A stretch of DNA of 55,907 nucleotides from Sunxiuqinia dokdonensis (lineage in GTDB: Bacteria > Bacteroidota > Bacteroidia > Bacteroidales > Prolixibacteraceae), in assembly GCF_001270965.1 (NCBI RefSeq), contig NZ_LGIA01000173.1, positions 1 through 55,907 on the forward strand, given 5' to 3'. Below are positions 1 to 55,907 of this stretch, piece by piece. The number at the start of each line of letters is the position of its first letter. The stretch's first letter is position 1. A program made the translations under genes and the position numbers. The notes beneath the pieces are model-generated. The model saw nothing but the letters and a program-made list of their open reading frames with translations. It did no database searches and had not been told where the DNA came from.

Positions 1-48
1 AAAAAAAAAACCACGAAAAAAAAAATCAGACGTGTGCTCTTCCGATCT
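1..48. other. Sequencing adapter and A-tract artefact at contig end
   Basis: Positions 26-48 match the 3' part of the Illumina TruSeq read-2 adapter (ending GCTCTTCCGATCT), preceded by two A-tracts. This is library-construction sequence, not genome, and it marks the left edge as an assembly end. Genomic sequence probably starts at about 49. Confidence 0.93.
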
Positions 49-536
49 ATAATCATTAGACAAAAACAATTATCTCCAGTAAATATTAGTTCATAAGGAT
101 TAACTATTTAGAGGATTTTAAACGGTACAACATGAATGGACGAACGTATAGCTTGTTTTGATTTTTCGGAAACCCGATGCTTGTGAGGTTTTTGAGTGCT
201 GATCCAGATGTTTTTAGGAGTTGAATCGCCAACACCGTTTTGTTGGTCATCCAGTGTGCGAAATTATTTGTTGCCACACCATCAGAGGTCTTGCCAAAAC
301 TCAGATCAAAGAGGGGGTAGCAAGATGTGTTTTTGTTCCACAAAAACGCTTGTGCCTCCCGGCAGGGCTTTTCGCACTGAAAAGGAGACATCCCCTCTTT
401 TTTGAAAACTTGAATCAGATAGAAAATAGCAAGCCATGCCGTTAAAAACACCGCATCATGAGGGCTGGGGAACCCGGGAGGGTATCTTCGTTATAAGCGC
501 GATGGAAAGTTGGACAAAGAGATTGATCCTGGTAGT
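49..536. other. Contig-end region without a confident gene
   Basis: About 490 bases lie downstream of the integrase stop. A minus-strand frame of 115 codons (104-451) is open, but overlapping frames are also open on the plus strand, there is no recognisable domain, signal or membrane segment, and no convincing start context. It may be a remnant of the integrated element cut by the contig end. I see no RNA gene here. Confidence 0.4.
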
Positions 537-1835
537 TCAAAGTCGTTGGAAAGGCCTTTTTGTTTTAAGTTTTGATTTCAGTGTCTCCATGTCATCAGAC
601 AACTTCGAATCCACGATTCGCGCATAAATTTGTGTTGTTTTTATTGATGTATGCCCGAGCATTTTTGAGACCGATTCTATTGGGACACCGTTACTCAGGG
701 TCACGGTGGTAGCAAAAGTATGCCTCGCTAGATGAAAGGTCAAGTTCTTGTTGATACCACAAAGATCAGCGACTTCCTTTAGATAACTGTTGAGTTTCTG
801 ATTTGAGATCACAGGGAAAATGGTTCCACTGAATCTCGACCGCGGATTGTTGCTGTAGTTTTGGATGATTTCCCACGCCTTGGGAAGTATCGGAATCCTT
901 ATTGGAGTGCCGGTTTTTTGTCTGGTCGAAATAACCCAGTGGTTTCCATCTGTCCCAAGGTGGATGTCGTCTGGTTTCAATCTGATTGCATCAATATAGG
1001 ACAGACCCGTGTAGCAGCTGAAAATGAATAAATCTTTGGCCAATACCAGGCGTTGAAGATTGGACTTAAGTTTCTCAATTCGTTGAAGTTCATCTGCTTC
1101 AAGATGGCCTCTGTCCGTTTTTTTGAATTTGATTTCGTAATGACTGAAAGGGTCGTTTTTGAGCCAGTCCAGCTTCTGAGCTAATCGTACCACTTTCCGA
1201 AGCCGCTGAATATGCTTCATTACCCCATTGTTTTGCATTGGCTTTTGGTGATCAATCGGTTGCCTGTTTCGCAGGAAATATTCAAAATCAGTGATAAATT
1301 TGTAGTTTATTTTTCTGAGAGTGAGGTCTTTCGTACTGTATTTGGTCATCAGAAATTCTTTGATGTATTTTTCTGTGGTGTTATAATGGGCAAACGTATT
1401 GGGAGATATGGATCGATGGCACACCTGTCTATGATAGGTGAAAGCATCCAGGATTGTATTCCCGGCCTCTTGGATGCCCAGAAAGTGGTTTTTGATCATG
1501 ATAGCCGTGGGTAGATCACCTTCCACCATTAGCTCTCGATAGATATTATTAAGTTTTGTTCGAACTTTCTCCAGAAAATCGTTTAGTTCTTTAACTCTTT
1601 GGCTCCTTCCTCTGCCTTTTTCGGCGCTAGCGTTCCAGTCGTTAGGTTCGACTCTTTGCTTCAGTGAAATTTCTGACCTCGAACCATTGACCGTAATTCG
1701 GGCGTAAATAGTCAGATTGGATTTGCCATCGTTCGATCGTGTTACAAACTGTACTCCAAATGATTGTGTCGATTCCATGTCCATTAAATTTGGCTTGATT
1801 TCAAGTGCAATATCACATCCTGATTGTTTGCTCAC
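537..1835 (-). CDS. Tyrosine recombinase/integrase, Bacteroidetes element type
   Basis: A 432-residue site-specific recombinase with the three-part layout of integrases from Bacteroidetes conjugative transposons: an N-terminal arm-DNA-binding domain (about residues 25-120), a SAM-like core-binding domain (about 130-235) and a C-terminal catalytic domain (about 250-410). The catalytic HxxR is H368/R371, followed by LGH with H395 and the nucleophile in TQIYARI, Y404. The usual first catalytic arginine (TGLR) is serine here, in CYTGLSYIDAIRL, as is known for the CTnDOT integrase. The gene reads away from tRNA-Val, with its start 254 bp from the tRNA 3' end, a common placement for an integrase of an element inserted at a tRNA. 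The rest of the element would lie to the left, beyond the contig end. Confidence 0.93.
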   Translation of the reverse strand: MSKQSGCDIALEIKPNLMDMESTQSFGVQFVTRSNDGKSNLTIYARITVNGSRSEISLKQRVEPNDWNASAEKGRGRSQRVKELNDFLEKVRTKLNNIYRELMVEGDLPTAIMIKNHFLGIQEAGNTILDAFTYHRQVCHRSISPNTFAHYNTTEKYIKEFLMTKYSTKDLTLRKINYKFITDFEYFLRNRQPIDHQKPMQNNGVMKHIQRLRKVVRLAQKLDWLKNDPFSHYEIKFKKTDRGHLEADELQRIEKLKSNLQRLVLAKDLFIFSCYTGLSYIDAIRLKPDDIHLGTDGNHWVISTRQKTGTPIRIPILPKAWEIIQNYSNNPRSRFSGTIFPVISNQKLNSYLKEVADLCGINKNLTFHLARHTFATTVTLSNGVPIESVSKMLGHTSIKTTQIYARIVDSKLSDDMETLKSKLKTKRPFQRL

Positions 1836-1936
1836 TGAAACTTCCTGAAGAATGATCCAAAATGTGGTGTTTTGGATGGATCAGATCATGAGTTTCAAGA
1901 AAGCATTGTTCAGTAATTCAGATTATTACAGCGGTG

Positions 1937-1986
1937 CTGGTGAGTAAAGATAACATAAAAAAATCACTCACCGGATCACTCACCAG
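1937..1986. repeat. Inverted and tandem repeats beside the integrase
   Basis: CTGGTGAGT at 1937-1945 is exactly inverted in ACTCACCAG at 1978-1986. A 12-bp unit ATCACTCACC(G/A)G is repeated in tandem at 1963-1974 and 1975-1986. Position between integrase start and tRNA suggests arm-type binding sites for the integrase or an accessory factor, but this is inference. The remainder of the 1836-2089 gap shows only the terminator listed next. Confidence 0.5.
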
Positions 1987-2030
1987 AACATTGAATTTGA
2001 TTGGATTATTTTGGCTTGAGAAAAAAATAA

Positions 2031-2063
2031 AAAATCCAATAAATGACTCATTTACTGGATTTT
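2031..2063 (-). terminator. Rho-independent terminator after tRNA-Val
   Basis: AAAATCCA and TAAATG pair with CATTTA and TGGATTTT around a 3-base loop, giving a long stem. Read on the minus strand it is followed by a T-rich run, so it ends transcription coming from the tRNA genes before the integrase. Confidence 0.7.
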
Positions 2064-2089
2064 GATTCGATTTGTAGTCTGTCCGAAGT

Positions 2090-2163
2090 GGGCTGTACTG
2101 GATTCGAACCAGTGACCCCTACCCTGTCAAGGTAATGCTCTAAACCAACTGAGCTAACAGCCC
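2090..2163 (-). tRNA. tRNA-Val (anticodon GAC)
   Basis: The 74-nt cloverleaf is complete: 7-bp acceptor GGGCTGT/ACAGCCC, D-arm GCTC/GAGC, anticodon stem TTACC/GGTAG with one T-G pair, loop TTGACAG (anticodon GAC, valine codons GUC/GUU), 5-base variable region and T-arm ACTGG-TTCGAAT-CCAGT. The CCA end is not encoded. It lies next to the integrase and is a plausible insertion target. Confidence 0.93.
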
Positions 2164-2215
2164 TTCTAAATTCGTTTGTATTTCAGTGAACTAAAAACTT
2201 TCAATTTACAACCAT

Positions 2216-2291
2216 CTGTACTGGATTCGAACCAGTGACGCCACCCTGTCATCCGCCAGCTGGCGGACTAAACCAACTGAGCTAACAGCCC
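2216..2291 (-). pseudogene. Broken tRNA-Val copy
   Basis: This tandem copy shares the 5' acceptor strand, D-arm, T-arm and even the 5' flank (AGAAGGG before GGGCTGT) with the intact tRNA-Val 52 bp away. The 10 bases that form the end of the D-stem and the 5' half of the anticodon stem are replaced by a 16-bp palindrome. The 3' acceptor strand is also changed (ACAGATG instead of ACAGCCC). It cannot fold into a normal tRNA, so I call it a pseudogene produced by tandem duplication followed by palindrome insertion. Confidence 0.85.
2252..2267. repeat. 16-bp perfect palindrome inside the tRNA pseudogene
   Basis: TCCGCCAGCTGGCGGA is a perfect palindrome that interrupts a tRNA copy. Its form resembles small REP-like palindromes that recur in Bacteroidota genomes (from memory, not checked). 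I saw no second copy in this window. Confidence 0.6.
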
Positions 2292-2411
2292 TTCTGAGCC
2301 ACAAAAATAGAAAAAAAATAGTTCGATTTTCAAATTCTGAAGAAAACGGTCTGATTTATGTTGGGATTTCAATCCGGCTTAAAAGCTATCGCCATGATTC
2401 AAGCCTTTTTA

Positions 2412-2419
2412 TATCTTTG
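2412..2419 (+). promoter_or_regulatory. Bacteroidetes minus-7 box (TATCTTTG)
   Basis: Perfect TAnnTTTG match. A start of transcription about 7 bp downstream would fall after the TTG at 2417 and before the ATG at 2459, which supports the ATG as the start of the next gene. A clear minus-33 TTTG is not visible. Confidence 0.6.
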
Positions 2420-2458
2420 TTTGACCAAAAAATTGAATGGCTTTTGTTTTCATTTTTT

Positions 2459-5020
2459 ATGAAAAATCAGAAACAGATAAAATATATTTTCCTTTTTTTT
2501 GCTTTTTGGTTCGCAGCTGGCACTGGTCGGGCAGCTGAGGATGTGGTCTTTAGACATTATGACGAAAGCATTTTTGTCATTTCCAACTACTCCGGAACGG
2601 ATGCCACCCTCAAGGAAAACCAATCGGTTCAGCAGTTGCTTGATGCCAATATCGGTGGTTTTCGCTTCTACCTGGAATGGGAGCGGCAACAGAATCAGCT
2701 GATGTTGCTCAACGCTTACGGACATTCAACTCCATTTCTGGATCAACTAATTACTATTCGTGAACACCTGGAGAACAATCCGGACAAGATCCTGACTTTG
2801 TTTTTGGACTTTAACGTCAATGTGAATGAACTGACTGATGTTGTTGATCAATCAGGTATCCGGCCCTACCTCTATATTAATGAAAGCGAAGATGAATGGC
2901 CTACTTTGCGCGATATGGTTGAAACCGGAAAGCGGGTGGTTATTTTCAAAATGCAGGAACATCGCAATAGCCCGGAGTGGCTGCATTACGTGTGGGATTA
3001 TGCTGTTGAACCCTATTTCTCAATTTTGGAGGCGCCTGATTTTATTGGTGAATACCTGAAAGGTGACCCGAAGAATAGTTTGCTGATTTATAACGATTAT
3101 AATCTTCCGAGGAGAGCCGGGTTGCCTGAGGAATCTTTTTTCAACACAACCCAGAATCCTTATCTGATCGAACACGTGAAAAATGTGTGGAAAAGTACCG
3201 GTAAAACCCCCAATTTCATCATGCTCGACCGTTACCAATCGTGGATTATTCAGGTGCTGTATCAGTTGCGGAGTTTTCAAACGGTAAAAGGAACAGTGAC
3301 ATTTAACGCACAAAGGCTTAGCTATGTGAGTTGGGAAGGAACCAACAGCTTAACGAGTGGAAAGTATTCCTTTCCGGTGGGGCCGGGCGAAACCCTGGTG
3401 TTGACACCCCGAAGCCCAGGCTATCAATTTAAGCCGGAAACAGTTGTTTTTGAAGAGCCAGAGCAAAGTAAATTGCAGCATTTTGTCGCTGTTCCCCTCG
3501 ATATTACAGAAGACCTGGAGGCTTATTACTCCTTCGAAAACGGCTCCATGGATTACAGCAACAACGGATTCAATGGAAAGGATTTGGGCGTTCATTATCA
3601 GAATGATCCGGATCGGAACATGGTAGCCGTTTTTGGAAAGGAGAGTCATATTGTGCTTCCCAAAGCTGAGGATTTGAAGTTGCGTGATCATGATTTTACG
3701 GTTTCGGCCTGGGTGAAAATCCGCGATTACAATGTGGAAGATCGGGATATTAGTATTATCGGAACCAAAGGAAGTTCTTACCAGCAGTCCATTCACCTGG
3801 TTTTGCGCAACCGTAAACCCTATTTTGGTTTTTATGCCAACGACTTGGAGGGCAAGACGACCATTGAGCCCGGGAAGTGGTATCACTTGGTATGGCGATA
3901 CAATAAATTGACAGGCGAACAGGCGATTTTTGTTGATGGTAAACTCGATAGCCGTTCGCTGGGACACCCGTCCTACAAAGGGCGCGAGAGCATTTATATA
4001 GGCATGGCGGGGTACAATTCGAGTACCCACATGAATGGCGAAATTGATGATCTGGTCATTTGGTCGCGCACATTGGGAGAAGAAGAAATCTGGAGTTTGA
4101 GCAGGGATTTAATGGATTTGGCGCAAAGTCGCAACTTGTTTTTGCGCTATCCTTTGTTGTCCAAAATGGGTGTGATCGTGCTGTCCTTGCTCTTTTTGCT
4201 GCTGATCTATTTGAAGCTGCCAGCACGTTTAGGACGCAGGCGACTGATGCCGGTTGAAAAGCTAAAAGAGCTGGACGACAGACAAAGTGACTATCCCGGT
4301 AAAAACTTCATCCAGCTTTTTGGCGATTTTCGGGTGGTTGATAAAGACGAAGTGGATATTACCGGACAATTCACACCGAAGATCAAGCAGTTGTTTCTGC
4401 TCATTCTGGTTTATTCGCAGCATCACCGAAAGGGCATATCAACCAAAGAACTGTCGCGTATTTTGTGGCCGGATCTGAGCTATCAGAACGCGAAAAACAG
4501 TCGCGGAGTGACCATTCGTAAGTTGCGGATTATTCTGGAAAGGCTGGATGAGGTGGAAGTTGTTTTTAATGTTGATTGCTGGACGATCCGGTTTGGTAAT
4601 ACGGTTTATTGCGACTATGTAGAGTGCCTGAACCTCTTGAATGAAAGCAAGGAAAAAGATCCCGCGTTTTATCCTGATTTTTATCGAATAATTCGTTCGG
4701 GCGAAGTGTTCAAAGATGAATCTCTCGATTGGCTTGATGATTATAAAGGGCATGTTGGCAATAGTATCGTCGACAATTTGCTAAAGTTTATCCTTTTGCT
4801 CGAACCTGACAACGACCATGAATTAATACTGAAACTGGCAGATCGGATTCTCCTGACCGACCCGGTCAATGACCAGGCCTTATCTTATAAGCTTCGTGCC
4901 TTGGTGTTGCAGAATAATATGAATACTGCCAAGTACACCTACGAGAAATATGCCGTTCTGTACGAAGAATCGTACGGTGAAAAGCTGGCACTAACCTTTG
5001 AAGATTTACTCAAGTCCTAA
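2459..5020 (+). CDS. Transmembrane one-component regulator: PI-PLC-like and LamG sensor with SARP/OmpR-type DNA-binding domain
   Basis: An 853-residue protein with a signal peptide (about 1-25), a periplasmic half and a cytoplasmic DNA-binding half. Residues about 35-290 resemble the phosphatidylinositol phospholipase C X-domain fold (QQLLDANIGGFRFYLEW, then a GH and a LFLDFN strand), but the usual HDS catalytic motif is not seen, so it may be a binding domain. Residues about 350-560 form a LamG/concanavalin-like domain (SAWVKI, WYHLVWRY, IDDLVIWSRTLG). A single membrane segment lies at about 567-590. The C-terminal part (about 617-850) has a winged helix of the OmpR/SARP type (FGDFRVVD, STKELSRILWPD, RGVTIRKLRIIL) and a helical BTAD-like tail. 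It probably senses a periplasmic ligand and controls genes directly, most simply the operon that follows. The ATG was preferred over an upstream TTG because of the promoter position and signal peptide. Confidence 0.8.
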   Translation: MKNQKQIKYIFLFFAFWFAAGTGRAAEDVVFRHYDESIFVISNYSGTDATLKENQSVQQLLDANIGGFRFYLEWERQQNQLMLLNAYGHSTPFLDQLITIREHLENNPDKILTLFLDFNVNVNELTDVVDQSGIRPYLYINESEDEWPTLRDMVETGKRVVIFKMQEHRNSPEWLHYVWDYAVEPYFSILEAPDFIGEYLKGDPKNSLLIYNDYNLPRRAGLPEESFFNTTQNPYLIEHVKNVWKSTGKTPNFIMLDRYQSWIIQVLYQLRSFQTVKGTVTFNAQRLSYVSWEGTNSLTSGKYSFPVGPGETLVLTPRSPGYQFKPETVVFEEPEQSKLQHFVAVPLDITEDLEAYYSFENGSMDYSNNGFNGKDLGVHYQNDPDRNMVAVFGKESHIVLPKAEDLKLRDHDFTVSAWVKIRDYNVEDRDISIIGTKGSSYQQSIHLVLRNRKPYFGFYANDLEGKTTIEPGKWYHLVWRYNKLTGEQAIFVDGKLDSRSLGHPSYKGRESIYIGMAGYNSSTHMNGEIDDLVIWSRTLGEEEIWSLSRDLMDLAQSRNLFLRYPLLSKMGVIVLSLLFLLLIYLKLPARLGRRRLMPVEKLKELDDRQSDYPGKNFIQLFGDFRVVDKDEVDITGQFTPKIKQLFLLILVYSQHHRKGISTKELSRILWPDLSYQNAKNSRGVTIRKLRIILERLDEVEVVFNVDCWTIRFGNTVYCDYVECLNLLNESKEKDPAFYPDFYRIIRSGEVFKDESLDWLDDYKGHVGNSIVDNLLKFILLLEPDNDHELILKLADRILLTDPVNDQALSYKLRALVLQNNMNTAKYTYEKYAVLYEESYGEKLALTFEDLLKS

Positions 5021-5231
5021 CATCGATTTTAAAAGGGTTAATTTTTTTAATTAATCTTTGTTGTCTTTCTTTATCAGCACTTTGTGAATCTGTATAAATG
5101 CTATAGAACACAAAATTAACCCACCAATTAACCCTCTAATAATCGGCATATAAGCAGGGGTTAACGGGCTGGTAATTGCCTTCAGTTAGATTTGGGTCTT
5201 ATTGAAAACTAAAACTATAATCGGACCCCGG

Positions 5232-6761
5232 ATGAAATTGAAGTTGAGAAAAAAGTTGACTGGAAAACGCCTGTACGCTGGTTTTATTTTACTAGGAGCA
5301 ATAGCTTGCGTAGTGGTAATCAGCTTGGGAAATAAAGCGATGGAGTACACTTCAACCGATGACTACTGTATGTCGTGCCACGTGCATCCGCATGCAGAAC
5401 AGAGTTGGAGGCTTTCAACTCATTATAATAACAAATCCGGAGTGATCGTGCATTGTGTCGAGTGTCACCTTCCTCCCAAAGGGCATGGACATTTGGCTGC
5501 AAAAGCCAAGCATGGTTTCAAAGATGTGTATGGTATGTTGTTTAAGGACAGTGCCGATTATAATTGGGAAGAAAAGCGAAAGCTGGAAAATGCCAAAAAA
5601 TTTGTTTACAAGGACGCTTGCCTGAAGTGCCACCAGAATCTGTTTCCAACAACGCTTTCTCCCGAAGGAGATGATGCCCATTTGTATTATCTGACAAGTA
5701 AAGAAGAACTGCGTTGCATCAATTGCCACTTGCATGTTGGGCATCACGATCCGAATGCGAAACACGAGCATAACTTAAGCTTTGGGCAGTTAGCAAAGGA
5801 AGACGTTCAGATTTACGAAGAACCTGCCAGCGTGGAGTCATTTGAAAATTTTACGGAAAAAATTCCCGGTACCAGCGTTTCGTTTGAGATGGTTGCCGTT
5901 CCCGGCGGGACTTTTCAAATGGGAAGTCCGAAGGATGAACCGCTGCGTGACGAAGATGAAGGGCCTGTTTTTCAAGCCCAGGTTTCGAATTTCTGGATGG
6001 GAAAAGTTGAAGTGAGTTGGGAAGAATATCTGGCATTTTTCAATGCTACTTCGTCGCAGGGGCGTAAGGAAGAGGTAGCGGTTGACGAAGAAGTGGATGG
6101 TATCACGGGACCAACGCCGCCTTGGGGTGCGCCCGACCAAGGCTGGGGACGTGGAGCGCGCCCGGCCATTACCATGAGCTGGCATGCTGCCAATACGTAT
6201 TGCCGCTGGCTGAGTCAAAAAACCGGAAAGAAATACCGCTTGCCTACGGAAGCCGAGTGGGAGTACGCCTGCCGGGCCGGAACTCAAACGCCCTATCCGT
6301 TTGAAGGAAGTCCCAAAGACTATTCATCGAAGGGGATTCTTCGAAAAGTGTTTTCACCGGATACGACCACGATTAATTCGTACGTGGCTTATGAACAGAA
6401 CAGTCGTGGAATGACAAAATATCCGGATGAAGTGCAAGCCAACGCTTTTGGTTTGAAAAACCTGCCGGGCAATGTGGCTGAATTTTGCCTGGATTATTAC
6501 GATTCCAATATTTATCAGACATACTCCGAACAGCAGCTCGTCGTGAATCCAAGGGGGCCAGCCAAAGGGCGTGAGCATGTGATTCGGGGTGGCTCTTTCA
6601 GTAGCGATGCCAAAGATGTGCGTTCGGCAGCGCGTGATTTCACCAAAACCAAAGCCTGGCTGATGACTGATCCGCAGATGCCAAAATCAATTTGGTGGTA
6701 TTCTGATGTCGTGGAAGTTGGTTTCCGCGTAGTTTGTGAAGTAGATGAGACAATTGAGTAA
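5232..6761 (+). CDS. NapC/NrfH-like tetraheme cytochrome c fused to FGE/SUMF1-like domain
   Basis: A 509-residue membrane-anchored periplasmic protein. One N-terminal membrane segment (about 14-33) is followed by four CxxCH heme sites at C46, C75, C130 and C162, as in quinol-oxidising NapC/NrfH proteins. Residues about 217-505 form a formylglycine-generating-enzyme-like fold (MVAVPGGTFQMGS, RLPTEAEWEYACRAG, LPGNVAEFCLDYY, HVIRGGSFSS, GFRVVCE). The cysteine pair that binds copper in true sulfatase-activating FGE should follow RGGS and is absent (SSDAKDVRSAARDF), so sulfatase maturation is unlikely. No sulfatase is nearby. It is 18 bp from the exported oxidoreductase, so the two likely form one unit, perhaps passing electrons between the quinone pool and a periplasmic reaction. 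A TTG 30 bp upstream is an alternative start. The upstream gap (5021-5231) holds repeated TTAACC-like motifs that could be regulator sites. Confidence 0.85.
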   Translation: MKLKLRKKLTGKRLYAGFILLGAIACVVVISLGNKAMEYTSTDDYCMSCHVHPHAEQSWRLSTHYNNKSGVIVHCVECHLPPKGHGHLAAKAKHGFKDVYGMLFKDSADYNWEEKRKLENAKKFVYKDACLKCHQNLFPTTLSPEGDDAHLYYLTSKEELRCINCHLHVGHHDPNAKHEHNLSFGQLAKEDVQIYEEPASVESFENFTEKIPGTSVSFEMVAVPGGTFQMGSPKDEPLRDEDEGPVFQAQVSNFWMGKVEVSWEEYLAFFNATSSQGRKEEVAVDEEVDGITGPTPPWGAPDQGWGRGARPAITMSWHAANTYCRWLSQKTGKKYRLPTEAEWEYACRAGTQTPYPFEGSPKDYSSKGILRKVFSPDTTTINSYVAYEQNSRGMTKYPDEVQANAFGLKNLPGNVAEFCLDYYDSNIYQTYSEQQLVVNPRGPAKGREHVIRGGSFSSDAKDVRSAARDFTKTKAWLMTDPQMPKSIWWYSDVVEVGFRVVCEVDETIE

Positions 6762-6779
6762 CAAAATAAGGACTGAGCA

Positions 6780-8132
6780 ATGACAAAACAATCGAAAAAT
6801 ATTAACCGGCGCCGGTTTTTGGAAGCAACAACTGCATTGGCAGGAATTGGCGCAATTGGAGCAGGAGCGTTTCTTTCATCTTGCAAAAACTCAAAAGGAG
6901 CTGATGCTTTGGGCTTGCCACCCATCTTAAAGGCTGCACCTGCCGGGAAAAAGCTTCGTGCCGGCTTGGTTGGTGCCGGAAATCGCGGAACCGGAGCGGC
7001 TATCAACTTTATCAGTGCTGGTCCCGATTTGGAGATTGTGGCTTTAGCCGACGTTTTTCAGGATAAGATTGATGCTTGCCGGAAAAGGTTTGCCGATTAC
7101 AAACGGCCAATTCCGGAGGAAAACTGTTTTGTTGGGTTTGATGCCTATAAAAAACTCATGGCTCTTGAAGAGGTCGACGTTGTTCTGTTGGCTACGCCTC
7201 CCCAGTTTCGCCCCGAGCATTTCAAAGAGGCCGTGAAGCAGCAGAAACATGCCTTTCTGGAAAAACCCATGGCTGTTGATCCGGTTGGAATCCGTTCGGT
7301 GATTGCCACCGCAAAAAAAGCACAGGCCATTGGGCTGAATGTGGTTACCGGCACCCAGCGCCGCCATCAGGAAGATTACATCGAAACCTACAAGCAAGTA
7401 GCCAATGGTGCGATCGGAAAAATTACATCTGCCAAAGCCTATTGGAATCAGAATCATGTTTGGTTTCGCACACGCGAAGAGGGTTGGGACGACATGACCT
7501 ACATGGTTCGGAATTGGAATAACTTCTGCTGGTTGTGTGGCGACCACATTCTGGATACGCATGTGCACAACATTGATGTGGTGAACTGGTTTGTTGGTCG
7601 AACACCTGAGAGTGCTATCGGTTATGGTGGTCGCGCACGACGTCTGACCGGTGATCAATATGACTTTTTCAGCATTGATTTTGACTATGGAAATGGGGTC
7701 AGCTCACACAGCATGAGCCGTCAGATTGACAATTGCGCCAACGGAACGGGTGAAATGGTGGTGGGAACGGAAGGTTACACCAACTGTCAGAATACCATCT
7801 GGAACCTGGATGGATCGGTGAAATGGAAATTCGAATATCCGCTTGGCGACGATGGACAGCCGATGAACAAAGTGAAGATTCCACCCTACGTGCAGGAACA
7901 CATGCACTTGGTACATGCCATTCGGACGGGGGAGTATGTGAATGAAGCTGAGCAGACGGCCAATTCAACCCTGACAGCCATCATGGGGCGTACGGCAGCT
8001 TATACCGGGCAAAAAGTGACCTGGGACGAAATTTTTAAATCAGATATGGATTTAGGACCGAAAGAAATTAAGTTCGGCCCCGTAGAAATGGAATTTCCGG
8101 TACCTGTGCCGGGAACTCCGCATAAAGCTTGA
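6780..8132 (+). CDS. Exported Gfo/Idh/MocA-family oxidoreductase (Tat signal, lipoprotein-like)
   Basis: A 450-residue NAD(P)-dependent sugar oxidoreductase homologue. The N-terminus has a twin-arginine motif (RRRFLEAT, residues 10-17), a hydrophobic stretch and a lipobox-like LSSC ending at C35, so it is probably exported folded with its cofactor and lipid-anchored. The nucleotide-binding loop is GLVGAGNRGTG and the family motif EKP is in FLEKPMAVDP. Related exported proteins include glucose-fructose oxidoreductase and many Bacteroidota and Planctomycetes proteins of unknown substrate. It follows the cytochrome-FGE fusion by 18 bp and is followed by a terminator. The substrate cannot be read from the sequence. 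Confidence 0.88.
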   Translation: MTKQSKNINRRRFLEATTALAGIGAIGAGAFLSSCKNSKGADALGLPPILKAAPAGKKLRAGLVGAGNRGTGAAINFISAGPDLEIVALADVFQDKIDACRKRFADYKRPIPEENCFVGFDAYKKLMALEEVDVVLLATPPQFRPEHFKEAVKQQKHAFLEKPMAVDPVGIRSVIATAKKAQAIGLNVVTGTQRRHQEDYIETYKQVANGAIGKITSAKAYWNQNHVWFRTREEGWDDMTYMVRNWNNFCWLCGDHILDTHVHNIDVVNWFVGRTPESAIGYGGRARRLTGDQYDFFSIDFDYGNGVSSHSMSRQIDNCANGTGEMVVGTEGYTNCQNTIWNLDGSVKWKFEYPLGDDGQPMNKVKIPPYVQEHMHLVHAIRTGEYVNEAEQTANSTLTAIMGRTAAYTGQKVTWDEIFKSDMDLGPKEIKFGPVEMEFPVPVPGTPHKA

Positions 8133-8173
8133 TGTTGACAATCAAGCCACCTAAACCTTGATAGACCAGGATT

Positions 8174-8199
8174 GGGGAAGCCTTCGGGCTTTCCCTTTC
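8174..8199 (+). terminator. Terminator after the Gfo/Idh/MocA gene
   Basis: GGGGAAGCC and GGCTTTCCC pair (one mismatch) around a TTCG tetraloop and are followed by TTTC. It closes the cytochrome/oxidoreductase operon. Confidence 0.65.
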
Positions 8200-8247
8200 A
8201 AAAAACAGGCAGCACAGAGAAATAGTAAACCTAAAAGGAAATAGATT

Positions 8248-9177
8248 ATGATCTCACTGGTGGTTCCCATATTCAACGAAGAAGAACTGATTGACGAATT
8301 GGTTCCCCGCACAATCAAGGCGCTGGAGCAGATTGCGCCTGATTTTGAATTGATTTTGGTTGATGACGGAAGCATAGACACCAGTTTGCATAAGTTGATA
8401 AAATACCAACAGCGCGACCAGCGGATAAAAGTCATCGAACTTTCCAAAAACTTTGGCCACCAGGCAGCGTTTACCGCGGGTCTGGAAAACGCCTCGGGGG
8501 ATTATGTGGCCATGATGGACGGCGATTTGCAGGATCCGCCTGAGCTGTTGCTGCAGATGCATCAAAAGCTGACCAAAGAAGATTACGACATTGTCAATGG
8601 CACGCGGTCGGCCCGCAAAGGAAACAAAGCCAAAAACTGGTTGACAGGGGTTTTTCACTACCTGTTTAAAACTGTGGCCAATATTGATGACCTGGAAAAT
8701 GCCGGCAACTTTTCGATGATGAACAGAAAAGCATTGACGGCGCTTCTGTCGATGGAAGAACGGGTGCGCTATTTGCCCGGATTGCGCAGTTTTGTTGGGT
8801 TTAAACAAGGTTCGGTTGCTTATGTGCGCGAAGACCGCTTGCAGGGAGAGCCTAAAATGACCATGGGAAAACTCTTTGTACTGGCCGCTGACGCGATTTT
8901 TTCATTTTCGAAGTTTCCGATCCGGCTTTGCCTTATACTGGGAATGATTGGAACCGTTGTTTTTATGCTGGCAGGCATTTACGTGCTGGCCGCTAAGTTC
9001 GCGGGCTTTGCTTTGCCGGGGTGGTCGTCAACCGTTTTGAGCATCTATTTCCTGGGATCAATCCAGTTGATTTTCCTTGGCGTTGTGGGCGAGTATGTTT
9101 ACCGGATTTATAAAGAGTCGCAAAAGCGCCCTTTGTATTTTATCAAAAAGATTTATCAATTCGAAGAAGAAAAATAA
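8248..9177 (+). CDS. GT2 glycosyltransferase, DPM1/GtrB/ArnC type
   Basis: A 309-residue family 2 glycosyltransferase with an N-terminal catalytic domain (VVPIFNEEE, ILVDDGSIDTS, MMDGDLQDPPE) and two C-terminal membrane segments (about 230-255 and 265-290). This layout is typical of enzymes that move a sugar from a nucleotide to undecaprenyl phosphate at the inner face of the membrane. The next gene, a GT-C enzyme, overlaps its stop codon by one base and is the natural user of such a lipid-linked sugar. The sugar is unknown. Confidence 0.9.
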   Translation: MISLVVPIFNEEELIDELVPRTIKALEQIAPDFELILVDDGSIDTSLHKLIKYQQRDQRIKVIELSKNFGHQAAFTAGLENASGDYVAMMDGDLQDPPELLLQMHQKLTKEDYDIVNGTRSARKGNKAKNWLTGVFHYLFKTVANIDDLENAGNFSMMNRKALTALLSMEERVRYLPGLRSFVGFKQGSVAYVREDRLQGEPKMTMGKLFVLAADAIFSFSKFPIRLCLILGMIGTVVFMLAGIYVLAAKFAGFALPGWSSTVLSIYFLGSIQLIFLGVVGEYVYRIYKESQKRPLYFIKKIYQFEEEK

Positions 9178-11246
9178 TGCGTGAAAGTCACCTGAAAATA
9201 TTATTTTTTGCTTCTGCATTTTTATTGCTGGTGAGCTTGCTGTTCATTAGCCGCGATGCCGGAATTTCGGGTGACGAGGAGGTTCATTATTTACATTCGG
9301 AGGAAGTTTTCGAGTACTTCGCCACTTTTGGCAAGGACCGCGATGCCTTGAATACTCCCAAAACCCATCTTCAATATTACGGGCAAACCCCCGACAACCT
9401 GGCCACCATTCTGATTCATTGGTTTGGCATTGAAGATGTGTATAGCTTTCGTCATTTGTTTAGCAGTTTTATTGGTTGGCTGTGTATTTTTGTAGCCGCC
9501 TGGTTTGCTGTTTGGCTAAAGGGTTACCGTGCGGGAATCATCACCCTTGTTCTGTTTGCCATTTCGCCCCGTTTTCTCGGGCACCTACAAAATAATTTAA
9601 AAGACATTCCTTTTGCCCTGGCCTATATTGCCGGTGTGTTTTATACACTGAAATTAACCTATGCCAGATTTAAGTCAAGCTCAACAATTTCGATTTCACT
9701 TTTAATTGCGAGTATTGCTTTTTCCGTCAGTATCAGGGCAGGAGGAATCTTATTAGCCTTTTATTTGCTCTTCGCCGGAGTACTCTTCTATGTGGTTGTG
9801 TACTTCGACCGAAGAGAAATAAAATGGGCCGATGTGCAGCGCACGTTTGTTAAGCTGCTGGTGTTTTCGGCTGCAGGGTATTTGCTAGGCCTTTTGCTGT
9901 GGCCGTACGCCCTTCAAAATCCACTTGTCAACCCGTGGAGATCGTACCAGGTGATGACCGATTTCCCGACAACCATTCGCCAGATTTTTGATGGCCAGTT
10001 TGTTTGGTCCGACCTGAAGCCTTGGTATTACTTGCCCAAGTATATGCTGATTACCATTCCGCTGGTAGTTTTTGCTGGCCTGGCCTTATTTCTTTTTTAT
10101 TCGAAATCGCTCATTCGCGAAAAGCACCGGTTAACTTACGGCTTCCTGATTTTCACTACCGTTTTTCCCGTGTTGTATGTTATTTTGCTGAAAGCCAATC
10201 TTTACGGGGCGTGGCGCCATTTTCAGTTTGTGTACCCGGGCTTGGTAATTTTGGCCGCTATCGGCATCCATGAGTTTTTGCTTCAGGCGAAGTTGAAATG
10301 GATGAAGATTGCCCTTGTCGTTGTTTTTGCCGCCTTGCTCATGCATCCGGTTAGGTTTATGGCCCAATCTCATCCGTATTATTATTTGTACTACAATCAG
10401 TTGGTTGGCGGACTGAAAGGAGCTTACGGGAAGTACGAAACCGACTATTACTATCACTCCATGCGAAGTGGCGCGGAGTGGCTGAGCGGCTATCTGGATG
10501 AAAATAACTTGAAAGGTCGCGTGGTGGTCGGCAGTAATTTTCCCGTAAAATGGTATTTGCGCGATCATCCCAATCTTCGGTTCGAACAGTTTCAGTACCA
10601 GTTTCGAAATGATAGAAATTGGGATTATGCGATTGTTGGCAACAGCTACATTCAGCCGGGCCAGTTGACCAACGGAAATTTCCCACCCGAAGGAACGATC
10701 CACGTGGTTGAAGTGGACGATGTGCCGGTGTGTGCGGTGGTCAAGCGAAGGACAAAAGCTTCCTACCTTGCCCTTGAAGCGTATAATAATGAGAACTATG
10801 CCTTAGCTGAAGATAACTTTAAGAAAGCATTGATTCATTACAAAAAAGACGAGCATATTTATTATCGATTGGGAAAAACCCTAAGTTTGCAAGGTAAAAA
10901 GAAGGAGGCCAAAGAAGCGCTTGAGGCAGCCTTGGCAGTAAATCCGAATTATGAGCCGGCTCTGAAACTGATGGGGCAGCTTGCCTCCCAGGAAAACGAT
11001 ATGGTGGTGGCCAAGTACTATTTTGAACACCTGCTGGAGGTGAACCCCAAATTTTTCAGTGCCTATGTTGAGCTGGCTGGCATTTATGAGCAAACCCAGC
11101 CGGAACGAGCCCGGGAGCTGCTCAAAACTTGCTTGCGGATTTATCCGAAATATAAGCCCGCAATCCGTGCGTTGGCCGAAACATACCAGGAAACTCATCC
11201 CGAAATTGTGGATAAGTACTGGGAATATCTGAATACATTTAATTAG
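9177..11246 (+). CDS. GT-C (GT39/ArnT-like) membrane glycosyltransferase with C-terminal TPR repeats
   Basis: A 689-residue protein with about ten membrane segments in residues 1-400 and a soluble C-terminal part. The first periplasmic loop has the acidic motif GDEEVHY expected for the catalytic site of lipid-linked-sugar glycosyltransferases. Residues about 520-680 form tetratricopeptide repeats (NYALAEDNFKKALIHY, GKKKEAKEALEAAL, PERARELLKTCLRIY). It overlaps the preceding GT2 gene, so the pair probably makes and uses a polyprenyl-phosphate sugar to modify a protein or glycan outside the inner membrane. The TPR part may recruit the acceptor. Confidence 0.85.
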   Translation: MRESHLKILFFASAFLLLVSLLFISRDAGISGDEEVHYLHSEEVFEYFATFGKDRDALNTPKTHLQYYGQTPDNLATILIHWFGIEDVYSFRHLFSSFIGWLCIFVAAWFAVWLKGYRAGIITLVLFAISPRFLGHLQNNLKDIPFALAYIAGVFYTLKLTYARFKSSSTISISLLIASIAFSVSIRAGGILLAFYLLFAGVLFYVVVYFDRREIKWADVQRTFVKLLVFSAAGYLLGLLLWPYALQNPLVNPWRSYQVMTDFPTTIRQIFDGQFVWSDLKPWYYLPKYMLITIPLVVFAGLALFLFYSKSLIREKHRLTYGFLIFTTVFPVLYVILLKANLYGAWRHFQFVYPGLVILAAIGIHEFLLQAKLKWMKIALVVVFAALLMHPVRFMAQSHPYYYLYYNQLVGGLKGAYGKYETDYYYHSMRSGAEWLSGYLDENNLKGRVVVGSNFPVKWYLRDHPNLRFEQFQYQFRNDRNWDYAIVGNSYIQPGQLTNGNFPPEGTIHVVEVDDVPVCAVVKRRTKASYLALEAYNNENYALAEDNFKKALIHYKKDEHIYYRLGKTLSLQGKKKEAKEALEAALAVNPNYEPALKLMGQLASQENDMVVAKYYFEHLLEVNPKFFSAYVELAGIYEQTQPERARELLKTCLRIYPKYKPAIRALAETYQETHPEIVDKYWEYLNTFN

Positions 11247-11271
11247 ATAATAATAACTAAGGAGGAATAAG

Positions 11272-11526
11272 ATGAAACAAGTACTATTGATTTTAGCGCT
11301 TTTCGGTATGCTTACCGTAGGAGCATGGAGCCCTGTGGCTGCACAGGAGCCAGAAGAAGACCTGTTTGAAATGGAGGATACGCTGTCGATTGATGACATG
11401 GATCCGGTATTTTACGAAGCCGAAGAAGACCAGGGAAGCTCTTCAACCACCACCGTATTGATTGTTGTTGCTGTGATCGTGGTTGGAGCAGGTATTTATT
11501 TTGTGACGAAAAAGAAGAAAAAGTAG
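11272..11526 (+). CDS. Small acidic single-pass membrane protein
   Basis: An 84-residue protein with a signal peptide (cleavage near AAQ, about residue 25), an acidic serine-containing linker, one membrane segment (about 62-80) and a KKKKK end. I do not recognise a family. It is preceded by a strong Shine-Dalgarno-like AAGGAGG about 8 bases before the ATG, which is unusual in Bacteroidota. It follows the two glycosyltransferases and precedes a terminator, so it is the last gene of that operon. Confidence 0.72.
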   Translation: MKQVLLILALFGMLTVGAWSPVAAQEPEEDLFEMEDTLSIDDMDPVFYEAEEDQGSSSTTTVLIVVAVIVVGAGIYFVTKKKKK

Positions 11527-11548
11527 TCGCTGGCTATATGGCTTGCAT

Positions 11549-11584
11549 GAAAGAGGCTGTCCTTTGAGGATAGCCTCTTTCTTA
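11549..11584 (+). terminator. Terminator of the glycosyltransferase operon
   Basis: GAAAGAGGCT and AGCCTCTTTC form the stem with an inner GTCC/GGAT pairing and a TTTG loop. The T-rich 3' side follows the small membrane protein by about 22 bp. Confidence 0.75.
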
Positions 11585-11597
11585 TTTGGGCCGTAGC

Positions 11598-11996
11598 ATG
11601 GTAAGCTTTCCCCGTCGTTTAGCAGCTTTTTCCCATGTTATAGCAAGCAGTTTCCGCTGTATAGCAGGCTATTCCCATCATTTAGTAAGCTATTACTGTC
11701 GTTTAGCAAGTGATTCCCGTGTTTTAGTAAGCAATCCGCGTATTTTAGCAATCGGTCCGCACATTTCAGCAAGCAATCCGCGCATTTTAGTAAGCTATTC
11801 GCGTATTTTAGCAAGCTATCCGCGCATTTTAGCAAGCAATCCGCGCAATTTAGTAAGCTATCTGCGTATTTTAGCAGGCTATCCGCGTAGCTTAGTAAGC
11901 TATCCGCGTATTTTAGTAAGCAATCCGCGTATTTTAGCAAGCAATCCGCACAATTTTGTAATCGATCCGCGCATTTTAGCAAGCAATCCACGCTTG
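11598..11996. repeat. Array of nineteen 21-bp tandem repeats
   Basis: Nineteen imperfect units of exactly 21 bp with consensus near TTAG(C/T)AAGC(A/T)ATCCGCG(T/C)ATT. The last dozen units are closest to each other and the first six are most diverged. Because 21 is a multiple of three, long frames stay open on both strands and read as heptapeptide repeats: RILASNP-like on plus and leucine-rich SLLKYAD-like on minus. Neither frame has a convincing start, signal or flanking domain, so I call this a repeat array, not a gene. Confidence 0.85.
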
Positions 11997-12411
11997 CTAG
12001 CAGGGGAGAAGAGGAGCGTGTTCGTGGCGCTTCATTTCAATGCCTAAAATATCATAATCGTTGACCTTTTGCTTTTATATCGGAGTTCATTTTTTAAAAT
12101 ATGCTATTTTGCTTTCAATTTAAAAGTGGCTATTTCGCTTGTCTTATATTTTGTCATCGACAAGCATCACTTGGGTATTATTCTATTTATATATTCCTGT
12201 ATGCTCCCTAAAAAAAGGATATATGCTGTAGAGCATGTTTTTTAAAAACCATAAGATGTTTGGCTTCTTTTTTTGATTTCATGGCCTTTAATTTCACTCA
12301 AAGTTATTTTTTGTGATTAATAATTGATTTTTTACTTTCAAATTGAAAGTTGATTCTTTTTAACAAAAATAAACCATGCGTTTTGTCAGGTTTTAAGGAT
12401 TTTTACCAAGC
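11997..12411. other. AT-rich intergenic stretch
   Basis: A low-GC gap between the 21-bp array and the promoter of the next gene. I see no gene, RNA or clear hairpin in it. Confidence 0.5.
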
Positions 12412-12419
12412 TATTTTTG
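12412..12419 (+). promoter_or_regulatory. Bacteroidetes minus-7 box (TATTTTTG)
   Basis: Perfect TAnnTTTG match about 42 bp before the ATG of the small secreted protein. The nearest upstream TTTG (12382-12385) is 26 bp away, longer than the usual 19-21 bp. Confidence 0.5.
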
Positions 12420-12460
12420 CCAGTGTTGAAAACAACAATAAATCTTTAAAACAATTTGTC

Positions 12461-12934
12461 ATGAAAAGGAATAACAGAATGATCAGCTTTTTATTTGTTG
12501 CTTTGTTTGTAAGCTCTTTAAGCGTATTTGCTGGCGGAGAAACGACTTTTGTTGATGATTATAAAATTTCCTCTAAAGAAAATTTTGAACCTTCAAAAGC
12601 TTATCAGCAAAGTTGGGAAATCACCTATGGCGAATCAAAACGTCCTGTTCAGGTTTTGCTGAAAGAAACCAAAAAAGGGGAAGAATATATCATCCGCACC
12701 AATTATTTTGAAGTGAAGTATGTGAACTCTGAGAAGGGCTTTGGAGCACGGGCAATGAAAGTAACCGATATGATCGTACCCGAAAATCTGAATGCACAGG
12801 TGGTTAATGCACAAGAGCTTGGCAGGCAGGAAGTGATCAGCTTATCGAAAGTTGACCGTCAGAAAGCCCTGGATTTAATTGCCGGATTTCTTCCTGAATT
12901 AGTCAACAGTCAATACAAGAATATTCTCAATTAA
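12461..12934 (+). CDS. Small secreted protein of unknown function
   Basis: A 157-residue protein with a basic start and signal peptide (about 1-22, ending VFAGG) followed by a soluble domain (about 25-157). The body has alternating strand-like stretches (SWEITYGESKRPVQVLLKE, EYIIRTNYFEVKYV) and a C-terminal helix. I recognise no family. The start was chosen at the signal peptide; a longer frame upstream crosses the promoter box. It stands alone between a promoter and a bidirectional terminator. Confidence 0.72.
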   Translation: MKRNNRMISFLFVALFVSSLSVFAGGETTFVDDYKISSKENFEPSKAYQQSWEITYGESKRPVQVLLKETKKGEEYIIRTNYFEVKYVNSEKGFGARAMKVTDMIVPENLNAQVVNAQELGRQEVISLSKVDRQKALDLIAGFLPELVNSQYKNILN

Positions 12935-12968
12935 CCCCATGTTTTAATAATAAAACAGCAAACACCAA

Positions 12969-12999
12969 ATAGCCGCTTCCCCCCAGAAGCGGCTTTTCT
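12969..12999. terminator. Bidirectional terminator
   Basis: AGCCGCTTC pairs perfectly with GAAGCGGCT around a 6-base loop, with TTTTC on the plus side and A-rich sequence on the other. It lies between two convergent genes and the minus-strand gene ends at its edge. Confidence 0.78.
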
Positions 13000-13951
13000 A
13001 TTGCTTCAAAAGTGGATGAGAGTCGCCGGTGAGGCCCTGTGGCTGGCTGTTTCGGATTTCGTGGACCATGGAAATCGAGGGGCGGGCATCATCAAGGCCA
13101 AAGCCGTGTCCGCTTAAAATGTGCTGGTAGCTTTGCGTGTGCAGGTCGGTAAATCCGTTGCTGAACTCTATTTCTTCTCCATCAACGGTAACCGAACGAT
13201 AGGTTTGGAACCCGTTTCCTCTGGCTGGCTGCGGAATGTCGTCAAAGTTGAGGCTTAAAAACCAACGCACGCGGGCCTTTTTCAGTTGTAAAAAACCTGC
13301 TGCCCGGTCTGCTTGGTGAAGGTGAACCGTGCTTTGCTGAGCGCCACCAAAAATCCATTGCAGCATATCGAAAAAGTGAATGCCGATGTTGGTGGCGATT
13401 CCGCCCGATTTTGCGATATCGCCTTTCCAGCTCTCCTGGTACCATTTTCCGCGCGAAGTCACGTAAGTTAAATCAACCTCGTACATTTTCCCCGATTCCT
13501 TCTCAATCTTTTCTTTCAGGGCAACAATGGCCGGATGCAATCTTAATTGAAGGATGTTGTAGATCTGTTGACCGGTATCTTGTTCCAGCTGCTCCAGAGC
13601 ATCGACATTCCAGGGATTCAGCACCAGCGGTTTTTCGCAAATGGCGTCGGAGCCGTTCCGCAGTGCCATCCGGATGTGGGCGTCGTGCAGGTAGTTGGGC
13701 GAGCAAATGGAAATGAAATCCAGCGGATTGCCTTGGCGCTGCCGTTTGTACAGGTAGCGGTCGAAGCGTTCGGGCTCCAGAAAAAAGCTGGCCTCGGGGA
13801 AATACCGGTCCAGAATACCCACGCTGTCGAACTTATCCAGGGCGGCACATAGATTTCCGCCTGTTTCTTTAATCGCATGGATGTGGCGGGGAGCAATGTA
13901 GCCGGCTACTCCAATCAGTCCAAATGTTTTTCCGGTTTGGTTTGCGTTCAT
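12998..13951 (-). CDS. wbpB: WbpB/WlbA-like UDP-GlcNAc-uronate 3-dehydrogenase
   Basis: A 317-residue Gfo/Idh/MocA oxidoreductase with an N-terminal Rossmann fold (FGLIGVAGYIAPRHIHAI) and the CEKPLVLNP motif. The residues after the glycine motif (APRHIHAI) are typical of the WlbA/WbpB subgroup, which oxidises C3 of UDP-N-acetylglucosaminuronic acid. The gene just upstream is a WbpD-type acetyltransferase and a WbpE-type aminotransferase lies further upstream, which together give UDP-2,3-diacetamido-2,3-dideoxy-glucuronate. The 6-dehydrogenase that makes the substrate is not in the window. Unlike the exported oxidoreductase at 6780-8132, it has no signal peptide. Confidence 0.88.
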   Translation of the reverse strand: MNANQTGKTFGLIGVAGYIAPRHIHAIKETGGNLCAALDKFDSVGILDRYFPEASFFLEPERFDRYLYKRQRQGNPLDFISICSPNYLHDAHIRMALRNGSDAICEKPLVLNPWNVDALEQLEQDTGQQIYNILQLRLHPAIVALKEKIEKESGKMYEVDLTYVTSRGKWYQESWKGDIAKSGGIATNIGIHFFDMLQWIFGGAQQSTVHLHQADRAAGFLQLKKARVRWFLSLNFDDIPQPARGNGFQTYRSVTVDGEEIEFSNGFTDLHTQSYQHILSGHGFGLDDARPSISMVHEIRNSQPQGLTGDSHPLLKQ

Positions 13952-13962
13952 TTTGATGTTTT

Positions 13963-14529
13963 TTAGAAGGATTGGATCAATCGTCCGTCTTTTATCTCGT
14001 ATTTTTCACCGGTTTCGGGGCAAGTCAGCGTTTCATCCAATGTTGCTCCCACACGGCTCACCCAGCCGGTTTGAATGGCCGGAACGCCAACCATCAGAGC
14101 AAAAGGCATTACATTTTTGGTGACGACCGCTCCCGCACCGATTAGGGCATACTGACCAATCTTTACACCACATACGATGGTTGCGTTGGCACCAATCGAA
14201 ACGCCACGTTCAACGCGGGTTTCCTGAAATTGGGTTTTTCGTTCAATAAATGCACGCGGATTGACCACATTGGTAAATACGCAGCTTGGTCCACAAAATA
14301 CATCGTCTTCCAGAATCACCGAATCGTAAACACTGACGTTGTTTTGAATTTTCACACGATTGCCAATGCGGGCCTTTCCCCCCACAAAAACGTTTTGTCC
14401 TAAAACGCAGTCTTGCCCGATTTGAGCTCCGGACATCAGGTGACTGAAATGCCATATTTTGGTGCCGGAGCCAATGTTGGCACCCGCGTCAATGATGGCT
14501 GTTTCATGTGCAAAGTAGGATTTGTCCAT
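13963..14529 (-). CDS. wbpD: WbpD/WlbB-like N-acetyltransferase (left-handed beta-helix)
   Basis: A 188-residue hexapeptide-repeat acyltransferase ([49 protein letters not shown]) with a C-terminal tail ([18 protein letters not shown]) as found in WbpD/WlbB. It would acetylate the 3-amino group made by the aminotransferase, giving the diacetamido uronic acid nucleotide used in O-antigen or other surface glycans. It is 11 bp upstream of the WbpB-like gene. Upstream, the operon is broken by a palindromic repeat and the GxxExxY gene. Confidence 0.9.
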
Positions 14530-14546
14530 TTTTATCGTTTTTTTTC

Positions 14547-14600
14547 ACCGCGGAGTCGCAAAGGCGCAAAGATTAATACTTTCTCTGCGTCTCTGCGGTT
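14547..14600. repeat. Palindromic element, copy 1
   Basis: Imperfect inverted repeat: the left arm starts ACCGCGGAGTCGC and the right arm ends CTCTGCGGT, preceded by a T-tract. It is the first of five related copies in the same orientation and lies directly 3' of the GxxExxY gene. Confidence 0.8.
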
Positions 14601-14607
14601 GTTTCAT

Positions 14608-14994
14608 TTAAAAATTATTGACATATCGCTTAAATCCATCTTTAAGTAACGGAACATTAAAGTTAATTAACAAACCTAGTTTCTTGCCGGTCAGTTTTAA
14701 GTAAGAAATAATTTGTGCCTCGTGGACAGGCAAAATGTAATCAACGGCCTTCAGTTCAATAATGATTTCATTTTCCACCAATAGATCGATTCTGAAATCT
14801 TTGTTCAGGTTTTCGCTTTTATAAAATAACGGAACTGGCACCTGATTGCTTGCTTTAATGCCTCTGATTTGCAGCTCTTTCAAGAGGCAAAGTTCATAAA
14901 CAGACTCCAGCAAACCCGGGCCCATTTCACGATGGACTGTGATCGCGGCATCAAGGATTAGCTTCGAAAAATTATTTAGCTCAGTGTTTGTCAT
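14608..14994 (-). CDS. GxxExxY protein (PD-(D/E)XK nuclease-like)
   Basis: A 128-residue protein with the naming motif G27-x2-E30-x2-Y33 (GPGLLESVYE) and a nuclease-like core: D70 in FRIDLLV and E80-x-K82 in IIIELKA. This D...ExK spacing fits the PD-(D/E)XK superfamily, to which the GxxExxY family is assigned. The cellular role of the family is not established. The gene sits between WbpD- and WbpE-like genes of one pathway and is bracketed by copies 1 and 2 of a palindromic element, with three more copies upstream, so it looks like an inserted cassette. It could act on these repeats, but no sequence evidence proves that. Confidence 0.88.
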   Translation of the reverse strand: MTNTELNNFSKLILDAAITVHREMGPGLLESVYELCLLKELQIRGIKASNQVPVPLFYKSENLNKDFRIDLLVENEIIIELKAVDYILPVHEAQIISYLKLTGKKLGLLINFNVPLLKDGFKRYVNNF

Positions 14995-15011
14995 TCTTTT
15001 TTTTTTTTTTC

Positions 15012-15072
15012 ACCGCGGAGTCGCGACGGTGCAAAGAATAATTATTCTCTGCGTCTCTGCGTCTTTGCGGTT
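15012..15072. repeat. Palindromic element, copy 2
   Basis: About 61 bp with 25-bp imperfect arms (ACCGCGGAGTCGC ... GTCTTTGCGGT) around a short AT-rich centre. A run of 13 T precedes it. It lies just upstream of the GxxExxY start codon. Confidence 0.82.
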
Positions 15073-15082
15073 TCTAATTTTT

Positions 15083-15143
15083 ACCGCGGAGTCGCAAGGG
15101 CGCTAAGTTTAATAATTCTCTGCGTCTCTGTGTCTTTGCGGTT
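15083..15143. repeat. Palindromic element, copy 3
   Basis: Same orientation and length as copy 2, ten bases away. Arms ACCGCGGAGTCGC and GTCTTTGCGGT. Confidence 0.82.
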
Positions 15144-15167
15144 GATATTATTTTCAGTTTATATTTT

Positions 15168-15228
15168 ACCGCAGAGTCGCGAAGGCGCAAAGTTCAATTT
15201 TTCTCTGCGTCTCTGTGTCTTTGCGGTT
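15168..15228. repeat. Palindromic element, copy 4
   Basis: Same orientation; left arm variant ACCGCAGAGTCGC, right arm GTCTTTGCGGT. Lies 24 bp from copy 3. Confidence 0.82.
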
Positions 15229-15238
15229 AATTTCATTT

Positions 15239-16417
15239 TCACTTTCTATTTTCACCGCGGAGTCGCAAGGGCGCTAAGTTTAATACTTTCTCTGCGTCTT
15301 CGCGCCTCTGCGGTTGATCTTCCAGCAATTCAATGAGTTCATGGCATACGAGTTTAATTTCTTCTTCGGTAATAAACCCGTGAATGGGCAGCGAAAGCAC
15401 GGTTTCGGAAAGCAATTCGGCCACTTCAAACCGTTCGTCGCTTAAAACATCATCGCGAAATGCCTCTTGCTTTGGCAGAATTATGGGATAGTGCACGGTC
15501 GTTGGAATTCCCTTTTCGGCCAACTTTTCGCGAACCAGATCACGGTTTTCAATCATGACGGTGAATTGTGCCCAGGAGCTTTCGCGGCCATCAGCCACCT
15601 CGGGTAAAAGCACCTGTCCCTTCAGCAGGTTTGAATAAAGCGTTGCCGCTTGTTGCCGGTTTTTGATTTCCTTTTCAAAGTATTTCAGCTTCACCCGTAA
15701 AATTGCGGCTTGCAGCGTGTCCATCCGCCCGTTAATGCCGATGAGCTTGTGTTGGTATCGTTGCTCCTGTCCATGCGAGCGAAGCATTTTTAGCTTGGCA
15801 GCCCACTCGTCGTTGTTGGCAAAAATAGCACCACCATCGCCGTAGCAGCCCAGCGGTTTGGCTGGAAAAAAGCTGGTGGTGGCTATATCAGTCATCGAGC
15901 AGGAGCGCTGCCCGTGATACGTGGCGCCAAACGATTGTGCGCCATCTTCAATGACCCAAAGCCCATGACTTTTGGCAATCTGGTTGATGGCTTCAAAATC
16001 GGCACATTGCCCGAAAAGCGAAACGGCAATAATACCCTTGGTGCGCGGCGTTATTTTGGCCTCAATTTTCGTGATGTCGATGTTGAAATCGATCGGCGAA
16101 ACATCCACAAAAACCGGGCGCGCTTTGCAAAAACTGACCATTGATGCCGAAGCGATAAAGCTAAATGCCGGGCAAATCACCTCATCGCCTGGCTGCAAGT
16201 CAAGCGTCATGAGCGAGAGTAAAAGGGCATCGGTTCCGGAGCTGCACGCCAGCGCATGTTTTACGCCCGCGAAAGCAGCCAGTTCTTCCTCTAAAAGTTC
16301 AATCTCTTTGCCATGAATAAACGAAGCCGATTCGATCACCGACTGGATGGCTGCATCAATTTCGGGGCGGTAGGCTTGGTATTGCTTGTTAAGGTCGTTA
16401 AATTTCATTTTCAGCAT
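15239..16417 (-). CDS. wbpE: WbpE-like PLP aminotransferase (DegT/DnrJ/EryC1/StrS) with repeat-derived C-terminus
   Basis: A 392-residue sugar aminotransferase. The PLP-binding region is clear (VIEDGAQSFGATYHG) and the Schiff-base lysine is in TTSFFPAKPLGCYGDGG. In this context it would add the 3-amino group to the 3-keto sugar made by the WbpB-like enzyme, normally with glutamate. The natural end of the family is near CHELIELLE; the last roughly 25 residues (PQRREDAEKVLNLAPLRLRG and beyond) are encoded by palindromic element copy 5, so the insertion has replaced the original end. An ATG nine bases inside is an alternative start. Confidence 0.88.
   Translation of the reverse strand: MLKMKFNDLNKQYQAYRPEIDAAIQSVIESASFIHGKEIELLEEELAAFAGVKHALACSSGTDALLLSLMTLDLQPGDEVICPAFSFIASASMVSFCKARPVFVDVSPIDFNIDITKIEAKITPRTKGIIAVSLFGQCADFEAINQIAKSHGLWVIEDGAQSFGATYHGQRSCSMTDIATTSFFPAKPLGCYGDGGAIFANNDEWAAKLKMLRSHGQEQRYQHKLIGINGRMDTLQAAILRVKLKYFEKEIKNRQQAATLYSNLLKGQVLLPEVADGRESSWAQFTVMIENRDLVREKLAEKGIPTTVHYPIILPKQEAFRDDVLSDERFEVAELLSETVLSLPIHGFITEEEIKLVCHELIELLEDQPQRREDAEKVLNLAPLRLRGENRK
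15254..15315. repeat. Palindromic element, copy 5, inside the aminotransferase gene
   Basis: Arms ACCGCGGAGTCGC and GCCTCTGCGGT in the same orientation as the other copies. It overlaps the 3' end of the wbpE-like gene, supplies most of its last codons, and the stop codon lies 15 bp beyond. Confidence 0.82.
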
Positions 16418-16469
16418 TAAGGTTGCCTAAAAATAACAGGAAAAGGGCAACTTGCATATTTATTGGCAA

Positions 16470-16477
16470 CAAAATTA
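16470..16477 (-). promoter_or_regulatory. Minus-7 box of the wbpE-like operon (TAATTTTG)
   Basis: Perfect TAnnTTTG match on the minus strand, 53 bp before the aminotransferase start. No clear minus-33 partner. It lies in the divergent gap shared with the GT2 gene. Confidence 0.5.
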
Positions 16478-16539
16478 TTGGATGCGTTGAATTCCGGGTT
16501 TAAAGCGATTTGCTACCTTTACAAAGTTAATTTATTGGA

Positions 16540-17436
16540 ATGGTCAGCATAATTGTGTGTACATACAATCGGGAAAAGTTCATTGGTCATTGTTTGAGAT
16601 CTATAGCAGCGCAGACAGCTCATTCGAATGAGTTTGAACTGGTTTTTGTTGATAATAATTCTACCGACCAAACTGCGGCAATATTTTCAGAATTTAAAAG
16701 GACAAATCCCCGGATTCATTGTCGTTATGTTTTGGAAGAAAGCCAAGGACTATCATATGCTAGAAATCGGGGAATCAAAGAGTCGAAAGGGGAGGTAATT
16801 GCTTTTTTGGATGATGATGCTATTGCAGGCAAAGATTATGTAAGGTATTTGATTGATGATTTTTTAAATTCCCCTTGCTTGGCTGGTGGAGGTAAAATTA
16901 TCCCCTATTGGGAAGACGAGAGACCTGCCTGGATGGGGCGTTTTCTTCTACCATTGGTGTCAGTAATTGATCTCGGTGATCAGCAAAGAATATTTCGCGG
17001 GGCGAAGTATCCAATCGGGGCAAACATGTTTTTTAAACGGATAGTTTTCGACCGCTTTGGGGAATTCAATACAGAGCTTGGGAGGATGGGAAGGAATTTG
17101 ATGGGAGGAGAAGAGAAGGAACTCTTCAACCGCATTCGGAAAGCTGGTGAGGAGATCTGTTATTTTCCTTCGATTAGCGTACATCATATAATTCCGGCTG
17201 AACGTACAACAACAGAGTTTATAAAGGCTCAGGCCATAGGTATTGGAGTAAGCGAACGAACCAGGACAAATTATAGGGGATTGGCTTATTCAAACCGCTT
17301 GTTTTTGGAGCTTTTAAAGTGGGGAGCAACGGGTCTGATTGCGATGGGCTATCTCGTAAGATTTCAGCGCAGAAAGGCAATGATGCTAGTTCAATTCAGG
17401 CTCTGGGTTACCAGGGGATTATTAAATAAAGTGTAA
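16540..17436 (+). CDS. GT2 glycosyltransferase
   Basis: A 298-residue GT-A fold glycosyltransferase (MVSIIVCTYNREKFIGHCL, FVDNNSTDQT, ARNRGIKES, AFLDDDAIAG for the metal-binding DxD) with a short hydrophobic C-terminal segment. It lacks a signal peptide and probably works at the cytoplasmic face on a lipid-linked glycan. It is the first gene of a five-gene operon with nonulosonic acid genes; the next gene begins 3 bp after its stop. The linkage made is unknown. Confidence 0.9.
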   Translation: MVSIIVCTYNREKFIGHCLRSIAAQTAHSNEFELVFVDNNSTDQTAAIFSEFKRTNPRIHCRYVLEESQGLSYARNRGIKESKGEVIAFLDDDAIAGKDYVRYLIDDFLNSPCLAGGGKIIPYWEDERPAWMGRFLLPLVSVIDLGDQQRIFRGAKYPIGANMFFKRIVFDRFGEFNTELGRMGRNLMGGEEKELFNRIRKAGEEICYFPSISVHHIIPAERTTTEFIKAQAIGIGVSERTRTNYRGLAYSNRLFLELLKWGATGLIAMGYLVRFQRRKAMMLVQFRLWVTRGLLNKV

Positions 17437-17439
17437 AAC

Positions 17440-18312
17440 ATGATGCTTGATTTTCTTTTGTGGGTTCAACGATTTGCTCAGAATTTATCGAAGTCATTGT
17501 CTTCGGTGGTGAAGATTTTGGTTTTGAGCAAGAAACCGAAAACGATGGTGAAACGATCGAACGATGAAGCTGTTATTTTAGCTAACGGTCCTTCATTAGA
17601 TACAATGATTGAGGAAAGTATTGATTTCTTAAACGACAAAGATCTCGTTTGTGTCAATCATTTCCCATCGACTGAATATTTTGAGCGATTAAAACCACGG
17701 TATTTGATTTCATCAGCACCTGATCTATGGAGAGACGACATTGAACCATTTTACATGAGACAGAGTGACAACTTGTTTGAAACGCTTTCCCGAAAAACGA
17801 CATGGGACCTGATATTTTACTTCCCATTTGAAGCTCGAAAGTATAAGAGATGGCAGTCATTTTTGGAAAAAAACTCATTAATTAAAATTGTTTATTACAA
17901 CACAACTCCGATAGAAGGATGGAAACCTTTTAGACACTGGTGTTTTAGGCATAACCTAGGAATGCCCAGGCCACATAATGTTTTAATCCCATCTATTTTT
18001 TTGTTGATTAACAGTGGTTATCGAAAAATCTATCTTTGGGGAGCCGACCATTCCTGGTTAAAAGACATATCGGTTGATGAGCAAAATAACGCATTGATCA
18101 ATCAAAAGCATTTTTACGACGAGCATACCTCGGTCGCGCGTCCTTTGGACTGGAAGGGTGTTGGCGCTCGTAAGCTGCACGAAATTTTGTATAAATTTAT
18201 GACAGCTTTTGCGAGCTATTTTGTAATCGATGAATACGCTAAAAGCAGAAACGTACGTATCATTAACAAGACAAAAGGATCATTTATCGATGCTTTTGAA
18301 AGGGAGAATTAG
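17440..18312 (+). CDS. GT42-like candidate sialyltransferase
   Basis: A 290-residue protein. ILANGPSLD (residues 46-54), VNHF (72-75) and SGYRKIYLWGADHSW (192-206) occur in the same order as GNGPSL, CNQF and GYKEIYLSGIDF in Campylobacter-type GT42 sialyltransferases. The N-terminal 35 residues are basic and amphipathic, possibly membrane-associating. The neighbours are a sialic acid synthase 2 bp downstream and a CMP-sialic acid synthetase after it, so a transferase for the CMP-sugar is expected here. The main alternative is the DUF115/MptE-like family, which shares the GxGPSL loop. Family assignment is from motif resemblance only. Confidence 0.62.
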   Translation: MMLDFLLWVQRFAQNLSKSLSSVVKILVLSKKPKTMVKRSNDEAVILANGPSLDTMIEESIDFLNDKDLVCVNHFPSTEYFERLKPRYLISSAPDLWRDDIEPFYMRQSDNLFETLSRKTTWDLIFYFPFEARKYKRWQSFLEKNSLIKIVYYNTTPIEGWKPFRHWCFRHNLGMPRPHNVLIPSIFLLINSGYRKIYLWGADHSWLKDISVDEQNNALINQKHFYDEHTSVARPLDWKGVGARKLHEILYKFMTAFASYFVIDEYAKSRNVRIINKTKGSFIDAFEREN

Positions 18313-18314
18313 AA

Positions 18315-19196
18315 ATGGATAAAGAAGTTTATAAACCGGCAAGGGTGATCGCTGAAATTGGGTGCAATCACAAGGGTGATATGGAAATCGCCAAGGAAAT
18401 GATTCGGATGGCTAAGATATTTTGCAATGCCCATATTGTAAAATTTCAGAAGCGAAATAATAAAGAGCTGCTGACGGAAGAACAATACAATGCACCGCAC
18501 CCAAACCCGGCAAATGCATATGGTCAGACTTACGGAGAACATCGCGAGTTTCTGGAATTCTCCTTTCAGCAGCATGCTGAGCTAAAAGCTTATTGTGAAG
18601 AAATGGGAATTGAATACTCGACTTCAGTTTGGGACTTGACTTCGGCCAAAGAGATAAACTCAATTAAGCCTCGAATGATTAAGATTCCTTCAGCATGCAA
18701 CAATCATTTTGAGATGTTGGAATGGTTATGTGACCATTTCTCCGGTGAAATACATGTTTCAACCGGAATGACAACAAAGCCGGAGGTTGAAGAAATCGTG
18801 CGGTTGTTTGAAAAAAAGGGCAGAAATCAGGATGTTGTGCTTTATAGCTGCACCTCCGGTTATCCAGTTCCCTTTGAAGATATTTGTTTGCTGGATATAA
18901 CCAGTATGAAAGAAAAATATGGGCATCGCGTGAAAGAGATTGGATTCTCCGGTCACCATCTTGGAATTGCCGTGGATATGGCTGCTTATGTGTTGGGGGC
19001 AAGCTATATTGAAAGGCATTATACACTTGATCGGACTTGGAAAGGGACTGATCATGCCGCATCTCTTGAGCCACAGGGCGTGCGGAAGTTGGTTCGTGAT
19101 CTGGAAGCGGTCAGAAAATCTTTGACTCACAAGCATGAAGATATATTGGATATCGAAAAAGTTCAGCGGCAAAAACTAAAATATAAAAAGTCATGA
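18315..19196 (+). CDS. neuB: NeuB-family nonulosonic acid synthase without SAF domain
   Basis: A 293-residue TIM-barrel synthase that condenses phosphoenolpyruvate with a hexosamine derivative. Family features include VIAEIGCNHKGDMEIAKEMI, VKFQKR, MIKIPSACN, VSTGMTT and GFSGHHLGIAVDMAAYVLGA. The usual NeuB is about 345 residues with a C-terminal antifreeze-like (SAF) domain; here the protein ends shortly after the barrel. The next gene carries a HAD phosphatase, so the product may be a 9-phosphate (Neu5Ac-9-P or KDN-9-P). It starts just after the GT42-like gene and overlaps the next gene by 4 bp. Confidence 0.88.
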   Translation: MDKEVYKPARVIAEIGCNHKGDMEIAKEMIRMAKIFCNAHIVKFQKRNNKELLTEEQYNAPHPNPANAYGQTYGEHREFLEFSFQQHAELKAYCEEMGIEYSTSVWDLTSAKEINSIKPRMIKIPSACNNHFEMLEWLCDHFSGEIHVSTGMTTKPEVEEIVRLFEKKGRNQDVVLYSCTSGYPVPFEDICLLDITSMKEKYGHRVKEIGFSGHHLGIAVDMAAYVLGASYIERHYTLDRTWKGTDHAASLEPQGVRKLVRDLEAVRKSLTHKHEDILDIEKVQRQKLKYKKS

Positions 19197-20350
19197 GTGT
19201 GATTGCTTTTGTTCCGGTGCGTAAAGGAAGTAAATCGATTAAAGGTAAAAACATAAAGTCGCTACATGGAAAACCATTGGTTTATTGGGTTTTGAAAGCC
19301 TTGGACGAATGTGTTGGGATTGATCAGGTTATTTTGGCAACCGACGGAGATGAAATTGCCGAGGTGGTCAACGACTTTGGCTTTGAAAAGGTTCAGATAT
19401 ACAGGCGGGAACCTCAAAATGCATCAGACACAGCTTCCACCGAATCAGTCATGCTGGAATTTATTGAAAACGAAAAACTTAACTGTGATGACATTTTTAT
19501 TTTGGCCCAGGCAACTTCTCCATTTACTAAGTCAGAACATTTTGGTGAAGCGATCGCTCAGTATCGTGAGTCCGGCGTTGACAGTTTATTATCGGTAGTC
19601 AAGCAGAAAAGGTTTTACTGGAATCTGGAAGGTAAGCCTTTGAATTATGATTTTAAATGTCGCCCACGGAGACAGGATTTTGATGGCATGTTTATGGAAA
19701 ATGGCGCTTTCTATATTTCAGCGGTCGGCAAAATTCTGGCATCAGAAAACCGTTTGAGTGGAACGATCGCCACCTATGAAATGCCCGAATATACTGGTTT
19801 GGAGTTGGACGAAGAAGTGGATTGGGATCTGGCCGAAGTACTGATGAGAAAATATCACAAGATTCGTCGTAATTCTGATGTTTCAGATATTAAACTTGTT
19901 TTATCAGATGTTGACGGGGTGCTGACTGACGCAGGAATGTATTATTCTGAAATGGGCGACGAGCTAAAAAAGTTTAATACTTACGATGGCATGGCCTTTA
20001 AGCTGTTCAAAGAGAAGGGCATCAAAGTTGGGATCATTACTTCCGAAGACTGCCAGTTAAATCGAAGAAGAGCCGATAAACTCAAACTGGATTATCAATT
20101 TCATGGCGTACGAGATAAGCTGGCTGTTGTCCAAAAGCTCATCAATGAATTAGGCCTTTCCCTCTCCGAGGTAACTTACATCGGAGATGATATTAACGAT
20201 ATTGAAGTGCTTGAAAACGTTGGCATAGCAGCCTGCCCGGCAAACGCGCGTCCGGAAGTGCTTGGTGTGCCGGGAATCGTTCAGTTAAAAAGCAGCGGCG
20301 GAGAGGGAGCAATCCGAGAACTTTATGAACTCATCAATCAAAGTCTATGA
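19193..20350 (+). CDS. neuA: CMP-nonulosonate cytidylyltransferase fused to HAD phosphatase (NeuA-KdsC type)
   Basis: A 385-residue two-domain enzyme. Residues 1-225 are a CMP-sialic acid synthetase (AFVPVRKGSKSIKGKNIKSL, ILATDGDEIA, LAQATSPFT). Residues about 233-385 are a KdsC-like HAD phosphatase (LSDVDGVLTD, GIITSED, YIGDDINDIEVL). The two halves fit a route in which NeuB makes a 9-phosphate, the HAD half removes it and the first half activates the sugar with CTP. It overlaps both neighbours by 4 bp (ATGA), showing tight coupling. Whether the sugar is Neu5Ac, KDN or another nonulosonate is not decidable; no NeuC-type epimerase is in the window. Confidence 0.9.
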   Translation: MSVIAFVPVRKGSKSIKGKNIKSLHGKPLVYWVLKALDECVGIDQVILATDGDEIAEVVNDFGFEKVQIYRREPQNASDTASTESVMLEFIENEKLNCDDIFILAQATSPFTKSEHFGEAIAQYRESGVDSLLSVVKQKRFYWNLEGKPLNYDFKCRPRRQDFDGMFMENGAFYISAVGKILASENRLSGTIATYEMPEYTGLELDEEVDWDLAEVLMRKYHKIRRNSDVSDIKLVLSDVDGVLTDAGMYYSEMGDELKKFNTYDGMAFKLFKEKGIKVGIITSEDCQLNRRRADKLKLDYQFHGVRDKLAVVQKLINELGLSLSEVTYIGDDINDIEVLENVGIAACPANARPEVLGVPGIVQLKSSGGEGAIRELYELINQSL

Positions 20351-22389
20351 AAAAATGCATTATTTGTGATGAGGCAGTAGTTGAACAATCCTTTACTTCG
20401 AGGAATAATAAAAATTTACAATTATTTTGCTGTTCTAATTGTGGGCATTGTGCCCAAGCCATTGAAGACTATTCTGATATTTATTCAGATGGGACATTCA
20501 CAAAGATAGCCAGAGCTGAATCTGATAGATTTCCATCTAAAAATAAAATTGAAGAGCTTGATCGAAGAGCTTTTAAAAGGTTTCGGTATTATAAGTCGAT
20601 CATTAATAAGAATTCACGTGGGATTGATGTAGGCAGTTCAATTGGTTCATTTGTCCATCTCCTTAGATTATATGGTTGCTACGCCGATGGTCTGGAGCCA
20701 GATCCTGACTATTGCCGGTTTTCTGAGCAACAATATGGATTTGAGCAGTACAACTTATTGATGGAGGATTTTGTTCCGTCTGAGCCTTATGATATTGTGT
20801 TCTCCTTTCACGTTATAGAGCATGTTGAAGACCCTCATTCGTTTGTTGCCAGGATTAAATCGATTTTGAAAAATGAAGGAACATTGGTACTCCAATGCCC
20901 TTCAATGGAAATCAAAAGTTTTGGCAATATTCAGCAAACAATTTGGGAGCCTCATATCCATTATTTCAATGCTGCTTCCATGTACTTTTTATTGTCGGCC
21001 TATTTCTCAGATATAGAAATTGGCTATTATGAAGAAGGGCTCACAGTCATTGCAAAGAATGCTGAAGTAGCTGGTTTCGATGGGAAGGTACTTGAGCGGT
21101 ATAAAAGGCAGGCACGTTTTGTTTCAGGCATGGTTGAAGGGTTTCCCAGGCTGAAATGGAATAACCATTTGAGAAAGTTAAGGGATCTGGCAATTCAATC
21201 CATTCTGGAGAAGGGAGCGGTAAAAGAGCGTCTGAGTAAGGGAATTAGATTAGGACACTATAAAATCAAAGAATACAATTATTTAAAAAATGAACGGGGA
21301 AACGGGAAAGATCGGATTGTGCACATCACCAATTATAAAGGGTGGGGTAATAATGCCGGAGATATTGTACTTTCCAGTTGTGTCCGGTCAGCAATTTCAA
21401 ATGATAAACAAACAAACGATTTAGGGTTTAATATCCATAGCCTTGGTGAGAAGGTCAACCAGCAACTGATCAATGAAATCAACCGCTCAAAATTCTTGCT
21501 CATCGGAGGAGGTGGACTTTTCCTCCCCGATACCAATCAAAACTCCGTTTCGGGATGGCAATGGGCAGTCAGTAAACAGCAACTGGATGAGATTCACGTG
21601 CCGGTTGTTCTCTATGCTATCGGTTACAATTATTTCCCCGGACAAACGCCAAATAATCTTTTTGTAGAAAACTTAAACCATATAATTGGCAAATCAGACT
21701 TTGTAGGCATTCGAAACACAGGTAGTATCGAATCGGTAAAAGGATTATTGTCCAGTGATATCGATGTGAATAAAATTCATTTTCAACCGTGTCCTACAAC
21801 GCTCATTCGAAAGCTTGTCAAAGGTCTTGGCCCCAAAACAACATCACGGAATGTAGCTGTCAATATTGCCTTTGACCGGTATGAAAAACGGTTTGGCGAT
21901 AAAATTTATCAGATACTTTATCAAATAACCAAAGCGTTGAAACGACTCGAGGAACGATCGTACAACATTTACAATGTTTGCCATTTAGCGATTGATGAAA
22001 AAGCTGAAATTGTTTTTGATCGGGTCGGATTGAACTATAAAACCGTTCGGCTTCATCATATGCTTCCCAACGACATCTATAATTTCTATAACAATATGGA
22101 GGTGGTCATGGGTATGCGTGGTCATGCTCAAATGATTCCTTTTGGGATCAATACGAAGATCATAACCTTAGGCACACATGATAAAATGAAATGGTTTCTC
22201 GAGGATATCAATATGCTTGATGTGTATATCGATGTGAATTCATCAGAGGATCTTTGTGCTGAGATTTTGGAAAAATTTGAGTACACAGTTTCAGAAAGCG
22301 ACCAAATCCATGATAGAATAATTACCGAGCAGGAAAAGTTATTTGAGGTTACTGCGATGAATCTAGAAGTGATTTCGGAATTAATATAG
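20347..22389 (+). CDS. Fusion of zinc-finger class I methyltransferase and polysaccharide pyruvyl transferase
   Basis: A 680-residue protein. The N-terminus has a four-cysteine zinc site (C4, C7, C29, C32), followed by an SAM-dependent methyltransferase domain (about 60-270; GIDVGSSIGSFVHLL, FSFHVIEHVEDP). Residues about 320-670 match the polysaccharide pyruvyl transferase family (NYKGWGNNAGDIVL, LLIGGGGLF, VLYAIGYNYFPG, VVMGMRGHAQMIPF). Together they suggest tailoring of the operon's glycan by methylation and a ketal pyruvate or related modification. The family also includes members of other function. It ends the operon and is convergent with the flippase gene 7 bp away. Confidence 0.85.
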   Translation: MKKCIICDEAVVEQSFTSRNNKNLQLFCCSNCGHCAQAIEDYSDIYSDGTFTKIARAESDRFPSKNKIEELDRRAFKRFRYYKSIINKNSRGIDVGSSIGSFVHLLRLYGCYADGLEPDPDYCRFSEQQYGFEQYNLLMEDFVPSEPYDIVFSFHVIEHVEDPHSFVARIKSILKNEGTLVLQCPSMEIKSFGNIQQTIWEPHIHYFNAASMYFLLSAYFSDIEIGYYEEGLTVIAKNAEVAGFDGKVLERYKRQARFVSGMVEGFPRLKWNNHLRKLRDLAIQSILEKGAVKERLSKGIRLGHYKIKEYNYLKNERGNGKDRIVHITNYKGWGNNAGDIVLSSCVRSAISNDKQTNDLGFNIHSLGEKVNQQLINEINRSKFLLIGGGGLFLPDTNQNSVSGWQWAVSKQQLDEIHVPVVLYAIGYNYFPGQTPNNLFVENLNHIIGKSDFVGIRNTGSIESVKGLLSSDIDVNKIHFQPCPTTLIRKLVKGLGPKTTSRNVAVNIAFDRYEKRFGDKIYQILYQITKALKRLEERSYNIYNVCHLAIDEKAEIVFDRVGLNYKTVRLHHMLPNDIYNFYNNMEVVMGMRGHAQMIPFGINTKIITLGTHDKMKWFLEDINMLDVYIDVNSSEDLCAEILEKFEYTVSESDQIHDRIITEQEKLFEVTAMNLEVISELI

Positions 22390-22396
22390 CTGGTAT

Positions 22397-23872
22397 TTAG
22401 TGGTTGAAAAGCTGAAGGCCTTTCTTGATTAATTTCTGAACCTCTTCAGATATTGGGAGAAAAATGAAAAATAATACTGATGTAAAGACAATTATAACTC
22501 CCCGGATAACAATATCAAATATAAGCTCTTGTCGAGGAATAGTGGCTAACAGGAAATACAATCCGGTAAAAAACACAGCCACCACCACAAACTTATAGTT
22601 GAACGGCTGAAGTTTGTACTTCCAGAATAAAAATACAAACCGCATCAGGTTGTTGAGCAGCAAGGCCGAAGCAATGGCAATGGCCGCCCCGGTAATGCCC
22701 CAGATTGGAATCAGAATGTACAGCAGAAAAACGGACATCAGGATTAAGCTGACAATAAAATACAAGGCCACTTTGTAATATTTTGAATAGCTGATGATCA
22801 GTCCGTTTGCTCCCGTCGCCATATCAAACAAATAGCCCAGCCCAACAAAAAAGATCACCCATTTCGATTGCAGGTAATCTTCTCCCAGAATGATGAGGAT
22901 GTTATCGATGTTGGCCCAAATGCCCAAAAACAGGAAGCCGCCAATAATAAACTGATTGATACAACTTTTGTAATAGATTGATTTGATTTGTGACAGGTCA
23001 TTTTTTTTCCAGGCGTCGGCCACCAAGGTGCCAGCTATTTTCAGCAGCGGACGCGACGGAATTACGACCAGCGTACCAAAATAAAAAGCGATGGTGTAAA
23101 CGCCCGTATTGGATAAATCCAGGAGCTGGTTAATGAAGATCTTATCAATATTAAAAACAAAGATGGAGCCTAAACTTGCAAGAACACTGTACAGCGCCAC
23201 GCTCCAGATTTCCTTTTTTAGTTTTTGGTCAATAAAATTCAACTGGGGTCGAAAGCTGATCTCTTTTCTTTTCAACAAAAAGAAAAACAAAAACAAGCCT
23301 TTTAAACAAAGCACCAGCGTGAAAGCCAGAATTAATTGATGGAGGTTGATAAGCTGGATGGCAAACAAAATTACAAGGACAAACAACAGCAGCCGTTGCA
23401 AAAACTCCTGGAAGAAGGTGCCCGTAACGGCATCATAAAGTAGCCGGTTGTAAGTGTCCAGAAAAATGAAAGCCATGGAAAAGAAGGTCAGCGGAACGAG
23501 CAGATGCACGTATTGGGCAAACAAGGCCGATTTTTCCAGGTTGCTTTCAACCAGCAGCGGTTTCAACCAATAGTAGGCTGCCAGAAACACGGCAAAGCCG
23601 ACGATAAAAACCAGCGCCGCGACAAACAAAAATCCGTTGTGTTTATTTTGAGTATCTCTGAAATAAGGAAACAGGCGCGAGGTGACCCCTTGAAAGCCCA
23701 GCAAAAAAAGCTGCCCGGTTAATGCGGCATAGGCAGCCAGCAATCCAAACAGTCCAACGAGCTCGGTGGTCAGGTATTCGGTGTACAAATAAGTGGTGGT
23801 GACAAAACCAATGATCACACCTACGTACGACCAAATACTTCCCTTGATGGATTGTTTGATGATGATTCCCAT
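22397..23872 (-). CDS. Wzx-like oligosaccharide flippase
   Basis: A 491-residue MATE/MOP-superfamily membrane protein with about 14 membrane segments, of the polysaccharide biosynthesis (Wzx/RfbX) type. It starts MGIIIKQSIKGSIWSYVGVI, a typical beginning for this family. It probably moves the lipid-linked repeat unit made by the neighbouring glycan genes across the inner membrane. It is on the opposite strand to the nonulosonate operon and diverges from the YfhO-like gene. No Wzy polymerase is recognised nearby. Confidence 0.88.
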   Translation of the reverse strand: MGIIIKQSIKGSIWSYVGVIIGFVTTTYLYTEYLTTELVGLFGLLAAYAALTGQLFLLGFQGVTSRLFPYFRDTQNKHNGFLFVAALVFIVGFAVFLAAYYWLKPLLVESNLEKSALFAQYVHLLVPLTFFSMAFIFLDTYNRLLYDAVTGTFFQEFLQRLLLFVLVILFAIQLINLHQLILAFTLVLCLKGLFLFFFLLKRKEISFRPQLNFIDQKLKKEIWSVALYSVLASLGSIFVFNIDKIFINQLLDLSNTGVYTIAFYFGTLVVIPSRPLLKIAGTLVADAWKKNDLSQIKSIYYKSCINQFIIGGFLFLGIWANIDNILIILGEDYLQSKWVIFFVGLGYLFDMATGANGLIISYSKYYKVALYFIVSLILMSVFLLYILIPIWGITGAAIAIASALLLNNLMRFVFLFWKYKLQPFNYKFVVVAVFFTGLYFLLATIPRQELIFDIVIRGVIIVFTSVLFFIFLPISEEVQKLIKKGLQLFNH

Positions 23873-23900
23873 GAATGTCGGATTGAGAAAATTATTTCCT

Positions 23901-23908
23901 TACTTTTG
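23901..23908 (+). promoter_or_regulatory. Minus-7 box (TACTTTTG) before the YfhO-like gene
   Basis: Perfect TAnnTTTG match 29 bp before the chosen ATG. The long open frame beginning at 23793 would start upstream of this promoter and inside the divergent flippase gene, which argues for the later start. Confidence 0.6.
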
Positions 23909-23936
23909 TTTCAATTTGAAAATTGATAACTCTCAA

Positions 23937-26459
23937 ATGATTATGGCAAAGATAAAAGGCAATCGCAATATATTCGTTGGTTTTGGAATTATCCTCGTCT
24001 TTATTTTAATCGCCTTTGTTTATTTCTCGCCACAGCTGGAAGGCAAACAGCTGGATGCGCATGACCTGAGTACCTATCGTGGCGGAGCCAAAGAGCTGCT
24101 CGATTTCAGGGCCGAAACCGGAGAGGAAGCCATTTGGACCAACAGCATGTTTGGCGGAATGCCAGGCTATTTGTTGTCGACCCGCTACGAAGGAAATTTG
24201 ATTTCGAAAGCACAAGCCCTGGTGAATGTCATCCCGCGTCCTGCCCGCTACCTGATCCTGATGTTCAGCTTGTTTTTTGCGCTCTTGCTCATTCTTCGGG
24301 TCAACATTTGGGTGAGTGCCGTTGGCGCACTGGCCTACGGCATGTTCTCCTTTTTATTCGTCATTATTGATGCGGGGCACGTGACCAAAGCCCACACCCT
24401 CACATACATGGCTTTGGTGGTGGGCGGCGTGTTGCTGGCTTACAAACGGAATCCACTGGTGGGTAGCCTTCTCACAGCGCTTTCGCTTTCGTGGATGTTA
24501 ACGGCCAGTCATCCGCAAATGACGTATTATGCCGGCATTATGGTCTTGATTATCGGCATCACTTACCTGATTTATGCTTTTAGGGAGAAGACCTTGCCCG
24601 CTTTTACCAAAACGTCGGTATTGCTGGTGTTGGCCGCCGTACTTGCTGTTGGCACCAACTTCGGAAATTTGTACACGGTTTACGAATACGGAAAATATTC
24701 GATGCGGGGCGAGTCGGACCTAACGCCGCAGGATGATGATCAAACGTCGGGACTCGATAAAAGCTATATTCTGGATTACAGCTATGATCTGGGTGAAGCG
24801 ATGACCGCTTTTATTCCGCGGTTTAAAGGTGGCGGCATGGCCGAATCGCTGGGCGAAGAATCGAACGTTTACCAGTTTTTTGAGCGGAATCAAGGGAAAG
24901 CGCAAGCACGGCAAATCAGCCAAAACCTGCCTTTGTACTGGGGGACGCAGCCCATTTCCTCCGCGCCTTTTTATTATGGTGCGGTACTTTGCTTTTTGTT
25001 TGTGTTTGGCTTATTTGTGTTGAAGGGCAAAGACAAATGGTGGCTCCTTGCTGTGGTGGTGGTTTCGTTTCTTTTGTCGCTGGGCAAAAATCTCGGGTTT
25101 TTGAGCCACTTTATGATTGACTATTTCCCAGGATACAACAAATTTCGCGATGTGAAAAACATTATTGTCATTCAGCAGTTTGCCATGGCCTTGATGGGCG
25201 TTTTGGCCATTCGCGAGTTGTACCTCAACCGGGATAACAAAGCGGAATTACTTCAGAAGTTAAAATATACTTGGTTTATTGTTGGCGGATTGGCCTTGGT
25301 TTTTGCGCTGCTTCCCGGTTTGGCCGGCGATTTTAGAACAGCCTCCGATGCCCGCCTGGTGCAGGCTGGCTGGCCCGATCAGCTCATGGAAGCCTTGCGT
25401 GCCGACCGCAGAATGGTTTTGCGAACGGATGCTTTTAAGACCTTTTTGTTTGTCACCATTGCAGCCGGAGTCATTTGGTTGTATGTGAAACAAAAACTGA
25501 AAGCCAGCTATGCACTTGTAATTTGGGCTTTACTGATTTTTGTGGATTTGTGGCCGGTGAACAAGCGCTACCTGAACGATGATGATTTTGCCCCTGCCCG
25601 AAAGGTGGAAGTTCCCTTTAGTCCGAGCAAGGCTGACCAGGAAATTTTAAAAGATACGGACCCGAATTACCGGGTGCTCAATATGGCGGTCAATCCATTT
25701 GCCGACGCTTCAACTTCGTATTTCCACAAATCCATAGGTGGTTATCATGGCGCTAAAATGCAGCGCTATCAGGAGATGATCGAATTTCATATTTCTCCTG
25801 AAATGCAGCAGCTGGGCTCGCGTTTGCAAAATGCAGAATCGCAGGCCGATGTGGATGCCGTTTTCACCGGGCTGAATGTGCTGAACATGCTGAATACCCG
25901 GTATGTGATTTATAATCCCAACGCCGCGCCATTGTATAACAGTCAGGCCTTGGGCAATGCCTGGTTTGTAAAAGACCTGTCGTTTGTTGAAAATGCCGAT
26001 GAGGAAATTGTCGCCTTGGATGGTTTTAATCCTGCAACTGAGGCCATTGTTGACGCGCAGTTTTCGGATGCGCTCACCAAAGTCAGTTTCGATTCGGGCG
26101 ACCAACCGGTGATTGAGCTGAAGGAATACCGGCCCAACTATTTGAAGTACCAAGCCAGGGTCGGCAGCGGCACCCCCTTGGCGGTCTTTTCAGAGATATA
26201 CTACCCCAAGGGATGGAATGCCTACCTGGATGGACAGCTGGTGGAACACGTACGCGCAAACTATGTTTTGAGAGCCATGCCGGTGCCGCAGGGCACTCAT
26301 GAAATCGAATTCCGCTTCGAGCCCCAGTCCTATGTTTTGGGAAACCGGGTTTCCCTGGCCAGTTCACTCGTACTCATTTTGGCAGTAATTGCCGTGGTTT
26401 TTTTCGAAATTAAAAAGAAGGTAAGAAATGAAGAGGAAGAAACGTCCGGCGAGGCTTAA
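23937..26459 (+). CDS. YfhO-like multi-span membrane protein (GT-C type)
   Basis: An 840-residue protein with about twelve membrane segments and a C-terminal periplasmic domain (about 600-800), followed by a last membrane segment (VSLASSLVLILAVIAVVFF). The layout and the motifs SMFGGMPGYLLSTRY and FPGYNKFRDVKNIIVI fit the Bacteroidota YfhO family, predicted to be GT-C-like glycosyltransferases. The substrate is unknown. ATGs at 23937 and 23943 are both possible starts. It overlaps ftsX by 32 bp in another frame, so the two are probably co-transcribed. Confidence 0.82.
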   Translation: MIMAKIKGNRNIFVGFGIILVFILIAFVYFSPQLEGKQLDAHDLSTYRGGAKELLDFRAETGEEAIWTNSMFGGMPGYLLSTRYEGNLISKAQALVNVIPRPARYLILMFSLFFALLLILRVNIWVSAVGALAYGMFSFLFVIIDAGHVTKAHTLTYMALVVGGVLLAYKRNPLVGSLLTALSLSWMLTASHPQMTYYAGIMVLIIGITYLIYAFREKTLPAFTKTSVLLVLAAVLAVGTNFGNLYTVYEYGKYSMRGESDLTPQDDDQTSGLDKSYILDYSYDLGEAMTAFIPRFKGGGMAESLGEESNVYQFFERNQGKAQARQISQNLPLYWGTQPISSAPFYYGAVLCFLFVFGLFVLKGKDKWWLLAVVVVSFLLSLGKNLGFLSHFMIDYFPGYNKFRDVKNIIVIQQFAMALMGVLAIRELYLNRDNKAELLQKLKYTWFIVGGLALVFALLPGLAGDFRTASDARLVQAGWPDQLMEALRADRRMVLRTDAFKTFLFVTIAAGVIWLYVKQKLKASYALVIWALLIFVDLWPVNKRYLNDDDFAPARKVEVPFSPSKADQEILKDTDPNYRVLNMAVNPFADASTSYFHKSIGGYHGAKMQRYQEMIEFHISPEMQQLGSRLQNAESQADVDAVFTGLNVLNMLNTRYVIYNPNAAPLYNSQALGNAWFVKDLSFVENADEEIVALDGFNPATEAIVDAQFSDALTKVSFDSGDQPVIELKEYRPNYLKYQARVGSGTPLAVFSEIYYPKGWNAYLDGQLVEHVRANYVLRAMPVPQGTHEIEFRFEPQSYVLGNRVSLASSLVLILAVIAVVFFEIKKKVRNEEEETSGEA

Positions 26460-27312
26460 ACGTCGTTTAATCAAGTCGTACCTGACATCAACCATCAGCA
26501 TCACTTTGGTTTTGTTTTTGGTCGGAATGATGTCTTTACTGATTTTGAATGCCGGCCGCCTGTCGGATTATGTCCGCGAACACGTGGGCTTTACCCTGGT
26601 ATTGAATGACGACGTGCGTGAAGTCGAAATCCTGCGCCTTCAGAAAATACTAAGCGCCACCGACTACGTAAAGGATAGCAAATACGTGAATAAGGAAGAA
26701 GCAGCGGAACAATTGACGAAAGAATTGGGCGAAGATTTTGTTGGTTTCCTGGGCTTTAATCCGCTGTTTTCTTCGCTCGACATCAAACTGCATGCGGAAT
26801 ATATGCAACAAGACAGTCTGGCTATTCTCGAAAATAACTTTCTGGCTTATCCGCAGGTCAACGAAGTTTATTACCAGCGCGACCTGGTTCGTATTATCAA
26901 TGAAAATGTAAAACGGATCAGCTTGTTTTTGATGGTCTTCTCGGTTTTGCTCCTGTTTATTTTTTCAACACTGATCAACAACACCATTCGAATAGCCATT
27001 TACTCGCAGCGTTTTATCATTCACACCATGAAGTTGGTCGGAGCTACGCGATCGTTCATCCGGCGGCCTTTCATTGTAAAAAATATTGGCTACGGAATTC
27101 TCGGGGCCCTGCTGGCCAATCTGAGCATTTTGGGCCTAATCTATTCGTACCGACAGGATTTCGAGGGCGTTCTGGATCCGCAGCAGGTGGGAACCATCGG
27201 GCTGGTCTTCGGCATTGTCCTGGTTTTTGGAATCCTGATTTCCTGGTTGTCCACCTACTTTTCAGTGAATAAGTATCTTAGAATCAGATATGATGAGCTT
27301 TTTTACACCTGA
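26428..27312 (+). CDS. ftsX: Cell division protein FtsX
   Basis: A 294-residue permease-like protein with four membrane segments (about 22-44, 170-192, 222-245, 260-285) and an extracytoplasmic loop after the first. Typical FtsX features are SYLTSTISITLVLFLVGMM, the ECD region with NKEEAAEQL, and MKLVGATRSFIRRPF. It works with the ATPase FtsE at the division site to activate peptidoglycan hydrolases. ftsE is not in the window, which is common in Bacteroidota. It starts inside the end of the YfhO-like gene. Confidence 0.93.
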   Translation: MKRKKRPARLKRRLIKSYLTSTISITLVLFLVGMMSLLILNAGRLSDYVREHVGFTLVLNDDVREVEILRLQKILSATDYVKDSKYVNKEEAAEQLTKELGEDFVGFLGFNPLFSSLDIKLHAEYMQQDSLAILENNFLAYPQVNEVYYQRDLVRIINENVKRISLFLMVFSVLLLFIFSTLINNTIRIAIYSQRFIIHTMKLVGATRSFIRRPFIVKNIGYGILGALLANLSILGLIYSYRQDFEGVLDPQQVGTIGLVFGIVLVFGILISWLSTYFSVNKYLRIRYDELFYT

Positions 27313-27431
27313 CAAAGGTTATGGGAATGAAAATTAATTGTTATATCACTTTTTCTGAACAATAATTTATTCGGATCGGACGATTAAATAGAGATAGATT
27401 TTCTACTTTCGTATCACCAAATTATCGAAAC

Positions 27432-27686
27432 ATGGCAAAAAGTACTGAAGAATTGAAGAAACAAACTTTCGCCTTAGGCAAAGAAAATTATAAATTACTA
27501 CTGATTGGATTCGGCATCATCGTTCTTGGATTCATTCTCATGGTCGGTGGAAAAAGTGAAGATCCCTCGGTTTTCAATCCGGAAATTTTTAGTTTCAGAC
27601 GAATTACCCTGGCACCAATCATCGTGTTGTTTGGGTTTTTGTTCGAGATTTACGCGATCATGAAACGCCCCAAAGAAGAAAACTAG
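27432..27686 (+). CDS. DUF3098 membrane protein
   Basis: An 84-residue protein with two membrane segments (about 22-40 and 57-75) and the family pattern FALGKENYKLLLIGFGII and RRITLAPIIVLFGF. DUF3098 proteins are found in Bacteroidota between ftsX and uppP, as here; their role is unknown. uppP starts 4 bp after its stop. A degenerate promoter-like TACTTTCG lies 29 bp upstream (27403-27410). Confidence 0.9.
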   Translation: MAKSTEELKKQTFALGKENYKLLLIGFGIIVLGFILMVGGKSEDPSVFNPEIFSFRRITLAPIIVLFGFLFEIYAIMKRPKEEN

Positions 27687-27689
27687 CTT

Positions 27690-28472
27690 ATGAGTGTTTT
27701 TCAGGCCTTTTTGCTGGGAATTATTCAGGGATTGACCGAATTTTTACCCGTAAGTTCCAGTGGCCATTTGGAGATAGGCCATCATCTATTGGGGATAAAA
27801 GGACATAATAATCTGGTGTTTGCCATTGTCGTGCATGGCGCAACCGTTCTAAGTACCTTGGTTGTGTTTCGCGAAGATATCTTGTCGCTTTGCAAAGGCT
27901 TGTTTGCCTTTCAATGGAACGACGAAACCAAGTACATTTCCCTTTTGTTTTTATCGGCTGTGCCCATTGCCGCATTAGGGCTTTTCTTTCGCGAAGAAGT
28001 TGAAAGCCTGTTTACCGGCAACTTGGTATTTGTTGGCATCATGCTGATTTTTACCGCTTCCCTGTTGGCTTTTTCTTATTTTGCTAAATCCAAAGACAAA
28101 AAAATCGGCTGGCTCGATTCATTAATTATTGGCGTGGCACAGGCCTTGGCTGTGTTGCCGGGCATCTCGCGTGCCGGGTCAACCATAGCTGTGGGGCTTT
28201 TGCTTGGCAAGAAAAAAGAAGATATGGCCCGCTTCTCTTTCCTGATGGTGCTAATTCCTATTCTCGGGGCCAATTGTATCGATTTGTTCGCCCATGAGGC
28301 GAATCCGGGGGAACCGCTCGGCATTTTGCCGCTGGCTGTTGGCTTTGTTGCTGCCTTTGTTTCCGGACTTTTGGCTTGCAAGTGGATGATCAGAGTGGTG
28401 AAGCAAGGCAAGCTGATTTATTTTGCAGCCTATTGTTTCGTTATCGGCTTAATTGCTATCTTTGCCGGCTGA
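27690..28472 (+). CDS. uppP: Undecaprenyl-diphosphatase UppP (BacA)
   Basis: A 260-residue integral membrane phosphatase that recycles undecaprenyl diphosphate to the monophosphate used in peptidoglycan and glycan export. Signature regions are GIIQGLTEFLPVSSSGHLEI near the N-terminus, with the catalytic Glu of the E-rich motif, and PGISRAGSTIAVGLLLG. Length and topology are normal. It sits directly after DUF3098 and 49 bp before truB. Confidence 0.95.
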   Translation: MSVFQAFLLGIIQGLTEFLPVSSSGHLEIGHHLLGIKGHNNLVFAIVVHGATVLSTLVVFREDILSLCKGLFAFQWNDETKYISLLFLSAVPIAALGLFFREEVESLFTGNLVFVGIMLIFTASLLAFSYFAKSKDKKIGWLDSLIIGVAQALAVLPGISRAGSTIAVGLLLGKKKEDMARFSFLMVLIPILGANCIDLFAHEANPGEPLGILPLAVGFVAAFVSGLLACKWMIRVVKQGKLIYFAAYCFVIGLIAIFAG

Positions 28473-28521
28473 AAAACTGACTTCCTGGTTCATACCGTAC
28501 ATTAATTAAAAAAAGTTTTCC

Positions 28522-29235
28522 ATGGGGGAAGAACCCAAAAATTTTGACTTCATCAAAGGAGAAGTGCTGCTTTTTGACAAAGCCTTGGACTGGACTTCCT
28601 TCGATTTGGTACAAAAGGTACGCAATAATCTTTGTCGCGCCATGAAGATTAAAAAGCTGAAAGTGGGGCACGCCGGCACCTTGGATCCGAAAGCTACGGG
28701 CTTGATGATTCTTTGCACCGGGAAGGCAACCAAGCAAATTGAAATGCACCAGGCTGGGGAAAAAGAATACCTGGCTACCATCAAGCTGGGAGCCACCACG
28801 CCGTCGTTTGATTTGGAAACACCGGAAGATGAGCAGTTCGAAACGGCTCATATAACACAGCAGTTGGTTGAATCGGTTTTACAACAGTTTATTGGCGATA
28901 TCGAACAGGTGCCGCCGGTTTTCAGCGCGGTAAAAATTGACGGGAAACGTGCTTACACCCATGCCCGTAAAGGAGAAGAGGTGAAAATGAGATCGCGGTT
29001 GATTCGGGTCCGTGAGTTGGAATTGCTTGATTTTTCGCCTGAGCAAATCGAGATTCGCGTGGTTTGCAGCAAAGGAACCTACATCAGGGCTTTGGCACGC
29101 GACCTTGGACAAGCGTTGAACAGTGGCGCTTACCTAACCGGACTCAGACGCACCCGAATTGGTCAGTTCAAAGTAGAAGATGCACTTTCGGTCACTGACT
29201 TTTTAAATAATATTGACAAATTTGTAACAAACTGA
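28522..29235 (+). CDS. truB: tRNA pseudouridine(55) synthase TruB
   Basis: A 237-residue enzyme making pseudouridine 55 in the T-loop of tRNAs. The catalytic aspartate lies in VGHAGTLDPKATGLM, and YLATIKLGATT, FIGDIEQVPPVFSAVK and SKGTYIRALARDLG are family motifs. The C-terminal PUA domain is reduced, as is usual in Bacteroidota. It is followed by a small hairpin and queA. Confidence 0.95.
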   Translation: MGEEPKNFDFIKGEVLLFDKALDWTSFDLVQKVRNNLCRAMKIKKLKVGHAGTLDPKATGLMILCTGKATKQIEMHQAGEKEYLATIKLGATTPSFDLETPEDEQFETAHITQQLVESVLQQFIGDIEQVPPVFSAVKIDGKRAYTHARKGEEVKMRSRLIRVRELELLDFSPEQIEIRVVCSKGTYIRALARDLGQALNSGAYLTGLRRTRIGQFKVEDALSVTDFLNNIDKFVTN

Positions 29236-29241
29236 ATATTG

Positions 29242-29256
29242 CCCCGTAAAACGGGG
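29242..29256. other. Short GC hairpin between truB and queA
   Basis: CCCCGT and ACGGGG pair around AAA, followed by TTCTGTC. It may be a processing site or weak attenuator; it is too short for a known riboswitch. Confidence 0.35.
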
Positions 29257-29283
29257 TTCTGTCTTATCGAAAATTATTCATTT

Positions 29284-30333
29284 ATGAAGTTATCCAAGTT
29301 CAAATATAAACTGCCAGAGGAACTGATTGCTCTGCATCCCTCTAAAAACCGGGATGAGTCGAAACTGATGGTTTTACACCGTGATAGCCGGAAAATTGAA
29401 CACAAGTTATTCAAAGACATCACGGAGTATTTTGACGATCAGGATGTCATGGTGTTTAATGATACCAAGGTTTTTCCGGCCCGTTTATATGGGAACAAAG
29501 AAAAAACAGGTGCCGAAATTGAAGTCTTCTTGCTTCGCGAGTTGAATCGCGAGCAGCGCTTGTGGGATGTGCTGGTTGATCCGGCCCGGAAAATCCGGAT
29601 TGGCAACAAACTCTACTTTGGCGAGGATGATATGCTCGTAGCCGAGGTGATTGACAACACCACTTCGCGCGGACGCACCCTGCGTTTCTTGTTCGACGGG
29701 CCATATGATGAATTCAAGAAAACCCTTTACAGCCTGGGCGAAACACCGCTTCCGAAGTTTATTCAGCGGGCGGTTCAACCCGAAGATAAAGATCGGTATC
29801 AAACAATTTTTGCCAAGCACGAAGGAGCCGTGGCTGCCCCAACGGCAGGTTTGCACTTCTCGCGCGAGCTGCTGAAACGCCTCGAAATTATCGGTGTCGA
29901 TTTTGGCTATGTTACTTTGCACGTGGGTTTGGGCAACTTCCGCAGCGTGGATGTGGAAGATTTGACCAAGCATAAAATGGATTCGGAGCAAATCTGGATT
30001 CGCGATGAAGCTTGCGACTTGGTGAACAACGCCAAAACGAAAAAGAAAAATATTTGCGCTGTTGGTACCACCGTCATGCGAACCCTCGAAAGTTCGGTTT
30101 CAACACAAGGACACCTGAAACCATTTGAAGGTTGGACCAACAAGTTCATTTTTCCTCCATACGAATTTAGCGTAGCCAACCGGATGATCACGAACTTTCA
30201 CCTGCCCATGTCAACCTTGTTGATGATGGTGGCTGCTTTCGGCGGATACGACTTTGTGATGGAAGCTTACCAAAAAGCCATCAAAGAAGGATATCGCTTT
30301 GGAACGTATGGCGATGCCATGTTGATCTTGTAA
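29284..30333 (+). CDS. queA: S-adenosylmethionine:tRNA ribosyltransferase-isomerase QueA
   Basis: A 349-residue enzyme that transfers and isomerises ribose from SAM to preQ1 in tRNA, forming epoxyqueuosine. Family motifs are [72 protein letters not shown] and [12 protein letters not shown]. The ATG was preferred to an upstream TTG because MKLSKFKY is the usual start. It is the last gene before a strong terminator. Confidence 0.95.
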
Positions 30334-30359
30334 GAAGCAGAGAAAAATATAGATATCTA

Positions 30360-30392
30360 AAAGGCTGTCAGTTTTATTGATAGCCTTTTTTC
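30360..30392 (+). terminator. Terminator after queA
   Basis: AAAGGCTGTCA and TGATAGCCTTT pair with one G-T pair around a 7-base AT-rich loop and run into six T. Confidence 0.82.
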
Positions 30393-30485
30393 TTCATATA
30401 GCTTTTGCGATTGGATTTTAACTTCTACCGTATTTTCGTAAATTGAAGAACTGTTTATTCATGTTCATTGTACAACCGGTCTTTT

Positions 30486-31829
30486 ATGAAAAGAAATAGA
30501 ATTGTCCTTGCCGTATTCGTTGCATTGGTTTTAACAGCCGGCGTTTACCTGCATTTGTTGATGCCCGTCATAACGGGTTATGCAGCAAAAAATCTCGCAT
30601 CGGCGGTCTTTGTTGCTGGTCGCAGCCAGGAAGCGATGGAAAAGGAAGACCTCAATTTTTCCTTTATCGCCCTCACCAACAATACCGTTGATTTTGAAAA
30701 ACGGGAAGTTGAAAGCCGCTTTTTGTGGGGCAAATCCAAGGCCATCTATATCGAAGGTTTTGGCTGTACCTTGGTGAAGGATTTTGCTGAAGAACAGATC
30801 CGTAACCGCCCATACCGTCAGGTGGACGTGCTTCCCGCCGGAGCCGACACCATCGCCTGGCCCATGGGCAATTGGATTGAAGACACCGTGGCTCCTGGTA
30901 TCGACCGTGAAAAACTGAACCAAACAATGGCGCAAGCCATGAGCGACACCATTCCACACAAGGGCACCTTTGCCTTGATGGTTGTGTACAAAGGGCAGCC
31001 GGTAGCCGAGGTGTACCGCGATGATTTCTCAGCAGAAACGAAATTTTTAAGTTGGTCGATGGCTAAAAGTGTGACCAATGCTTTGATAGGCTTGCGGGTA
31101 AAAGATGGAAAAATGAATGTTGATCAACCACTGGCAATCGCGGAATGGCAGCAGGATGAACGGCAAAACATTACGCTCAATAACCTGATGCAGATGAACA
31201 GCGGCTTGGACTGGAACGAGAATTACGGCAACCTTTCTGATGTCACGGTGATGCTTCATAAAGAGGGCGACATGGGCCTATATACCCAGCAAAAAGCCTA
31301 TGAACACCCGGCAGATTCTGTGTGGAAGTATTCGTCAGGATCGACCAACCTGGTTTGCCGCGAGCTCCGTAAGACTTTTCCCGATGATCAGGCCTATTAT
31401 GCTTATCCACGACAAGCGCTGTTTAACCGGATTGGCATGAGCAGTGCCGTTTTTGAGGTCGATGCTTCCGGAACCTTCGTTGGGTCTTCGTACATGTATG
31501 CCACCATGCGCGATTATGCGCGCTTTGCCTTGCTGTATCTGAATGGCGGGAACTGGCTGGGCGAACAGATCCTCCCTGAAGGTTGGGTGGATTATACGAC
31601 TGAAATCGCAAATGGCTCCGACGGACGATACGGCGCCTCGTTTTGGCTCAACCGATCGGGAGAATATCCGGACGCGCCCGAAGATCTATTTTTGTGTAAA
31701 GGGCACGATGGACAGTTTATTTGCATCATTCCATCACGGGAGCTGATTGTGGTACGAACGGGCTATTCCAAGAAAGGTGAGTTTGATTTAAATGCCCTGC
31801 TGAAAGGAATTCTGGAAAGCCTGGAATAA
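30486..31829 (+). CDS. Serine hydrolase of the class C beta-lactamase/NylB type
   Basis: A 447-residue exported or membrane-anchored hydrolase. An N-terminal hydrophobic segment (about 5-27) is followed by a beta-lactamase-like domain. The catalytic SxxK is SMAK in LSWSMAKSVTNALIG; YSSGSTN takes the place of the YxN motif, and KGHDGQ the third motif, as in 6-aminohexanoate-dimer hydrolase-like COG1680 proteins. The substrate may be a peptide, ester or amide; antibiotic resistance is not implied. The gene stands alone between the queA terminator and a short repeat region. Confidence 0.87.
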   Translation: MKRNRIVLAVFVALVLTAGVYLHLLMPVITGYAAKNLASAVFVAGRSQEAMEKEDLNFSFIALTNNTVDFEKREVESRFLWGKSKAIYIEGFGCTLVKDFAEEQIRNRPYRQVDVLPAGADTIAWPMGNWIEDTVAPGIDREKLNQTMAQAMSDTIPHKGTFALMVVYKGQPVAEVYRDDFSAETKFLSWSMAKSVTNALIGLRVKDGKMNVDQPLAIAEWQQDERQNITLNNLMQMNSGLDWNENYGNLSDVTVMLHKEGDMGLYTQQKAYEHPADSVWKYSSGSTNLVCRELRKTFPDDQAYYAYPRQALFNRIGMSSAVFEVDASGTFVGSSYMYATMRDYARFALLYLNGGNWLGEQILPEGWVDYTTEIANGSDGRYGASFWLNRSGEYPDAPEDLFLCKGHDGQFICIIPSRELIVVRTGYSKKGEFDLNALLKGILESLE

Positions 31830-31849
31830 CAGGAGAAATTCCACGTTCC

Positions 31850-31960
31850 AAATACCAAATATCCACCATCAAGAATCCACCATCAAGAATCGAGCATCAA
31901 GATGACCTTCAGGAGGAATGACCGCCAATGACCAGTTGACCAATGACTAATTGTCCAATT
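31850..31960. repeat. Short intergenic tandem repeats
   Basis: CCACCATCAAGAAT occurs twice in tandem (with related AGCATCAAGAT after it), then CCAATGACC, GACCAATGACT and TGTCCAATT. Such degenerate short repeats are common in Bacteroidota intergenic DNA. It separates two convergent genes; no terminator hairpin is obvious. Confidence 0.5.
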
Positions 31961-31968
31961 CCCAATTT

Positions 31969-34719
31969 CTACTCCACCTGATAGTTGTAAAAACTATTGT
32001 CTTCATTACCAACCACGAGGTTGAAGTACGGATTTGAGCGGTTAAAATAGCCGATCGTGAAATCCGTATTTCCGTGAAGCGGAAAGCCATCGTAGAGCGA
32101 ACCATCTGAATTGACCAGATACACCCGGTTTTCGGTGCGGCAAACCACACCGATCTTCCGATCGTTATTGGCAAACACGTAGCTGTTTGGTTTACTGCTG
32201 ATGGGTTGGTTGAACTCGTGGGTAAATATCTTTTTGCCTTTATCGGTCAAAGCAAAAAGTTTGTTTCCATCAGCAATGAAAAAATCGGTTTTGCCATCCC
32301 CGTTCAGATCTTCGACCCCAAAAAAATGGCTTTTACCAAAGCTGCCCGCATGCACCGTTTCTTGCTGGCCATTGAAATATTGCAAATGAATGAGTCCATT
32401 GATATCGGTGGTGGCGATGGCTGCCTGCCCGGCTTGAACAAGATAAAGGTCGTTTTGCGAATGCTCAAAATTGCCGCTCGTTTTTACGCGGGTGTCGCCC
32501 CGGCGATCCAAAATGTAGGTTTTGTATTGGTCGGCACACACCAGGTAGTCTTTGCCAGCCACCCTGAAATGCTTCACAGGCGTATTCACAAGTCCGTCGG
32601 TTCCCTTGAAATTCCAGCCACTCACGAGCTTGCCTTCGCGATCGTAGGCATAAACCTGCTTGTTTTCGCAGGCGATAAAAAAGCGATAGTTGCGGTTGTT
32701 GTCGTAGTCGAAAACCGCCACGCCGTTGGTGGCCGGCGACCGGAAATTAATAGGATAGCGGGCCACATTGTTCCCTTCGCGGTCAACAAGGTGCAACTGA
32801 TTTTGCGTGTTGAACAAGTATTGCAACTTGCCGTTTTTGAAATAGTCAACCTGGTAAATTTCACTCATAATTTTACCCGGAAGTTGAATTTTCCACAAGC
32901 TTACGCCTTCTTTGTTAATCAGGTAAAGCTGGTGTTTGTTGTCCTGAATGATGACTTCCTTGTTGGCCGGGTCATTGTGGTTGACAACCAACTGCGGTTT
33001 GATGGCCACCGTTGATTCCAGCTTACTTTGCCACACGGTTTGCGGTTCTTCTTTGATGACCGGGTCGTATTTCAGGTACAGGTTGTTCAGAAATTGGCCT
33101 GAGTTCTCGGAAAACTGCCAGCTGACCGCCTGAAACTTACGCACCGATTGTTCGTGGTCGGTGACCATTTTTGCCGCTTTTTCATTCAGGTAATACTGAT
33201 TTAAATAGAATCCGCGTGAAACGTTGAGGTAGAACGAAAAGGTGGACCGGCTCGATAGTTGTTCGCTGAATTTCTGAAACTGAATGTCCTTTTCCAGCGT
33301 TTCGGACAGCACCAAATCGTGGATGTAATTTTTCAGGGCGGTGCTGTTGTCGGCAAAAATCAGGTAGTTGTCGAAGAAACACAAGTAGTTGCTCTGCACC
33401 CCCGAAAACACCTGCCCAAAAAGCAGCTCCGGCAGGTTCGAAAACGGAAATTCATAGATGGAGAACGAACGGGCATTCTGAATTTGATACTGGCTTTCCA
33501 TTTGTTGCAAACTGGTGTTGTTGGCTTTGGCATAGTTGGCGAGCATCGGCAGCAGTTTTTCGCGTGCGAGCGACTGCCCCTTCACTTCAGCAATAAAGAA
33601 GCGATTGGTTGTTGGATCGTTCTGCGTGACGGTGCCAAAAGCGATGGCAAATTCATTTTTGGCAATTTCAGAAAACAGCTTGCTAAAAGGCACTTTGCTG
33701 TAGCGTTCCAGCTTTTTGAGCTGTGTTTCGCGTGGGTAAAAAAGGCCCTGCTTTTTCAGGTATTCTTCGTAGTTGCGGTAAAAAGTATCCAAATTGTCGA
33801 GGGCCAGGTTGACAAACAGGCTGGTTTTGGCCGACAGTACGCTGGGTATGTTGGAGCGCAAGGCTTTTTGCCCGCGAAAAGCAGCCAGGTAATTGCTGAC
33901 ATCATTCGAAAAACTAAACCCGTTGAGCAGGAGTTCTGTATCTTTCATGTTGACATCCAGCTCGCTCCAGTCCGAAAAGCTTCCAAAAAGCTGGATCTGT
34001 TTTCTGAATTCCCGTGGTGCCAAATCTGCCAGGAAAGCTGGAAACCGCTCGTGCTGGATGTACAGGTTGAAATCGGAACTGGAACTAACCGTGGCGTACA
34101 AACTTTGCAGCTGCTGATCATTCGTCAGGTTTTCAACCGTCATTTGCCGAATGGCTTCTTCTACAAACAAAGCATACCGGCTAAGCAGAAACGCTCCGTC
34201 TTTAAAGGCAAAGTGCAGGTCGGCGTTGGCGGTTTTCAAGTGGTAAATTTGTTCGTTGTCGTACTCGCGCGAGCTGACGCCGCCTTTTTTCCCTTCGTTC
34301 AGGCTGTTGAAATAATCCAGCAACATGGTTTTCTCTTTCCGGTCATTCAGGTTGGTGACAAACAGGGCGCCAACACTATTTTTTCCTTCGGCATTGAAGG
34401 CCACCAACACCGACTTGTTTGAAAGCGTTTTACGCAAGTCGTTGGTCGCTTCAAACTGGTTTTTGATGGCCTGAACATCGGTAAAAAAGGCCTGCAGCGG
34501 AACAAACTGTTCCAGTTCCGACACCATTTGGTTTTCGGGGTTAATTTTTTTTAGGAAAGCGCCAAAATCAGGAACTTCGACAATTAACGGGGTTCGAACC
34601 GGGATGGCTTGAAAGGCGGAATTTTCTTCATAAGTCCGCGATTGTCCTGCGGTAAAAAAATAGACCGCCCCCAAAATCACGATGAAAACGAGGATGATTG
34701 GAAGTAGTAGCTTACGCAT
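31969..34719 (-). CDS. Membrane-anchored periplasmic protein with C-terminal beta-propeller-like repeats
   Basis: A 916-residue protein with one N-terminal membrane anchor (about 4-24). Residues 30-560 form a large domain of unknown function that resembles the DUF3352-type periplasmic proteins (weak). Residues about 590-916 contain repeated blade-like segments with an FG-GAP-like calcium-binding motif (VEDLNGDGKTDFFIADGNKL) and PQQ-like strands (ACENKQVYAYDREGKLVSGW). It may act in the cell envelope as a binding or scaffolding protein. It follows a U32 peptidase-family gene on the same strand after a 114-bp gap that contains its own promoter box. Confidence 0.7.
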   Translation of the reverse strand: MRKLLLPIILVFIVILGAVYFFTAGQSRTYEENSAFQAIPVRTPLIVEVPDFGAFLKKINPENQMVSELEQFVPLQAFFTDVQAIKNQFEATNDLRKTLSNKSVLVAFNAEGKNSVGALFVTNLNDRKEKTMLLDYFNSLNEGKKGGVSSREYDNEQIYHLKTANADLHFAFKDGAFLLSRYALFVEEAIRQMTVENLTNDQQLQSLYATVSSSSDFNLYIQHERFPAFLADLAPREFRKQIQLFGSFSDWSELDVNMKDTELLLNGFSFSNDVSNYLAAFRGQKALRSNIPSVLSAKTSLFVNLALDNLDTFYRNYEEYLKKQGLFYPRETQLKKLERYSKVPFSKLFSEIAKNEFAIAFGTVTQNDPTTNRFFIAEVKGQSLAREKLLPMLANYAKANNTSLQQMESQYQIQNARSFSIYEFPFSNLPELLFGQVFSGVQSNYLCFFDNYLIFADNSTALKNYIHDLVLSETLEKDIQFQKFSEQLSSRSTFSFYLNVSRGFYLNQYYLNEKAAKMVTDHEQSVRKFQAVSWQFSENSGQFLNNLYLKYDPVIKEEPQTVWQSKLESTVAIKPQLVVNHNDPANKEVIIQDNKHQLYLINKEGVSLWKIQLPGKIMSEIYQVDYFKNGKLQYLFNTQNQLHLVDREGNNVARYPINFRSPATNGVAVFDYDNNRNYRFFIACENKQVYAYDREGKLVSGWNFKGTDGLVNTPVKHFRVAGKDYLVCADQYKTYILDRRGDTRVKTSGNFEHSQNDLYLVQAGQAAIATTDINGLIHLQYFNGQQETVHAGSFGKSHFFGVEDLNGDGKTDFFIADGNKLFALTDKGKKIFTHEFNQPISSKPNSYVFANNDRKIGVVCRTENRVYLVNSDGSLYDGFPLHGNTDFTIGYFNRSNPYFNLVVGNEDNSFYNYQVE

Positions 34720-34735
34720 AAATCTGATTTTTTAT

Positions 34736-34743
34736 CAAAAGTA
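34736..34743 (-). promoter_or_regulatory. Minus-7 box (TACTTTTG) of the 916-residue protein gene
   Basis: Perfect TAnnTTTG on the minus strand, 17 bp before the ATG, giving a leader of about 10 bases. No well-spaced minus-33 TTTG seen. Confidence 0.5.
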
Positions 34744-34833
34744 GAAGAAAGTCAAGCGGCTACCATATAATTAGGCCTTGAATTTCGAACGATTTATCAA
34801 CGATACATTCTTAATTTCGTGCTGGCATCCGGC

Positions 34834-36093
34834 TTATTTGCGCTGGTGAACCTCGCTGGCATCGACAATTTTGTACAATTTATCAGACCGGCGGATGGTC
34901 TGATCCAGCTTGATGGAGAAGCGTTCGCCGCGTTTGGTTGCTTCCACCGGCTGCAAATCCACGCGGATTTCTTCTACGGTCGCTTCTACCACGCCGGTGG
35001 TTGGACCGGTAATCAGAATGTGGTCGCCCACTTCCAGCTTGCCGGTTTCCATTTTGAATTCGGCCACGCCCAGTTTGGCAAAGTAGTTCATGCCCTTGCC
35101 CAGGTAGAGTTTCCGTTTGGTAGCCACCGAGCCGTAGTTGCTGCTCCACTCGCCAAGCCGCTGTCCCAGGTAGTAGCCATCCCAAAAGCCACGGTTGAAA
35201 ACTGTTTGCAGACGTTCGTCCCATCCGGCGATTTTTTCTTCGGTAAACGACTGGTCAAAATAAGCATCCACCGCCTCGCGGTAACATTCCACCACCGTCT
35301 TCACATACTCAGCTGAACGAGCCCGTCCTTCAATCTTCAGAACCGAAACGCCGGCATCGAGTACTTTATTCAGAAAATGAATGGTTTTTAAATCTTTGGG
35401 CGACATGATGTACTCGTTGTCCACCTCCAGCTCGGCGCCGGTTTCCTTGTCGGTGACGGTGTAGGCGCGGCGGCAGGTTTGCATGCAGCTGCCGCGGTTG
35501 GCCGACGAACTCATTTCGTGCAGGCTGAGGTAGCACTTGCCCGAAACAGCCATGCATAAAGCGCCATGCACAAACATTTCCAGCTGAACGAGTTTTCCGG
35601 CCGGACCCGTGATATTTTGCTCCTTGATTTGCTTGCTGATTTCCCCAACGCGTCCCAGGTTCATCTCGCGGGCCAGCACCACCACATCGGCAAACTGGGC
35701 GTAAAATTTCACCGCTTCAATATTGGTAATATTCACCTGAGTTGAAATATGCACCTCTACGCCAATGCTGCGGGCATAGGCAATGGCGGCAATGTCGCTG
35801 GCAATAATGGCCGTAATTCCTGCCGCCTTGGCCGCGTCAATCACCTCGTGCAACTTGTCCAGCTCGTTGTCGAACACAATAATGTTGACCGTCAGGTAGG
35901 TTTTCAGGCCATGCTTTTGGGCCGTCTCAGCAATTTTTTTCAGGTCGTCGAGCGTGAAGTTGTTGGAGGAGCGCGAACGCATGTTGAGCTTTTCCACCCC
36001 AAAATAAACCGAGTCTGCTCCGCCTTGGATCGCCGCGGTCAGGGATTCCCAGGAACCCACCGGCGCCATAATTTCAATATCTCTTCTTTCCAT
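34834..36093 (-). CDS. U32 peptidase-family protein, TrhP/YegQ-like
   Basis: A 419-residue protein of the U32 family. It starts with EIMAPVGSWESLTAAIQGGAD and has ISTQVNITN and four conserved cysteines in GALCMAVSGKCYLS and NRGSCMQTCRRAY, which bind an iron-sulfur cluster in characterised members. TrhP-type proteins take part in prephenate-dependent 5-hydroxyuridine formation in tRNA; collagenase activity is an older annotation. The C-terminal beta-barrel extension (about 340-419) is typical of this subgroup. It has its own minus-7 box just upstream. Confidence 0.87.
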   Translation of the reverse strand: MERRDIEIMAPVGSWESLTAAIQGGADSVYFGVEKLNMRSRSSNNFTLDDLKKIAETAQKHGLKTYLTVNIIVFDNELDKLHEVIDAAKAAGITAIIASDIAAIAYARSIGVEVHISTQVNITNIEAVKFYAQFADVVVLAREMNLGRVGEISKQIKEQNITGPAGKLVQLEMFVHGALCMAVSGKCYLSLHEMSSSANRGSCMQTCRRAYTVTDKETGAELEVDNEYIMSPKDLKTIHFLNKVLDAGVSVLKIEGRARSAEYVKTVVECYREAVDAYFDQSFTEEKIAGWDERLQTVFNRGFWDGYYLGQRLGEWSSNYGSVATKRKLYLGKGMNYFAKLGVAEFKMETGKLEVGDHILITGPTTGVVEATVEEIRVDLQPVEATKRGERFSIKLDQTIRRSDKLYKIVDASEVHQRK

Positions 36094-36116
36094 TTCGGTT
36101 CTTGATTTTGTGGTGG

Positions 36117-36124
36117 CAAAAGTA
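36117..36124 (-). promoter_or_regulatory. Minus-7 box (TACTTTTG) of the U32 gene
   Basis: Perfect TAnnTTTG on the minus strand 24 bp before the ATG. Confidence 0.5.
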
Positions 36125-36237
36125 CTAAAAATTCGCTTCTGTTCGGGGAAGGGAGCCGGGCGCGTTTCCCGTGGGTTTGGAGCAAGAGTAAGCGGGTGGT
36201 CGCTTTTCGAAGTTCTCCTCGTTTAATAGAAAGGACT

Positions 36238-36516
36238 AACCACCTCCCCCTCGCGTTGCTCGGGTATTCCTTCCCGAAGCGAGTTTGGGACAAGCTCTTG
36301 GAAAGGACAAACCACCCCGTCCCCGAGTACTCGGGGCCACCCCTTCCCGAAGGGAGTTCGGGACAAGCTCTAAAAAAGGAGGGGAATTTGGGCCGGTGGC
36401 ATCTTGCAAGCTATAACTCTAAAAGCCCGGGAGTTGAGCATTTTTCCTCCTTTTTCAAGAGCCTGTCCGGCCTCTGACGGAAGGAGTACTCCCGGTTTAC
36501 CGGGAGGGAGGTGGTT
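36238..36516. repeat. Palindrome-rich, MITE-like element
   Basis: AACCACCTCCC at 36238-36248 is exactly inverted at 36506-36516. Inside are two 30-bp direct repeats with the core CTTCCCGAAG (36269-36298 and 36342-36371), a perfect palindrome CCCCGAGTACTCGGGG (36321-36336) and CTCCCGGTTTACCGGGAG (36489-36506), plus AAGGAGGGGAAT motifs. It is GC-rich compared with other gaps, has no transposase, and lies just downstream of the sprA stop. It resembles a non-autonomous mobile repeat. The rest of the 36125-36538 gap shows no gene. Confidence 0.68.
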
Positions 36517-36538
36517 GGGTTTATTTCCAATGACTAGC

Positions 36539-39500
36539 TTACTGTGCCAGCGTAAAGCGGAAGCTGAGTCCGAAGTTGGTGTTTGAGGTGGGGAAGGACA
36601 GTGACGTGAAGGGTTTGTTGATCACCTTATCGAAATAAACCCGCAGTTGGAACCGGTCGCTGAGCATGTAGTCGGCGGTGGTTTTGATGGTGACGGCGTT
36701 TTGTCCGGCAGTCAGCTGGTCGGTTTGTTCCACCAGCTTGCGAATCAGTGTTTTGTTTTTGCGGAACGACACGTCGGCCCGAATGTTCAGGTCGTTCGAG
36801 TACGCTTGTTGTGAACGTTTGGTTTTCACAATTAGATCCATCCGCTCAAAGCGGTAGCCCAGCCCGAAGGTGTACTCGTTGGTCAGCACTTCGGTGAGCT
36901 GGTTGTTGGCAAAGTTTAGGGTCAGGTTGCGGCTGCGGCTGATTTCGGCGCGGGTGGTCATGTCATTCAACCAGGTCACATCCATGTTGATGAGTGGACT
37001 GAACTGCTCGTTGATGCTTACCGCGTTGATGTCGTACTGGCTGATGAAGTTGCCGCTCAGCTCATTCATTACATAGCTGAATCCATCGTTAAACTCCCGG
37101 TCGTTGTAGCTCAGGTTGGTAATGTAGGAACCCACGTTGTAGCTCGAACGGTAGGCATGGTTCAGGTTCAGCGTTTTCATGACCTTATTCAGCAGGTCAA
37201 TTTTTGAAACGATCCCATCGTAAGTGACTCGCCAGTTGGGGCGCATGTATTTGATGGAGGGGAAGGGTTCGAGCGAAACCTTGTTGGGATCTTGTCCGGT
37301 GTAAGCCGCAATAAAGGACGAAACCAGCACTTGTTGTGAGGTAGGTCCGTAACCAGCCGGATAACCTTCGGCTTGCTGGTGCGGCGCCTCGGGGCTGTAA
37401 CCCACCGCGGGGTTGGCCACGCGTTGGTTTGCCAGTCGCCAGGCAATCGTTCGCCTGTTGTCCATCATGGTTTGAAAAGCCGCTGACTCCTGAATTTCGG
37501 CCTCGCCCATCTTGGTGAACGCCGTGCTCCAGGTGTTGATGGACATGGTGAAGTTGCCGGACAGGGTTCTGTTGGCCGCATTAAATCGTCCGGTTTCCTG
37601 GTTCCAGTTGTAGTACTCTTGCATGTTTTCGGAGAAGGAGCGGTTGGCGGTCAAATCGATGCGCAGAAACGGAATCGGCTCCACATTGGCGCGGATGCTG
37701 AAAGTTTCGTTGTGGTTCATCCGGTAAGCCGCGTTGAGCGTGGTGTCGTTGGTGTACCAGCCTTTGCTGATGGCTTTGCGTGCAAAATTGTCATCCTGCC
37801 AGCCAAACAGAAACGGAAAGCCCGGCGCGGTGCTTCCGGCAATATCGCCAAAAACAGCCTGATCGGGTCGGTAATAGCCCGATCCAAACAGGGCCGGCTC
37901 GGGCAGGAAGCCCGGCATGATGGTTCCGTCGGAGCTCGAGTAGGACACCGATACGTTTTTAACGCTCATCAAGGTGCGGGCGGTGTATTGCGCTATTTTT
38001 AGGAAGATGCCGTCGCCCACCTGGCGTGTGCCGGTGATCTTAATTTGTGCCTGGGGCACATTCTCCGCAACGGTTACCGTCACCCGGTTTTCGTTCACCA
38101 CCACCACTTCACCTTCAACGGCAGTGCCGGCCTGGTTCACAATACTCACTTTCACCTGTTCGGTCCTTAGCTTGTGGTTAATGGACTTGGTGGTGTTTGC
38201 CTTTAAGTTGGTTGGCGGGCTATCGAAGGTTACCGTCTTGGTTCGGGCACTACTTTCCTGTGCTGTGGGACGGGTGGCGGCCTGCGTGCGGCTCCGCGAG
38301 CTCCGCGCGGTTCGGGTACTGGCCCCAAATTTCTGGTTTACTTCTTTCAGAAAAGGAACTTTGTTGTACAGGTTTAGCATGTTGGCCTGTCCATTGATTT
38401 GTGCCACCCGCGCATTTTCGGCAGTATTTCCCAGCTTGATCGACTCGTCGGTTATTGGTCCCGCGTACCAGTCGTACTGAGCCTGGTAACGGCCGGTAGC
38501 GCTCAGCCAGTTCAGCATGGGAATTTTATTGATTGGGGCCACATACGAGGCATTGAAGGTGTGATGATACAAAATCGGCCGTCCCAGGTTGAGCAGGTTG
38601 GTGATGATCGAGTCGCGCTTGAGTTCGTAGTCGTCATCCCGCCGGTTAATGCGTCCTGCAGGCTCATCAATCCGCGAAGTTCCCTGCGTGGAGAAGTCCA
38701 GCTTCAGCGAACGTGTCAGGTTAAAATTCAGGTCGAAATATTTGTTCCAAAGAAATTCCTTGTCGAAGGTACGTGGAATGATCATGTTGGGGTTGGTCAG
38801 GTTGCGTGCCTGCACTTCGCGGTAGTGCCGGTACAAATCGGTTCGGTACGACAGCTGCGTGGGCATCGGGTAGAAGTTGAAATCCTTGATCAGCTGGAGG
38901 GCTTTACCATTCAGGAACCCAAACTTTTTAAACGGCTCCACCAGTTGCGGGCGGTTGTTGTAGTTGTAGCTGAACATGCCGCGGTAGTTTTTCTCCAGGC
39001 TGTATTCCGTGTTCACATTGCGCTTTCGCAGTTCGTTGTAGGCATAGGTTACCGAGAAGTTGGTGGGGTCGTACAAGCGGGGTTTGCCCGACTTGTTCAT
39101 CTGGTCCACCTTCACATTGGTCAGGTTGATACTTTTCCGGCTAACATAGTCTTGGGCAATGTGCTTTAACGAATCGCGCTCCGACTGGCTTTCCAGTTGG
39201 TCCAGCGCATCGTCCATTTCAATATCTGCGTCCAGCGGATTGTATTTGGGATTGCTGATGCTTTTTGAAACGCCAACATACAGCGGAATCCGTACCTTGG
39301 CCCGTTCGGGGAAGAACTTGCCCAGTTCGAAGTTGGAGGAGATGTCGTATTCTACCAGATCATCCATGGCTCGTTCGTTCATGGTTTGGTCGATGCTTCC
39401 GAAGCCCGATGAGCGTGTACGGCCAGCCACAACCACGGAGCCGAGGTCGGCCAGTCGGGCAGAAACGCGGGCGTTGGCAGCCCAGCCGCCATCTTCGTCA

Positions 39501-42500
39501 AAGTCGGTCAGGCGAAGCTCGTTGGCCCATACTTCCACCGATTTGGGACCAGGGTTGAAGTTTCCGGTTCGTTTGTGGCGAACCCCCATCAATACGATGT
39601 CCACCTCGGCCAGGTTGGGCGTTCCTTTCACCTTCACCATGTTTTTGTTGTTGTTCCATCCCTGGTGTGGCGTTTCGTAGATGTCGGTAATGTTGATGCT
39701 TGCCCCGGCCTGGCGCATCAGCGCATTGCGGGCCATTTTGGCATCGGTAAACAGGTCGAGCGGAATGTTGATGCGGTTTTCGTCGGGCCACACCAGGTAG
39801 CGCTGGCTTTCAATGTCGCCGTTGTAAAAGCCCGGATCCGTGAGTTGCAGCGGAACTTCATATTCGTAGAAGTTATTTTCGTCGGTTCCCAGCCTGACAA
39901 AGAAATGCAGTTCGTCGTTATTCAGCGGGTAACCGTCAATTTCTTCAGCGTGAATTTCCAGCTTCAGCCGCCGGTAACGCCTGAAATCCATGCCCAGCGT
40001 TTTGTAGGCTGCCCGGACATCTTCCTGTTGCAGGTCGATGACTTTCAGCACCAGCGACTGCTCGTTAAGCTGAAGCAGTTGTGGGTTTGCCGGGTCAATC
40101 ACCCGGTCAATTCCTGGCGGAAGAATATAGTTCACTGGCTCTTTCCGGCTGTTCTCCTCAATGTTGACGGCCGAAATTTCGAAGGCTGTTTCCGCGCTTG
40201 GCGGGACATTCACGTCGTCAATCTCGTTGGTAAACTTTCTCCAGTCGGAGCGTACCAAATCGAGGGTTGCAAAACGCAGGATGGTGGTGTCGCTAAAGCC
40301 CTTCAGAAACATCCGCATAAAACGAATGGAACGGAAGCCTTCAATATCAATCTTGTTTTCGAAATCACTTACCGGCACTTTAAACTGGTACCAGTTCACC
40401 TCCTGCACGCCGCCATCGGGCGCTTCGCTTTGTCCCACCCGCACATCGGTAATGAAGTTCTGTCCCAGCACCATGTCTTCGGGACGAATGCTGACGCGGT
40501 ATTGGTAGTAACGTTCGTATTCGTTCAGCGTGTTGTCGTTGTTGATGTCCTCAATATCGGGCAGCGTGGATGCTGTGGTGGGGTACGATTCCGGCGACAT
40601 GTCGGAGGTGGGGGAATTACCGTCCGGGCCGTTGTAGTTTTTGTAGCGGGTCAGGATGCTGGCTTGTTCCGCGTCATAGTCCGACCCGCGGTAGTAGTGA
40701 TAGTTATCGCTCGAAGGGTCGTTCAACGCTTCTGTCAGCGCGGTTTGGTTGAGGATGTTTTGCAGGGCTTGCAAGTAAGTTTGGTGAAATTCCCGCTCAT
40801 CTTCATCGCCTAAACCGTCAAAACCCACATCCTGAAACTGGCGCGACACGGGGTCATTGGCGAAGGCATCCACGATGGATTGTTTGGTAGAAACCCGTCC
40901 CCAAACGGTCGTATCCACATCAATCAGTTGTTCCGATTCAGGCAGGCCGTTTTCGAAAGCCTTTCTCGAGTCTTTCAGAATGTCTTCCGACACATCCCCG
41001 AGGTTAAAATACAGGTCACCGCCCTCAACCGGAACGCCGCTCTGCTTATCATACACGAAGGGATCCATCATCCAGAATTCAATGTATTCAATGTTGGCCG
41101 CTTCAAAGTCGGTGGTCTCAATTTTACGCATGATTCCACCCCAGCGCGTTTCGGGGTTGTTCAGCTTCCCGTCGGCATCAATCCCTGCCGAATAGGGCGA
41201 AGGATAAGTGTCGTAGTTATAAGGGCCTTTTTCTTCGGGGTAGTAGGCCAGGTCGAGCACCGGAATGTTGGTTGGCGTTCCGGTGGCCGTTTCCTTATCC
41301 GGAAAAATTTCTTTCTGAAAGACCTCGCGCACAAAATGGTTTTTCTGCTGGGCGCGGTCTCCCCGGATGTGCGATGGGGTTTGCGAGGTGTTTCGCAGGA
41401 AAAGCGGGTCGATGATGTACCAGGCCAGTTTGGCACGATTGAAGCCATAGGCCAGGTCGTCATTCAGGTTGCCTTCGGGAAATTGATCCTGCTTTTGCGG
41501 AGTGCTGGCCAGCACCCAGGCTTGCCGGGCCTTCAGGTTGATGGAGGTCTTGGTGGCTTCAAAATCGTCAATGTAAACCGTTCCTTCCTTGTCAATGACC
41601 TTCGAGTGACCTGGAATCAATTGGGCAAACTCCGCTTCCATCGAAATGGAGGAACGTTCCTTGGTTTCGATGAAGGGCAACTTGTCAACCAGCGTGGTCA
41701 GCAAGTTGGATTCGGTGGTGTAGTTGGCATCCAGCCCCCAAATGGTATTCGAGATCGGGTCTTCTCCGTAGGTTACCTTTTGGGTCAGCGGGCGCTCGTT
41801 CATGTGCAAAACCGTTGCTCCCAGGTTGAAATTGTCGGAAAAAGCGTAGTTGGCATGGGTTCCGATCAGCGTTTTTCGTTGCACGCTGAACAGGTCTTCG
41901 CTTTCGGTGCTGATACGGATGGGCGTGCCCGATTCGAGTAAGCCGGCATTGATGATTTTCACGCGTCCCAGGGTGTAATCAACGGTGTAGTCGATGTACT
42001 CCTGAAGTTCGCGTCCCCCGGCTGTTACTTTCACCGACCCTTGGGCGACGTTCATCGTTCCCAACGAAATCTCCGAGCTGGAAGAGCCTTCGTAACTTCC
42101 CTTCAGAATGAATTTGTTGTGTTTGGTATCTTGTTCGGCGTAGGTTTTTGTGGAGTCGTAAAGCGACTGGTAGGCGTATTTTTCGGCCAACGCCGGGTCC
42201 GAAATCGAGTCGGCCAGATGGCTGCCAAAAGGTTCTAGCACTGGGAAGATAATCCGTCCGCTGGACGACAGCACCGTCACGCCTTCAATATAGTCAAACA
42301 CCCCGTCGCTTCCCGGGTCGAGCTGCGAATTGAGATTGTCAACGTTCAGCACATTCAACAAAATGTGGCCTTCCAGGTTGGTTTCCGGCAAATAATTGAT
42401 GTCGGTTCCCGAGTCGTTTTGATACAACACATCCAGAATGAAATTCTCTTTCGAAAGCTGATAGGCATTCAGGCTGTAAATGTTTTTCATCATCAAATCC

Positions 42501-44071
42501 CAAGTTGGGAAGCGGGGCGAAAGGTTGGTACCTTTCAGCAGTTTCATCACCAGCGTTTGTGGCGCTTCAATGCCGTCGGTCGAAAATTCACCCACCTGAA
42601 AAGTTTGCCCGTTGGCCGTGTAGTTGTAGGCGACCATCAGCACTTCGTCGGTGTTTAGCGATGAGTTGAGCGAGATGTAGCCCAGTGTTTCATGCACGGT
42701 GTATTCCGAAGGACTGAGTTTACGTGCCTGCTCCACTTTTTCGAAGTCCTGGCCTCCTTTAAACTCGTATACCGTGAGGCTTTGCATGGTTTTATTGATC
42801 AGCTCGGCCTGGCGAATGTCGTTATAGTTGGTCGTAATTTCGGGGTATAAATCGTTGGCTTCGTTAAACGGGTAAATATTTTCGGGGTAGGGCCGCGTGG
42901 CGGTTTCCTGAAAGGCAGGCACCTGGTTGTAAATGTTGTCTTGATGTTCGCCCAAGTCCATGAAGGCCAAAATGTTTCGCGATTCATCGGTGTTGTTGGA
43001 CTTATTGGTCACCCACACTTCAATTTTGTTGATGTTGATGGCCGACCGGATGACGGGCAGGTTGGCCAAGGCCTGGTTGTAATTGTCGCGGAAATATTGC
43101 GCCAAAAAGAAGTGGCGGTTGGCATCGTAATTCAGCGCTTCAATTTCGAAGGTTGATTTTTGGGCGCCTCCTTCGGTTTCAATCACCTGGGTTTCCCCTT
43201 TGTTCTGCGAAAAGACAGTCGTTAGGTTTAACCGCCCGAACTGCATTTCGGTTTTCACCCCAAACAAGTTGGTTCCCCCGCTTATCAACGATCCGTTGAG
43301 TGGGAGGGACACATTTCCGGCTTCAATCTTCTTCAGAATTTCATCTTCATCGCCGGTGTAGTCGATGTTCATTTTGTTTTCGTAGTCGAAGGTGGCTTCG
43401 GTGTTGTAGTTGACCCGCATCTTCATTTTTTCACCGATGTTGCCCACGACGTTCATCTGGATTTTCTGATCGAAATCGAAGGTGGGCGTTTTGCGCAGCC
43501 GTTCGGGAATGGCCGGGTTTTCGGTGGCGTTCATTTGGTAGCCAAAACTGACTTCGACATAGCCTTGCGGGCGGATGTCGATGGTGTTGCCTCCAAAAAT
43601 CCGGTTAAAGGCTTCTCCCCCGACTGTCAGCTGCGGAATGACCGACCCCTGACTTTCCAGATCAAGCTGGTTGCCCCGCACACGCCAGTAATTTTGGATC
43701 GAGTTTTTGAAGTCGTAGTCGACATACTCTTGCAGCGACATGGTTTTGGGCAGCCGGTAATTCAGGTTTCCAATCTTCTCGTAAATGATGTATTGACCGG
43801 TTTCGGGGTCGTATTCAATTTCGGTTTGAATGTTGGAAGGGCGGCCCAAAAAAAGCTGTGAGCTGTCCTGTGGGCTGGTGTTTTCAAAATTGGCTTCATC
43901 CTCGAAGGCATAAGGGAGAACGCCAGTGGTATCAATTTCAATGGAGTCGTTGATGCTGGTAAAACTGGTTTGGGGCTGTGCGGTATTTTGGAAAGGTGCA
44001 AAAATCCAACCCATGCATAAGATGCCCGGAAAAACAACTGTTACAAGGATATTTGTCACGCTCTTTTTCAA
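36539..44071 (-). CDS. sprA: SprA, outer-membrane translocon of the type IX secretion system
   Basis: A 2510-residue protein with a signal peptide (about 1-32) and a body matching cell surface protein SprA. SprA forms a very large single-chain beta-barrel through which type IX secreted proteins cross the outer membrane, and is needed for gliding in motile species. The length is close to the known Flavobacterium protein (about 2400). Alternating strands and repeated SPRA-type segments run through the whole chain, and the end is a strand with a terminal aromatic pattern (LSFRFTLAQ). It lies 18 bp after ruvA, the usual Bacteroidota neighbour, in a pdxA-ruvA-sprA unit. Long frames on the opposite strand are shadows. 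Confidence 0.95.
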   Translation of the reverse strand: MKKSVTNILVTVVFPGILCMGWIFAPFQNTAQPQTSFTSINDSIEIDTTGVLPYAFEDEANFENTSPQDSSQLFLGRPSNIQTEIEYDPETGQYIIYEKIGNLNYRLPKTMSLQEYVDYDFKNSIQNYWRVRGNQLDLESQGSVIPQLTVGGEAFNRIFGGNTIDIRPQGYVEVSFGYQMNATENPAIPERLRKTPTFDFDQKIQMNVVGNIGEKMKMRVNYNTEATFDYENKMNIDYTGDEDEILKKIEAGNVSLPLNGSLISGGTNLFGVKTEMQFGRLNLTTVFSQNKGETQVIETEGGAQKSTFEIEALNYDANRHFFLAQYFRDNYNQALANLPVIRSAININKIEVWVTNKSNNTDESRNILAFMDLGEHQDNIYNQVPAFQETATRPYPENIYPFNEANDLYPEITTNYNDIRQAELINKTMQSLTVYEFKGGQDFEKVEQARKLSPSEYTVHETLGYISLNSSLNTDEVLMVAYNYTANGQTFQVGEFSTDGIEAPQTLVMKLLKGTNLSPRFPTWDLMMKNIYSLNAYQLSKENFILDVLYQNDSGTDINYLPETNLEGHILLNVLNVDNLNSQLDPGSDGVFDYIEGVTVLSSSGRIIFPVLEPFGSHLADSISDPALAEKYAYQSLYDSTKTYAEQDTKHNKFILKGSYEGSSSSEISLGTMNVAQGSVKVTAGGRELQEYIDYTVDYTLGRVKIINAGLLESGTPIRISTESEDLFSVQRKTLIGTHANYAFSDNFNLGATVLHMNERPLTQKVTYGEDPISNTIWGLDANYTTESNLLTTLVDKLPFIETKERSSISMEAEFAQLIPGHSKVIDKEGTVYIDDFEATKTSINLKARQAWVLASTPQKQDQFPEGNLNDDLAYGFNRAKLAWYIIDPLFLRNTSQTPSHIRGDRAQQKNHFVREVFQKEIFPDKETATGTPTNIPVLDLAYYPEEKGPYNYDTYPSPYSAGIDADGKLNNPETRWGGIMRKIETTDFEAANIEYIEFWMMDPFVYDKQSGVPVEGGDLYFNLGDVSEDILKDSRKAFENGLPESEQLIDVDTTVWGRVSTKQSIVDAFANDPVSRQFQDVGFDGLGDEDEREFHQTYLQALQNILNQTALTEALNDPSSDNYHYYRGSDYDAEQASILTRYKNYNGPDGNSPTSDMSPESYPTTASTLPDIEDINNDNTLNEYERYYQYRVSIRPEDMVLGQNFITDVRVGQSEAPDGGVQEVNWYQFKVPVSDFENKIDIEGFRSIRFMRMFLKGFSDTTILRFATLDLVRSDWRKFTNEIDDVNVPPSAETAFEISAVNIEENSRKEPVNYILPPGIDRVIDPANPQLLQLNEQSLVLKVIDLQQEDVRAAYKTLGMDFRRYRRLKLEIHAEEIDGYPLNNDELHFFVRLGTDENNFYEYEVPLQLTDPGFYNGDIESQRYLVWPDENRINIPLDLFTDAKMARNALMRQAGASINITDIYETPHQGWNNNKNMVKVKGTPNLAEVDIVLMGVRHKRTGNFNPGPKSVEVWANELRLTDFDEDGGWAANARVSARLADLGSVVVAGRTRSSGFGSIDQTMNERAMDDLVEYDISSNFELGKFFPERAKVRIPLYVGVSKSISNPKYNPLDADIEMDDALDQLESQSERDSLKHIAQDYVSRKSINLTNVKVDQMNKSGKPRLYDPTNFSVTYAYNELRKRNVNTEYSLEKNYRGMFSYNYNNRPQLVEPFKKFGFLNGKALQLIKDFNFYPMPTQLSYRTDLYRHYREVQARNLTNPNMIIPRTFDKEFLWNKYFDLNFNLTRSLKLDFSTQGTSRIDEPAGRINRRDDDYELKRDSIITNLLNLGRPILYHHTFNASYVAPINKIPMLNWLSATGRYQAQYDWYAGPITDESIKLGNTAENARVAQINGQANMLNLYNKVPFLKEVNQKFGASTRTARSSRSRTQAATRPTAQESSARTKTVTFDSPPTNLKANTTKSINHKLRTEQVKVSIVNQAGTAVEGEVVVVNENRVTVTVAENVPQAQIKITGTRQVGDGIFLKIAQYTARTLMSVKNVSVSYSSSDGTIMPGFLPEPALFGSGYYRPDQAVFGDIAGSTAPGFPFLFGWQDDNFARKAISKGWYTNDTTLNAAYRMNHNETFSIRANVEPIPFLRIDLTANRSFSENMQEYYNWNQETGRFNAANRTLSGNFTMSINTWSTAFTKMGEAEIQESAAFQTMMDNRRTIAWRLANQRVANPAVGYSPEAPHQQAEGYPAGYGPTSQQVLVSSFIAAYTGQDPNKVSLEPFPSIKYMRPNWRVTYDGIVSKIDLLNKVMKTLNLNHAYRSSYNVGSYITNLSYNDREFNDGFSYVMNELSGNFISQYDINAVSINEQFSPLINMDVTWLNDMTTRAEISRSRNLTLNFANNQLTEVLTNEYTFGLGYRFERMDLIVKTKRSQQAYSNDLNIRADVSFRKNKTLIRKLVEQTDQLTAGQNAVTIKTTADYMLSDRFQLRVYFDKVINKPFTSLSFPTSNTNFGLSFRFTLAQ

Positions 44072-44089
44072 TGCCAGTCTGTTTCAACG

Positions 44090-44674
44090 TTAAAGCCCTT
44101 TCAGAGCCTTCTTTATGGTTTCTTCCACCGTTAGGTCAGGATTAGCTTTCAGAAGTTTGTCCAGTTCTTTCTCAATGTTCTTTTTGGCAAATCCCAGCAT
44201 TACTAATGCTGATAACGCTTCATCGCGGATAGTATTGTCTGCCGGAGAGTTTAAAATTTGGTCGCTGGCTGCGGTCTTTCCGATCTTATCTTTCAGGTCG
44301 ATAATGACACGTTGAGCGGTTTTTGCACCAATGCCCTTAATGCTTTTCAGCAGATTGACATTTTCTTCGAGAATTGCCCTGCGGATTTCTTCGGCTGTCA
44401 GCGATGAAAGCATCATCAGCGCTGTGTTTGAACCAATGCCATTGACGGAAATCAGCAATCGGAACAGTTCGCGCTCGGCGGCTTCGGCAAAGCCATAAAG
44501 CAGGTGCGCATCTTCGCGAACCACCTGGTGTAAGAACAATCGAGCTTGCTCTTTTCCGTTAATGAGCGAATAAGTGTTGAGGGAAATATGGATGAAATAG
44601 CCGATTGATCCGGCTTCAATGACTGCATTGGCCGGGCTTAGTCCACTTAGTTTACCCTGGATGTATTCATACAT
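44090..44674 (-). CDS. ruvA: Holliday junction DNA helicase RuvA
   Basis: A 194-residue junction-binding subunit of RuvAB. The N-terminal OB-fold (MYEYIQGKLSGLSPANAVIE) is followed by two helix-hairpin-helix motifs (LLISVNGIGSNTALMMLSSL and LLKSIKGIGAKTAQRVIIDL) and a C-terminal RuvB-binding domain (ALVMLGFAKKNIEKELDKLL). Length is normal. It is 11 bp from pdxA and 18 bp from sprA. Confidence 0.96.
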   Translation of the reverse strand: MYEYIQGKLSGLSPANAVIEAGSIGYFIHISLNTYSLINGKEQARLFLHQVVREDAHLLYGFAEAAERELFRLLISVNGIGSNTALMMLSSLTAEEIRRAILEENVNLLKSIKGIGAKTAQRVIIDLKDKIGKTAASDQILNSPADNTIRDEALSALVMLGFAKKNIEKELDKLLKANPDLTVEETIKKALKGL

Positions 44675-44685
44675 GCTGCTGTTTG

Positions 44686-45786
44686 TTAAATCTCAGGCTC
44701 ATCCGACGATTGAAAATCGATCGTCTCATCAACCTGATTGGGGTTGATTTCAAATTTTTTCAATGGGTTTTTACTGATCTCGCGATAAATCTCCCGGCTT
44801 TTATGCACGTCGATGGCCAGGTACAAAGCTTCGCGGAACGAGTCGGGCGATGCCTTGTCTTCGCCGGCAATGTCGAAGGCTGTACCGTGCGCCGGCGATG
44901 TCCGGATAAACGGCAGGCCAGCCGTGTAGTTCACTCCTTTGTCGAACGAAGCCAGCTTAAATGGCGTCAATCCCTGGTCGTGATACATGGCCAGAATGGC
45001 GTCAAATTTGGTATAGTCGCCCGATCCAAAAAAGCCATCGCTGGGGTACGGCCCCAGTGCCAGGATGCCTTCTTTTTTGGCCCGTTCAATGGCTGGTATG
45101 ATGATGTCTTTTTCTTCGGTTCCCAACAGCCCGCCGTCGCCCGCATGCGGATTTAGTCCAAGCACGGCAATGCGTGGGCTTTTGACGCTGAAGTCCTGTT
45201 CGAGCGAACGATCCATGATGCGAAGCTTGTTTAAAATCGCTTCCTTGGTAATGAGCTCGGGGACTTTCGATAGTGGAACATGTGTGGTTACGACGCCAAT
45301 TTTCATCAACTCGCTGACCATCAGCATGAGATAGTTGTTTGTTTCAAACTGTTGCGCCAGGAATTCGGTGTGTCCCGGAAAATTAAATTTATCCGACTGG
45401 ATGTTGTCTTTATTGATTGGGGCGGTGATTAAAGCGTCAATTTCACCGGCTTTCAGGTCATTCACTGATCTTTCCAGCGCCATGTACGAAGCTTCGCCGG
45501 CCAGCTCAGACGATTTGCCCAACTCCACCCGGATATTATCGTCAATACAGTTGATGATGTTGGCCCGTCGAGGATCTGCTTCGCCAGCACTTTGGATATT
45601 GTTGAAGTTGAAGTTGTTTATGTTGAGCGCTTTGCGGTGGTAGGCTGCCACCTTGGGAGAACCATAAACGATGGGTGTGCACATCTCCAGAATGCGTGCA
45701 TCCATCAGGGTTTTCATAATTACCTCGTATCCAATTCCATTGATATCACCATGTGATATACCAATTTTTATTTTGTGTTTGCTCAT
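44686..45786 (-). CDS. pdxA: 4-hydroxythreonine-4-phosphate dehydrogenase PdxA
   Basis: A 366-residue NAD-dependent enzyme of pyridoxal phosphate synthesis. Family motifs include GISHGDINGIGYEVIM, ALITAPINKDNIQ, FPGHTEFLAQQF, VLGLNPHAGDGGLLGTEE, DGFFGSGDYTKFDAILAMYH and TSPAHGTAFDIAGEDKAS. Metal-binding histidines are present in GHTEF, LNPHAGD and MYHDQG. It is the first gene of the pdxA-ruvA-sprA unit and has a well-formed promoter. Confidence 0.95.
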   Translation of the reverse strand: MSKHKIKIGISHGDINGIGYEVIMKTLMDARILEMCTPIVYGSPKVAAYHRKALNINNFNFNNIQSAGEADPRRANIINCIDDNIRVELGKSSELAGEASYMALERSVNDLKAGEIDALITAPINKDNIQSDKFNFPGHTEFLAQQFETNNYLMLMVSELMKIGVVTTHVPLSKVPELITKEAILNKLRIMDRSLEQDFSVKSPRIAVLGLNPHAGDGGLLGTEEKDIIIPAIERAKKEGILALGPYPSDGFFGSGDYTKFDAILAMYHDQGLTPFKLASFDKGVNYTAGLPFIRTSPAHGTAFDIAGEDKASPDSFREALYLAIDVHKSREIYREISKNPLKKFEINPNQVDETIDFQSSDEPEI

Positions 45787-45855
45787 TTTGTCAGTCTCTT
45801 ATGAAGTTGCCGAATTCTTGAAAATCTCTTGTTCACAGTTATTTTCTGCGAATGG

Positions 45856-45887
45856 CAAAGTTAATTTTTTATCTCAACTTTATCAAA
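45856..45887 (-). promoter_or_regulatory. Promoter of pdxA-ruvA-sprA
   Basis: On the minus strand TTTG (45884-45887) and TAACTTTG (45856-45863) are separated by 20 bp, an exact match to the Bacteroidetes minus-33/minus-7 consensus. The leader before the pdxA ATG is about 63 bases. Confidence 0.78.
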
Positions 45888-45918
45888 ATAGATTAGTTGT
45901 TACCGGGGCGGAATATTT

Positions 45919-46419
45919 TTAAATCAAAATGGCAAAAATAACTACCAGAAGTAGCAGCATGAACAAGATGAGCTGGTTGCGAACAAACAAGCCCAGCAGG
46001 ATCAAAATTTCAAGCTCTTCGGTGTCTGCCGAATAGATTTCAATCTGGCCTTTATCCTTCGAAAGGAGTTCGAAACTTTGGAAAATAACGATTTCCTGAC
46101 CGTTGAATTTCCACGCCCAGCGCGACTGCCAGAAGTTTTTAATTTCCAGTTCAAACCGCTTTCCATTAATGACCACATCGCTTTTTGGGTTGAATAGATT
46201 GATCATGATCGACGCCAACGGGGCCTGGTTGTTGGTGTCAAATATTTCGAGGCGTGACAGGAAAAAGTCACGGTTGAGGATAAAGCGGCGTCCTTTAAGC
46301 GTCGCCAAGGCATCTGAACTAAACATGTTTTTCCATTCAATTTCCCCAATCTGCTCATTGTTTCTGGTAATTTGCAGTTGGTTTTTAAAGACTCCTTTTG
46401 TCCAGTACAGTTTTTCCAT
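45919..46419 (-). CDS. Tubby-C/LURP-one-like small membrane-anchored protein
   Basis: A 166-residue protein with a strand-rich body (about 1-130) and a hydrophobic C-terminal tail (about 140-166). Repeated short strands such as GRRFILNRDFFLSRLEIFD and VVINGKRFELEIKNF give a weak resemblance to tubby C-like or LURP-one proteins. I do not assign a function. It is a single gene, upstream of pdxA on the same strand with a separate pdxA promoter between them. Confidence 0.68.
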   Translation of the reverse strand: MEKLYWTKGVFKNQLQITRNNEQIGEIEWKNMFSSDALATLKGRRFILNRDFFLSRLEIFDTNNQAPLASIMINLFNPKSDVVINGKRFELEIKNFWQSRWAWKFNGQEIVIFQSFELLSKDKGQIEIYSADTEELEILILLGLFVRNQLILFMLLLLVVIFAILI

Positions 46420-46509
46420 AGCTTGAAAATTCCGATCTGCAAGGTATGAAATTTCGCTTGAAAATCAGCAGATCTTTCCTGAGCTTATGTTGGCGAACTG
46501 ATGCTTTTT

Positions 46510-46550
46510 TGTAAAAAAGGCAGCAAAAGCTTCCGTGCGATTGCTGCCTT
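46510..46550 (-). terminator. Terminator of the beta-barrel protein gene
   Basis: AAGGCAGCAA pairs perfectly with TTGCTGCCTT around a 14-base loop. Read on the minus strand it continues into six T. Confidence 0.78.
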
Positions 46551-46579
46551 CAGAGACATGGGGGATTTGTTGATGCTGT

Positions 46580-47176
46580 TTAGAAAAAAAGTGCAAGGTT
46601 GAGGGAAAGCGTCTTGTTTTGGATGTCGCTCGTTTGTTTAAAAACTTCTGAAATTCCCATGTCGTAGTTGAGGCTCAATAGCATTTTTTGCCCTGCTGCC
46701 GGGAGTTGAAATCCCAGTTCGAACGCCCAGCCCACATCGGTTGCGTTGACTTCGTTTTTTATATCGGCGCTTTGGCCCTCTTTTTCAAGTTCGGCCTTGA
46801 GTATGGTAGCCAAATAAGGGCCTGTAGCTAGAAAAATGCGCGAGGCATTTCCTTGCTTTAGCACGGATGAAAACTCGGCCTTCACCGGAAGTTGAAGGTA
46901 GTTCATGCGGTAGGTTTCGTCTTGCCTATCTGGTTGGCTACCTTTTTGAGTGTACAGCAAACCTGATTTTACCGCGAGCCAGTCATTTTTTTGGTAGCGT
47001 GCCAGCAGCCCGAAGTTCACACCGCAGCGAACCTCGTCGTTTTTGCAAATGTTCCCCAAATCGGCTTGGGTTGAGGCGCCCATTCCCAGTTGGCCGCCCA
47101 GTTCCAGTTGACTAAATGCTTGTCCTGAAGTCATGATCATGAACAACAACAAGCTGATTCTTTTTACATGTTTCAT
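46580..47176 (-). CDS. Outer-membrane beta-barrel protein
   Basis: A 198-residue protein with a signal peptide (MKHVKRISLLLFMIMTSG, cleaved near AFS-Q) and eight or so amphipathic strands (LELGGQLGMGAST, VNFGLLARY, WLAVKSGLLYTQKG, YLQLPVKAEF, AFELGFQLP, LLSLNYDMGIS, LSLNLALFF). It fits the porin-like PF13568 OMP family and ends with a terminal phenylalanine. It lies 70 bp downstream of a TetR-type gene on the same strand. An upstream frame extension runs into the TetR gene and was rejected as start. Confidence 0.85.
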   Translation of the reverse strand: MKHVKRISLLLFMIMTSGQAFSQLELGGQLGMGASTQADLGNICKNDEVRCGVNFGLLARYQKNDWLAVKSGLLYTQKGSQPDRQDETYRMNYLQLPVKAEFSSVLKQGNASRIFLATGPYLATILKAELEKEGQSADIKNEVNATDVGWAFELGFQLPAAGQKMLLSLNYDMGISEVFKQTSDIQNKTLSLNLALFF

Positions 47177-47246
47177 TGTTCTCTGTTTTTGATTGATATT
47201 TGATTCGACGAAATACGTCAAATGGTCGAACAGCAGATAAAATTTT

Positions 47247-47819
47247 TTAGGTTGCGATGCCATGAAATAAAATGTGCAGCAGGTCTTTAAGGTGTTTTTC
47301 CAGGTCAACGTCCTCGCCAGTAAGAAAATACGGCTCTTCCAGCCCGCGGAGTGCAATGACAACCGTTCGGGCGGTCAGCTCAATATTGAGCTTTCGGAAT
47401 TCTCCGCTTTGAATGCCTTCTTCCAGGATTCGGGCAATGGAGGCTTGTTCTTTTTGGTCGTGTTTTTCTCGGATTTTTTCAATGAATTCAATCTTGCTCA
47501 GGAAATCATTTTTCAAGGCGTCGTAATAATTCACGAAATCGTGAAATCCTTTCATTCGAACCAAAACGTAGGCAATTAATTTTTCACGGGCATTGGTTTG
47601 TTCTTTTACGGCATGTTCAATTTTGGCGAATAAAATGCCCGCTTCCTGTTCAACAACGGCCTGAAATACTTCTTCCTTGCTTGCAAAATAGTAGTACAGC
47701 GAACTTTTTCCCTTGCGGGCTGCGATTGCAATTTCATCCATTGTTGTTTTTCGGAACCCGTACCTGGCAAAGGTTTCACGGGCCACTTCAATGATGCTAT
47801 CTCTTATTTTTTCGCTCAT
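47247..47819 (-). CDS. TetR/AcrR-family transcriptional regulator
   Basis: A 190-residue regulator with an N-terminal helix-turn-helix (IIEVARETFARYGFRKTTMD, KGKSSLYYYFASKEEVFQAV) and a ligand-binding helical domain. It is followed by a beta-barrel protein gene on the same strand, and the two may be co-regulated. Its ligand is unknown. Confidence 0.92.
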   Translation of the reverse strand: MSEKIRDSIIEVARETFARYGFRKTTMDEIAIAARKGKSSLYYYFASKEEVFQAVVEQEAGILFAKIEHAVKEQTNAREKLIAYVLVRMKGFHDFVNYYDALKNDFLSKIEFIEKIREKHDQKEQASIARILEEGIQSGEFRKLNIELTARTVVIALRGLEEPYFLTGEDVDLEKHLKDLLHILFHGIAT

Positions 47820-47845
47820 GGTGCTGCTGTTCGACTATTTTGGTT

Positions 47846-47853
47846 CAAAAGTA
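47846..47853 (-). promoter_or_regulatory. Minus-7 box (TACTTTTG) of the TetR gene
   Basis: Perfect TAnnTTTG on the minus strand, 27 bp before the ATG. Confidence 0.52.
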
Positions 47854-47919
47854 CAAAAAATGATTTCAATTGAATAATATTGGTCTGAAAATTCTATTTT
47901 TTTTGCCAGTCAACTTCAG

Positions 47920-49779
47920 TTACAATTTGTGGTTTCCACCAGCTGGGATGGTAAACAGGAATTGGCTTCCTTTCCCTTCTTCGCTTTCTACCCGGATTTT
48001 CCCCTTGTGTTTTTCCACAAATTCCTTGCAGAGAATCAGGCCCAGCCCCGTGCCTTTTTCGTTTAGCGTTCCAAGTGTCGAGTAGCTCTCTTCAATACGA
48101 AACAGCTTATTCTGTGATTCATTGCTGATGCCTACGCCATTGTCGGTGACTGCAATTTGAAGCTCCTGGTTTTCCTCGCGTGCCGAGATCAGAATCTGGC
48201 CGCCCGGATGTGTAAATTTTATGGCATTGGAGATCAGGTTGCGCAGCACGGATGAAATCATATACCGGTCGGCAAAAACTGGTGCGTCGTGTGGAATTTC
48301 CTTGATGATGTTTATTGATTTTTGTTGTGCGGCATCATTTAGCAAGTCAACGGCTTCGTTTATTAAACCGACGCTGTCCACAAATTCGGGGTTGAACTCC
48401 GTTCTTCCGGATTGGGTGCGCGACCATTCGAGCAGGTTTAATAGCAAATCCATGGCGTTTTGAGCCGAATGTTCGATGATATTGACATACTTGTCAATTC
48501 CCTCATAGTCTTTTTCTTCAATCTGTTCGGCCAGCAAGTTTGTGAATCCGATGATGCTGTTGAACGGACTTTTCAGATCGTGTGCAATGATGGAGAAAAA
48601 TTTGTCTTTAGTGGCGTTGAGCTGACGCAGGCGGATTTCGTTTTCCAACAGAATTTGCTCGGCCTGTTTTCGCTCGCTGATATCGCGGATAAAGCTTTGA
48701 TAAGTACCGTCGGGCATGGCCTTCGAATTCATTTCGACCTGAATCTTTTCCCCGTTCTTACGCTTGATATCCCGCTCGTTTTTAATGGTTTCTCCCGATC
48801 TGAGCAGGTCATACCGGAGTGGCTTTTGACTGAGTTTTTCACTAAAAAAAAGGTTTGCCATATTCATCTGTAGTAGTTCTTCACGCGTGTAGCCTGTTAG
48901 TTCTGTAGCCTTGTCGTTCACCGTAATGAAGTTGCCTTTTTCGTCGCCCTGGAAAAAGGCATCGGGCGCCATTTCAATCAGATTGCGGTATTTCTCTTCA
49001 CTTTTTTTCAGGCTTTCTTCATTTTGCTTCCGCTCGGTGATGTCCTGTATGATTCCAAATACGATCCGTTTGTCGGGGTCGAATGTCGCGATGGAATGAA
49101 TATGTTTGATTTTACCACTGTCGGCAGCTTGTATTCGAAATTCAACCTCATATTTATTGCCGTACCTCAGCAGGTTATTCATGGCCTGGTCCAGCATGGC
49201 GCGATATTCCGGAAGAGGAAATTGCCTGACAGATGAATAGTCCAGGTGGTCTTGGTGAACTTCATAGATTCTCAGAGCTCCGTCAGAAGCAAAAATTTCC
49301 TGCGAGTCCAGATGCAATTCCCAGTTTCCGGATTTAGAGGCCATTTCGGCCTGGCGCAAGCGTGCTTCGTTGAGAGCCACGATTTTCTCAGCTTGCTTGC
49401 GATTGCTGATGTCGTGCACAATGGCGTGGAGTAGTTCGCTGCCATTCAACTCAAGGGGGCTCATGTAAACTTCAACATCGCGAATGGACTTGTTTACCAA
49501 CTGCTGTTGTAGTTCGACGTATTTCAGCTCTTTTTTTGACGCCTGTTCGATCCAGTTCTTGTTTTTTTCTGGAGAACCAGGAGCCAGTTCTTGTGCGTTC
49601 ATCTGCGTTAGCTGTTCCTTTGGGCATCCGTAGAAATCCGTAGCTGCGCGGTTGGCATCGACAATTCGACCCGTTGACGGATCAATCATGAGTTGAACAG
49701 TTGTGTGAAAGTCAAACAGTTTCTGGAATAATTCGTTGGGCTTTTCCTTCTCCAAGTGGACATCGTCTTCCTTCTTCAT
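47920..49779 (-). CDS. Sensor histidine kinase with three PAS domains
   Basis: A 619-residue kinase without membrane segments, so it is probably cytoplasmic. PAS domains lie at about 15-125, 140-260 and 265-380. The dimerisation/phosphoacceptor domain follows, with the histidine in FFSIIAHDLKSPFNS, and the ATPase domain at about 500-619 has N (NLISNAIKF), G1 (VTDNGVGIS) and G2 (GTGLGLILC) boxes. No response regulator is adjacent, so it is an orphan kinase here. The signal is unknown. Confidence 0.93.
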   Translation of the reverse strand: MKKEDDVHLEKEKPNELFQKLFDFHTTVQLMIDPSTGRIVDANRAATDFYGCPKEQLTQMNAQELAPGSPEKNKNWIEQASKKELKYVELQQQLVNKSIRDVEVYMSPLELNGSELLHAIVHDISNRKQAEKIVALNEARLRQAEMASKSGNWELHLDSQEIFASDGALRIYEVHQDHLDYSSVRQFPLPEYRAMLDQAMNNLLRYGNKYEVEFRIQAADSGKIKHIHSIATFDPDKRIVFGIIQDITERKQNEESLKKSEEKYRNLIEMAPDAFFQGDEKGNFITVNDKATELTGYTREELLQMNMANLFFSEKLSQKPLRYDLLRSGETIKNERDIKRKNGEKIQVEMNSKAMPDGTYQSFIRDISERKQAEQILLENEIRLRQLNATKDKFFSIIAHDLKSPFNSIIGFTNLLAEQIEEKDYEGIDKYVNIIEHSAQNAMDLLLNLLEWSRTQSGRTEFNPEFVDSVGLINEAVDLLNDAAQQKSINIIKEIPHDAPVFADRYMISSVLRNLISNAIKFTHPGGQILISAREENQELQIAVTDNGVGISNESQNKLFRIEESYSTLGTLNEKGTGLGLILCKEFVEKHKGKIRVESEEGKGSQFLFTIPAGGNHKL

Positions 49780-50050
49780 AATTCGCGCAATTTTGAGATT
49801 GGCAATTGTGGTGCACTAATTTCCGGGAAAAGTCATCAAACAATGAAAGATGTTGTTCGTCTGAAAGGGTGGAGTCTGCTGGCTTGTTCTCGTTTCAATC
49901 ATCACGGTCAGGAAATTCAAGTTAATTTTGGTTTAGTCAGAATAACAAAGATATCATTTTTTCTTTCCCATTCTGAACAAGAATCAATGCTAATTTTTGT
50001 TCCAGACCTTGCGTTGAAATCCACAAATTCGTTTCGGTTGTCCAGGCGTT
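49780..50050. other. Intergenic region upstream of the kinase
   Basis: A 271-bp gap. Apart from a minus-7 box at 49946-49953 I see no gene or RNA. Confidence 0.5.
49946..49953 (-). promoter_or_regulatory. Minus-7 box (TATCTTTG), probable kinase promoter
   Basis: Perfect TAnnTTTG on the minus strand, about 167 bp before the kinase ATG. The nearest TTG upstream is 24 bp away. Confidence 0.45.
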
Positions 50051-51076
50051 TTATTCCTTCACCAAAGCTTTGGTCGATAACAGTCCGCAAGCGGCGTAGA
50101 TATCCTGCCCGCGTGAGGCGCGAATGGTGGTGGTGATGCCTTTGGCTTCCAAACCAGCTTTGAACTGCTCCAAAGTTGCTTCGTCGGTTCCTTTCAGCGG
50201 CGTGTCGGGGATGGGGTGAAAGCGGATTAAATTGATGCGGCACTTGATGCCATCGAGCAGGCGTGCCATTTCTTTTACATGTGCGGGCGTATCATTCAAT
50301 CCATGAAACACGATGTATTCGAACGAAACCCGGCGCTGGCGTCCAAAGTCCCAGTTGCGGATTTCCTCCAACACATCATCCAGCGGATAGGCGATTTCGA
50401 CGGGCATCAGTTTTTGGCGTTCCTCGTGAAAGGGGGTGTGCATGCTGATGGCCAGGTGGGCTTCGCTTTCGTTTAAAAAACGCACCAGTCCGGGCACAAT
50501 GCCGATTGACGACACGGTAATCCGGCGCGGGCTCATGGCAAAACCCCAGTCGGCAGTCATGATTTCAGTACTTTTCAGCACTTCGTCCAAGTTGTCGAAT
50601 GGTTCGCCCATGCCCATGTACACAATGTTGCTCACTTCCTCCCACTCCGGAATATTGCGAATTTGGTTCACAATTTCGCCGGCGGTGAGTTGGCCCTGAA
50701 AGCCTTGCTTGCCGGTCATGCAAAACAGGCAGCCCATTTTACAACCGACCTGCGATGACACACAAACGGTTTTGCGGTCTTTGTCCGGAATCATGGCTGT
50801 TTCAATAAACTTGCCGTTGCCGGTTGGAAACAGGTACTTTTTGGTGCCGTCCACACTTTCCTGCACTTTGGTTGAATTTACCAGGCCGAAGACGTATTTT
50901 TCGGCGAGTATTTCGCGTGCTTTCTTTGACAGGTTGGTCATTTCCTCAATCGAAGACACCTCTTTTTTATACAGCCAGTCGGCTATTTGTTTGGCGGTGA
51001 ATTTTGGGAAGCCCAGTTCCACAACCAACTCCTGCAGTTCGCTCAATGTTTTTCCAAAAAGTGCTTCTTTGACCAT
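50051..51076 (-). CDS. rlmN: 23S rRNA/tRNA A2503/A37 methyltransferase RlmN
   Basis: A 341-residue radical SAM methyltransferase that methylates C2 of A2503 in 23S rRNA and A37 in some tRNAs. The cluster-binding CxxxCxxC is in VGCKMGCLFCMTGKQGFQGQ; YMGMGEPFDNL and RRITVSSIGIVPG are family motifs, and the C-terminal catalytic cysteine is in AACGLLS. The ATG was preferred to a TTG 18 bp upstream because that TTG lies inside the promoter box, implying a leader of only about 10 bases. Confidence 0.95.
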   Translation of the reverse strand: MVKEALFGKTLSELQELVVELGFPKFTAKQIADWLYKKEVSSIEEMTNLSKKAREILAEKYVFGLVNSTKVQESVDGTKKYLFPTGNGKFIETAMIPDKDRKTVCVSSQVGCKMGCLFCMTGKQGFQGQLTAGEIVNQIRNIPEWEEVSNIVYMGMGEPFDNLDEVLKSTEIMTADWGFAMSPRRITVSSIGIVPGLVRFLNESEAHLAISMHTPFHEERQKLMPVEIAYPLDDVLEEIRNWDFGRQRRVSFEYIVFHGLNDTPAHVKEMARLLDGIKCRINLIRFHPIPDTPLKGTDEATLEQFKAGLEAKGITTTIRASRGQDIYAACGLLSTKALVKE

Positions 51077-51091
51077 CGTGTAAATTTTCTG

Positions 51092-51099
51092 CAAAGTTA
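51092..51099 (-). promoter_or_regulatory. Minus-7 box (TAACTTTG) of rlmN
   Basis: Perfect TAnnTTTG on the minus strand, 15 bp before the ATG and overlapping the alternative TTG. It decides the start of rlmN. Confidence 0.6.
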
Positions 51100-51182
51100 T
51101 AAAAGAGAATCAGATGCGAAAACAGTTGAAGGCAATCGGGGTGAGTTGAATCCAGTTGTCTTCCGTCGTCTTCCAGGTTTTC

Positions 51183-51863
51183 TTAAAAATAAATCTCTGC
51201 CAGAATATTTTCGTAGGGAATGCTGCGTGAAATCAGCAAATCACGAACTTCAACCACCATCAGCGCTTTTCCGCAGAGGTAATAGAGCTGATCTTTTGGC
51301 AGGTCATCTACCGAGTTTAGGTAGTCGGTTACCCGGCCAGGGAAAACATCGCAGGATTGTTCCTGCGAGCAACACCGAACATAGTTGCGTCCCATCGCCC
51401 AGTCCAATTCATTTTCAAAATAAAACTGGTTTAAATGGCGCGCACCGTGAATCAGCTTTTTGTTTTCGAACTGCCCCGATTGGAACATGCTGTAAAATGG
51501 GGCGATGCCTGTTCCGGTGGCAATCCACCAGGCAGGCTTTGGAGTTCCGAGAAAACCGCCGTAAGGTTTCGATACCAGCAGTTTGTCTCCCGGAATTCTG
51601 GTTGCCAGCTTCGGTGTGAGATAACCATCTTCCTTGATATTAAAAAGTACGCGAATCTCTTTTTCGTGATTTCCGCTGCAAATGCTGTAAATCCGTGGCG
51701 GTTGGAGCCGATCGACGGCAATTCGGACCACCTGGCCCGGGATGAAATCATCCGCTCGCTTATACGACAGCAGAAAAACTCCGGGCGAAATTTCTTCGTT
51801 TTGAAGAATCGTTTCTTCGTAGAGTTGAACTTCTTTTGGAGACTGCGCTTTTGTTTTTGGCAT
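51183..51863 (-). CDS. Ferredoxin-NADP reductase-like flavoprotein
   Basis: A 226-residue FAD- and NAD(P)-binding reductase. RIYSICSG is the FAD motif, GDKLLVSKPYGGFLG follows, and WWIATGTGIAPFYSMF binds the nucleotide; the C-terminus ends AEIYF, with an aromatic residue as in plant-type ferredoxin-NADP reductases. It probably moves electrons between NADPH and ferredoxin or flavodoxin. It is divergent from yidD and upstream of rlmN with an 88-bp gap. Confidence 0.88.
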   Translation of the reverse strand: MPKTKAQSPKEVQLYEETILQNEEISPGVFLLSYKRADDFIPGQVVRIAVDRLQPPRIYSICSGNHEKEIRVLFNIKEDGYLTPKLATRIPGDKLLVSKPYGGFLGTPKPAWWIATGTGIAPFYSMFQSGQFENKKLIHGARHLNQFYFENELDWAMGRNYVRCCSQEQSCDVFPGRVTDYLNSVDDLPKDQLYYLCGKALMVVEVRDLLISRSIPYENILAEIYF

Positions 51864-52010
51864 GTTCTGTTGCTTTGTTCATCCCATTAACGCAGCCAAA
51901 AGGTTTTGGTTTTCGTCTGAAAAAGAAAAAAGCAACTTGCCGTTGTTTCTGGCTGTGGTGAGTCAGTGGCGAGACTTTGTTGTTGATTCTCAATCCTCCG
52001 TAATTTTCAT

Positions 52011-52018
52011 TAATTTTG
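52011..52018 (+). promoter_or_regulatory. Minus-7 box (TAATTTTG) of yidD
   Basis: Perfect TAnnTTTG 23 bp before the ATG. The nearest upstream TTG is 25 bp away. Confidence 0.5.
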
Positions 52019-52041
52019 CGCCATCCAGTGGAGGGGATTGA

Positions 52042-52326
52042 ATGATGCAATGTGTGGCAAAAATGATATTGAAAATGTTGGGTTGGTTGTTGTTGCTGCC
52101 GGTTTATTTTTACAAGTATGCCATTTCGCCGTTGACACCCGCTTCGTGCCGCCATGTACCCAGCTGTTCGCAGTATGCTGTCGAAGCGGTCAAGATTCAC
52201 GGGCCTTTTAAGGGTTTTTGGCTGGCTACCCGGCGCATTTCAAAATGCCATCCCTGGGGAACACACGGATATGATCCGGTGCCGGAGAAAGAGCAAATCA
52301 AGGTGAAGAAACTAACATTGAAATAA
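52042..52326 (+). CDS. yidD: Membrane protein insertion efficiency factor YidD
   Basis: A 94-residue protein with a hydrophobic N-terminal stretch and the highly conserved [35 protein letters not shown] and KCHPWG motifs. It supports the YidC/Sec insertion of inner membrane proteins. A start at 52063 (MILKMLGW) is equally possible. It is a single gene here, away from rnpA and yidC, as is common in Bacteroidota. Confidence 0.94.
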
Positions 52327-52489
52327 AATCTTTTTTAAAGGTACGCTCAACAATCCGGACGTTTTTAGGTTGTTTTTCCTTTGGATTGAAATCCGGTGAA
52401 TCATTTAAAGGAGCATGTTGAGCTTTCTGATTTTCTGAGTGGAAAGTGATCGGGATAAAATGAAAGCGGTTCATGATCTTAAGTTTAAC

Positions 52490-52497
52490 TATCTTTG
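52490..52497 (+). promoter_or_regulatory. Minus-7 box (TATCTTTG) of the zinc transport operon
   Basis: Perfect TAnnTTTG 11 bp before the chosen ATG, so the leader is very short. I could not define a Zur site in the 160 bp upstream. Confidence 0.58.
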
Positions 52498-52508
52498 AAA
52501 AAACAAGC

Positions 52509-53378
52509 ATGAAACATATGAAACGACTGTTGATATTGGCCCTGCTTTTTGGGATGGCCTGCAGTTCTCCCGAAAAAAGTGAAAAGAATTTTGTTACAGT
52601 GACCATCCTGCCTCAAAAGTATTTTGTGGAAAGAATTGCCGGCGACTTACTTCAGGTGCAGGTTCTGGTGCCGCCGGGCGCCGGGCCGGAAACCTATTCG
52701 CTGGTGCCTTCGCAAATGAAGGAGTTGTCGGGTTCGCTGGCTTGGCTGCGTATTGGTAAAATTGGTTTTGAAGATGCCTGGTCGGAGAAGATTGTGCAAG
52801 CCAATCCCGATCTGAAGGTGTTTGATACTTCGCAACGAGCTGACTGGATTGCCGAAGAAATCGTTCAGCATGGCGATCATGTACATGCCCACGGCGTTGA
52901 TCCGCACATCTGGATGTCGCCGGCCGAAGTTCAGAACATCGTGACCTTGACTTACCAGGCATTGGTGAGCTTGTTTCCGGATCAAGAGGATCTTTTCAAG
53001 CAAAACTACGAAGACTTTCGCATTGAGATTGAACTGCTGGATAACGAGCTGTTAAGCCTGTTTGAAGGACTGGAGAACCGCGAATTTCTGATTTTTCATC
53101 CTGCCTTAAGTTACTTGGCCCGCGATTATGATTTGGAGCAGATTTCGCTGGAGGTTGATGGCAAGGAGCCCTCGCCAAAGTACATGAGCGAACTGGTTCG
53201 GCATGCCCGCGAGATGGGAATCCGGGTGGTTCTTATTCAAAAGGAATTTGACAAGGAGAACGCACAGCAGCTAGCCAAAGAACTGGAAGGCGAAGTGGTT
53301 CAGATTGATCCTTTGGCTGAGAACTGGATAGAAGGCTTACGCGATATCGCCAATAAAATTGTAGAAGGATCGAAATGA
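52509..53378 (+). CDS. znuA: Zinc ABC transporter substrate-binding lipoprotein (ZnuA-like)
   Basis: A 289-residue cluster A-I metal-binding protein. The signal peptide ends in a lipobox (LFGMAC), so it is anchored at the periplasmic side. Metal ligands are expected from the conserved histidines in HGVDPHIWMSP and FHPALSYLARDY and from an acidic residue near the C-terminus; a histidine-rich loop (QHGDHVHAHG) precedes them, as in zinc-specific members. It overlaps the ATPase gene by 4 bp. Manganese is a less likely substrate. Confidence 0.9.
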   Translation: MKHMKRLLILALLFGMACSSPEKSEKNFVTVTILPQKYFVERIAGDLLQVQVLVPPGAGPETYSLVPSQMKELSGSLAWLRIGKIGFEDAWSEKIVQANPDLKVFDTSQRADWIAEEIVQHGDHVHAHGVDPHIWMSPAEVQNIVTLTYQALVSLFPDQEDLFKQNYEDFRIEIELLDNELLSLFEGLENREFLIFHPALSYLARDYDLEQISLEVDGKEPSPKYMSELVRHAREMGIRVVLIQKEFDKENAQQLAKELEGEVVQIDPLAENWIEGLRDIANKIVEGSK

Positions 53379-54145
53379 ACGAAAAGTTGGTTGAAATAAA
53401 AAATCTATCGGTGAGCTACGACCAGCAAAGGGTGCTGGAACAGGCCAACCTGGATATTCATCCGCTGGACTTTTTAGGGATTATCGGGCCAAATGGCGGT
53501 GGTAAAACCACGCTGATTAAAGCCTTGCTGGGCTTGGTCAAACCAGATGCCGGCTCCATCAAGTTTCATATTCCACTGAAAAAAGTGGGTTACCTGCCAC
53601 AGATCAACCAGGTGGATAAACGCTTTCCCATCACCGTGCTCGACGTGGTTCAGTCGGGCAAAACCGGAGGTAAGTTTCTGAATGTTTTCAGAAAAGATCA
53701 TGCCGACCGGCTTTATGCCGAACAGCTGATTGATGAAATGGGCATCACAGGCATCAGGCACAAAGCCATTGGTGAGCTCTCCGGTGGGCAGATGCAGCGC
53801 GTTTTTCTGTGTCGTTCGCTGATGAACCAGCCCGAACTGCTCATATTGGACGAGCCCGATACTTTTGTCGATAACCAGTTTGAAAGCGAATTGTACGAGA
53901 AGCTCAAGGAGCTGAATAAGCGGATGGCGATCCTGCTGGTTTCGCACGATGTGGGCACCATTTCGTACTATGTAAAAACCATTGCCTGCGTGAACCGGCA
54001 AGTGCATTACCATCCGAGCAATGTCATCAGCACCGAACAACTGGCTTCCTATAATTGTCCGTTGCAAATCATCACTCACGGACACATTCCGCATACGGTT
54101 TTAGGTATGCATGAAAACCACGACCACCATGAACACCGTCATTGA
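53375..54145 (+). CDS. znuC: Zinc ABC transporter ATP-binding protein (ZnuC-like)
   Basis: A 256-residue ATPase with Walker A (GPNGGGKTTLIKALLG), Q-loop, signature (LSGGQMQRVF), Walker B (LLILDEPDTF) and H-loop (LLVSHDVG). The C-terminus is histidine-rich (MHENHDHHEHRH), which could bind the transported metal. It overlaps the binding-protein gene upstream and the permease gene downstream. Confidence 0.92.
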   Translation: MNEKLVEIKNLSVSYDQQRVLEQANLDIHPLDFLGIIGPNGGGKTTLIKALLGLVKPDAGSIKFHIPLKKVGYLPQINQVDKRFPITVLDVVQSGKTGGKFLNVFRKDHADRLYAEQLIDEMGITGIRHKAIGELSGGQMQRVFLCRSLMNQPELLILDEPDTFVDNQFESELYEKLKELNKRMAILLVSHDVGTISYYVKTIACVNRQVHYHPSNVISTEQLASYNCPLQIITHGHIPHTVLGMHENHDHHEHRH

Positions 54146-54959
54146 TTTGTTCTCCTACGACTTTTTTTTGAATGCCTTTTGGGCATCATTTTTTGCCGCG
54201 GTAAGTTGCGGAATTGTGGGTACTTACATCGTTTCGCGCCGCATTGTGTTTGTCAGCGGCGGTATTACGCACGCCTCGTTTGGCGGCATCGGTATTGGCT
54301 ATTTCCTGGGTTGGAGCCCCTTGCTGGGCGCCGCCATTTTTGCGATTTTGTCGGGCTGGGGCATCCAGCTCTTTACGCAGAAAGGGAAAGTCCGCGAAGA
54401 TTCGTCCATCGCCATTTGGTGGTCGCTGGGCATGGCCATTGGCATTATTTTCATCTACCTCAGCCCGGGTTACGCGCCCAACTTAATGAGCTACCTGTTT
54501 GGAAGCGTACTGACCGTTTCAACCACCGAGCTTTACCTGATGGGAGCCCTTTCGCTGGTTTTGGTCTTATTTTTTGCCTTGTTTTACCGCTTGATTCTGT
54601 ATGTGGCCTTCGATGAGGAGTTTGCCAAAACAACGGGCTTGCCGGTCAACCTGATTAATTATTTGCTGATTAGCCTCATTGCCCTCACCATTGTGTTGAA
54701 CATCCGGGTGGTGGGCATCATCTTGATTCTTTCGCTGCTCACCTTACCGCAAGCCACGGCCAACCTGTTTACCAAAGACTTTAAAAAGATGATGGTGATT
54801 TCGGTTTTGTTCGCCTTTATTGGCTCGTTTGCCGGATTGCTGTTTTCGTTTTATGTTGATATTCCTTCCGGTGCCTCCATCATTTTTACCCTGGTGCTGG
54901 TTTTTGCTTTGATGAAACTGGCCTTTTATATTCGGCAAAAATTGCTTTCGCGTGGCTGA
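54111..54959 (+). CDS. znuB: Zinc ABC transporter permease (ZnuB-like)
   Basis: A 282-residue integral membrane protein of the ABC-3 family with about eight membrane segments and the family pattern ITHASFGGIGIGYFLGW and VVGIILILSLLTLPQATANL. It overlaps the ATPase gene by 35 bp if the first ATG is used; a start at 54129 (MNTVIDLF) would reduce the overlap to 17 bp. The next small gene overlaps its stop. Confidence 0.92.
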   Translation: MKTTTTMNTVIDLFSYDFFLNAFWASFFAAVSCGIVGTYIVSRRIVFVSGGITHASFGGIGIGYFLGWSPLLGAAIFAILSGWGIQLFTQKGKVREDSSIAIWWSLGMAIGIIFIYLSPGYAPNLMSYLFGSVLTVSTTELYLMGALSLVLVLFFALFYRLILYVAFDEEFAKTTGLPVNLINYLLISLIALTIVLNIRVVGIILILSLLTLPQATANLFTKDFKKMMVISVLFAFIGSFAGLLFSFYVDIPSGASIIFTLVLVFALMKLAFYIRQKLLSRG

Positions 54960-55131
54960 ACAGCCAACGATATTGACCTGTGAAAACTGCGGGGGTTCTT
55001 TTCCAAAAGACTCGTTGCGGCGCGACTGCGGAAACTGCTTTGCCTGCACCGGCTGCGAGATTTACATTTGCCCCAACTGCCGGCGTGGAATTGTGGTGAA
55101 ACCCGTGAAACGACCAGGAGAGAAGAAGTGA
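54952..55131 (+). CDS. Tiny cysteine-rich zinc-ribbon-like protein at the end of the zinc operon
   Basis: A 59-residue protein starting at a GTG that overlaps the permease stop by 8 bp. It contains nine cysteines: C10/C13, C26, C29, C32, C35, C40 and C43 are arranged mostly as CxxC pairs (LTCENCGG, RRDCGNCFACTGCE, YICPNC), followed by a basic tail. No signal peptide is seen, so it would be cytoplasmic. The pattern suggests one or two zinc-binding ribbons. Position and overlap suggest co-translation with the transporter and a role in zinc handling, which is inference. (Cysteine count: eight in the listed positions; the exact set should be read from the translation.). Confidence 0.72.
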   Translation: MAEQPTILTCENCGGSFPKDSLRRDCGNCFACTGCEIYICPNCRRGIVVKPVKRPGEKK

Positions 55132-55354
55132 TGTTAAGTCTCTTTTTGTGAATCCATTTAGCCTTCCGGAGATCTTTACTGATTTGTTCAAGCCAGAAAT
55201 AAGCAGACCACATGATATGGCGTGTAGGGTGCGAAAATTAGTCTGTAGAACATGAAAAGTGGCTTGTAGACGTTAATTGTCGATCGATAAAACCCACATT
55301 TCTACTTTTTTTGCATAAAATGGCTCTTTAGAACAAAAATTATAGGTAAATGCC
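55132..55354. other. Intergenic stretch
   Basis: About 220 bp between the zinc operon and the second repeat array. I see no gene, RNA or clear terminator. Confidence 0.45.
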
Positions 55355-55357
55355 ATT

Positions 55358-55525
55358 ACCAGAGCGGTAAATGAGGCTACCAGAGCGGTAGATGAGCTTA
55401 CCAGAGAGGAAAACGTGGTAACCGAAGCGGTAAACGTGATAGCCAGAGCGGTAAATGTGTTAACCAGAGGGGTAGATGCCATAACCGAGGCCGAAAACAC
55501 CACAACCAACGAAGTAGACGACTCG
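55358..55525. repeat. Second 21-bp tandem repeat array, eight units
   Basis: Eight imperfect 21-bp units with consensus near ACCAGAGCGGTAAATGAGNT. The plus frame reads as heptads such as TRAVNEA, TRAVDEL, TEAVNVI and ARAVNVL, with hydrophobic residues at positions 4 and 7, a coiled-coil pattern. That frame is bounded by TAG at 55343-55345 and TAA at 55541-55543 and has no ATG. The sequence differs from the array at 11598-11996 but has the same period. Confidence 0.8.
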
Positions 55526-55612
55526 CCGGACGAACTTTCGTAAAAAAGCAAGGGTAACTGTCCCCGGCCTGCCACGTATGAAGAACTGAAAGAAACCAAA
55601 TACGACGCGGCT

Positions 55613-55907
55613 GTGAATCATCCAAACAAACCGACAAGCAAACGAAGGAAATTCCTGCGTAAGCTGGTGTTTCCCGTCACTCCGCTTACTGTATTGACCG
55701 GCTTGGCGGTCGTGATTACCACCATCGCCTTGATTCGGGTTTCCTCCGAAAGTTATTCTTCGGCCATGCTGGCGGCCATCAGTGCCAACCTGACCTTTGG
55801 GATACTCATCTTCTATGTGCTTGACCGCATGCTGGTACAACGGGTGGCGTATCGGTACGTGGCTTTGGGCGAAATGATATTTGGGGTATTGTTGTTCTTT
55901 TTGGTTG
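55613..55907 (+). CDS. Membrane protein, 3' end beyond the contig
   Basis: An open frame of 98 codons from a GTG, running off the window. After a basic stretch (NKPTSKRRKFLRKL) there are three hydrophobic segments (TPLTVLTGLAVVITTIAL, AISANLTFGILIFYVL, GEMIFGVLLFFLV). It is in the same frame as the coiled-coil reading of the repeat array upstream, separated by a single TAA at 55541-55543 and 23 codons. It may therefore be a separate gene, or the C-terminal part of a coiled-coil membrane protein interrupted by a nonsense change. No family recognised. Confidence 0.55.
   Translation, partial: MNHPNKPTSKRRKFLRKLVFPVTPLTVLTGLAVVITTIALIRVSSESYSSAMLAAISANLTFGILIFYVLDRMLVQRVAYRYVALGEMIFGVLLFFLV

Follow-up and report, generated by a model that had tools for sequence, protein, structure and literature searches.

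The window analyzed here, the whole 55,907-nucleotide stretch of Sunxiuqinia dokdonensis DNA, carries four genes on its minus strand in the order WbpE-like aminotransferase (15239-16417, 392 aa), GxxExxY protein (14608-14994, 128 aa), WbpD-like acetyltransferase (13963-14529, 188 aa) and WbpB-like oxidoreductase (12998-13951, 317 aa). The best PDB matches of the first and last are WbpE (3nyu, E = 7e-108) and WbpB (3o9z, E = 2e-106). The best match of the WbpD-like protein (3mqg, E = 4e-73) bears the title 'Lipopolysaccharides biosynthesis acetyltransferase', and we take this enzyme to be equivalent to WbpD. With the named enzymes as nearest solved relatives, the three genes are predicted to act in the UDP-diacetamido-uronate pathway, in agreement with the initial annotation, which had assigned them to one pathway. 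Coordinates and family match likewise confirm that a GxxExxY cassette parts the D gene from the E gene by 709 bp (15239-14529-1), a gap that holds the GxxExxY ORF and five hairpins.

The cassette ORF matches the NCBIfam family GxxExxY (TIGR04256, 147.7 bits at a cut-off of 35) and the Pfam family PDDEXK_3 (PF13366, 142.4 bits at a cut-off of 22), and no other family, transposases included. Residues H21, G25, G27, E30, Y33, D70, E80, K82 and Q94 are invariant in all ten aligned members, and the acidic residues and ExK motif of a PD-(D/E)XK core (E30, D70, E80, K82, and Q94) are present. The predicted structure has a pLDDT of 93.5, with two of the five models good, and its best Foldseek match is Cas4 SSO0001 (E = 6e-4, TM 0.53), followed by lambda exonuclease. 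Among GxxExxY pairs with measurable dS, dN/dS ranges from 0 to 0.14, indicating purifying selection. The literature searched contained no described function for GxxExxY.

The hairpins, all on the minus strand, have folding energies of -14.2 to -24.7 kcal/mol and z-scores of -2.2 to -4.9 against shuffled sequences. Hairpin 1 (15251-15318; -24.1 kcal/mol, z -3.26) overlaps the 3' end of the E gene and is followed by hairpin 2 (15164-15232; -21.8 kcal/mol, z -4.53), by hairpin 3, the weakest (15079-15148; -14.2 kcal/mol, z -2.24, matched by 5 of 200 shuffles), and by hairpin 4 immediately upstream of the cassette ORF (15010-15078; -24.5 kcal/mol, z -4.93). Hairpin 5 lies downstream of the ORF (14543-14607; -24.7 kcal/mol, z -4.73). 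A 20-nt motif recurs in these repeats, with nine overlapping occurrences, and motif count and folding together bear out the strong hairpins that had been noted in the repeats. When a 155-bp repeat was used as query against the host genome, its four matches all fell inside 14542-15318 and at no other site. A weak search for lone arms in the same genome, allowing at most two mismatches, gave 58 places as compared to 42 for the reversed control; half-arms were seen ahead of some genes among eight regions of this genome that were read. A known RNA family was ruled out, as Rfam gave no match in 12500-17000 at E 0.1.

Hairpin 1 also encodes approximately the last 25 residues of the WbpE-like protein, and the best alignment to WbpE of the PDB stops at residue 364 of the 392-residue query. 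This hairpin-coded tail was confirmed by ORF calls in the window, in the closest relative (G003) and in one further genome (G110); such tails in other E proteins were retained only when confirmed by the ORF call.

The initial annotation had suggested that the hairpins could end transcripts, a reading in which they serve as terminators or attenuators and leave wbpD and wbpB poorly expressed. The stems are indeed strong, but none of the six terminator-like matches on the sense strand of 12900-16600 falls in a hairpin (one is a 5-pair stem within the GxxExxY ORF), and the sense-direction sequence past the stems is A-rich, not T-rich. Sense-direction Rho-independent termination at the hairpins is thereby ruled out, and we regard the broader reading as highly improbable. 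On the antisense strand of the same region three of four terminator-like matches lie within hairpins; the total of 10 is a weak excess over the 5.7 +/- 2.6 found in shuffled sequences. A bidirectional terminator-like stem after the WbpB-like gene (12971-12994, with 9 pairs on one strand and 10 on the other) likely marks the end of the transcription unit. No sigma-70-like promoter match was found on the sense strand inside the cassette, and a Bacteroidetes-type promoter pattern gave three matches in the whole window, about the number expected by chance, none of them in the cassette. The lack of a sense-strand terminator-like site in the hairpins suggests that the pathway genes are probably still co-transcribed across the cassette. 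By analogy with rRNA intervening sequences, cutting of the stems by RNase III is the more specific prediction.

The D gene was matched in 60 of 61 genomes; 30 D loci were retrieved, and both E and D could be placed in 27 of these, the window included. E directly adjoins D in 18 of the 27 loci, at no more than 105 bp and with no intervening ORF, which confirms that these genes are usually adjacent. An intact GxxExxY gene lies between them in six loci, one with a stop and a deleted one in a single locus each, and an unrelated YhcG nuclease in one more; in the closest relative a lone hairpin is left at the junction. The wbpE|wbpD site is thus occupied in some relatives and empty in others, as for a homing gene. 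Among cultured relatives, Mariniphaga sediminis SY21 (L043) carries the cassette. These states of the same junction (present, broken, hairpin only or absent) support the earlier proposal that an insertion-like cassette splits the genes of one pathway, and make its description as mobile reasonable over evolutionary time. Other junctions of the pathway hold a related protein as well, one between a UDP-sugar dehydrogenase and the WbpB-like gene (L176) and one between the WbpD-like and WbpB-like genes (L044).

Many bacteria, and at least one archaeon, carry cassettes of this kind between genes of operons; the archaeal copy shows 70-73% protein identity over 120 residues. The cassette has its own hairpin-forming repeats, and the GxxExxY ORF is situated inside or between them: inverted or direct repeats flank 90 of 114 loci counted with full 150-bp and distinct flanks, the other 24 giving no repeat signal, as compared to 1 among 38 genes next to the cassettes and 13 among 207 further ORFs. 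These controls on other genes replaced one that paired arms from different loci, because all loci share a theme. Repeat similarity tracks protein identity, with a Spearman coefficient of 0.288 (0 of 500 permutations as high) for 7864 pairs with non-homologous neighbours from 127 distinct loci, after removal of duplicates and cut proteins; in the 73 named, diverse loci alone it is 0.174, again with 0 of 500 permutations as high.

The cassettes also show an orientation bias. Of 66 copies for which the two neighbours could be called, 60 had both in sense; they come from a set of 70 copies in ten genomes, which leaves out matches below 250 bp and does not comprise every copy. A first, broader set (both neighbours called at 108 of 122 loci, with mechanically called ORFs that include false ones) gave 77 of 108, only moderately above the 169 of 315 ordinary ORF triples that serve as baseline. 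GxxExxY is present in 85 of 100 genomes of the host's family, with copy numbers from 0 to 17 within the family, and in six multi-copy genomes 36 of 83 match rows were partial or contained stops, although some of these rows come from contig ends or represent fragments of a single gene. The named junctions mostly concern ordinary metabolism genes; one copy was found between cas4 and cas1, and another after sbcD and before a gene that by eye resembles sbcC.

A benefit to the host, with GxxExxY serving as a nuclease in repair or defence and the hairpins as regulatory RNA setting the relative levels of operon genes, would fit the purifying selection, the wide presence in the host's family and the copies beside cas4/cas1 and sbcD. 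It is at odds with the metabolic character of most named junctions, the frequent decay and the variable copy number. PADLOC, moreover, returned no match, which rules out a known defence system. We consider such a benefit unlikely.

Whether the cassette moves by itself bears on a second alternative, in which it has no movement of its own, spreads only via operon transfer and recombination, and is kept at junctions as a harmless insert whose repeats grow by slippage and recombination. Within ten genomes only 3 of 250 pairs of copies reached 75% identity, and none of the 250 did so at distant unrelated sites, which is what such a passenger would show. Two of the three pairs are in one genome (G002) with a tandem permease-cassette array, itself in keeping with a passenger; a pair there that is 94% identical with similar arms was rejected as evidence of transposition, its neighbours being tandem paralogous permeases. 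Cargo of phages was ruled out, as the window's GxxExxY protein matched none of 50,697 phage records and its PHROG match was weak (E 0.19); it matched 8 of 72,556 plasmid records, and both counts fit a passenger. Divergence was compared in 18 pairs, all three genes being measurable in part of them and two pairs being identical records. At several junctions the cassette diverges like the flanking genes, as expected under vertical descent, and windows along the genes agree with gene-wide dS.

Against a passive role stand the agreement of repeats with protein relationship at unrelated sites and the related proteins at further junctions of the same pathway. The third close pair (G121) occupies successive junctions around one gene and is alike over approximately 470 bp, with 86% protein and 82% DNA identity. 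The ffh|folD junction, where the cassette is present in some relatives and the site empty in others, is the only one with cassette dS below both flanks and separate intervals (two of three pairs), reaching 0.19 in one pair as compared to 0.60 and 0.70 in the flanks. The intergenic sequence at this junction is too diverged to reveal a target duplication or the exact point of insertion. From these sequence comparisons we infer active mobility of the cassette, and we put the passive account at well below even odds.

Our preferred reading, to which we assign a probability of roughly 0.6, is that the insert is an IVS-like, homing-like selfish operon cassette and one of a widespread family; it looks like a little-described, slowly spreading and dispensable genetic element. 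Such a cassette would spread selfishly into operon junctions, with a nuclease whose DNA substrate would be either the cassette's own arms or the target. It would rely on the host operon promoter, which would account for the sense bias. Its stems would be cut in the mRNA, with RNase III as the probable enzyme, and wbpE, although it would still be transcribed together with wbpD-wbpB, may then end up on a separate mRNA. The cost to the host would be low, and the cassette could therefore persist for a time before decaying into hairpin scars.

Like insertion sequences and MITEs, the cassette has terminal repeats of its own and derivatives that lack the ORF. It differs from them in having no transposase, no target duplication seen at ffh|folD and, in our sample, no closely similar copies far apart in one genome. 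Rickettsia palindromic elements are similar in that palindromic repeats join reading frames, as in the WbpE-like tail; they are not known to carry a nuclease ORF. The free-standing homing endonuclease genes Seg and Mob of phage T4 are nuclease ORFs flanked by conserved genes, and relatives have alleles that lack them; the cassette shares both properties. In contrast to these genes, it is chromosomal rather than of phage, has its own repeats, and encodes a PD-(D/E)XK protein closest to Cas4 and lambda exonuclease, whose cleavage is putative.

The 23S rRNA intervening sequence (IVS) encoding S23p is described as a small ORF in a stem loop with short tandem units upstream, sporadically distributed and subject to ORF decay (PMC4990558). 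The cassette shares with the IVS an ORF within a stem, upstream tandem units, sporadic distribution and ORF decay. The host transcript here is, however, a protein-coding operon, with the cassette between protein genes and not in an rRNA gene, and the ORF encodes not the four-helix bundle S23p but a protein of nuclease fold whose active-site residues are conserved and which is under purifying selection. The IVS protein family (TIGR02436) also forms sense cassettes between protein genes, with flanking repeats at 16 of 30 loci and both neighbours in sense at 27 of 30. Both families occupy the mutA|mutB junction, TIGR02436 at 4 loci and GxxExxY at 10, in a comparison that covered 29 of the 30 four-helix loci. 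A tentative and rather doubtful extension is that these two small and unrelated protein families mark 'operon intervening elements': ORFs in self-matching hairpin arms that would invade shared junctions of co-transcribed genes in bacteria and archaea and be cut from the mRNA, with GxxExxY recognizing its own arms and driving homing. If true, this would be an undescribed, broad way of life. With GxxExxY as the driver ORF of operon hairpin cassettes, a class of intergenic repeats would be explained, the IVS puzzle would gain a much wider frame, and arms plus protein would offer a simple test of element spread and operon tolerance.

The four genes at 12998–16417 of the window all lie on the minus strand and follow each other, in the direction of transcription, as E (WbpE-like, 15239–16417), GxxExxY (14608–14994), D (WbpD-like, 13963–14529) and B (WbpB-like, 12998–13951). 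By sequence match, the closest solved structures are WbpE for the E gene, WbpB for the B gene and, for the D gene, an LPS-biosynthesis acetyltransferase that we take to be WbpD. The 709-bp interval between E and D holds four hairpins, then the GxxExxY ORF, then a fifth hairpin, which confirms the initial annotation of a GxxExxY cassette separating these two genes. Read in the sense direction, each hairpin runs from near AACCGC to near GCGGT, with arms built from short repeated units of approximately 8 bases each. Hairpin 1 overlaps the E gene, and therefore some 25 C-terminal residues of E are encoded by hairpin sequence; the best alignment of E to solved WbpE ends at residue 364 of 392. The C-terminus of E likewise falls within hairpin sequence in the closest relative (genome G003) and in genome G110, in which the cassette protein most resembles the one from locus L026. 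The split of the pathway by a mobile-type cassette was thus borne out, whereas the proposal that the hairpins end transcripts is unsupported, as no sense-strand terminator-like site was found within the window hairpins; the stem at 12971–12994 is likely the end of the transcription unit. Elsewhere in the window, a 21/63-bp tandem array at 11668–11989 contains open frames on each of the two strands, and a second 21/63-bp array is located at 55344–55488, close to the window end.

With D as the query, 60 of 61 genomes gave a match. Of 30 loci retrieved, 27, including that of the window, allowed both E and D to be placed. E and D are at most 105 bp apart, without an intervening ORF, in 18 of the 27 loci, one of them in G003, where D and E are 88–89% identical to those of the window and a lone hairpin is found where the cassette would be. 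The GxxExxY gene between E and D is intact in six loci, interrupted by a stop in one (L028) and internally deleted in one (L020), and in one locus (L024 of genome G030, 2054–3046) a YhcG/DUF1016 PD-(D/E)XK nuclease fills the junction instead. The proteins from the E|D junction occupy two places in a tree of 122 GxxExxY proteins, with L026 and L028 in a well-supported clade apart from the others; a single E|D group appeared in 0 of 200 bootstrap trees (127 columns only), but the starred branches by themselves are compatible with one group. Another junction of the same pathway is occupied in genome G101, where a relative of the window protein lies between a UDP-sugar dehydrogenase and a WbpB-like gene; its best match (80%) is from L044, a cassette between WbpD-like and WbpB-like genes.

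The general cassette pattern beyond the window is real and of interest. GxxExxY genes are present in 85 of 100 genomes of the window's family, in up to 17 copies, and in eight copies in the window's own genome. The named loci are the best 80 of at least 565 confirmed relatives from a scan of species genomes, and further loci were drawn from the window's family. Inverted or direct flanking repeats were detected in 90 of 114 GxxExxY loci (77 inverted, 37 direct, some both), scoring 150 bp on either side of the ORF as positive when stronger than all 60 shuffles; controls gave 1/38 for neighbouring genes and 13/207 for other ORFs. In simple loci, such as L059, two arms enclose the ORF in their loop; whole hairpins flank it in the window and in loci like it. 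Arms match within one locus and vary between loci, and their similarity rises with protein identity (Spearman 0.288 for 127 loci and 7864 pairs with unrelated neighbours; 0.174 for the 73 named loci alone and 0.454 for the 54 other loci; host relatedness still included), a correlation reached by none of 500 permutations in the full set or in each subset. A copy with one stop from a Methanophagales archaeon shares 70–73% identity across 120 residues with one planctomycete copy and two from Chloroflexota (the four loci are L071, L085, L079 and L114), which points to cross-domain transfer. Also in the window's genome, contig C222 (18775–19308) carries an array of about four ORF-less units of approximately 130 bp, each starting with the CCGCAGAGGCGCAAAG motif of the window hairpins, and contig C28 (near 8535) has a short half-arm flanked by two genes identified by eye as trpB-like and trpA-like, as would be left by the loss of a cassette.

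Orientation was examined for 70 copies in ten genomes with several copies each. Where both neighbours were called (66 copies), both are in sense in 60 and both antisense in one; a first broad set gave 77/108 and 10/108. Since ordinary ORF triples from the same material gave 169/315 and 37/315, the ten multi-copy genomes show a strong sense bias and the broad set a moderate one. Recurrent junctions are methylmalonyl-CoA mutase small|large subunit, trpE|trpG, ffh|folD, cas4|cas1 and the position after sbcD; the cas4|cas1 junction is occupied in the window's own genome (L009, contig C171, 11368–11712), and a passage of PMC8934634 mentions a GxxExxY domain next to a CRISPR reverse transcriptase. 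The cassette is probably a selfish operon insertion that would use the host promoter.

The window protein was modeled with a mean pLDDT of 93.5 (two of five models good). Among solved structures, its fold comes closest to Cas4 SSO0001 (E 6e-4, TM 0.53) and then to lambda exonuclease (E 6e-3); a profile search of PDB sequences at E 1 gave no match. Residues H21, G25, G27, E30, Y33, D70, E80, K82, and Q94 are invariant across ten sequences, and, given also these predicted fold similarities, the protein is probably an active nuclease. In the passages found in open-licence literature the GxxExxY gene is named only, and six arm strings were absent from the open-licence papers searched.

Within-genome pairs reach at least 75% identity in only 3 of 250 cases (ten genomes), none of them between distant unrelated sites. 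Two are in genome G002 (L277, contig C247, 2500–19200), in a stretch that combines tandem paralogous ABC permease genes, two 94% identical GxxExxY cassettes, a truncated cassette and a four-helix-bundle gene. The third is in genome G121 (L276, contig C109, 1481–1949 and 2710–3180; proteins 86% and DNA 82% identical over approximately 470 bp), with the order gene-cassette-gene-cassette-gene at successive junctions around one gene. This order is consistent with a local hop, because it could arise from tandem duplication only if a deletion followed. Read by eye, the termini of the better-preserved copy are TGTCTGAACC and GGTTCAGACA, which form an inverted pair; the arm of the second cassette also provides the frame end of the intervening gene.

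At ffh|folD, surveyed in one genus (folD in 36 of 37 genomes, 30 loci read), a near full-length GxxExxY gene is present in five loci (L182, L185, L189, L202, L207), a broken one in L190, the final ORF codons plus right arm in L210, and the right arm alone in L183, L184, and L188; no ORF was recognised in the other 20, a few of which may hold arm remnants. Partial or stop-carrying matches make up 36 of 83 rows in six multi-copy genomes, some rows being pieces of one gene or lying at contig ends. Purifying selection nevertheless acts on intact copies, with dN/dS from 0 to 0.14 in pairs with measurable dS. The cassette would spread into tolerant junctions and then decay to hairpin scars, with the nuclease, we infer, driving spread by targeting its own arms or cassette-free junctions; alternatively, it may have spread passively with transferred operons. 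Cassette dS is 0.19 versus 0.60 and 0.70 for the flanks in one ffh|folD pair and 0.27 versus 0.67 and 0.67 in a second (intervals non-overlapping), 0.25 versus 0.38 and 0.46 in a third (overlapping), 0.12 versus 0.25 and 0.24 in one mutase-junction pair (intervals touch), and 0.55 versus 1.43 for E alone in one E|D pair. Elsewhere, at several junctions, the cassette value is no lower than in the flanks, and for L169/L178 it nominally exceeds that of one flank. The ffh|folD dS step is also seen in windows along ffh and folD; a dip at the folD start is present too in pairs without a cassette.

For the host transcript, the natural prediction is that RNase III would cut the hairpin stems, as it does such stems in the Coxiella 23S IVS according to a passage of PMC4990558. 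The four-helix-bundle family (TIGR02436/S23p) of these IVS also occurs between protein genes (L212–L241), a setting for which nothing was found in the open-licence papers searched. Both neighbours are in sense in 27 of these 30 loci, flanking repeats in a style of their own are present in 16, and the mutase junction is common to four of them and ten GxxExxY cassettes. In sense placement and flanking repeats, the rRNA-IVS family and the GxxExxY cassettes are here alike.

Follow-up and report, generated by a model that had tools for sequence, protein, structure and literature searches.

GxxExxY genes and their own palindromic repeats occur, travel and vary together, pointing to an undescribed selfish mobile DNA

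Results

The window locus

The window analysed here is a 55,907-nt stretch of Sunxiuqinia dokdonensis, from a contig of a 4.96-Mb genome assembled in 225 contigs and holding eight GxxExxY matches. The GxxExxY gene of the window is located in a sugar-biosynthesis gene cluster, between an aminotransferase-like ORF (AM) and an acetyltransferase-like gene (AT). It is accompanied by five imperfect palindromes of about 60 nt, all in a single orientation (plus strand), four upstream of the gene and one downstream. Whole palindromes flank the gene, which does not split any of them.

13963–14529, minus strand: AT, sugar acetyltransferase-like gene (NeuD-type, under cut-off), the downstream border of the insertion
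14546–14600: palindrome e1, downstream of the GxxExxY gene (RNA fold z −5.5)
14608–14994, minus strand: GxxExxY gene, 128 aa, predicted PD-(D/E)XK fold, with E30, D70, E80-x-K82 and Q94 intact
15011–15072: palindrome e2, the closest copy upstream of the GxxExxY gene (z −4.8)
15081–15143: palindrome e3, upstream of the GxxExxY gene (z −2.4)
15166–15228: palindrome e4, upstream of the GxxExxY gene (z −4.3)
15239–16417, minus strand: AM, sugar aminotransferase-like ORF (best NCBIfam match TIGR03588, under cut-off), the upstream border of the insertion
15252–15315: palindrome e5, within the 3′ end of the aminotransferase ORF (z −3.0)

The original prediction had described five palindromes of about 60 bp in one orientation on both sides of the gene, inside a biosynthetic operon, and this description is confirmed. 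In each palindrome, one arm is built as a short array of degenerate 8–9-nt units, ACCRCRRAG-n-CRCRRAG-n-CRCRRAG, and the opposite arm is its reverse complement. The half-site CTCTGCGTCTYTGCGGT, allowing three mismatches or fewer, matches 11 times in the window, always within 14547–15314 (expected 0.24; maximum of 100 shuffles, 2). The other half-site, CACCGCGGAGWCGC, is weaker by this test, with 10 matches of which 8 are at the palindromes (expected 4.78; 2 of 100 shuffles reach 10). Palindrome e5 overlaps AM and extends its 3′ end, so that about 24 final codons (15239–15313) consist of palindrome DNA.

All five copies fold better than dinucleotide shuffles on the mRNA strand (z −5.5 to −2.4), and in four of the five the antisense (plus) strand folds better still. 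Mismatches across 14546–15315 tend toward G-U wobbles on that strand, antisense to the operon; at other loci this wobble bias is weak and its counts non-independent (1,364 versus 1,176 over loose alignments, hairpins at 37 versus 17 loci). Covariation was nil among 12 related aligned palindromes, with 1 of 10 pairs compensatory. Both arms preserve the letters of the unit and pairs are not swapped, which fits recognition by a protein at least as well as an RNA structure.

At 14400–15500, no Rfam family scored above its gathering threshold, and there were weak chance matches to miRNA and snoRNA families only. PADLOC identified no anti-phage defence family, and the best PHROGs match had E 0.19. 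To the extent that a scan of viral contigs shows, phage cargo is not where the system mainly resides: 58 stretches matched the patterns, and 3 encoded a relative.

The GxxExxY protein

The window protein matches TIGR04256 (E 1.6e-43, 147.7 bits against a cut-off of 35) and PF13366, PDDEXK_3 (E 1e-41, 142.4 bits against a cut-off of 22). TIGR04256 is its sole TIGR match, which sets it apart from TIGR02436, the four-helix-bundle ORFs of 23S rRNA intervening sequences. Across 51 aligned relatives, G25, G27, L29, E30, Y33, E40, D70, E80, K82, Q94 and N111 are invariant. A PD-(D/E)XK-like protein with D70, E80 and K82 intact had been predicted, and both the family models and this invariance bear it out.

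An AlphaFold2 model (pLDDT 95.8) had as its top Foldseek neighbours Cas4 (4ic1), lambda exonuclease (1avq) and Hjc (2wiw), at probabilities of 0.98–0.99. Cas4 SSO0001 (4ic1) matched at E 7.6e-4, and the 120-aa A. fulgidus Hjc (2wiw) at probability 0.99 with TM 0.44 and rmsd 4.5; tRNA-splicing endonucleases and others followed further down. The neighbours are PD-(D/E)XK nucleases, although E was ≤0.001 in 1 of 378 matches and TM-scores were modest (0.41–0.50 by query). A PDB sequence search gave nothing significant (T7 endonuclease I, E 0.67). The window protein thus has a predicted PD-(D/E)XK fold together with the D...E-x-K active-site motif.

Inverted arms at GxxExxY genes

We collected 80 named GxxExxY loci, sorted into nine taxon groups by record title; two with short flanks were dropped from inverted-repeat scoring, leaving 78. 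An across-gene inverted repeat scoring at least 40 was found at 40 of the 78, versus 53 of 1,542 pseudo-gene positions within those loci and, with flanks swapped, 111 of 1,543. Median scores were 40 at GxxExxY genes and 24 in both controls (Mann-Whitney p 5e-22). In the window's family, across-gene inverted repeats occur at 17 of 34 GxxExxY loci versus 1 of 340 controls, and at 20 of 37 family loci the repeat exceeds every one of 60 shuffles of the flanks at that locus. Among 192 distinct GxxExxY genes, z was above 2.5 in 122 of the 187 with sufficient flank.

An array of 8–9-nt units lies within 250 nt of 66 of the 80 named genes (on both sides of 40), including both archaeal loci, versus 49 of 1,542 far windows (3.2%). 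The units are oriented, sense copies prevailing upstream (93 versus 26) and antisense copies downstream (106 versus 42). In a draw from the phylum, unit arrays were near 23 of 28 GxxExxY genes, whereas RAYT genes had none nearby (0 of 20) and TIGR02436 genes few (2 of 30). The enrichment of palindromes that the original prediction expected at GxxExxY genes elsewhere is thus present in both collections.

Several of the seven other GxxExxY genes in the window's own genome also lie between inverted arms, with different arm sequences: ACCACAAAG (L001), ACCACGGAGT (L002), CACATAG (L006), and TGATT or GGGAT types (L005, L007). A pattern search of this genome with strict ends returned palindromes at the window gene only; the other unit types were revealed by reading the flanks. 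At L001, L002 and L035 the gene interrupts a single palindrome, leaving an arm on each side, whereas elsewhere it lies between whole palindromes. Within the window's family, the arms of L020 (genome G009) are shared by L126 of Tangfeifania diversioriginum.

TIGR02436 four-helix-bundle genes (L162–L191, with L181 in the window's own genome) likewise lie between inverted arrays, of other 7–8-nt units (AGCTnnnA, AGTnnnTA and GTGATCAG). Their across-gene score has a median of 39 versus 22 in controls, and reaches at least 40 in 13 of 29 versus 3 of 290. These genes do not encode nucleases, so the architecture does not need a GxxExxY nuclease and the design is a wider one.

Clade-matched units and joint travel

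The type of array depends on the clade of the gene. Of 150 GPGLLE-type genes, 109 have RCRRAG arrays and 3 have CAGAT arrays; among 13 ADFxC-type genes the respective numbers are 0 and 10, against backgrounds of 6% for RCRRAG and 2% for CAGAT. Mutual information between clade and arm was 0.762, and label shuffles within genomes gave 0.514 or less (0 of 2,000 reached the observed value); the clade and motif classes behind these figures were defined after some loci had been viewed, and the pairwise arm-similarity tests below are independent of those classes. With a strict pattern for the second clade's unit, 4 of 24 gathered genes matched, the gathered set including another clade.

Arm similarity was compared between genes in different contexts, that is, in different genomes and with no matching ORF 120–700 nt away at E 1e-5. 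Its median was 38–39 below 55% protein identity, 43 at 55–65% and 58.5–65.5 above 65%, and in multi-copy genomes the arms were closer to the nearest relative elsewhere than to own-genome paralogs in 62 of 71 cases, the pairs in both comparisons being non-independent. L002 and L035 illustrate the trend: they lie in different genera beside different neighbours, their proteins are 85% identical, and their arms are nearly the same (arm score 159). Arm sequence therefore tracks the relatedness of the nuclease over the host genome, which indicates that the gene and its palindromes move together as one. Among same-genome, non-orthologous GxxExxY pairs, none exceeded 75% identity, so that duplication of the gene appears to be rare or old.

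Dependence of the pattern on the gene across genomes

We searched 295 phylum genomes at least 90% complete (295 of 296, the window genome left out) for the palindrome pattern ACCRCRRAGNNCRCRRAG. Family searches of this sample for GxxExxY, RAYT and TIGR02436 scored at most 14 or 15 candidates per genome, although the counts for each genome are complete, and three genomes with GxxExxY matches under cut-off (G283, G314, G397) were counted as without the gene. Abundance of the palindrome in genomes without any GxxExxY gene had been named as an outcome that would speak against the original prediction; the pattern averages 5.73 copies per genome in the 148 with the gene versus 0.24 in the 147 without it. 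Genus g12 of the window's family, described below, is an exception. The pattern occurs in 96 of 148 and 23 of 147 of these genomes, respectively, the latter with at most 5 copies, and the same pattern read backwards averages 0.05 and 0.18.

This dependence persists when stratified by family (Mantel-Haenszel odds ratio 6.3, p 2e-5) and among genomes of 4–9 Mb (49 of 73 with the gene versus 2 of 20 without). In a logistic model for the pattern, GxxExxY had an odds ratio of 10.3 (p 4e-11), whereas RAYT (PF01797; odds ratio 1.16, p 0.67), TIGR02436 (p 0.21) and genome size (p 0.35) were not significant. TIGR02436 was accordingly rejected as a driver of the RCRRAG pattern, and RAYT as its mover.

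In a class sample of 118 genomes, the spacing-8 pattern was found in 39 of 78 with GxxExxY versus 4 of 40 without, and among those new to the analysis in 33 of 69 versus 3 of 32 (p 1e-4). Within the window's family (59 genomes) the association was not significant (20 of 47 versus 3 of 12, p 0.33). All three gene-less positives there come from genus g12, with 3, 1 and 11 pattern matches in three genomes without a detected GxxExxY gene; leaving this genus out post hoc gives 19 of 46 versus 0 of 9 (p 0.02). The g12 repeats form their own tandem clusters. One g12 genome, G043 (L192–L208), has two GxxExxY genes and 79 pattern matches, many of them tandem-clustered, a related repeat that has multiplied on its own.

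The gene and the single pattern searched are not coextensive: 52 of the 148 gene-bearing genomes lack this pattern, and solo palindromes can far exceed genes (31 pattern matches and 1 gene match in G499; 37 and 1 in G323). At 30 family pattern loci, a GxxExxY gene lay within the 1.5-kb flanks at 4 (three places) and a TIGR02436 gene at 1; others were gene-less palindromes between ordinary genes. Most copies of the pattern are thus far from any GxxExxY gene, a point against the original interpretation.

Site history at the AM-AT junction

AT is present in 118 of 140 family genomes. We examined 50 junction loci, comprising the 30 best matches and 20 picked by hand (five of them for a previously placed GxxExxY gene), which document states and not prevalence: GxxExxY lies upstream of AT in 16 (in one as two fragments), downstream in 2 and internally deleted in 1 (L220), and 31 are gene-free. 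Comparison with strains lacking the insertion, as the original prediction had proposed, yielded both empty and palindrome-only junctions. At L214 the AM stop is followed by four bases and the AT start. L213, from the same genus as L214, has one palindrome and no gene, with an AT 88% identical to that of the window, and L223, from another genus, likewise has a palindrome without the gene. In L213 as in the window, C-terminal codons of AM come from the palindrome. A single junction thus displays four states: empty, with a palindrome alone, with a deleted gene, and occupied. Comparing the empty L214 with the solo L213, the one junction inspected, revealed no recognisable target-site duplication.

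After L218 and L244 had been merged with identical named records, the junction copies resolved on the protein tree into six clades, all pure (6 parsimony changes, compared with 12.8 for shuffles), which fall into at least two distant groups. This suggests that some copies were inherited or carried along with the operon, and that others were acquired independently. At L003, a second, internally deleted gene copy lies in tandem about 290–650 nt downstream, with its own upstream arm.

Discussion

GxxExxY genes and their own repeat type occur, travel and vary together in the genomes examined, which points to an undescribed selfish mobile DNA and supports the earlier interpretation linking GxxExxY to these palindromes. 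In our judgement, GxxExxY genes and the palindromes with matching units probably constitute one two-part selfish element, in which a dedicated nuclease is predicted to cut the palindrome. The palindrome, alone or together with the gene, would be the mobile or copied piece. The GxxExxY protein would be its dedicated PD-(D/E)XK nuclease, recognising the repeated unit, the hairpin or cruciform of the palindrome, or both, and cutting there. Host recombination and repair might then copy or delete the element. Loss of the gene, by internal deletion or by recombination between flanking palindromes, would leave solo palindromes dependent on a nuclease encoded elsewhere in the genome; internally deleted copies, palindrome-only alleles and direct flanking repeats would be the routes to such gene-less copies.

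Holliday-junction resolvases, Cas4 and lambda exonuclease share the predicted fold and motif set with the GxxExxY protein, and a palindrome, once extruded, forms a four-way junction. A predicted nuclease with this fold and of the size of Hjc, adjoining sequence that could extrude in this way, suggests structure-guided cutting, with specificity from the sequence of the unit. The parallel is qualified by sequence similarity that is not significant and by the modest TM-scores. Points against the two-part element are that no target-site duplication was recognised, that gene duplication is rare or old, that most pattern copies are remote from a GxxExxY gene, that 52 of 148 gene-bearing genomes lack the pattern searched, that genus g12 is an exception, that TIGR02436 genes have a similar architecture and that covariation is nil.

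Unlikely, though deserving weight, is a homing-type passenger, in which the palindromes are older and a homing-endonuclease-like GxxExxY cuts an intact palindrome and is copied in, the occupied copy being spared. Single palindromes interrupted by the gene at L001, L002 and L035 speak for it, as do palindrome-only alleles at the same junction (L213, L223) and an arm type that follows the nuclease clade. Pre-existing palindromes should, however, also occur without the gene, yet the 147 gene-less genomes are near background (0.24 versus 0.18 for the backwards control), and the window gene lies between whole palindromes with none split.

We regard as improbable a host-tolerated transcript element, whose palindromes would shield the operon mRNA (stability, processing) while the gene is a cargo ORF made harmless by hairpins, like 23S rRNA intervening sequences. 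Insertion between co-oriented operon genes, the folding scores of the window palindromes (z −5.5 to −2.4) and the architecture common to TIGR02436 genes are in keeping with it. It does not predict clade-matched units, or solo palindromes that depend on GxxExxY but not on TIGR02436, and both the nil covariation and the better antisense folding in four of five window copies speak against it.

Co-occurrence through lifestyle, with gene and palindromes functionally untied and both common in larger, free-living genomes rich in mobile DNA, is very improbable: unadjusted counts do rise with genome size and with other mobile genes (Spearman 0.33–0.42), but the effect holds up once size, RAYT, TIGR02436 and family are allowed for, and both adjacency and the match between clade and unit are properties of the locus, not of the genome as a whole. 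We give almost no credence to the idea that the palindromes are standard REPs mobilised by a RAYT (Y1/HUH) transposase, with GxxExxY incidental, because PF01797, although matched in 210 of 296 genomes, is uninformative (odds ratio 1.16, p 0.67), none of 20 RAYT genes has unit arrays beside it, and the window palindromes, although extragenic like REPs, end without GTAG or CGTC.

The best reading of the two-part element is as an analogue of the REP/RAYT system built on an unrelated nuclease. REPs or REPINs and their RAYTs (TnpA-REP) likewise combine many short extragenic palindromes with one dedicated, flanked enzyme gene, enzyme groups match their own repeats, and the repeats are abundant only with the dedicated enzyme gene, here apparently GxxExxY instead of RAYT, genus g12 excepted. 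Co-evolution is reported for TnpA-REP (PMC8266576). The REP/RAYT parallel drawn in the original prediction accordingly holds as an analogy but does not extend to the enzyme, which is unrelated, nor to the RAYT genes, which predict nothing here. The window gene belongs to PF13366, a predicted PD-(D/E)XK nuclease as opposed to an HUH/Y1 transposase. The palindrome consists of about 50–80 nt of 8–9-nt tandem units, and RAYT presence is irrelevant to the pattern.

CGTC-type REPs are reported as extragenic palindromes, also in Bacteroidetes, without a dedicated transposase, and are described with stems of 8–9 bp, loops of 4–5 nt and one end carrying a CGTC tag (PMC3733652). By comparison, the arms here are longer arrays; on direct reading, none of the five window copies has a GTAG or CGTC tag at its ends, and CGTC occurs inside the paired arm only. 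In 23S rRNA intervening sequences, an ORF lies within the loop of a stem and the insertion is treated as selfish (PMC4990558). TIGR02436 (S23) genes in the family resemble the present system in lying between inverted unit arrays, and differ in an unrelated protein, in other units (RCRRAG in 2 of 30) and in having no effect on the RCRRAG pattern. MITEs offer a likeness in their internally deleted and gene-less copies that rely on a gene elsewhere in the genome; the differences from MITEs and transposons are that there is no transposase here and that no target-site duplication was recognised (one junction).

The literature searched, to which subscription papers and preprints were outside the scope, contained no report of a link between GxxExxY and palindromes. 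The papers found under the name GxxExxY mention it in passing; the name PDDEXK_3 and the repeat strings returned nothing, and PF13366 appears in a further paper. In REP literature retrieved with Bacteroidetes or Flavobacterium terms, titles and the beginnings of abstracts contained nothing on GxxExxY palindromes.

The GxxExxY family is named for its motif only, and a defined DNA substrate would give it a testable function, for which the clade-matched units supply ready cognate and non-cognate pairs. If the two-part element is real, an unrelated enzyme joins the short list of extragenic-palindrome systems with a dedicated protein, which would explain one class of intergenic hairpin repeats in many environmental genomes and would bear on REPs reported without a known enzyme (PMC3733652). 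More tentatively, as a reading that we doubt slightly more than we credit, this may be a new class of mobile DNA in bacteria and archaea, its cruciform-forming palindromes, with units specific to each nuclease clade, being spread by a Cas4/Hjc-like nuclease, and TIGR02436 may represent a second, parallel line of ORF-in-palindrome elements.

Two further repeats were observed in this genome. At L209 (C222:17200–20700), direct repeats of about 130 nt each begin with CACCGCAGAGGCGCAAAGGCGCAGGGTGG, in a region with no GxxExxY gene. In the window itself, 11668–11989 holds a 21-nt tandem repeat of about 13.7 copies, with a 63-nt higher-order unit, which is open on both strands.
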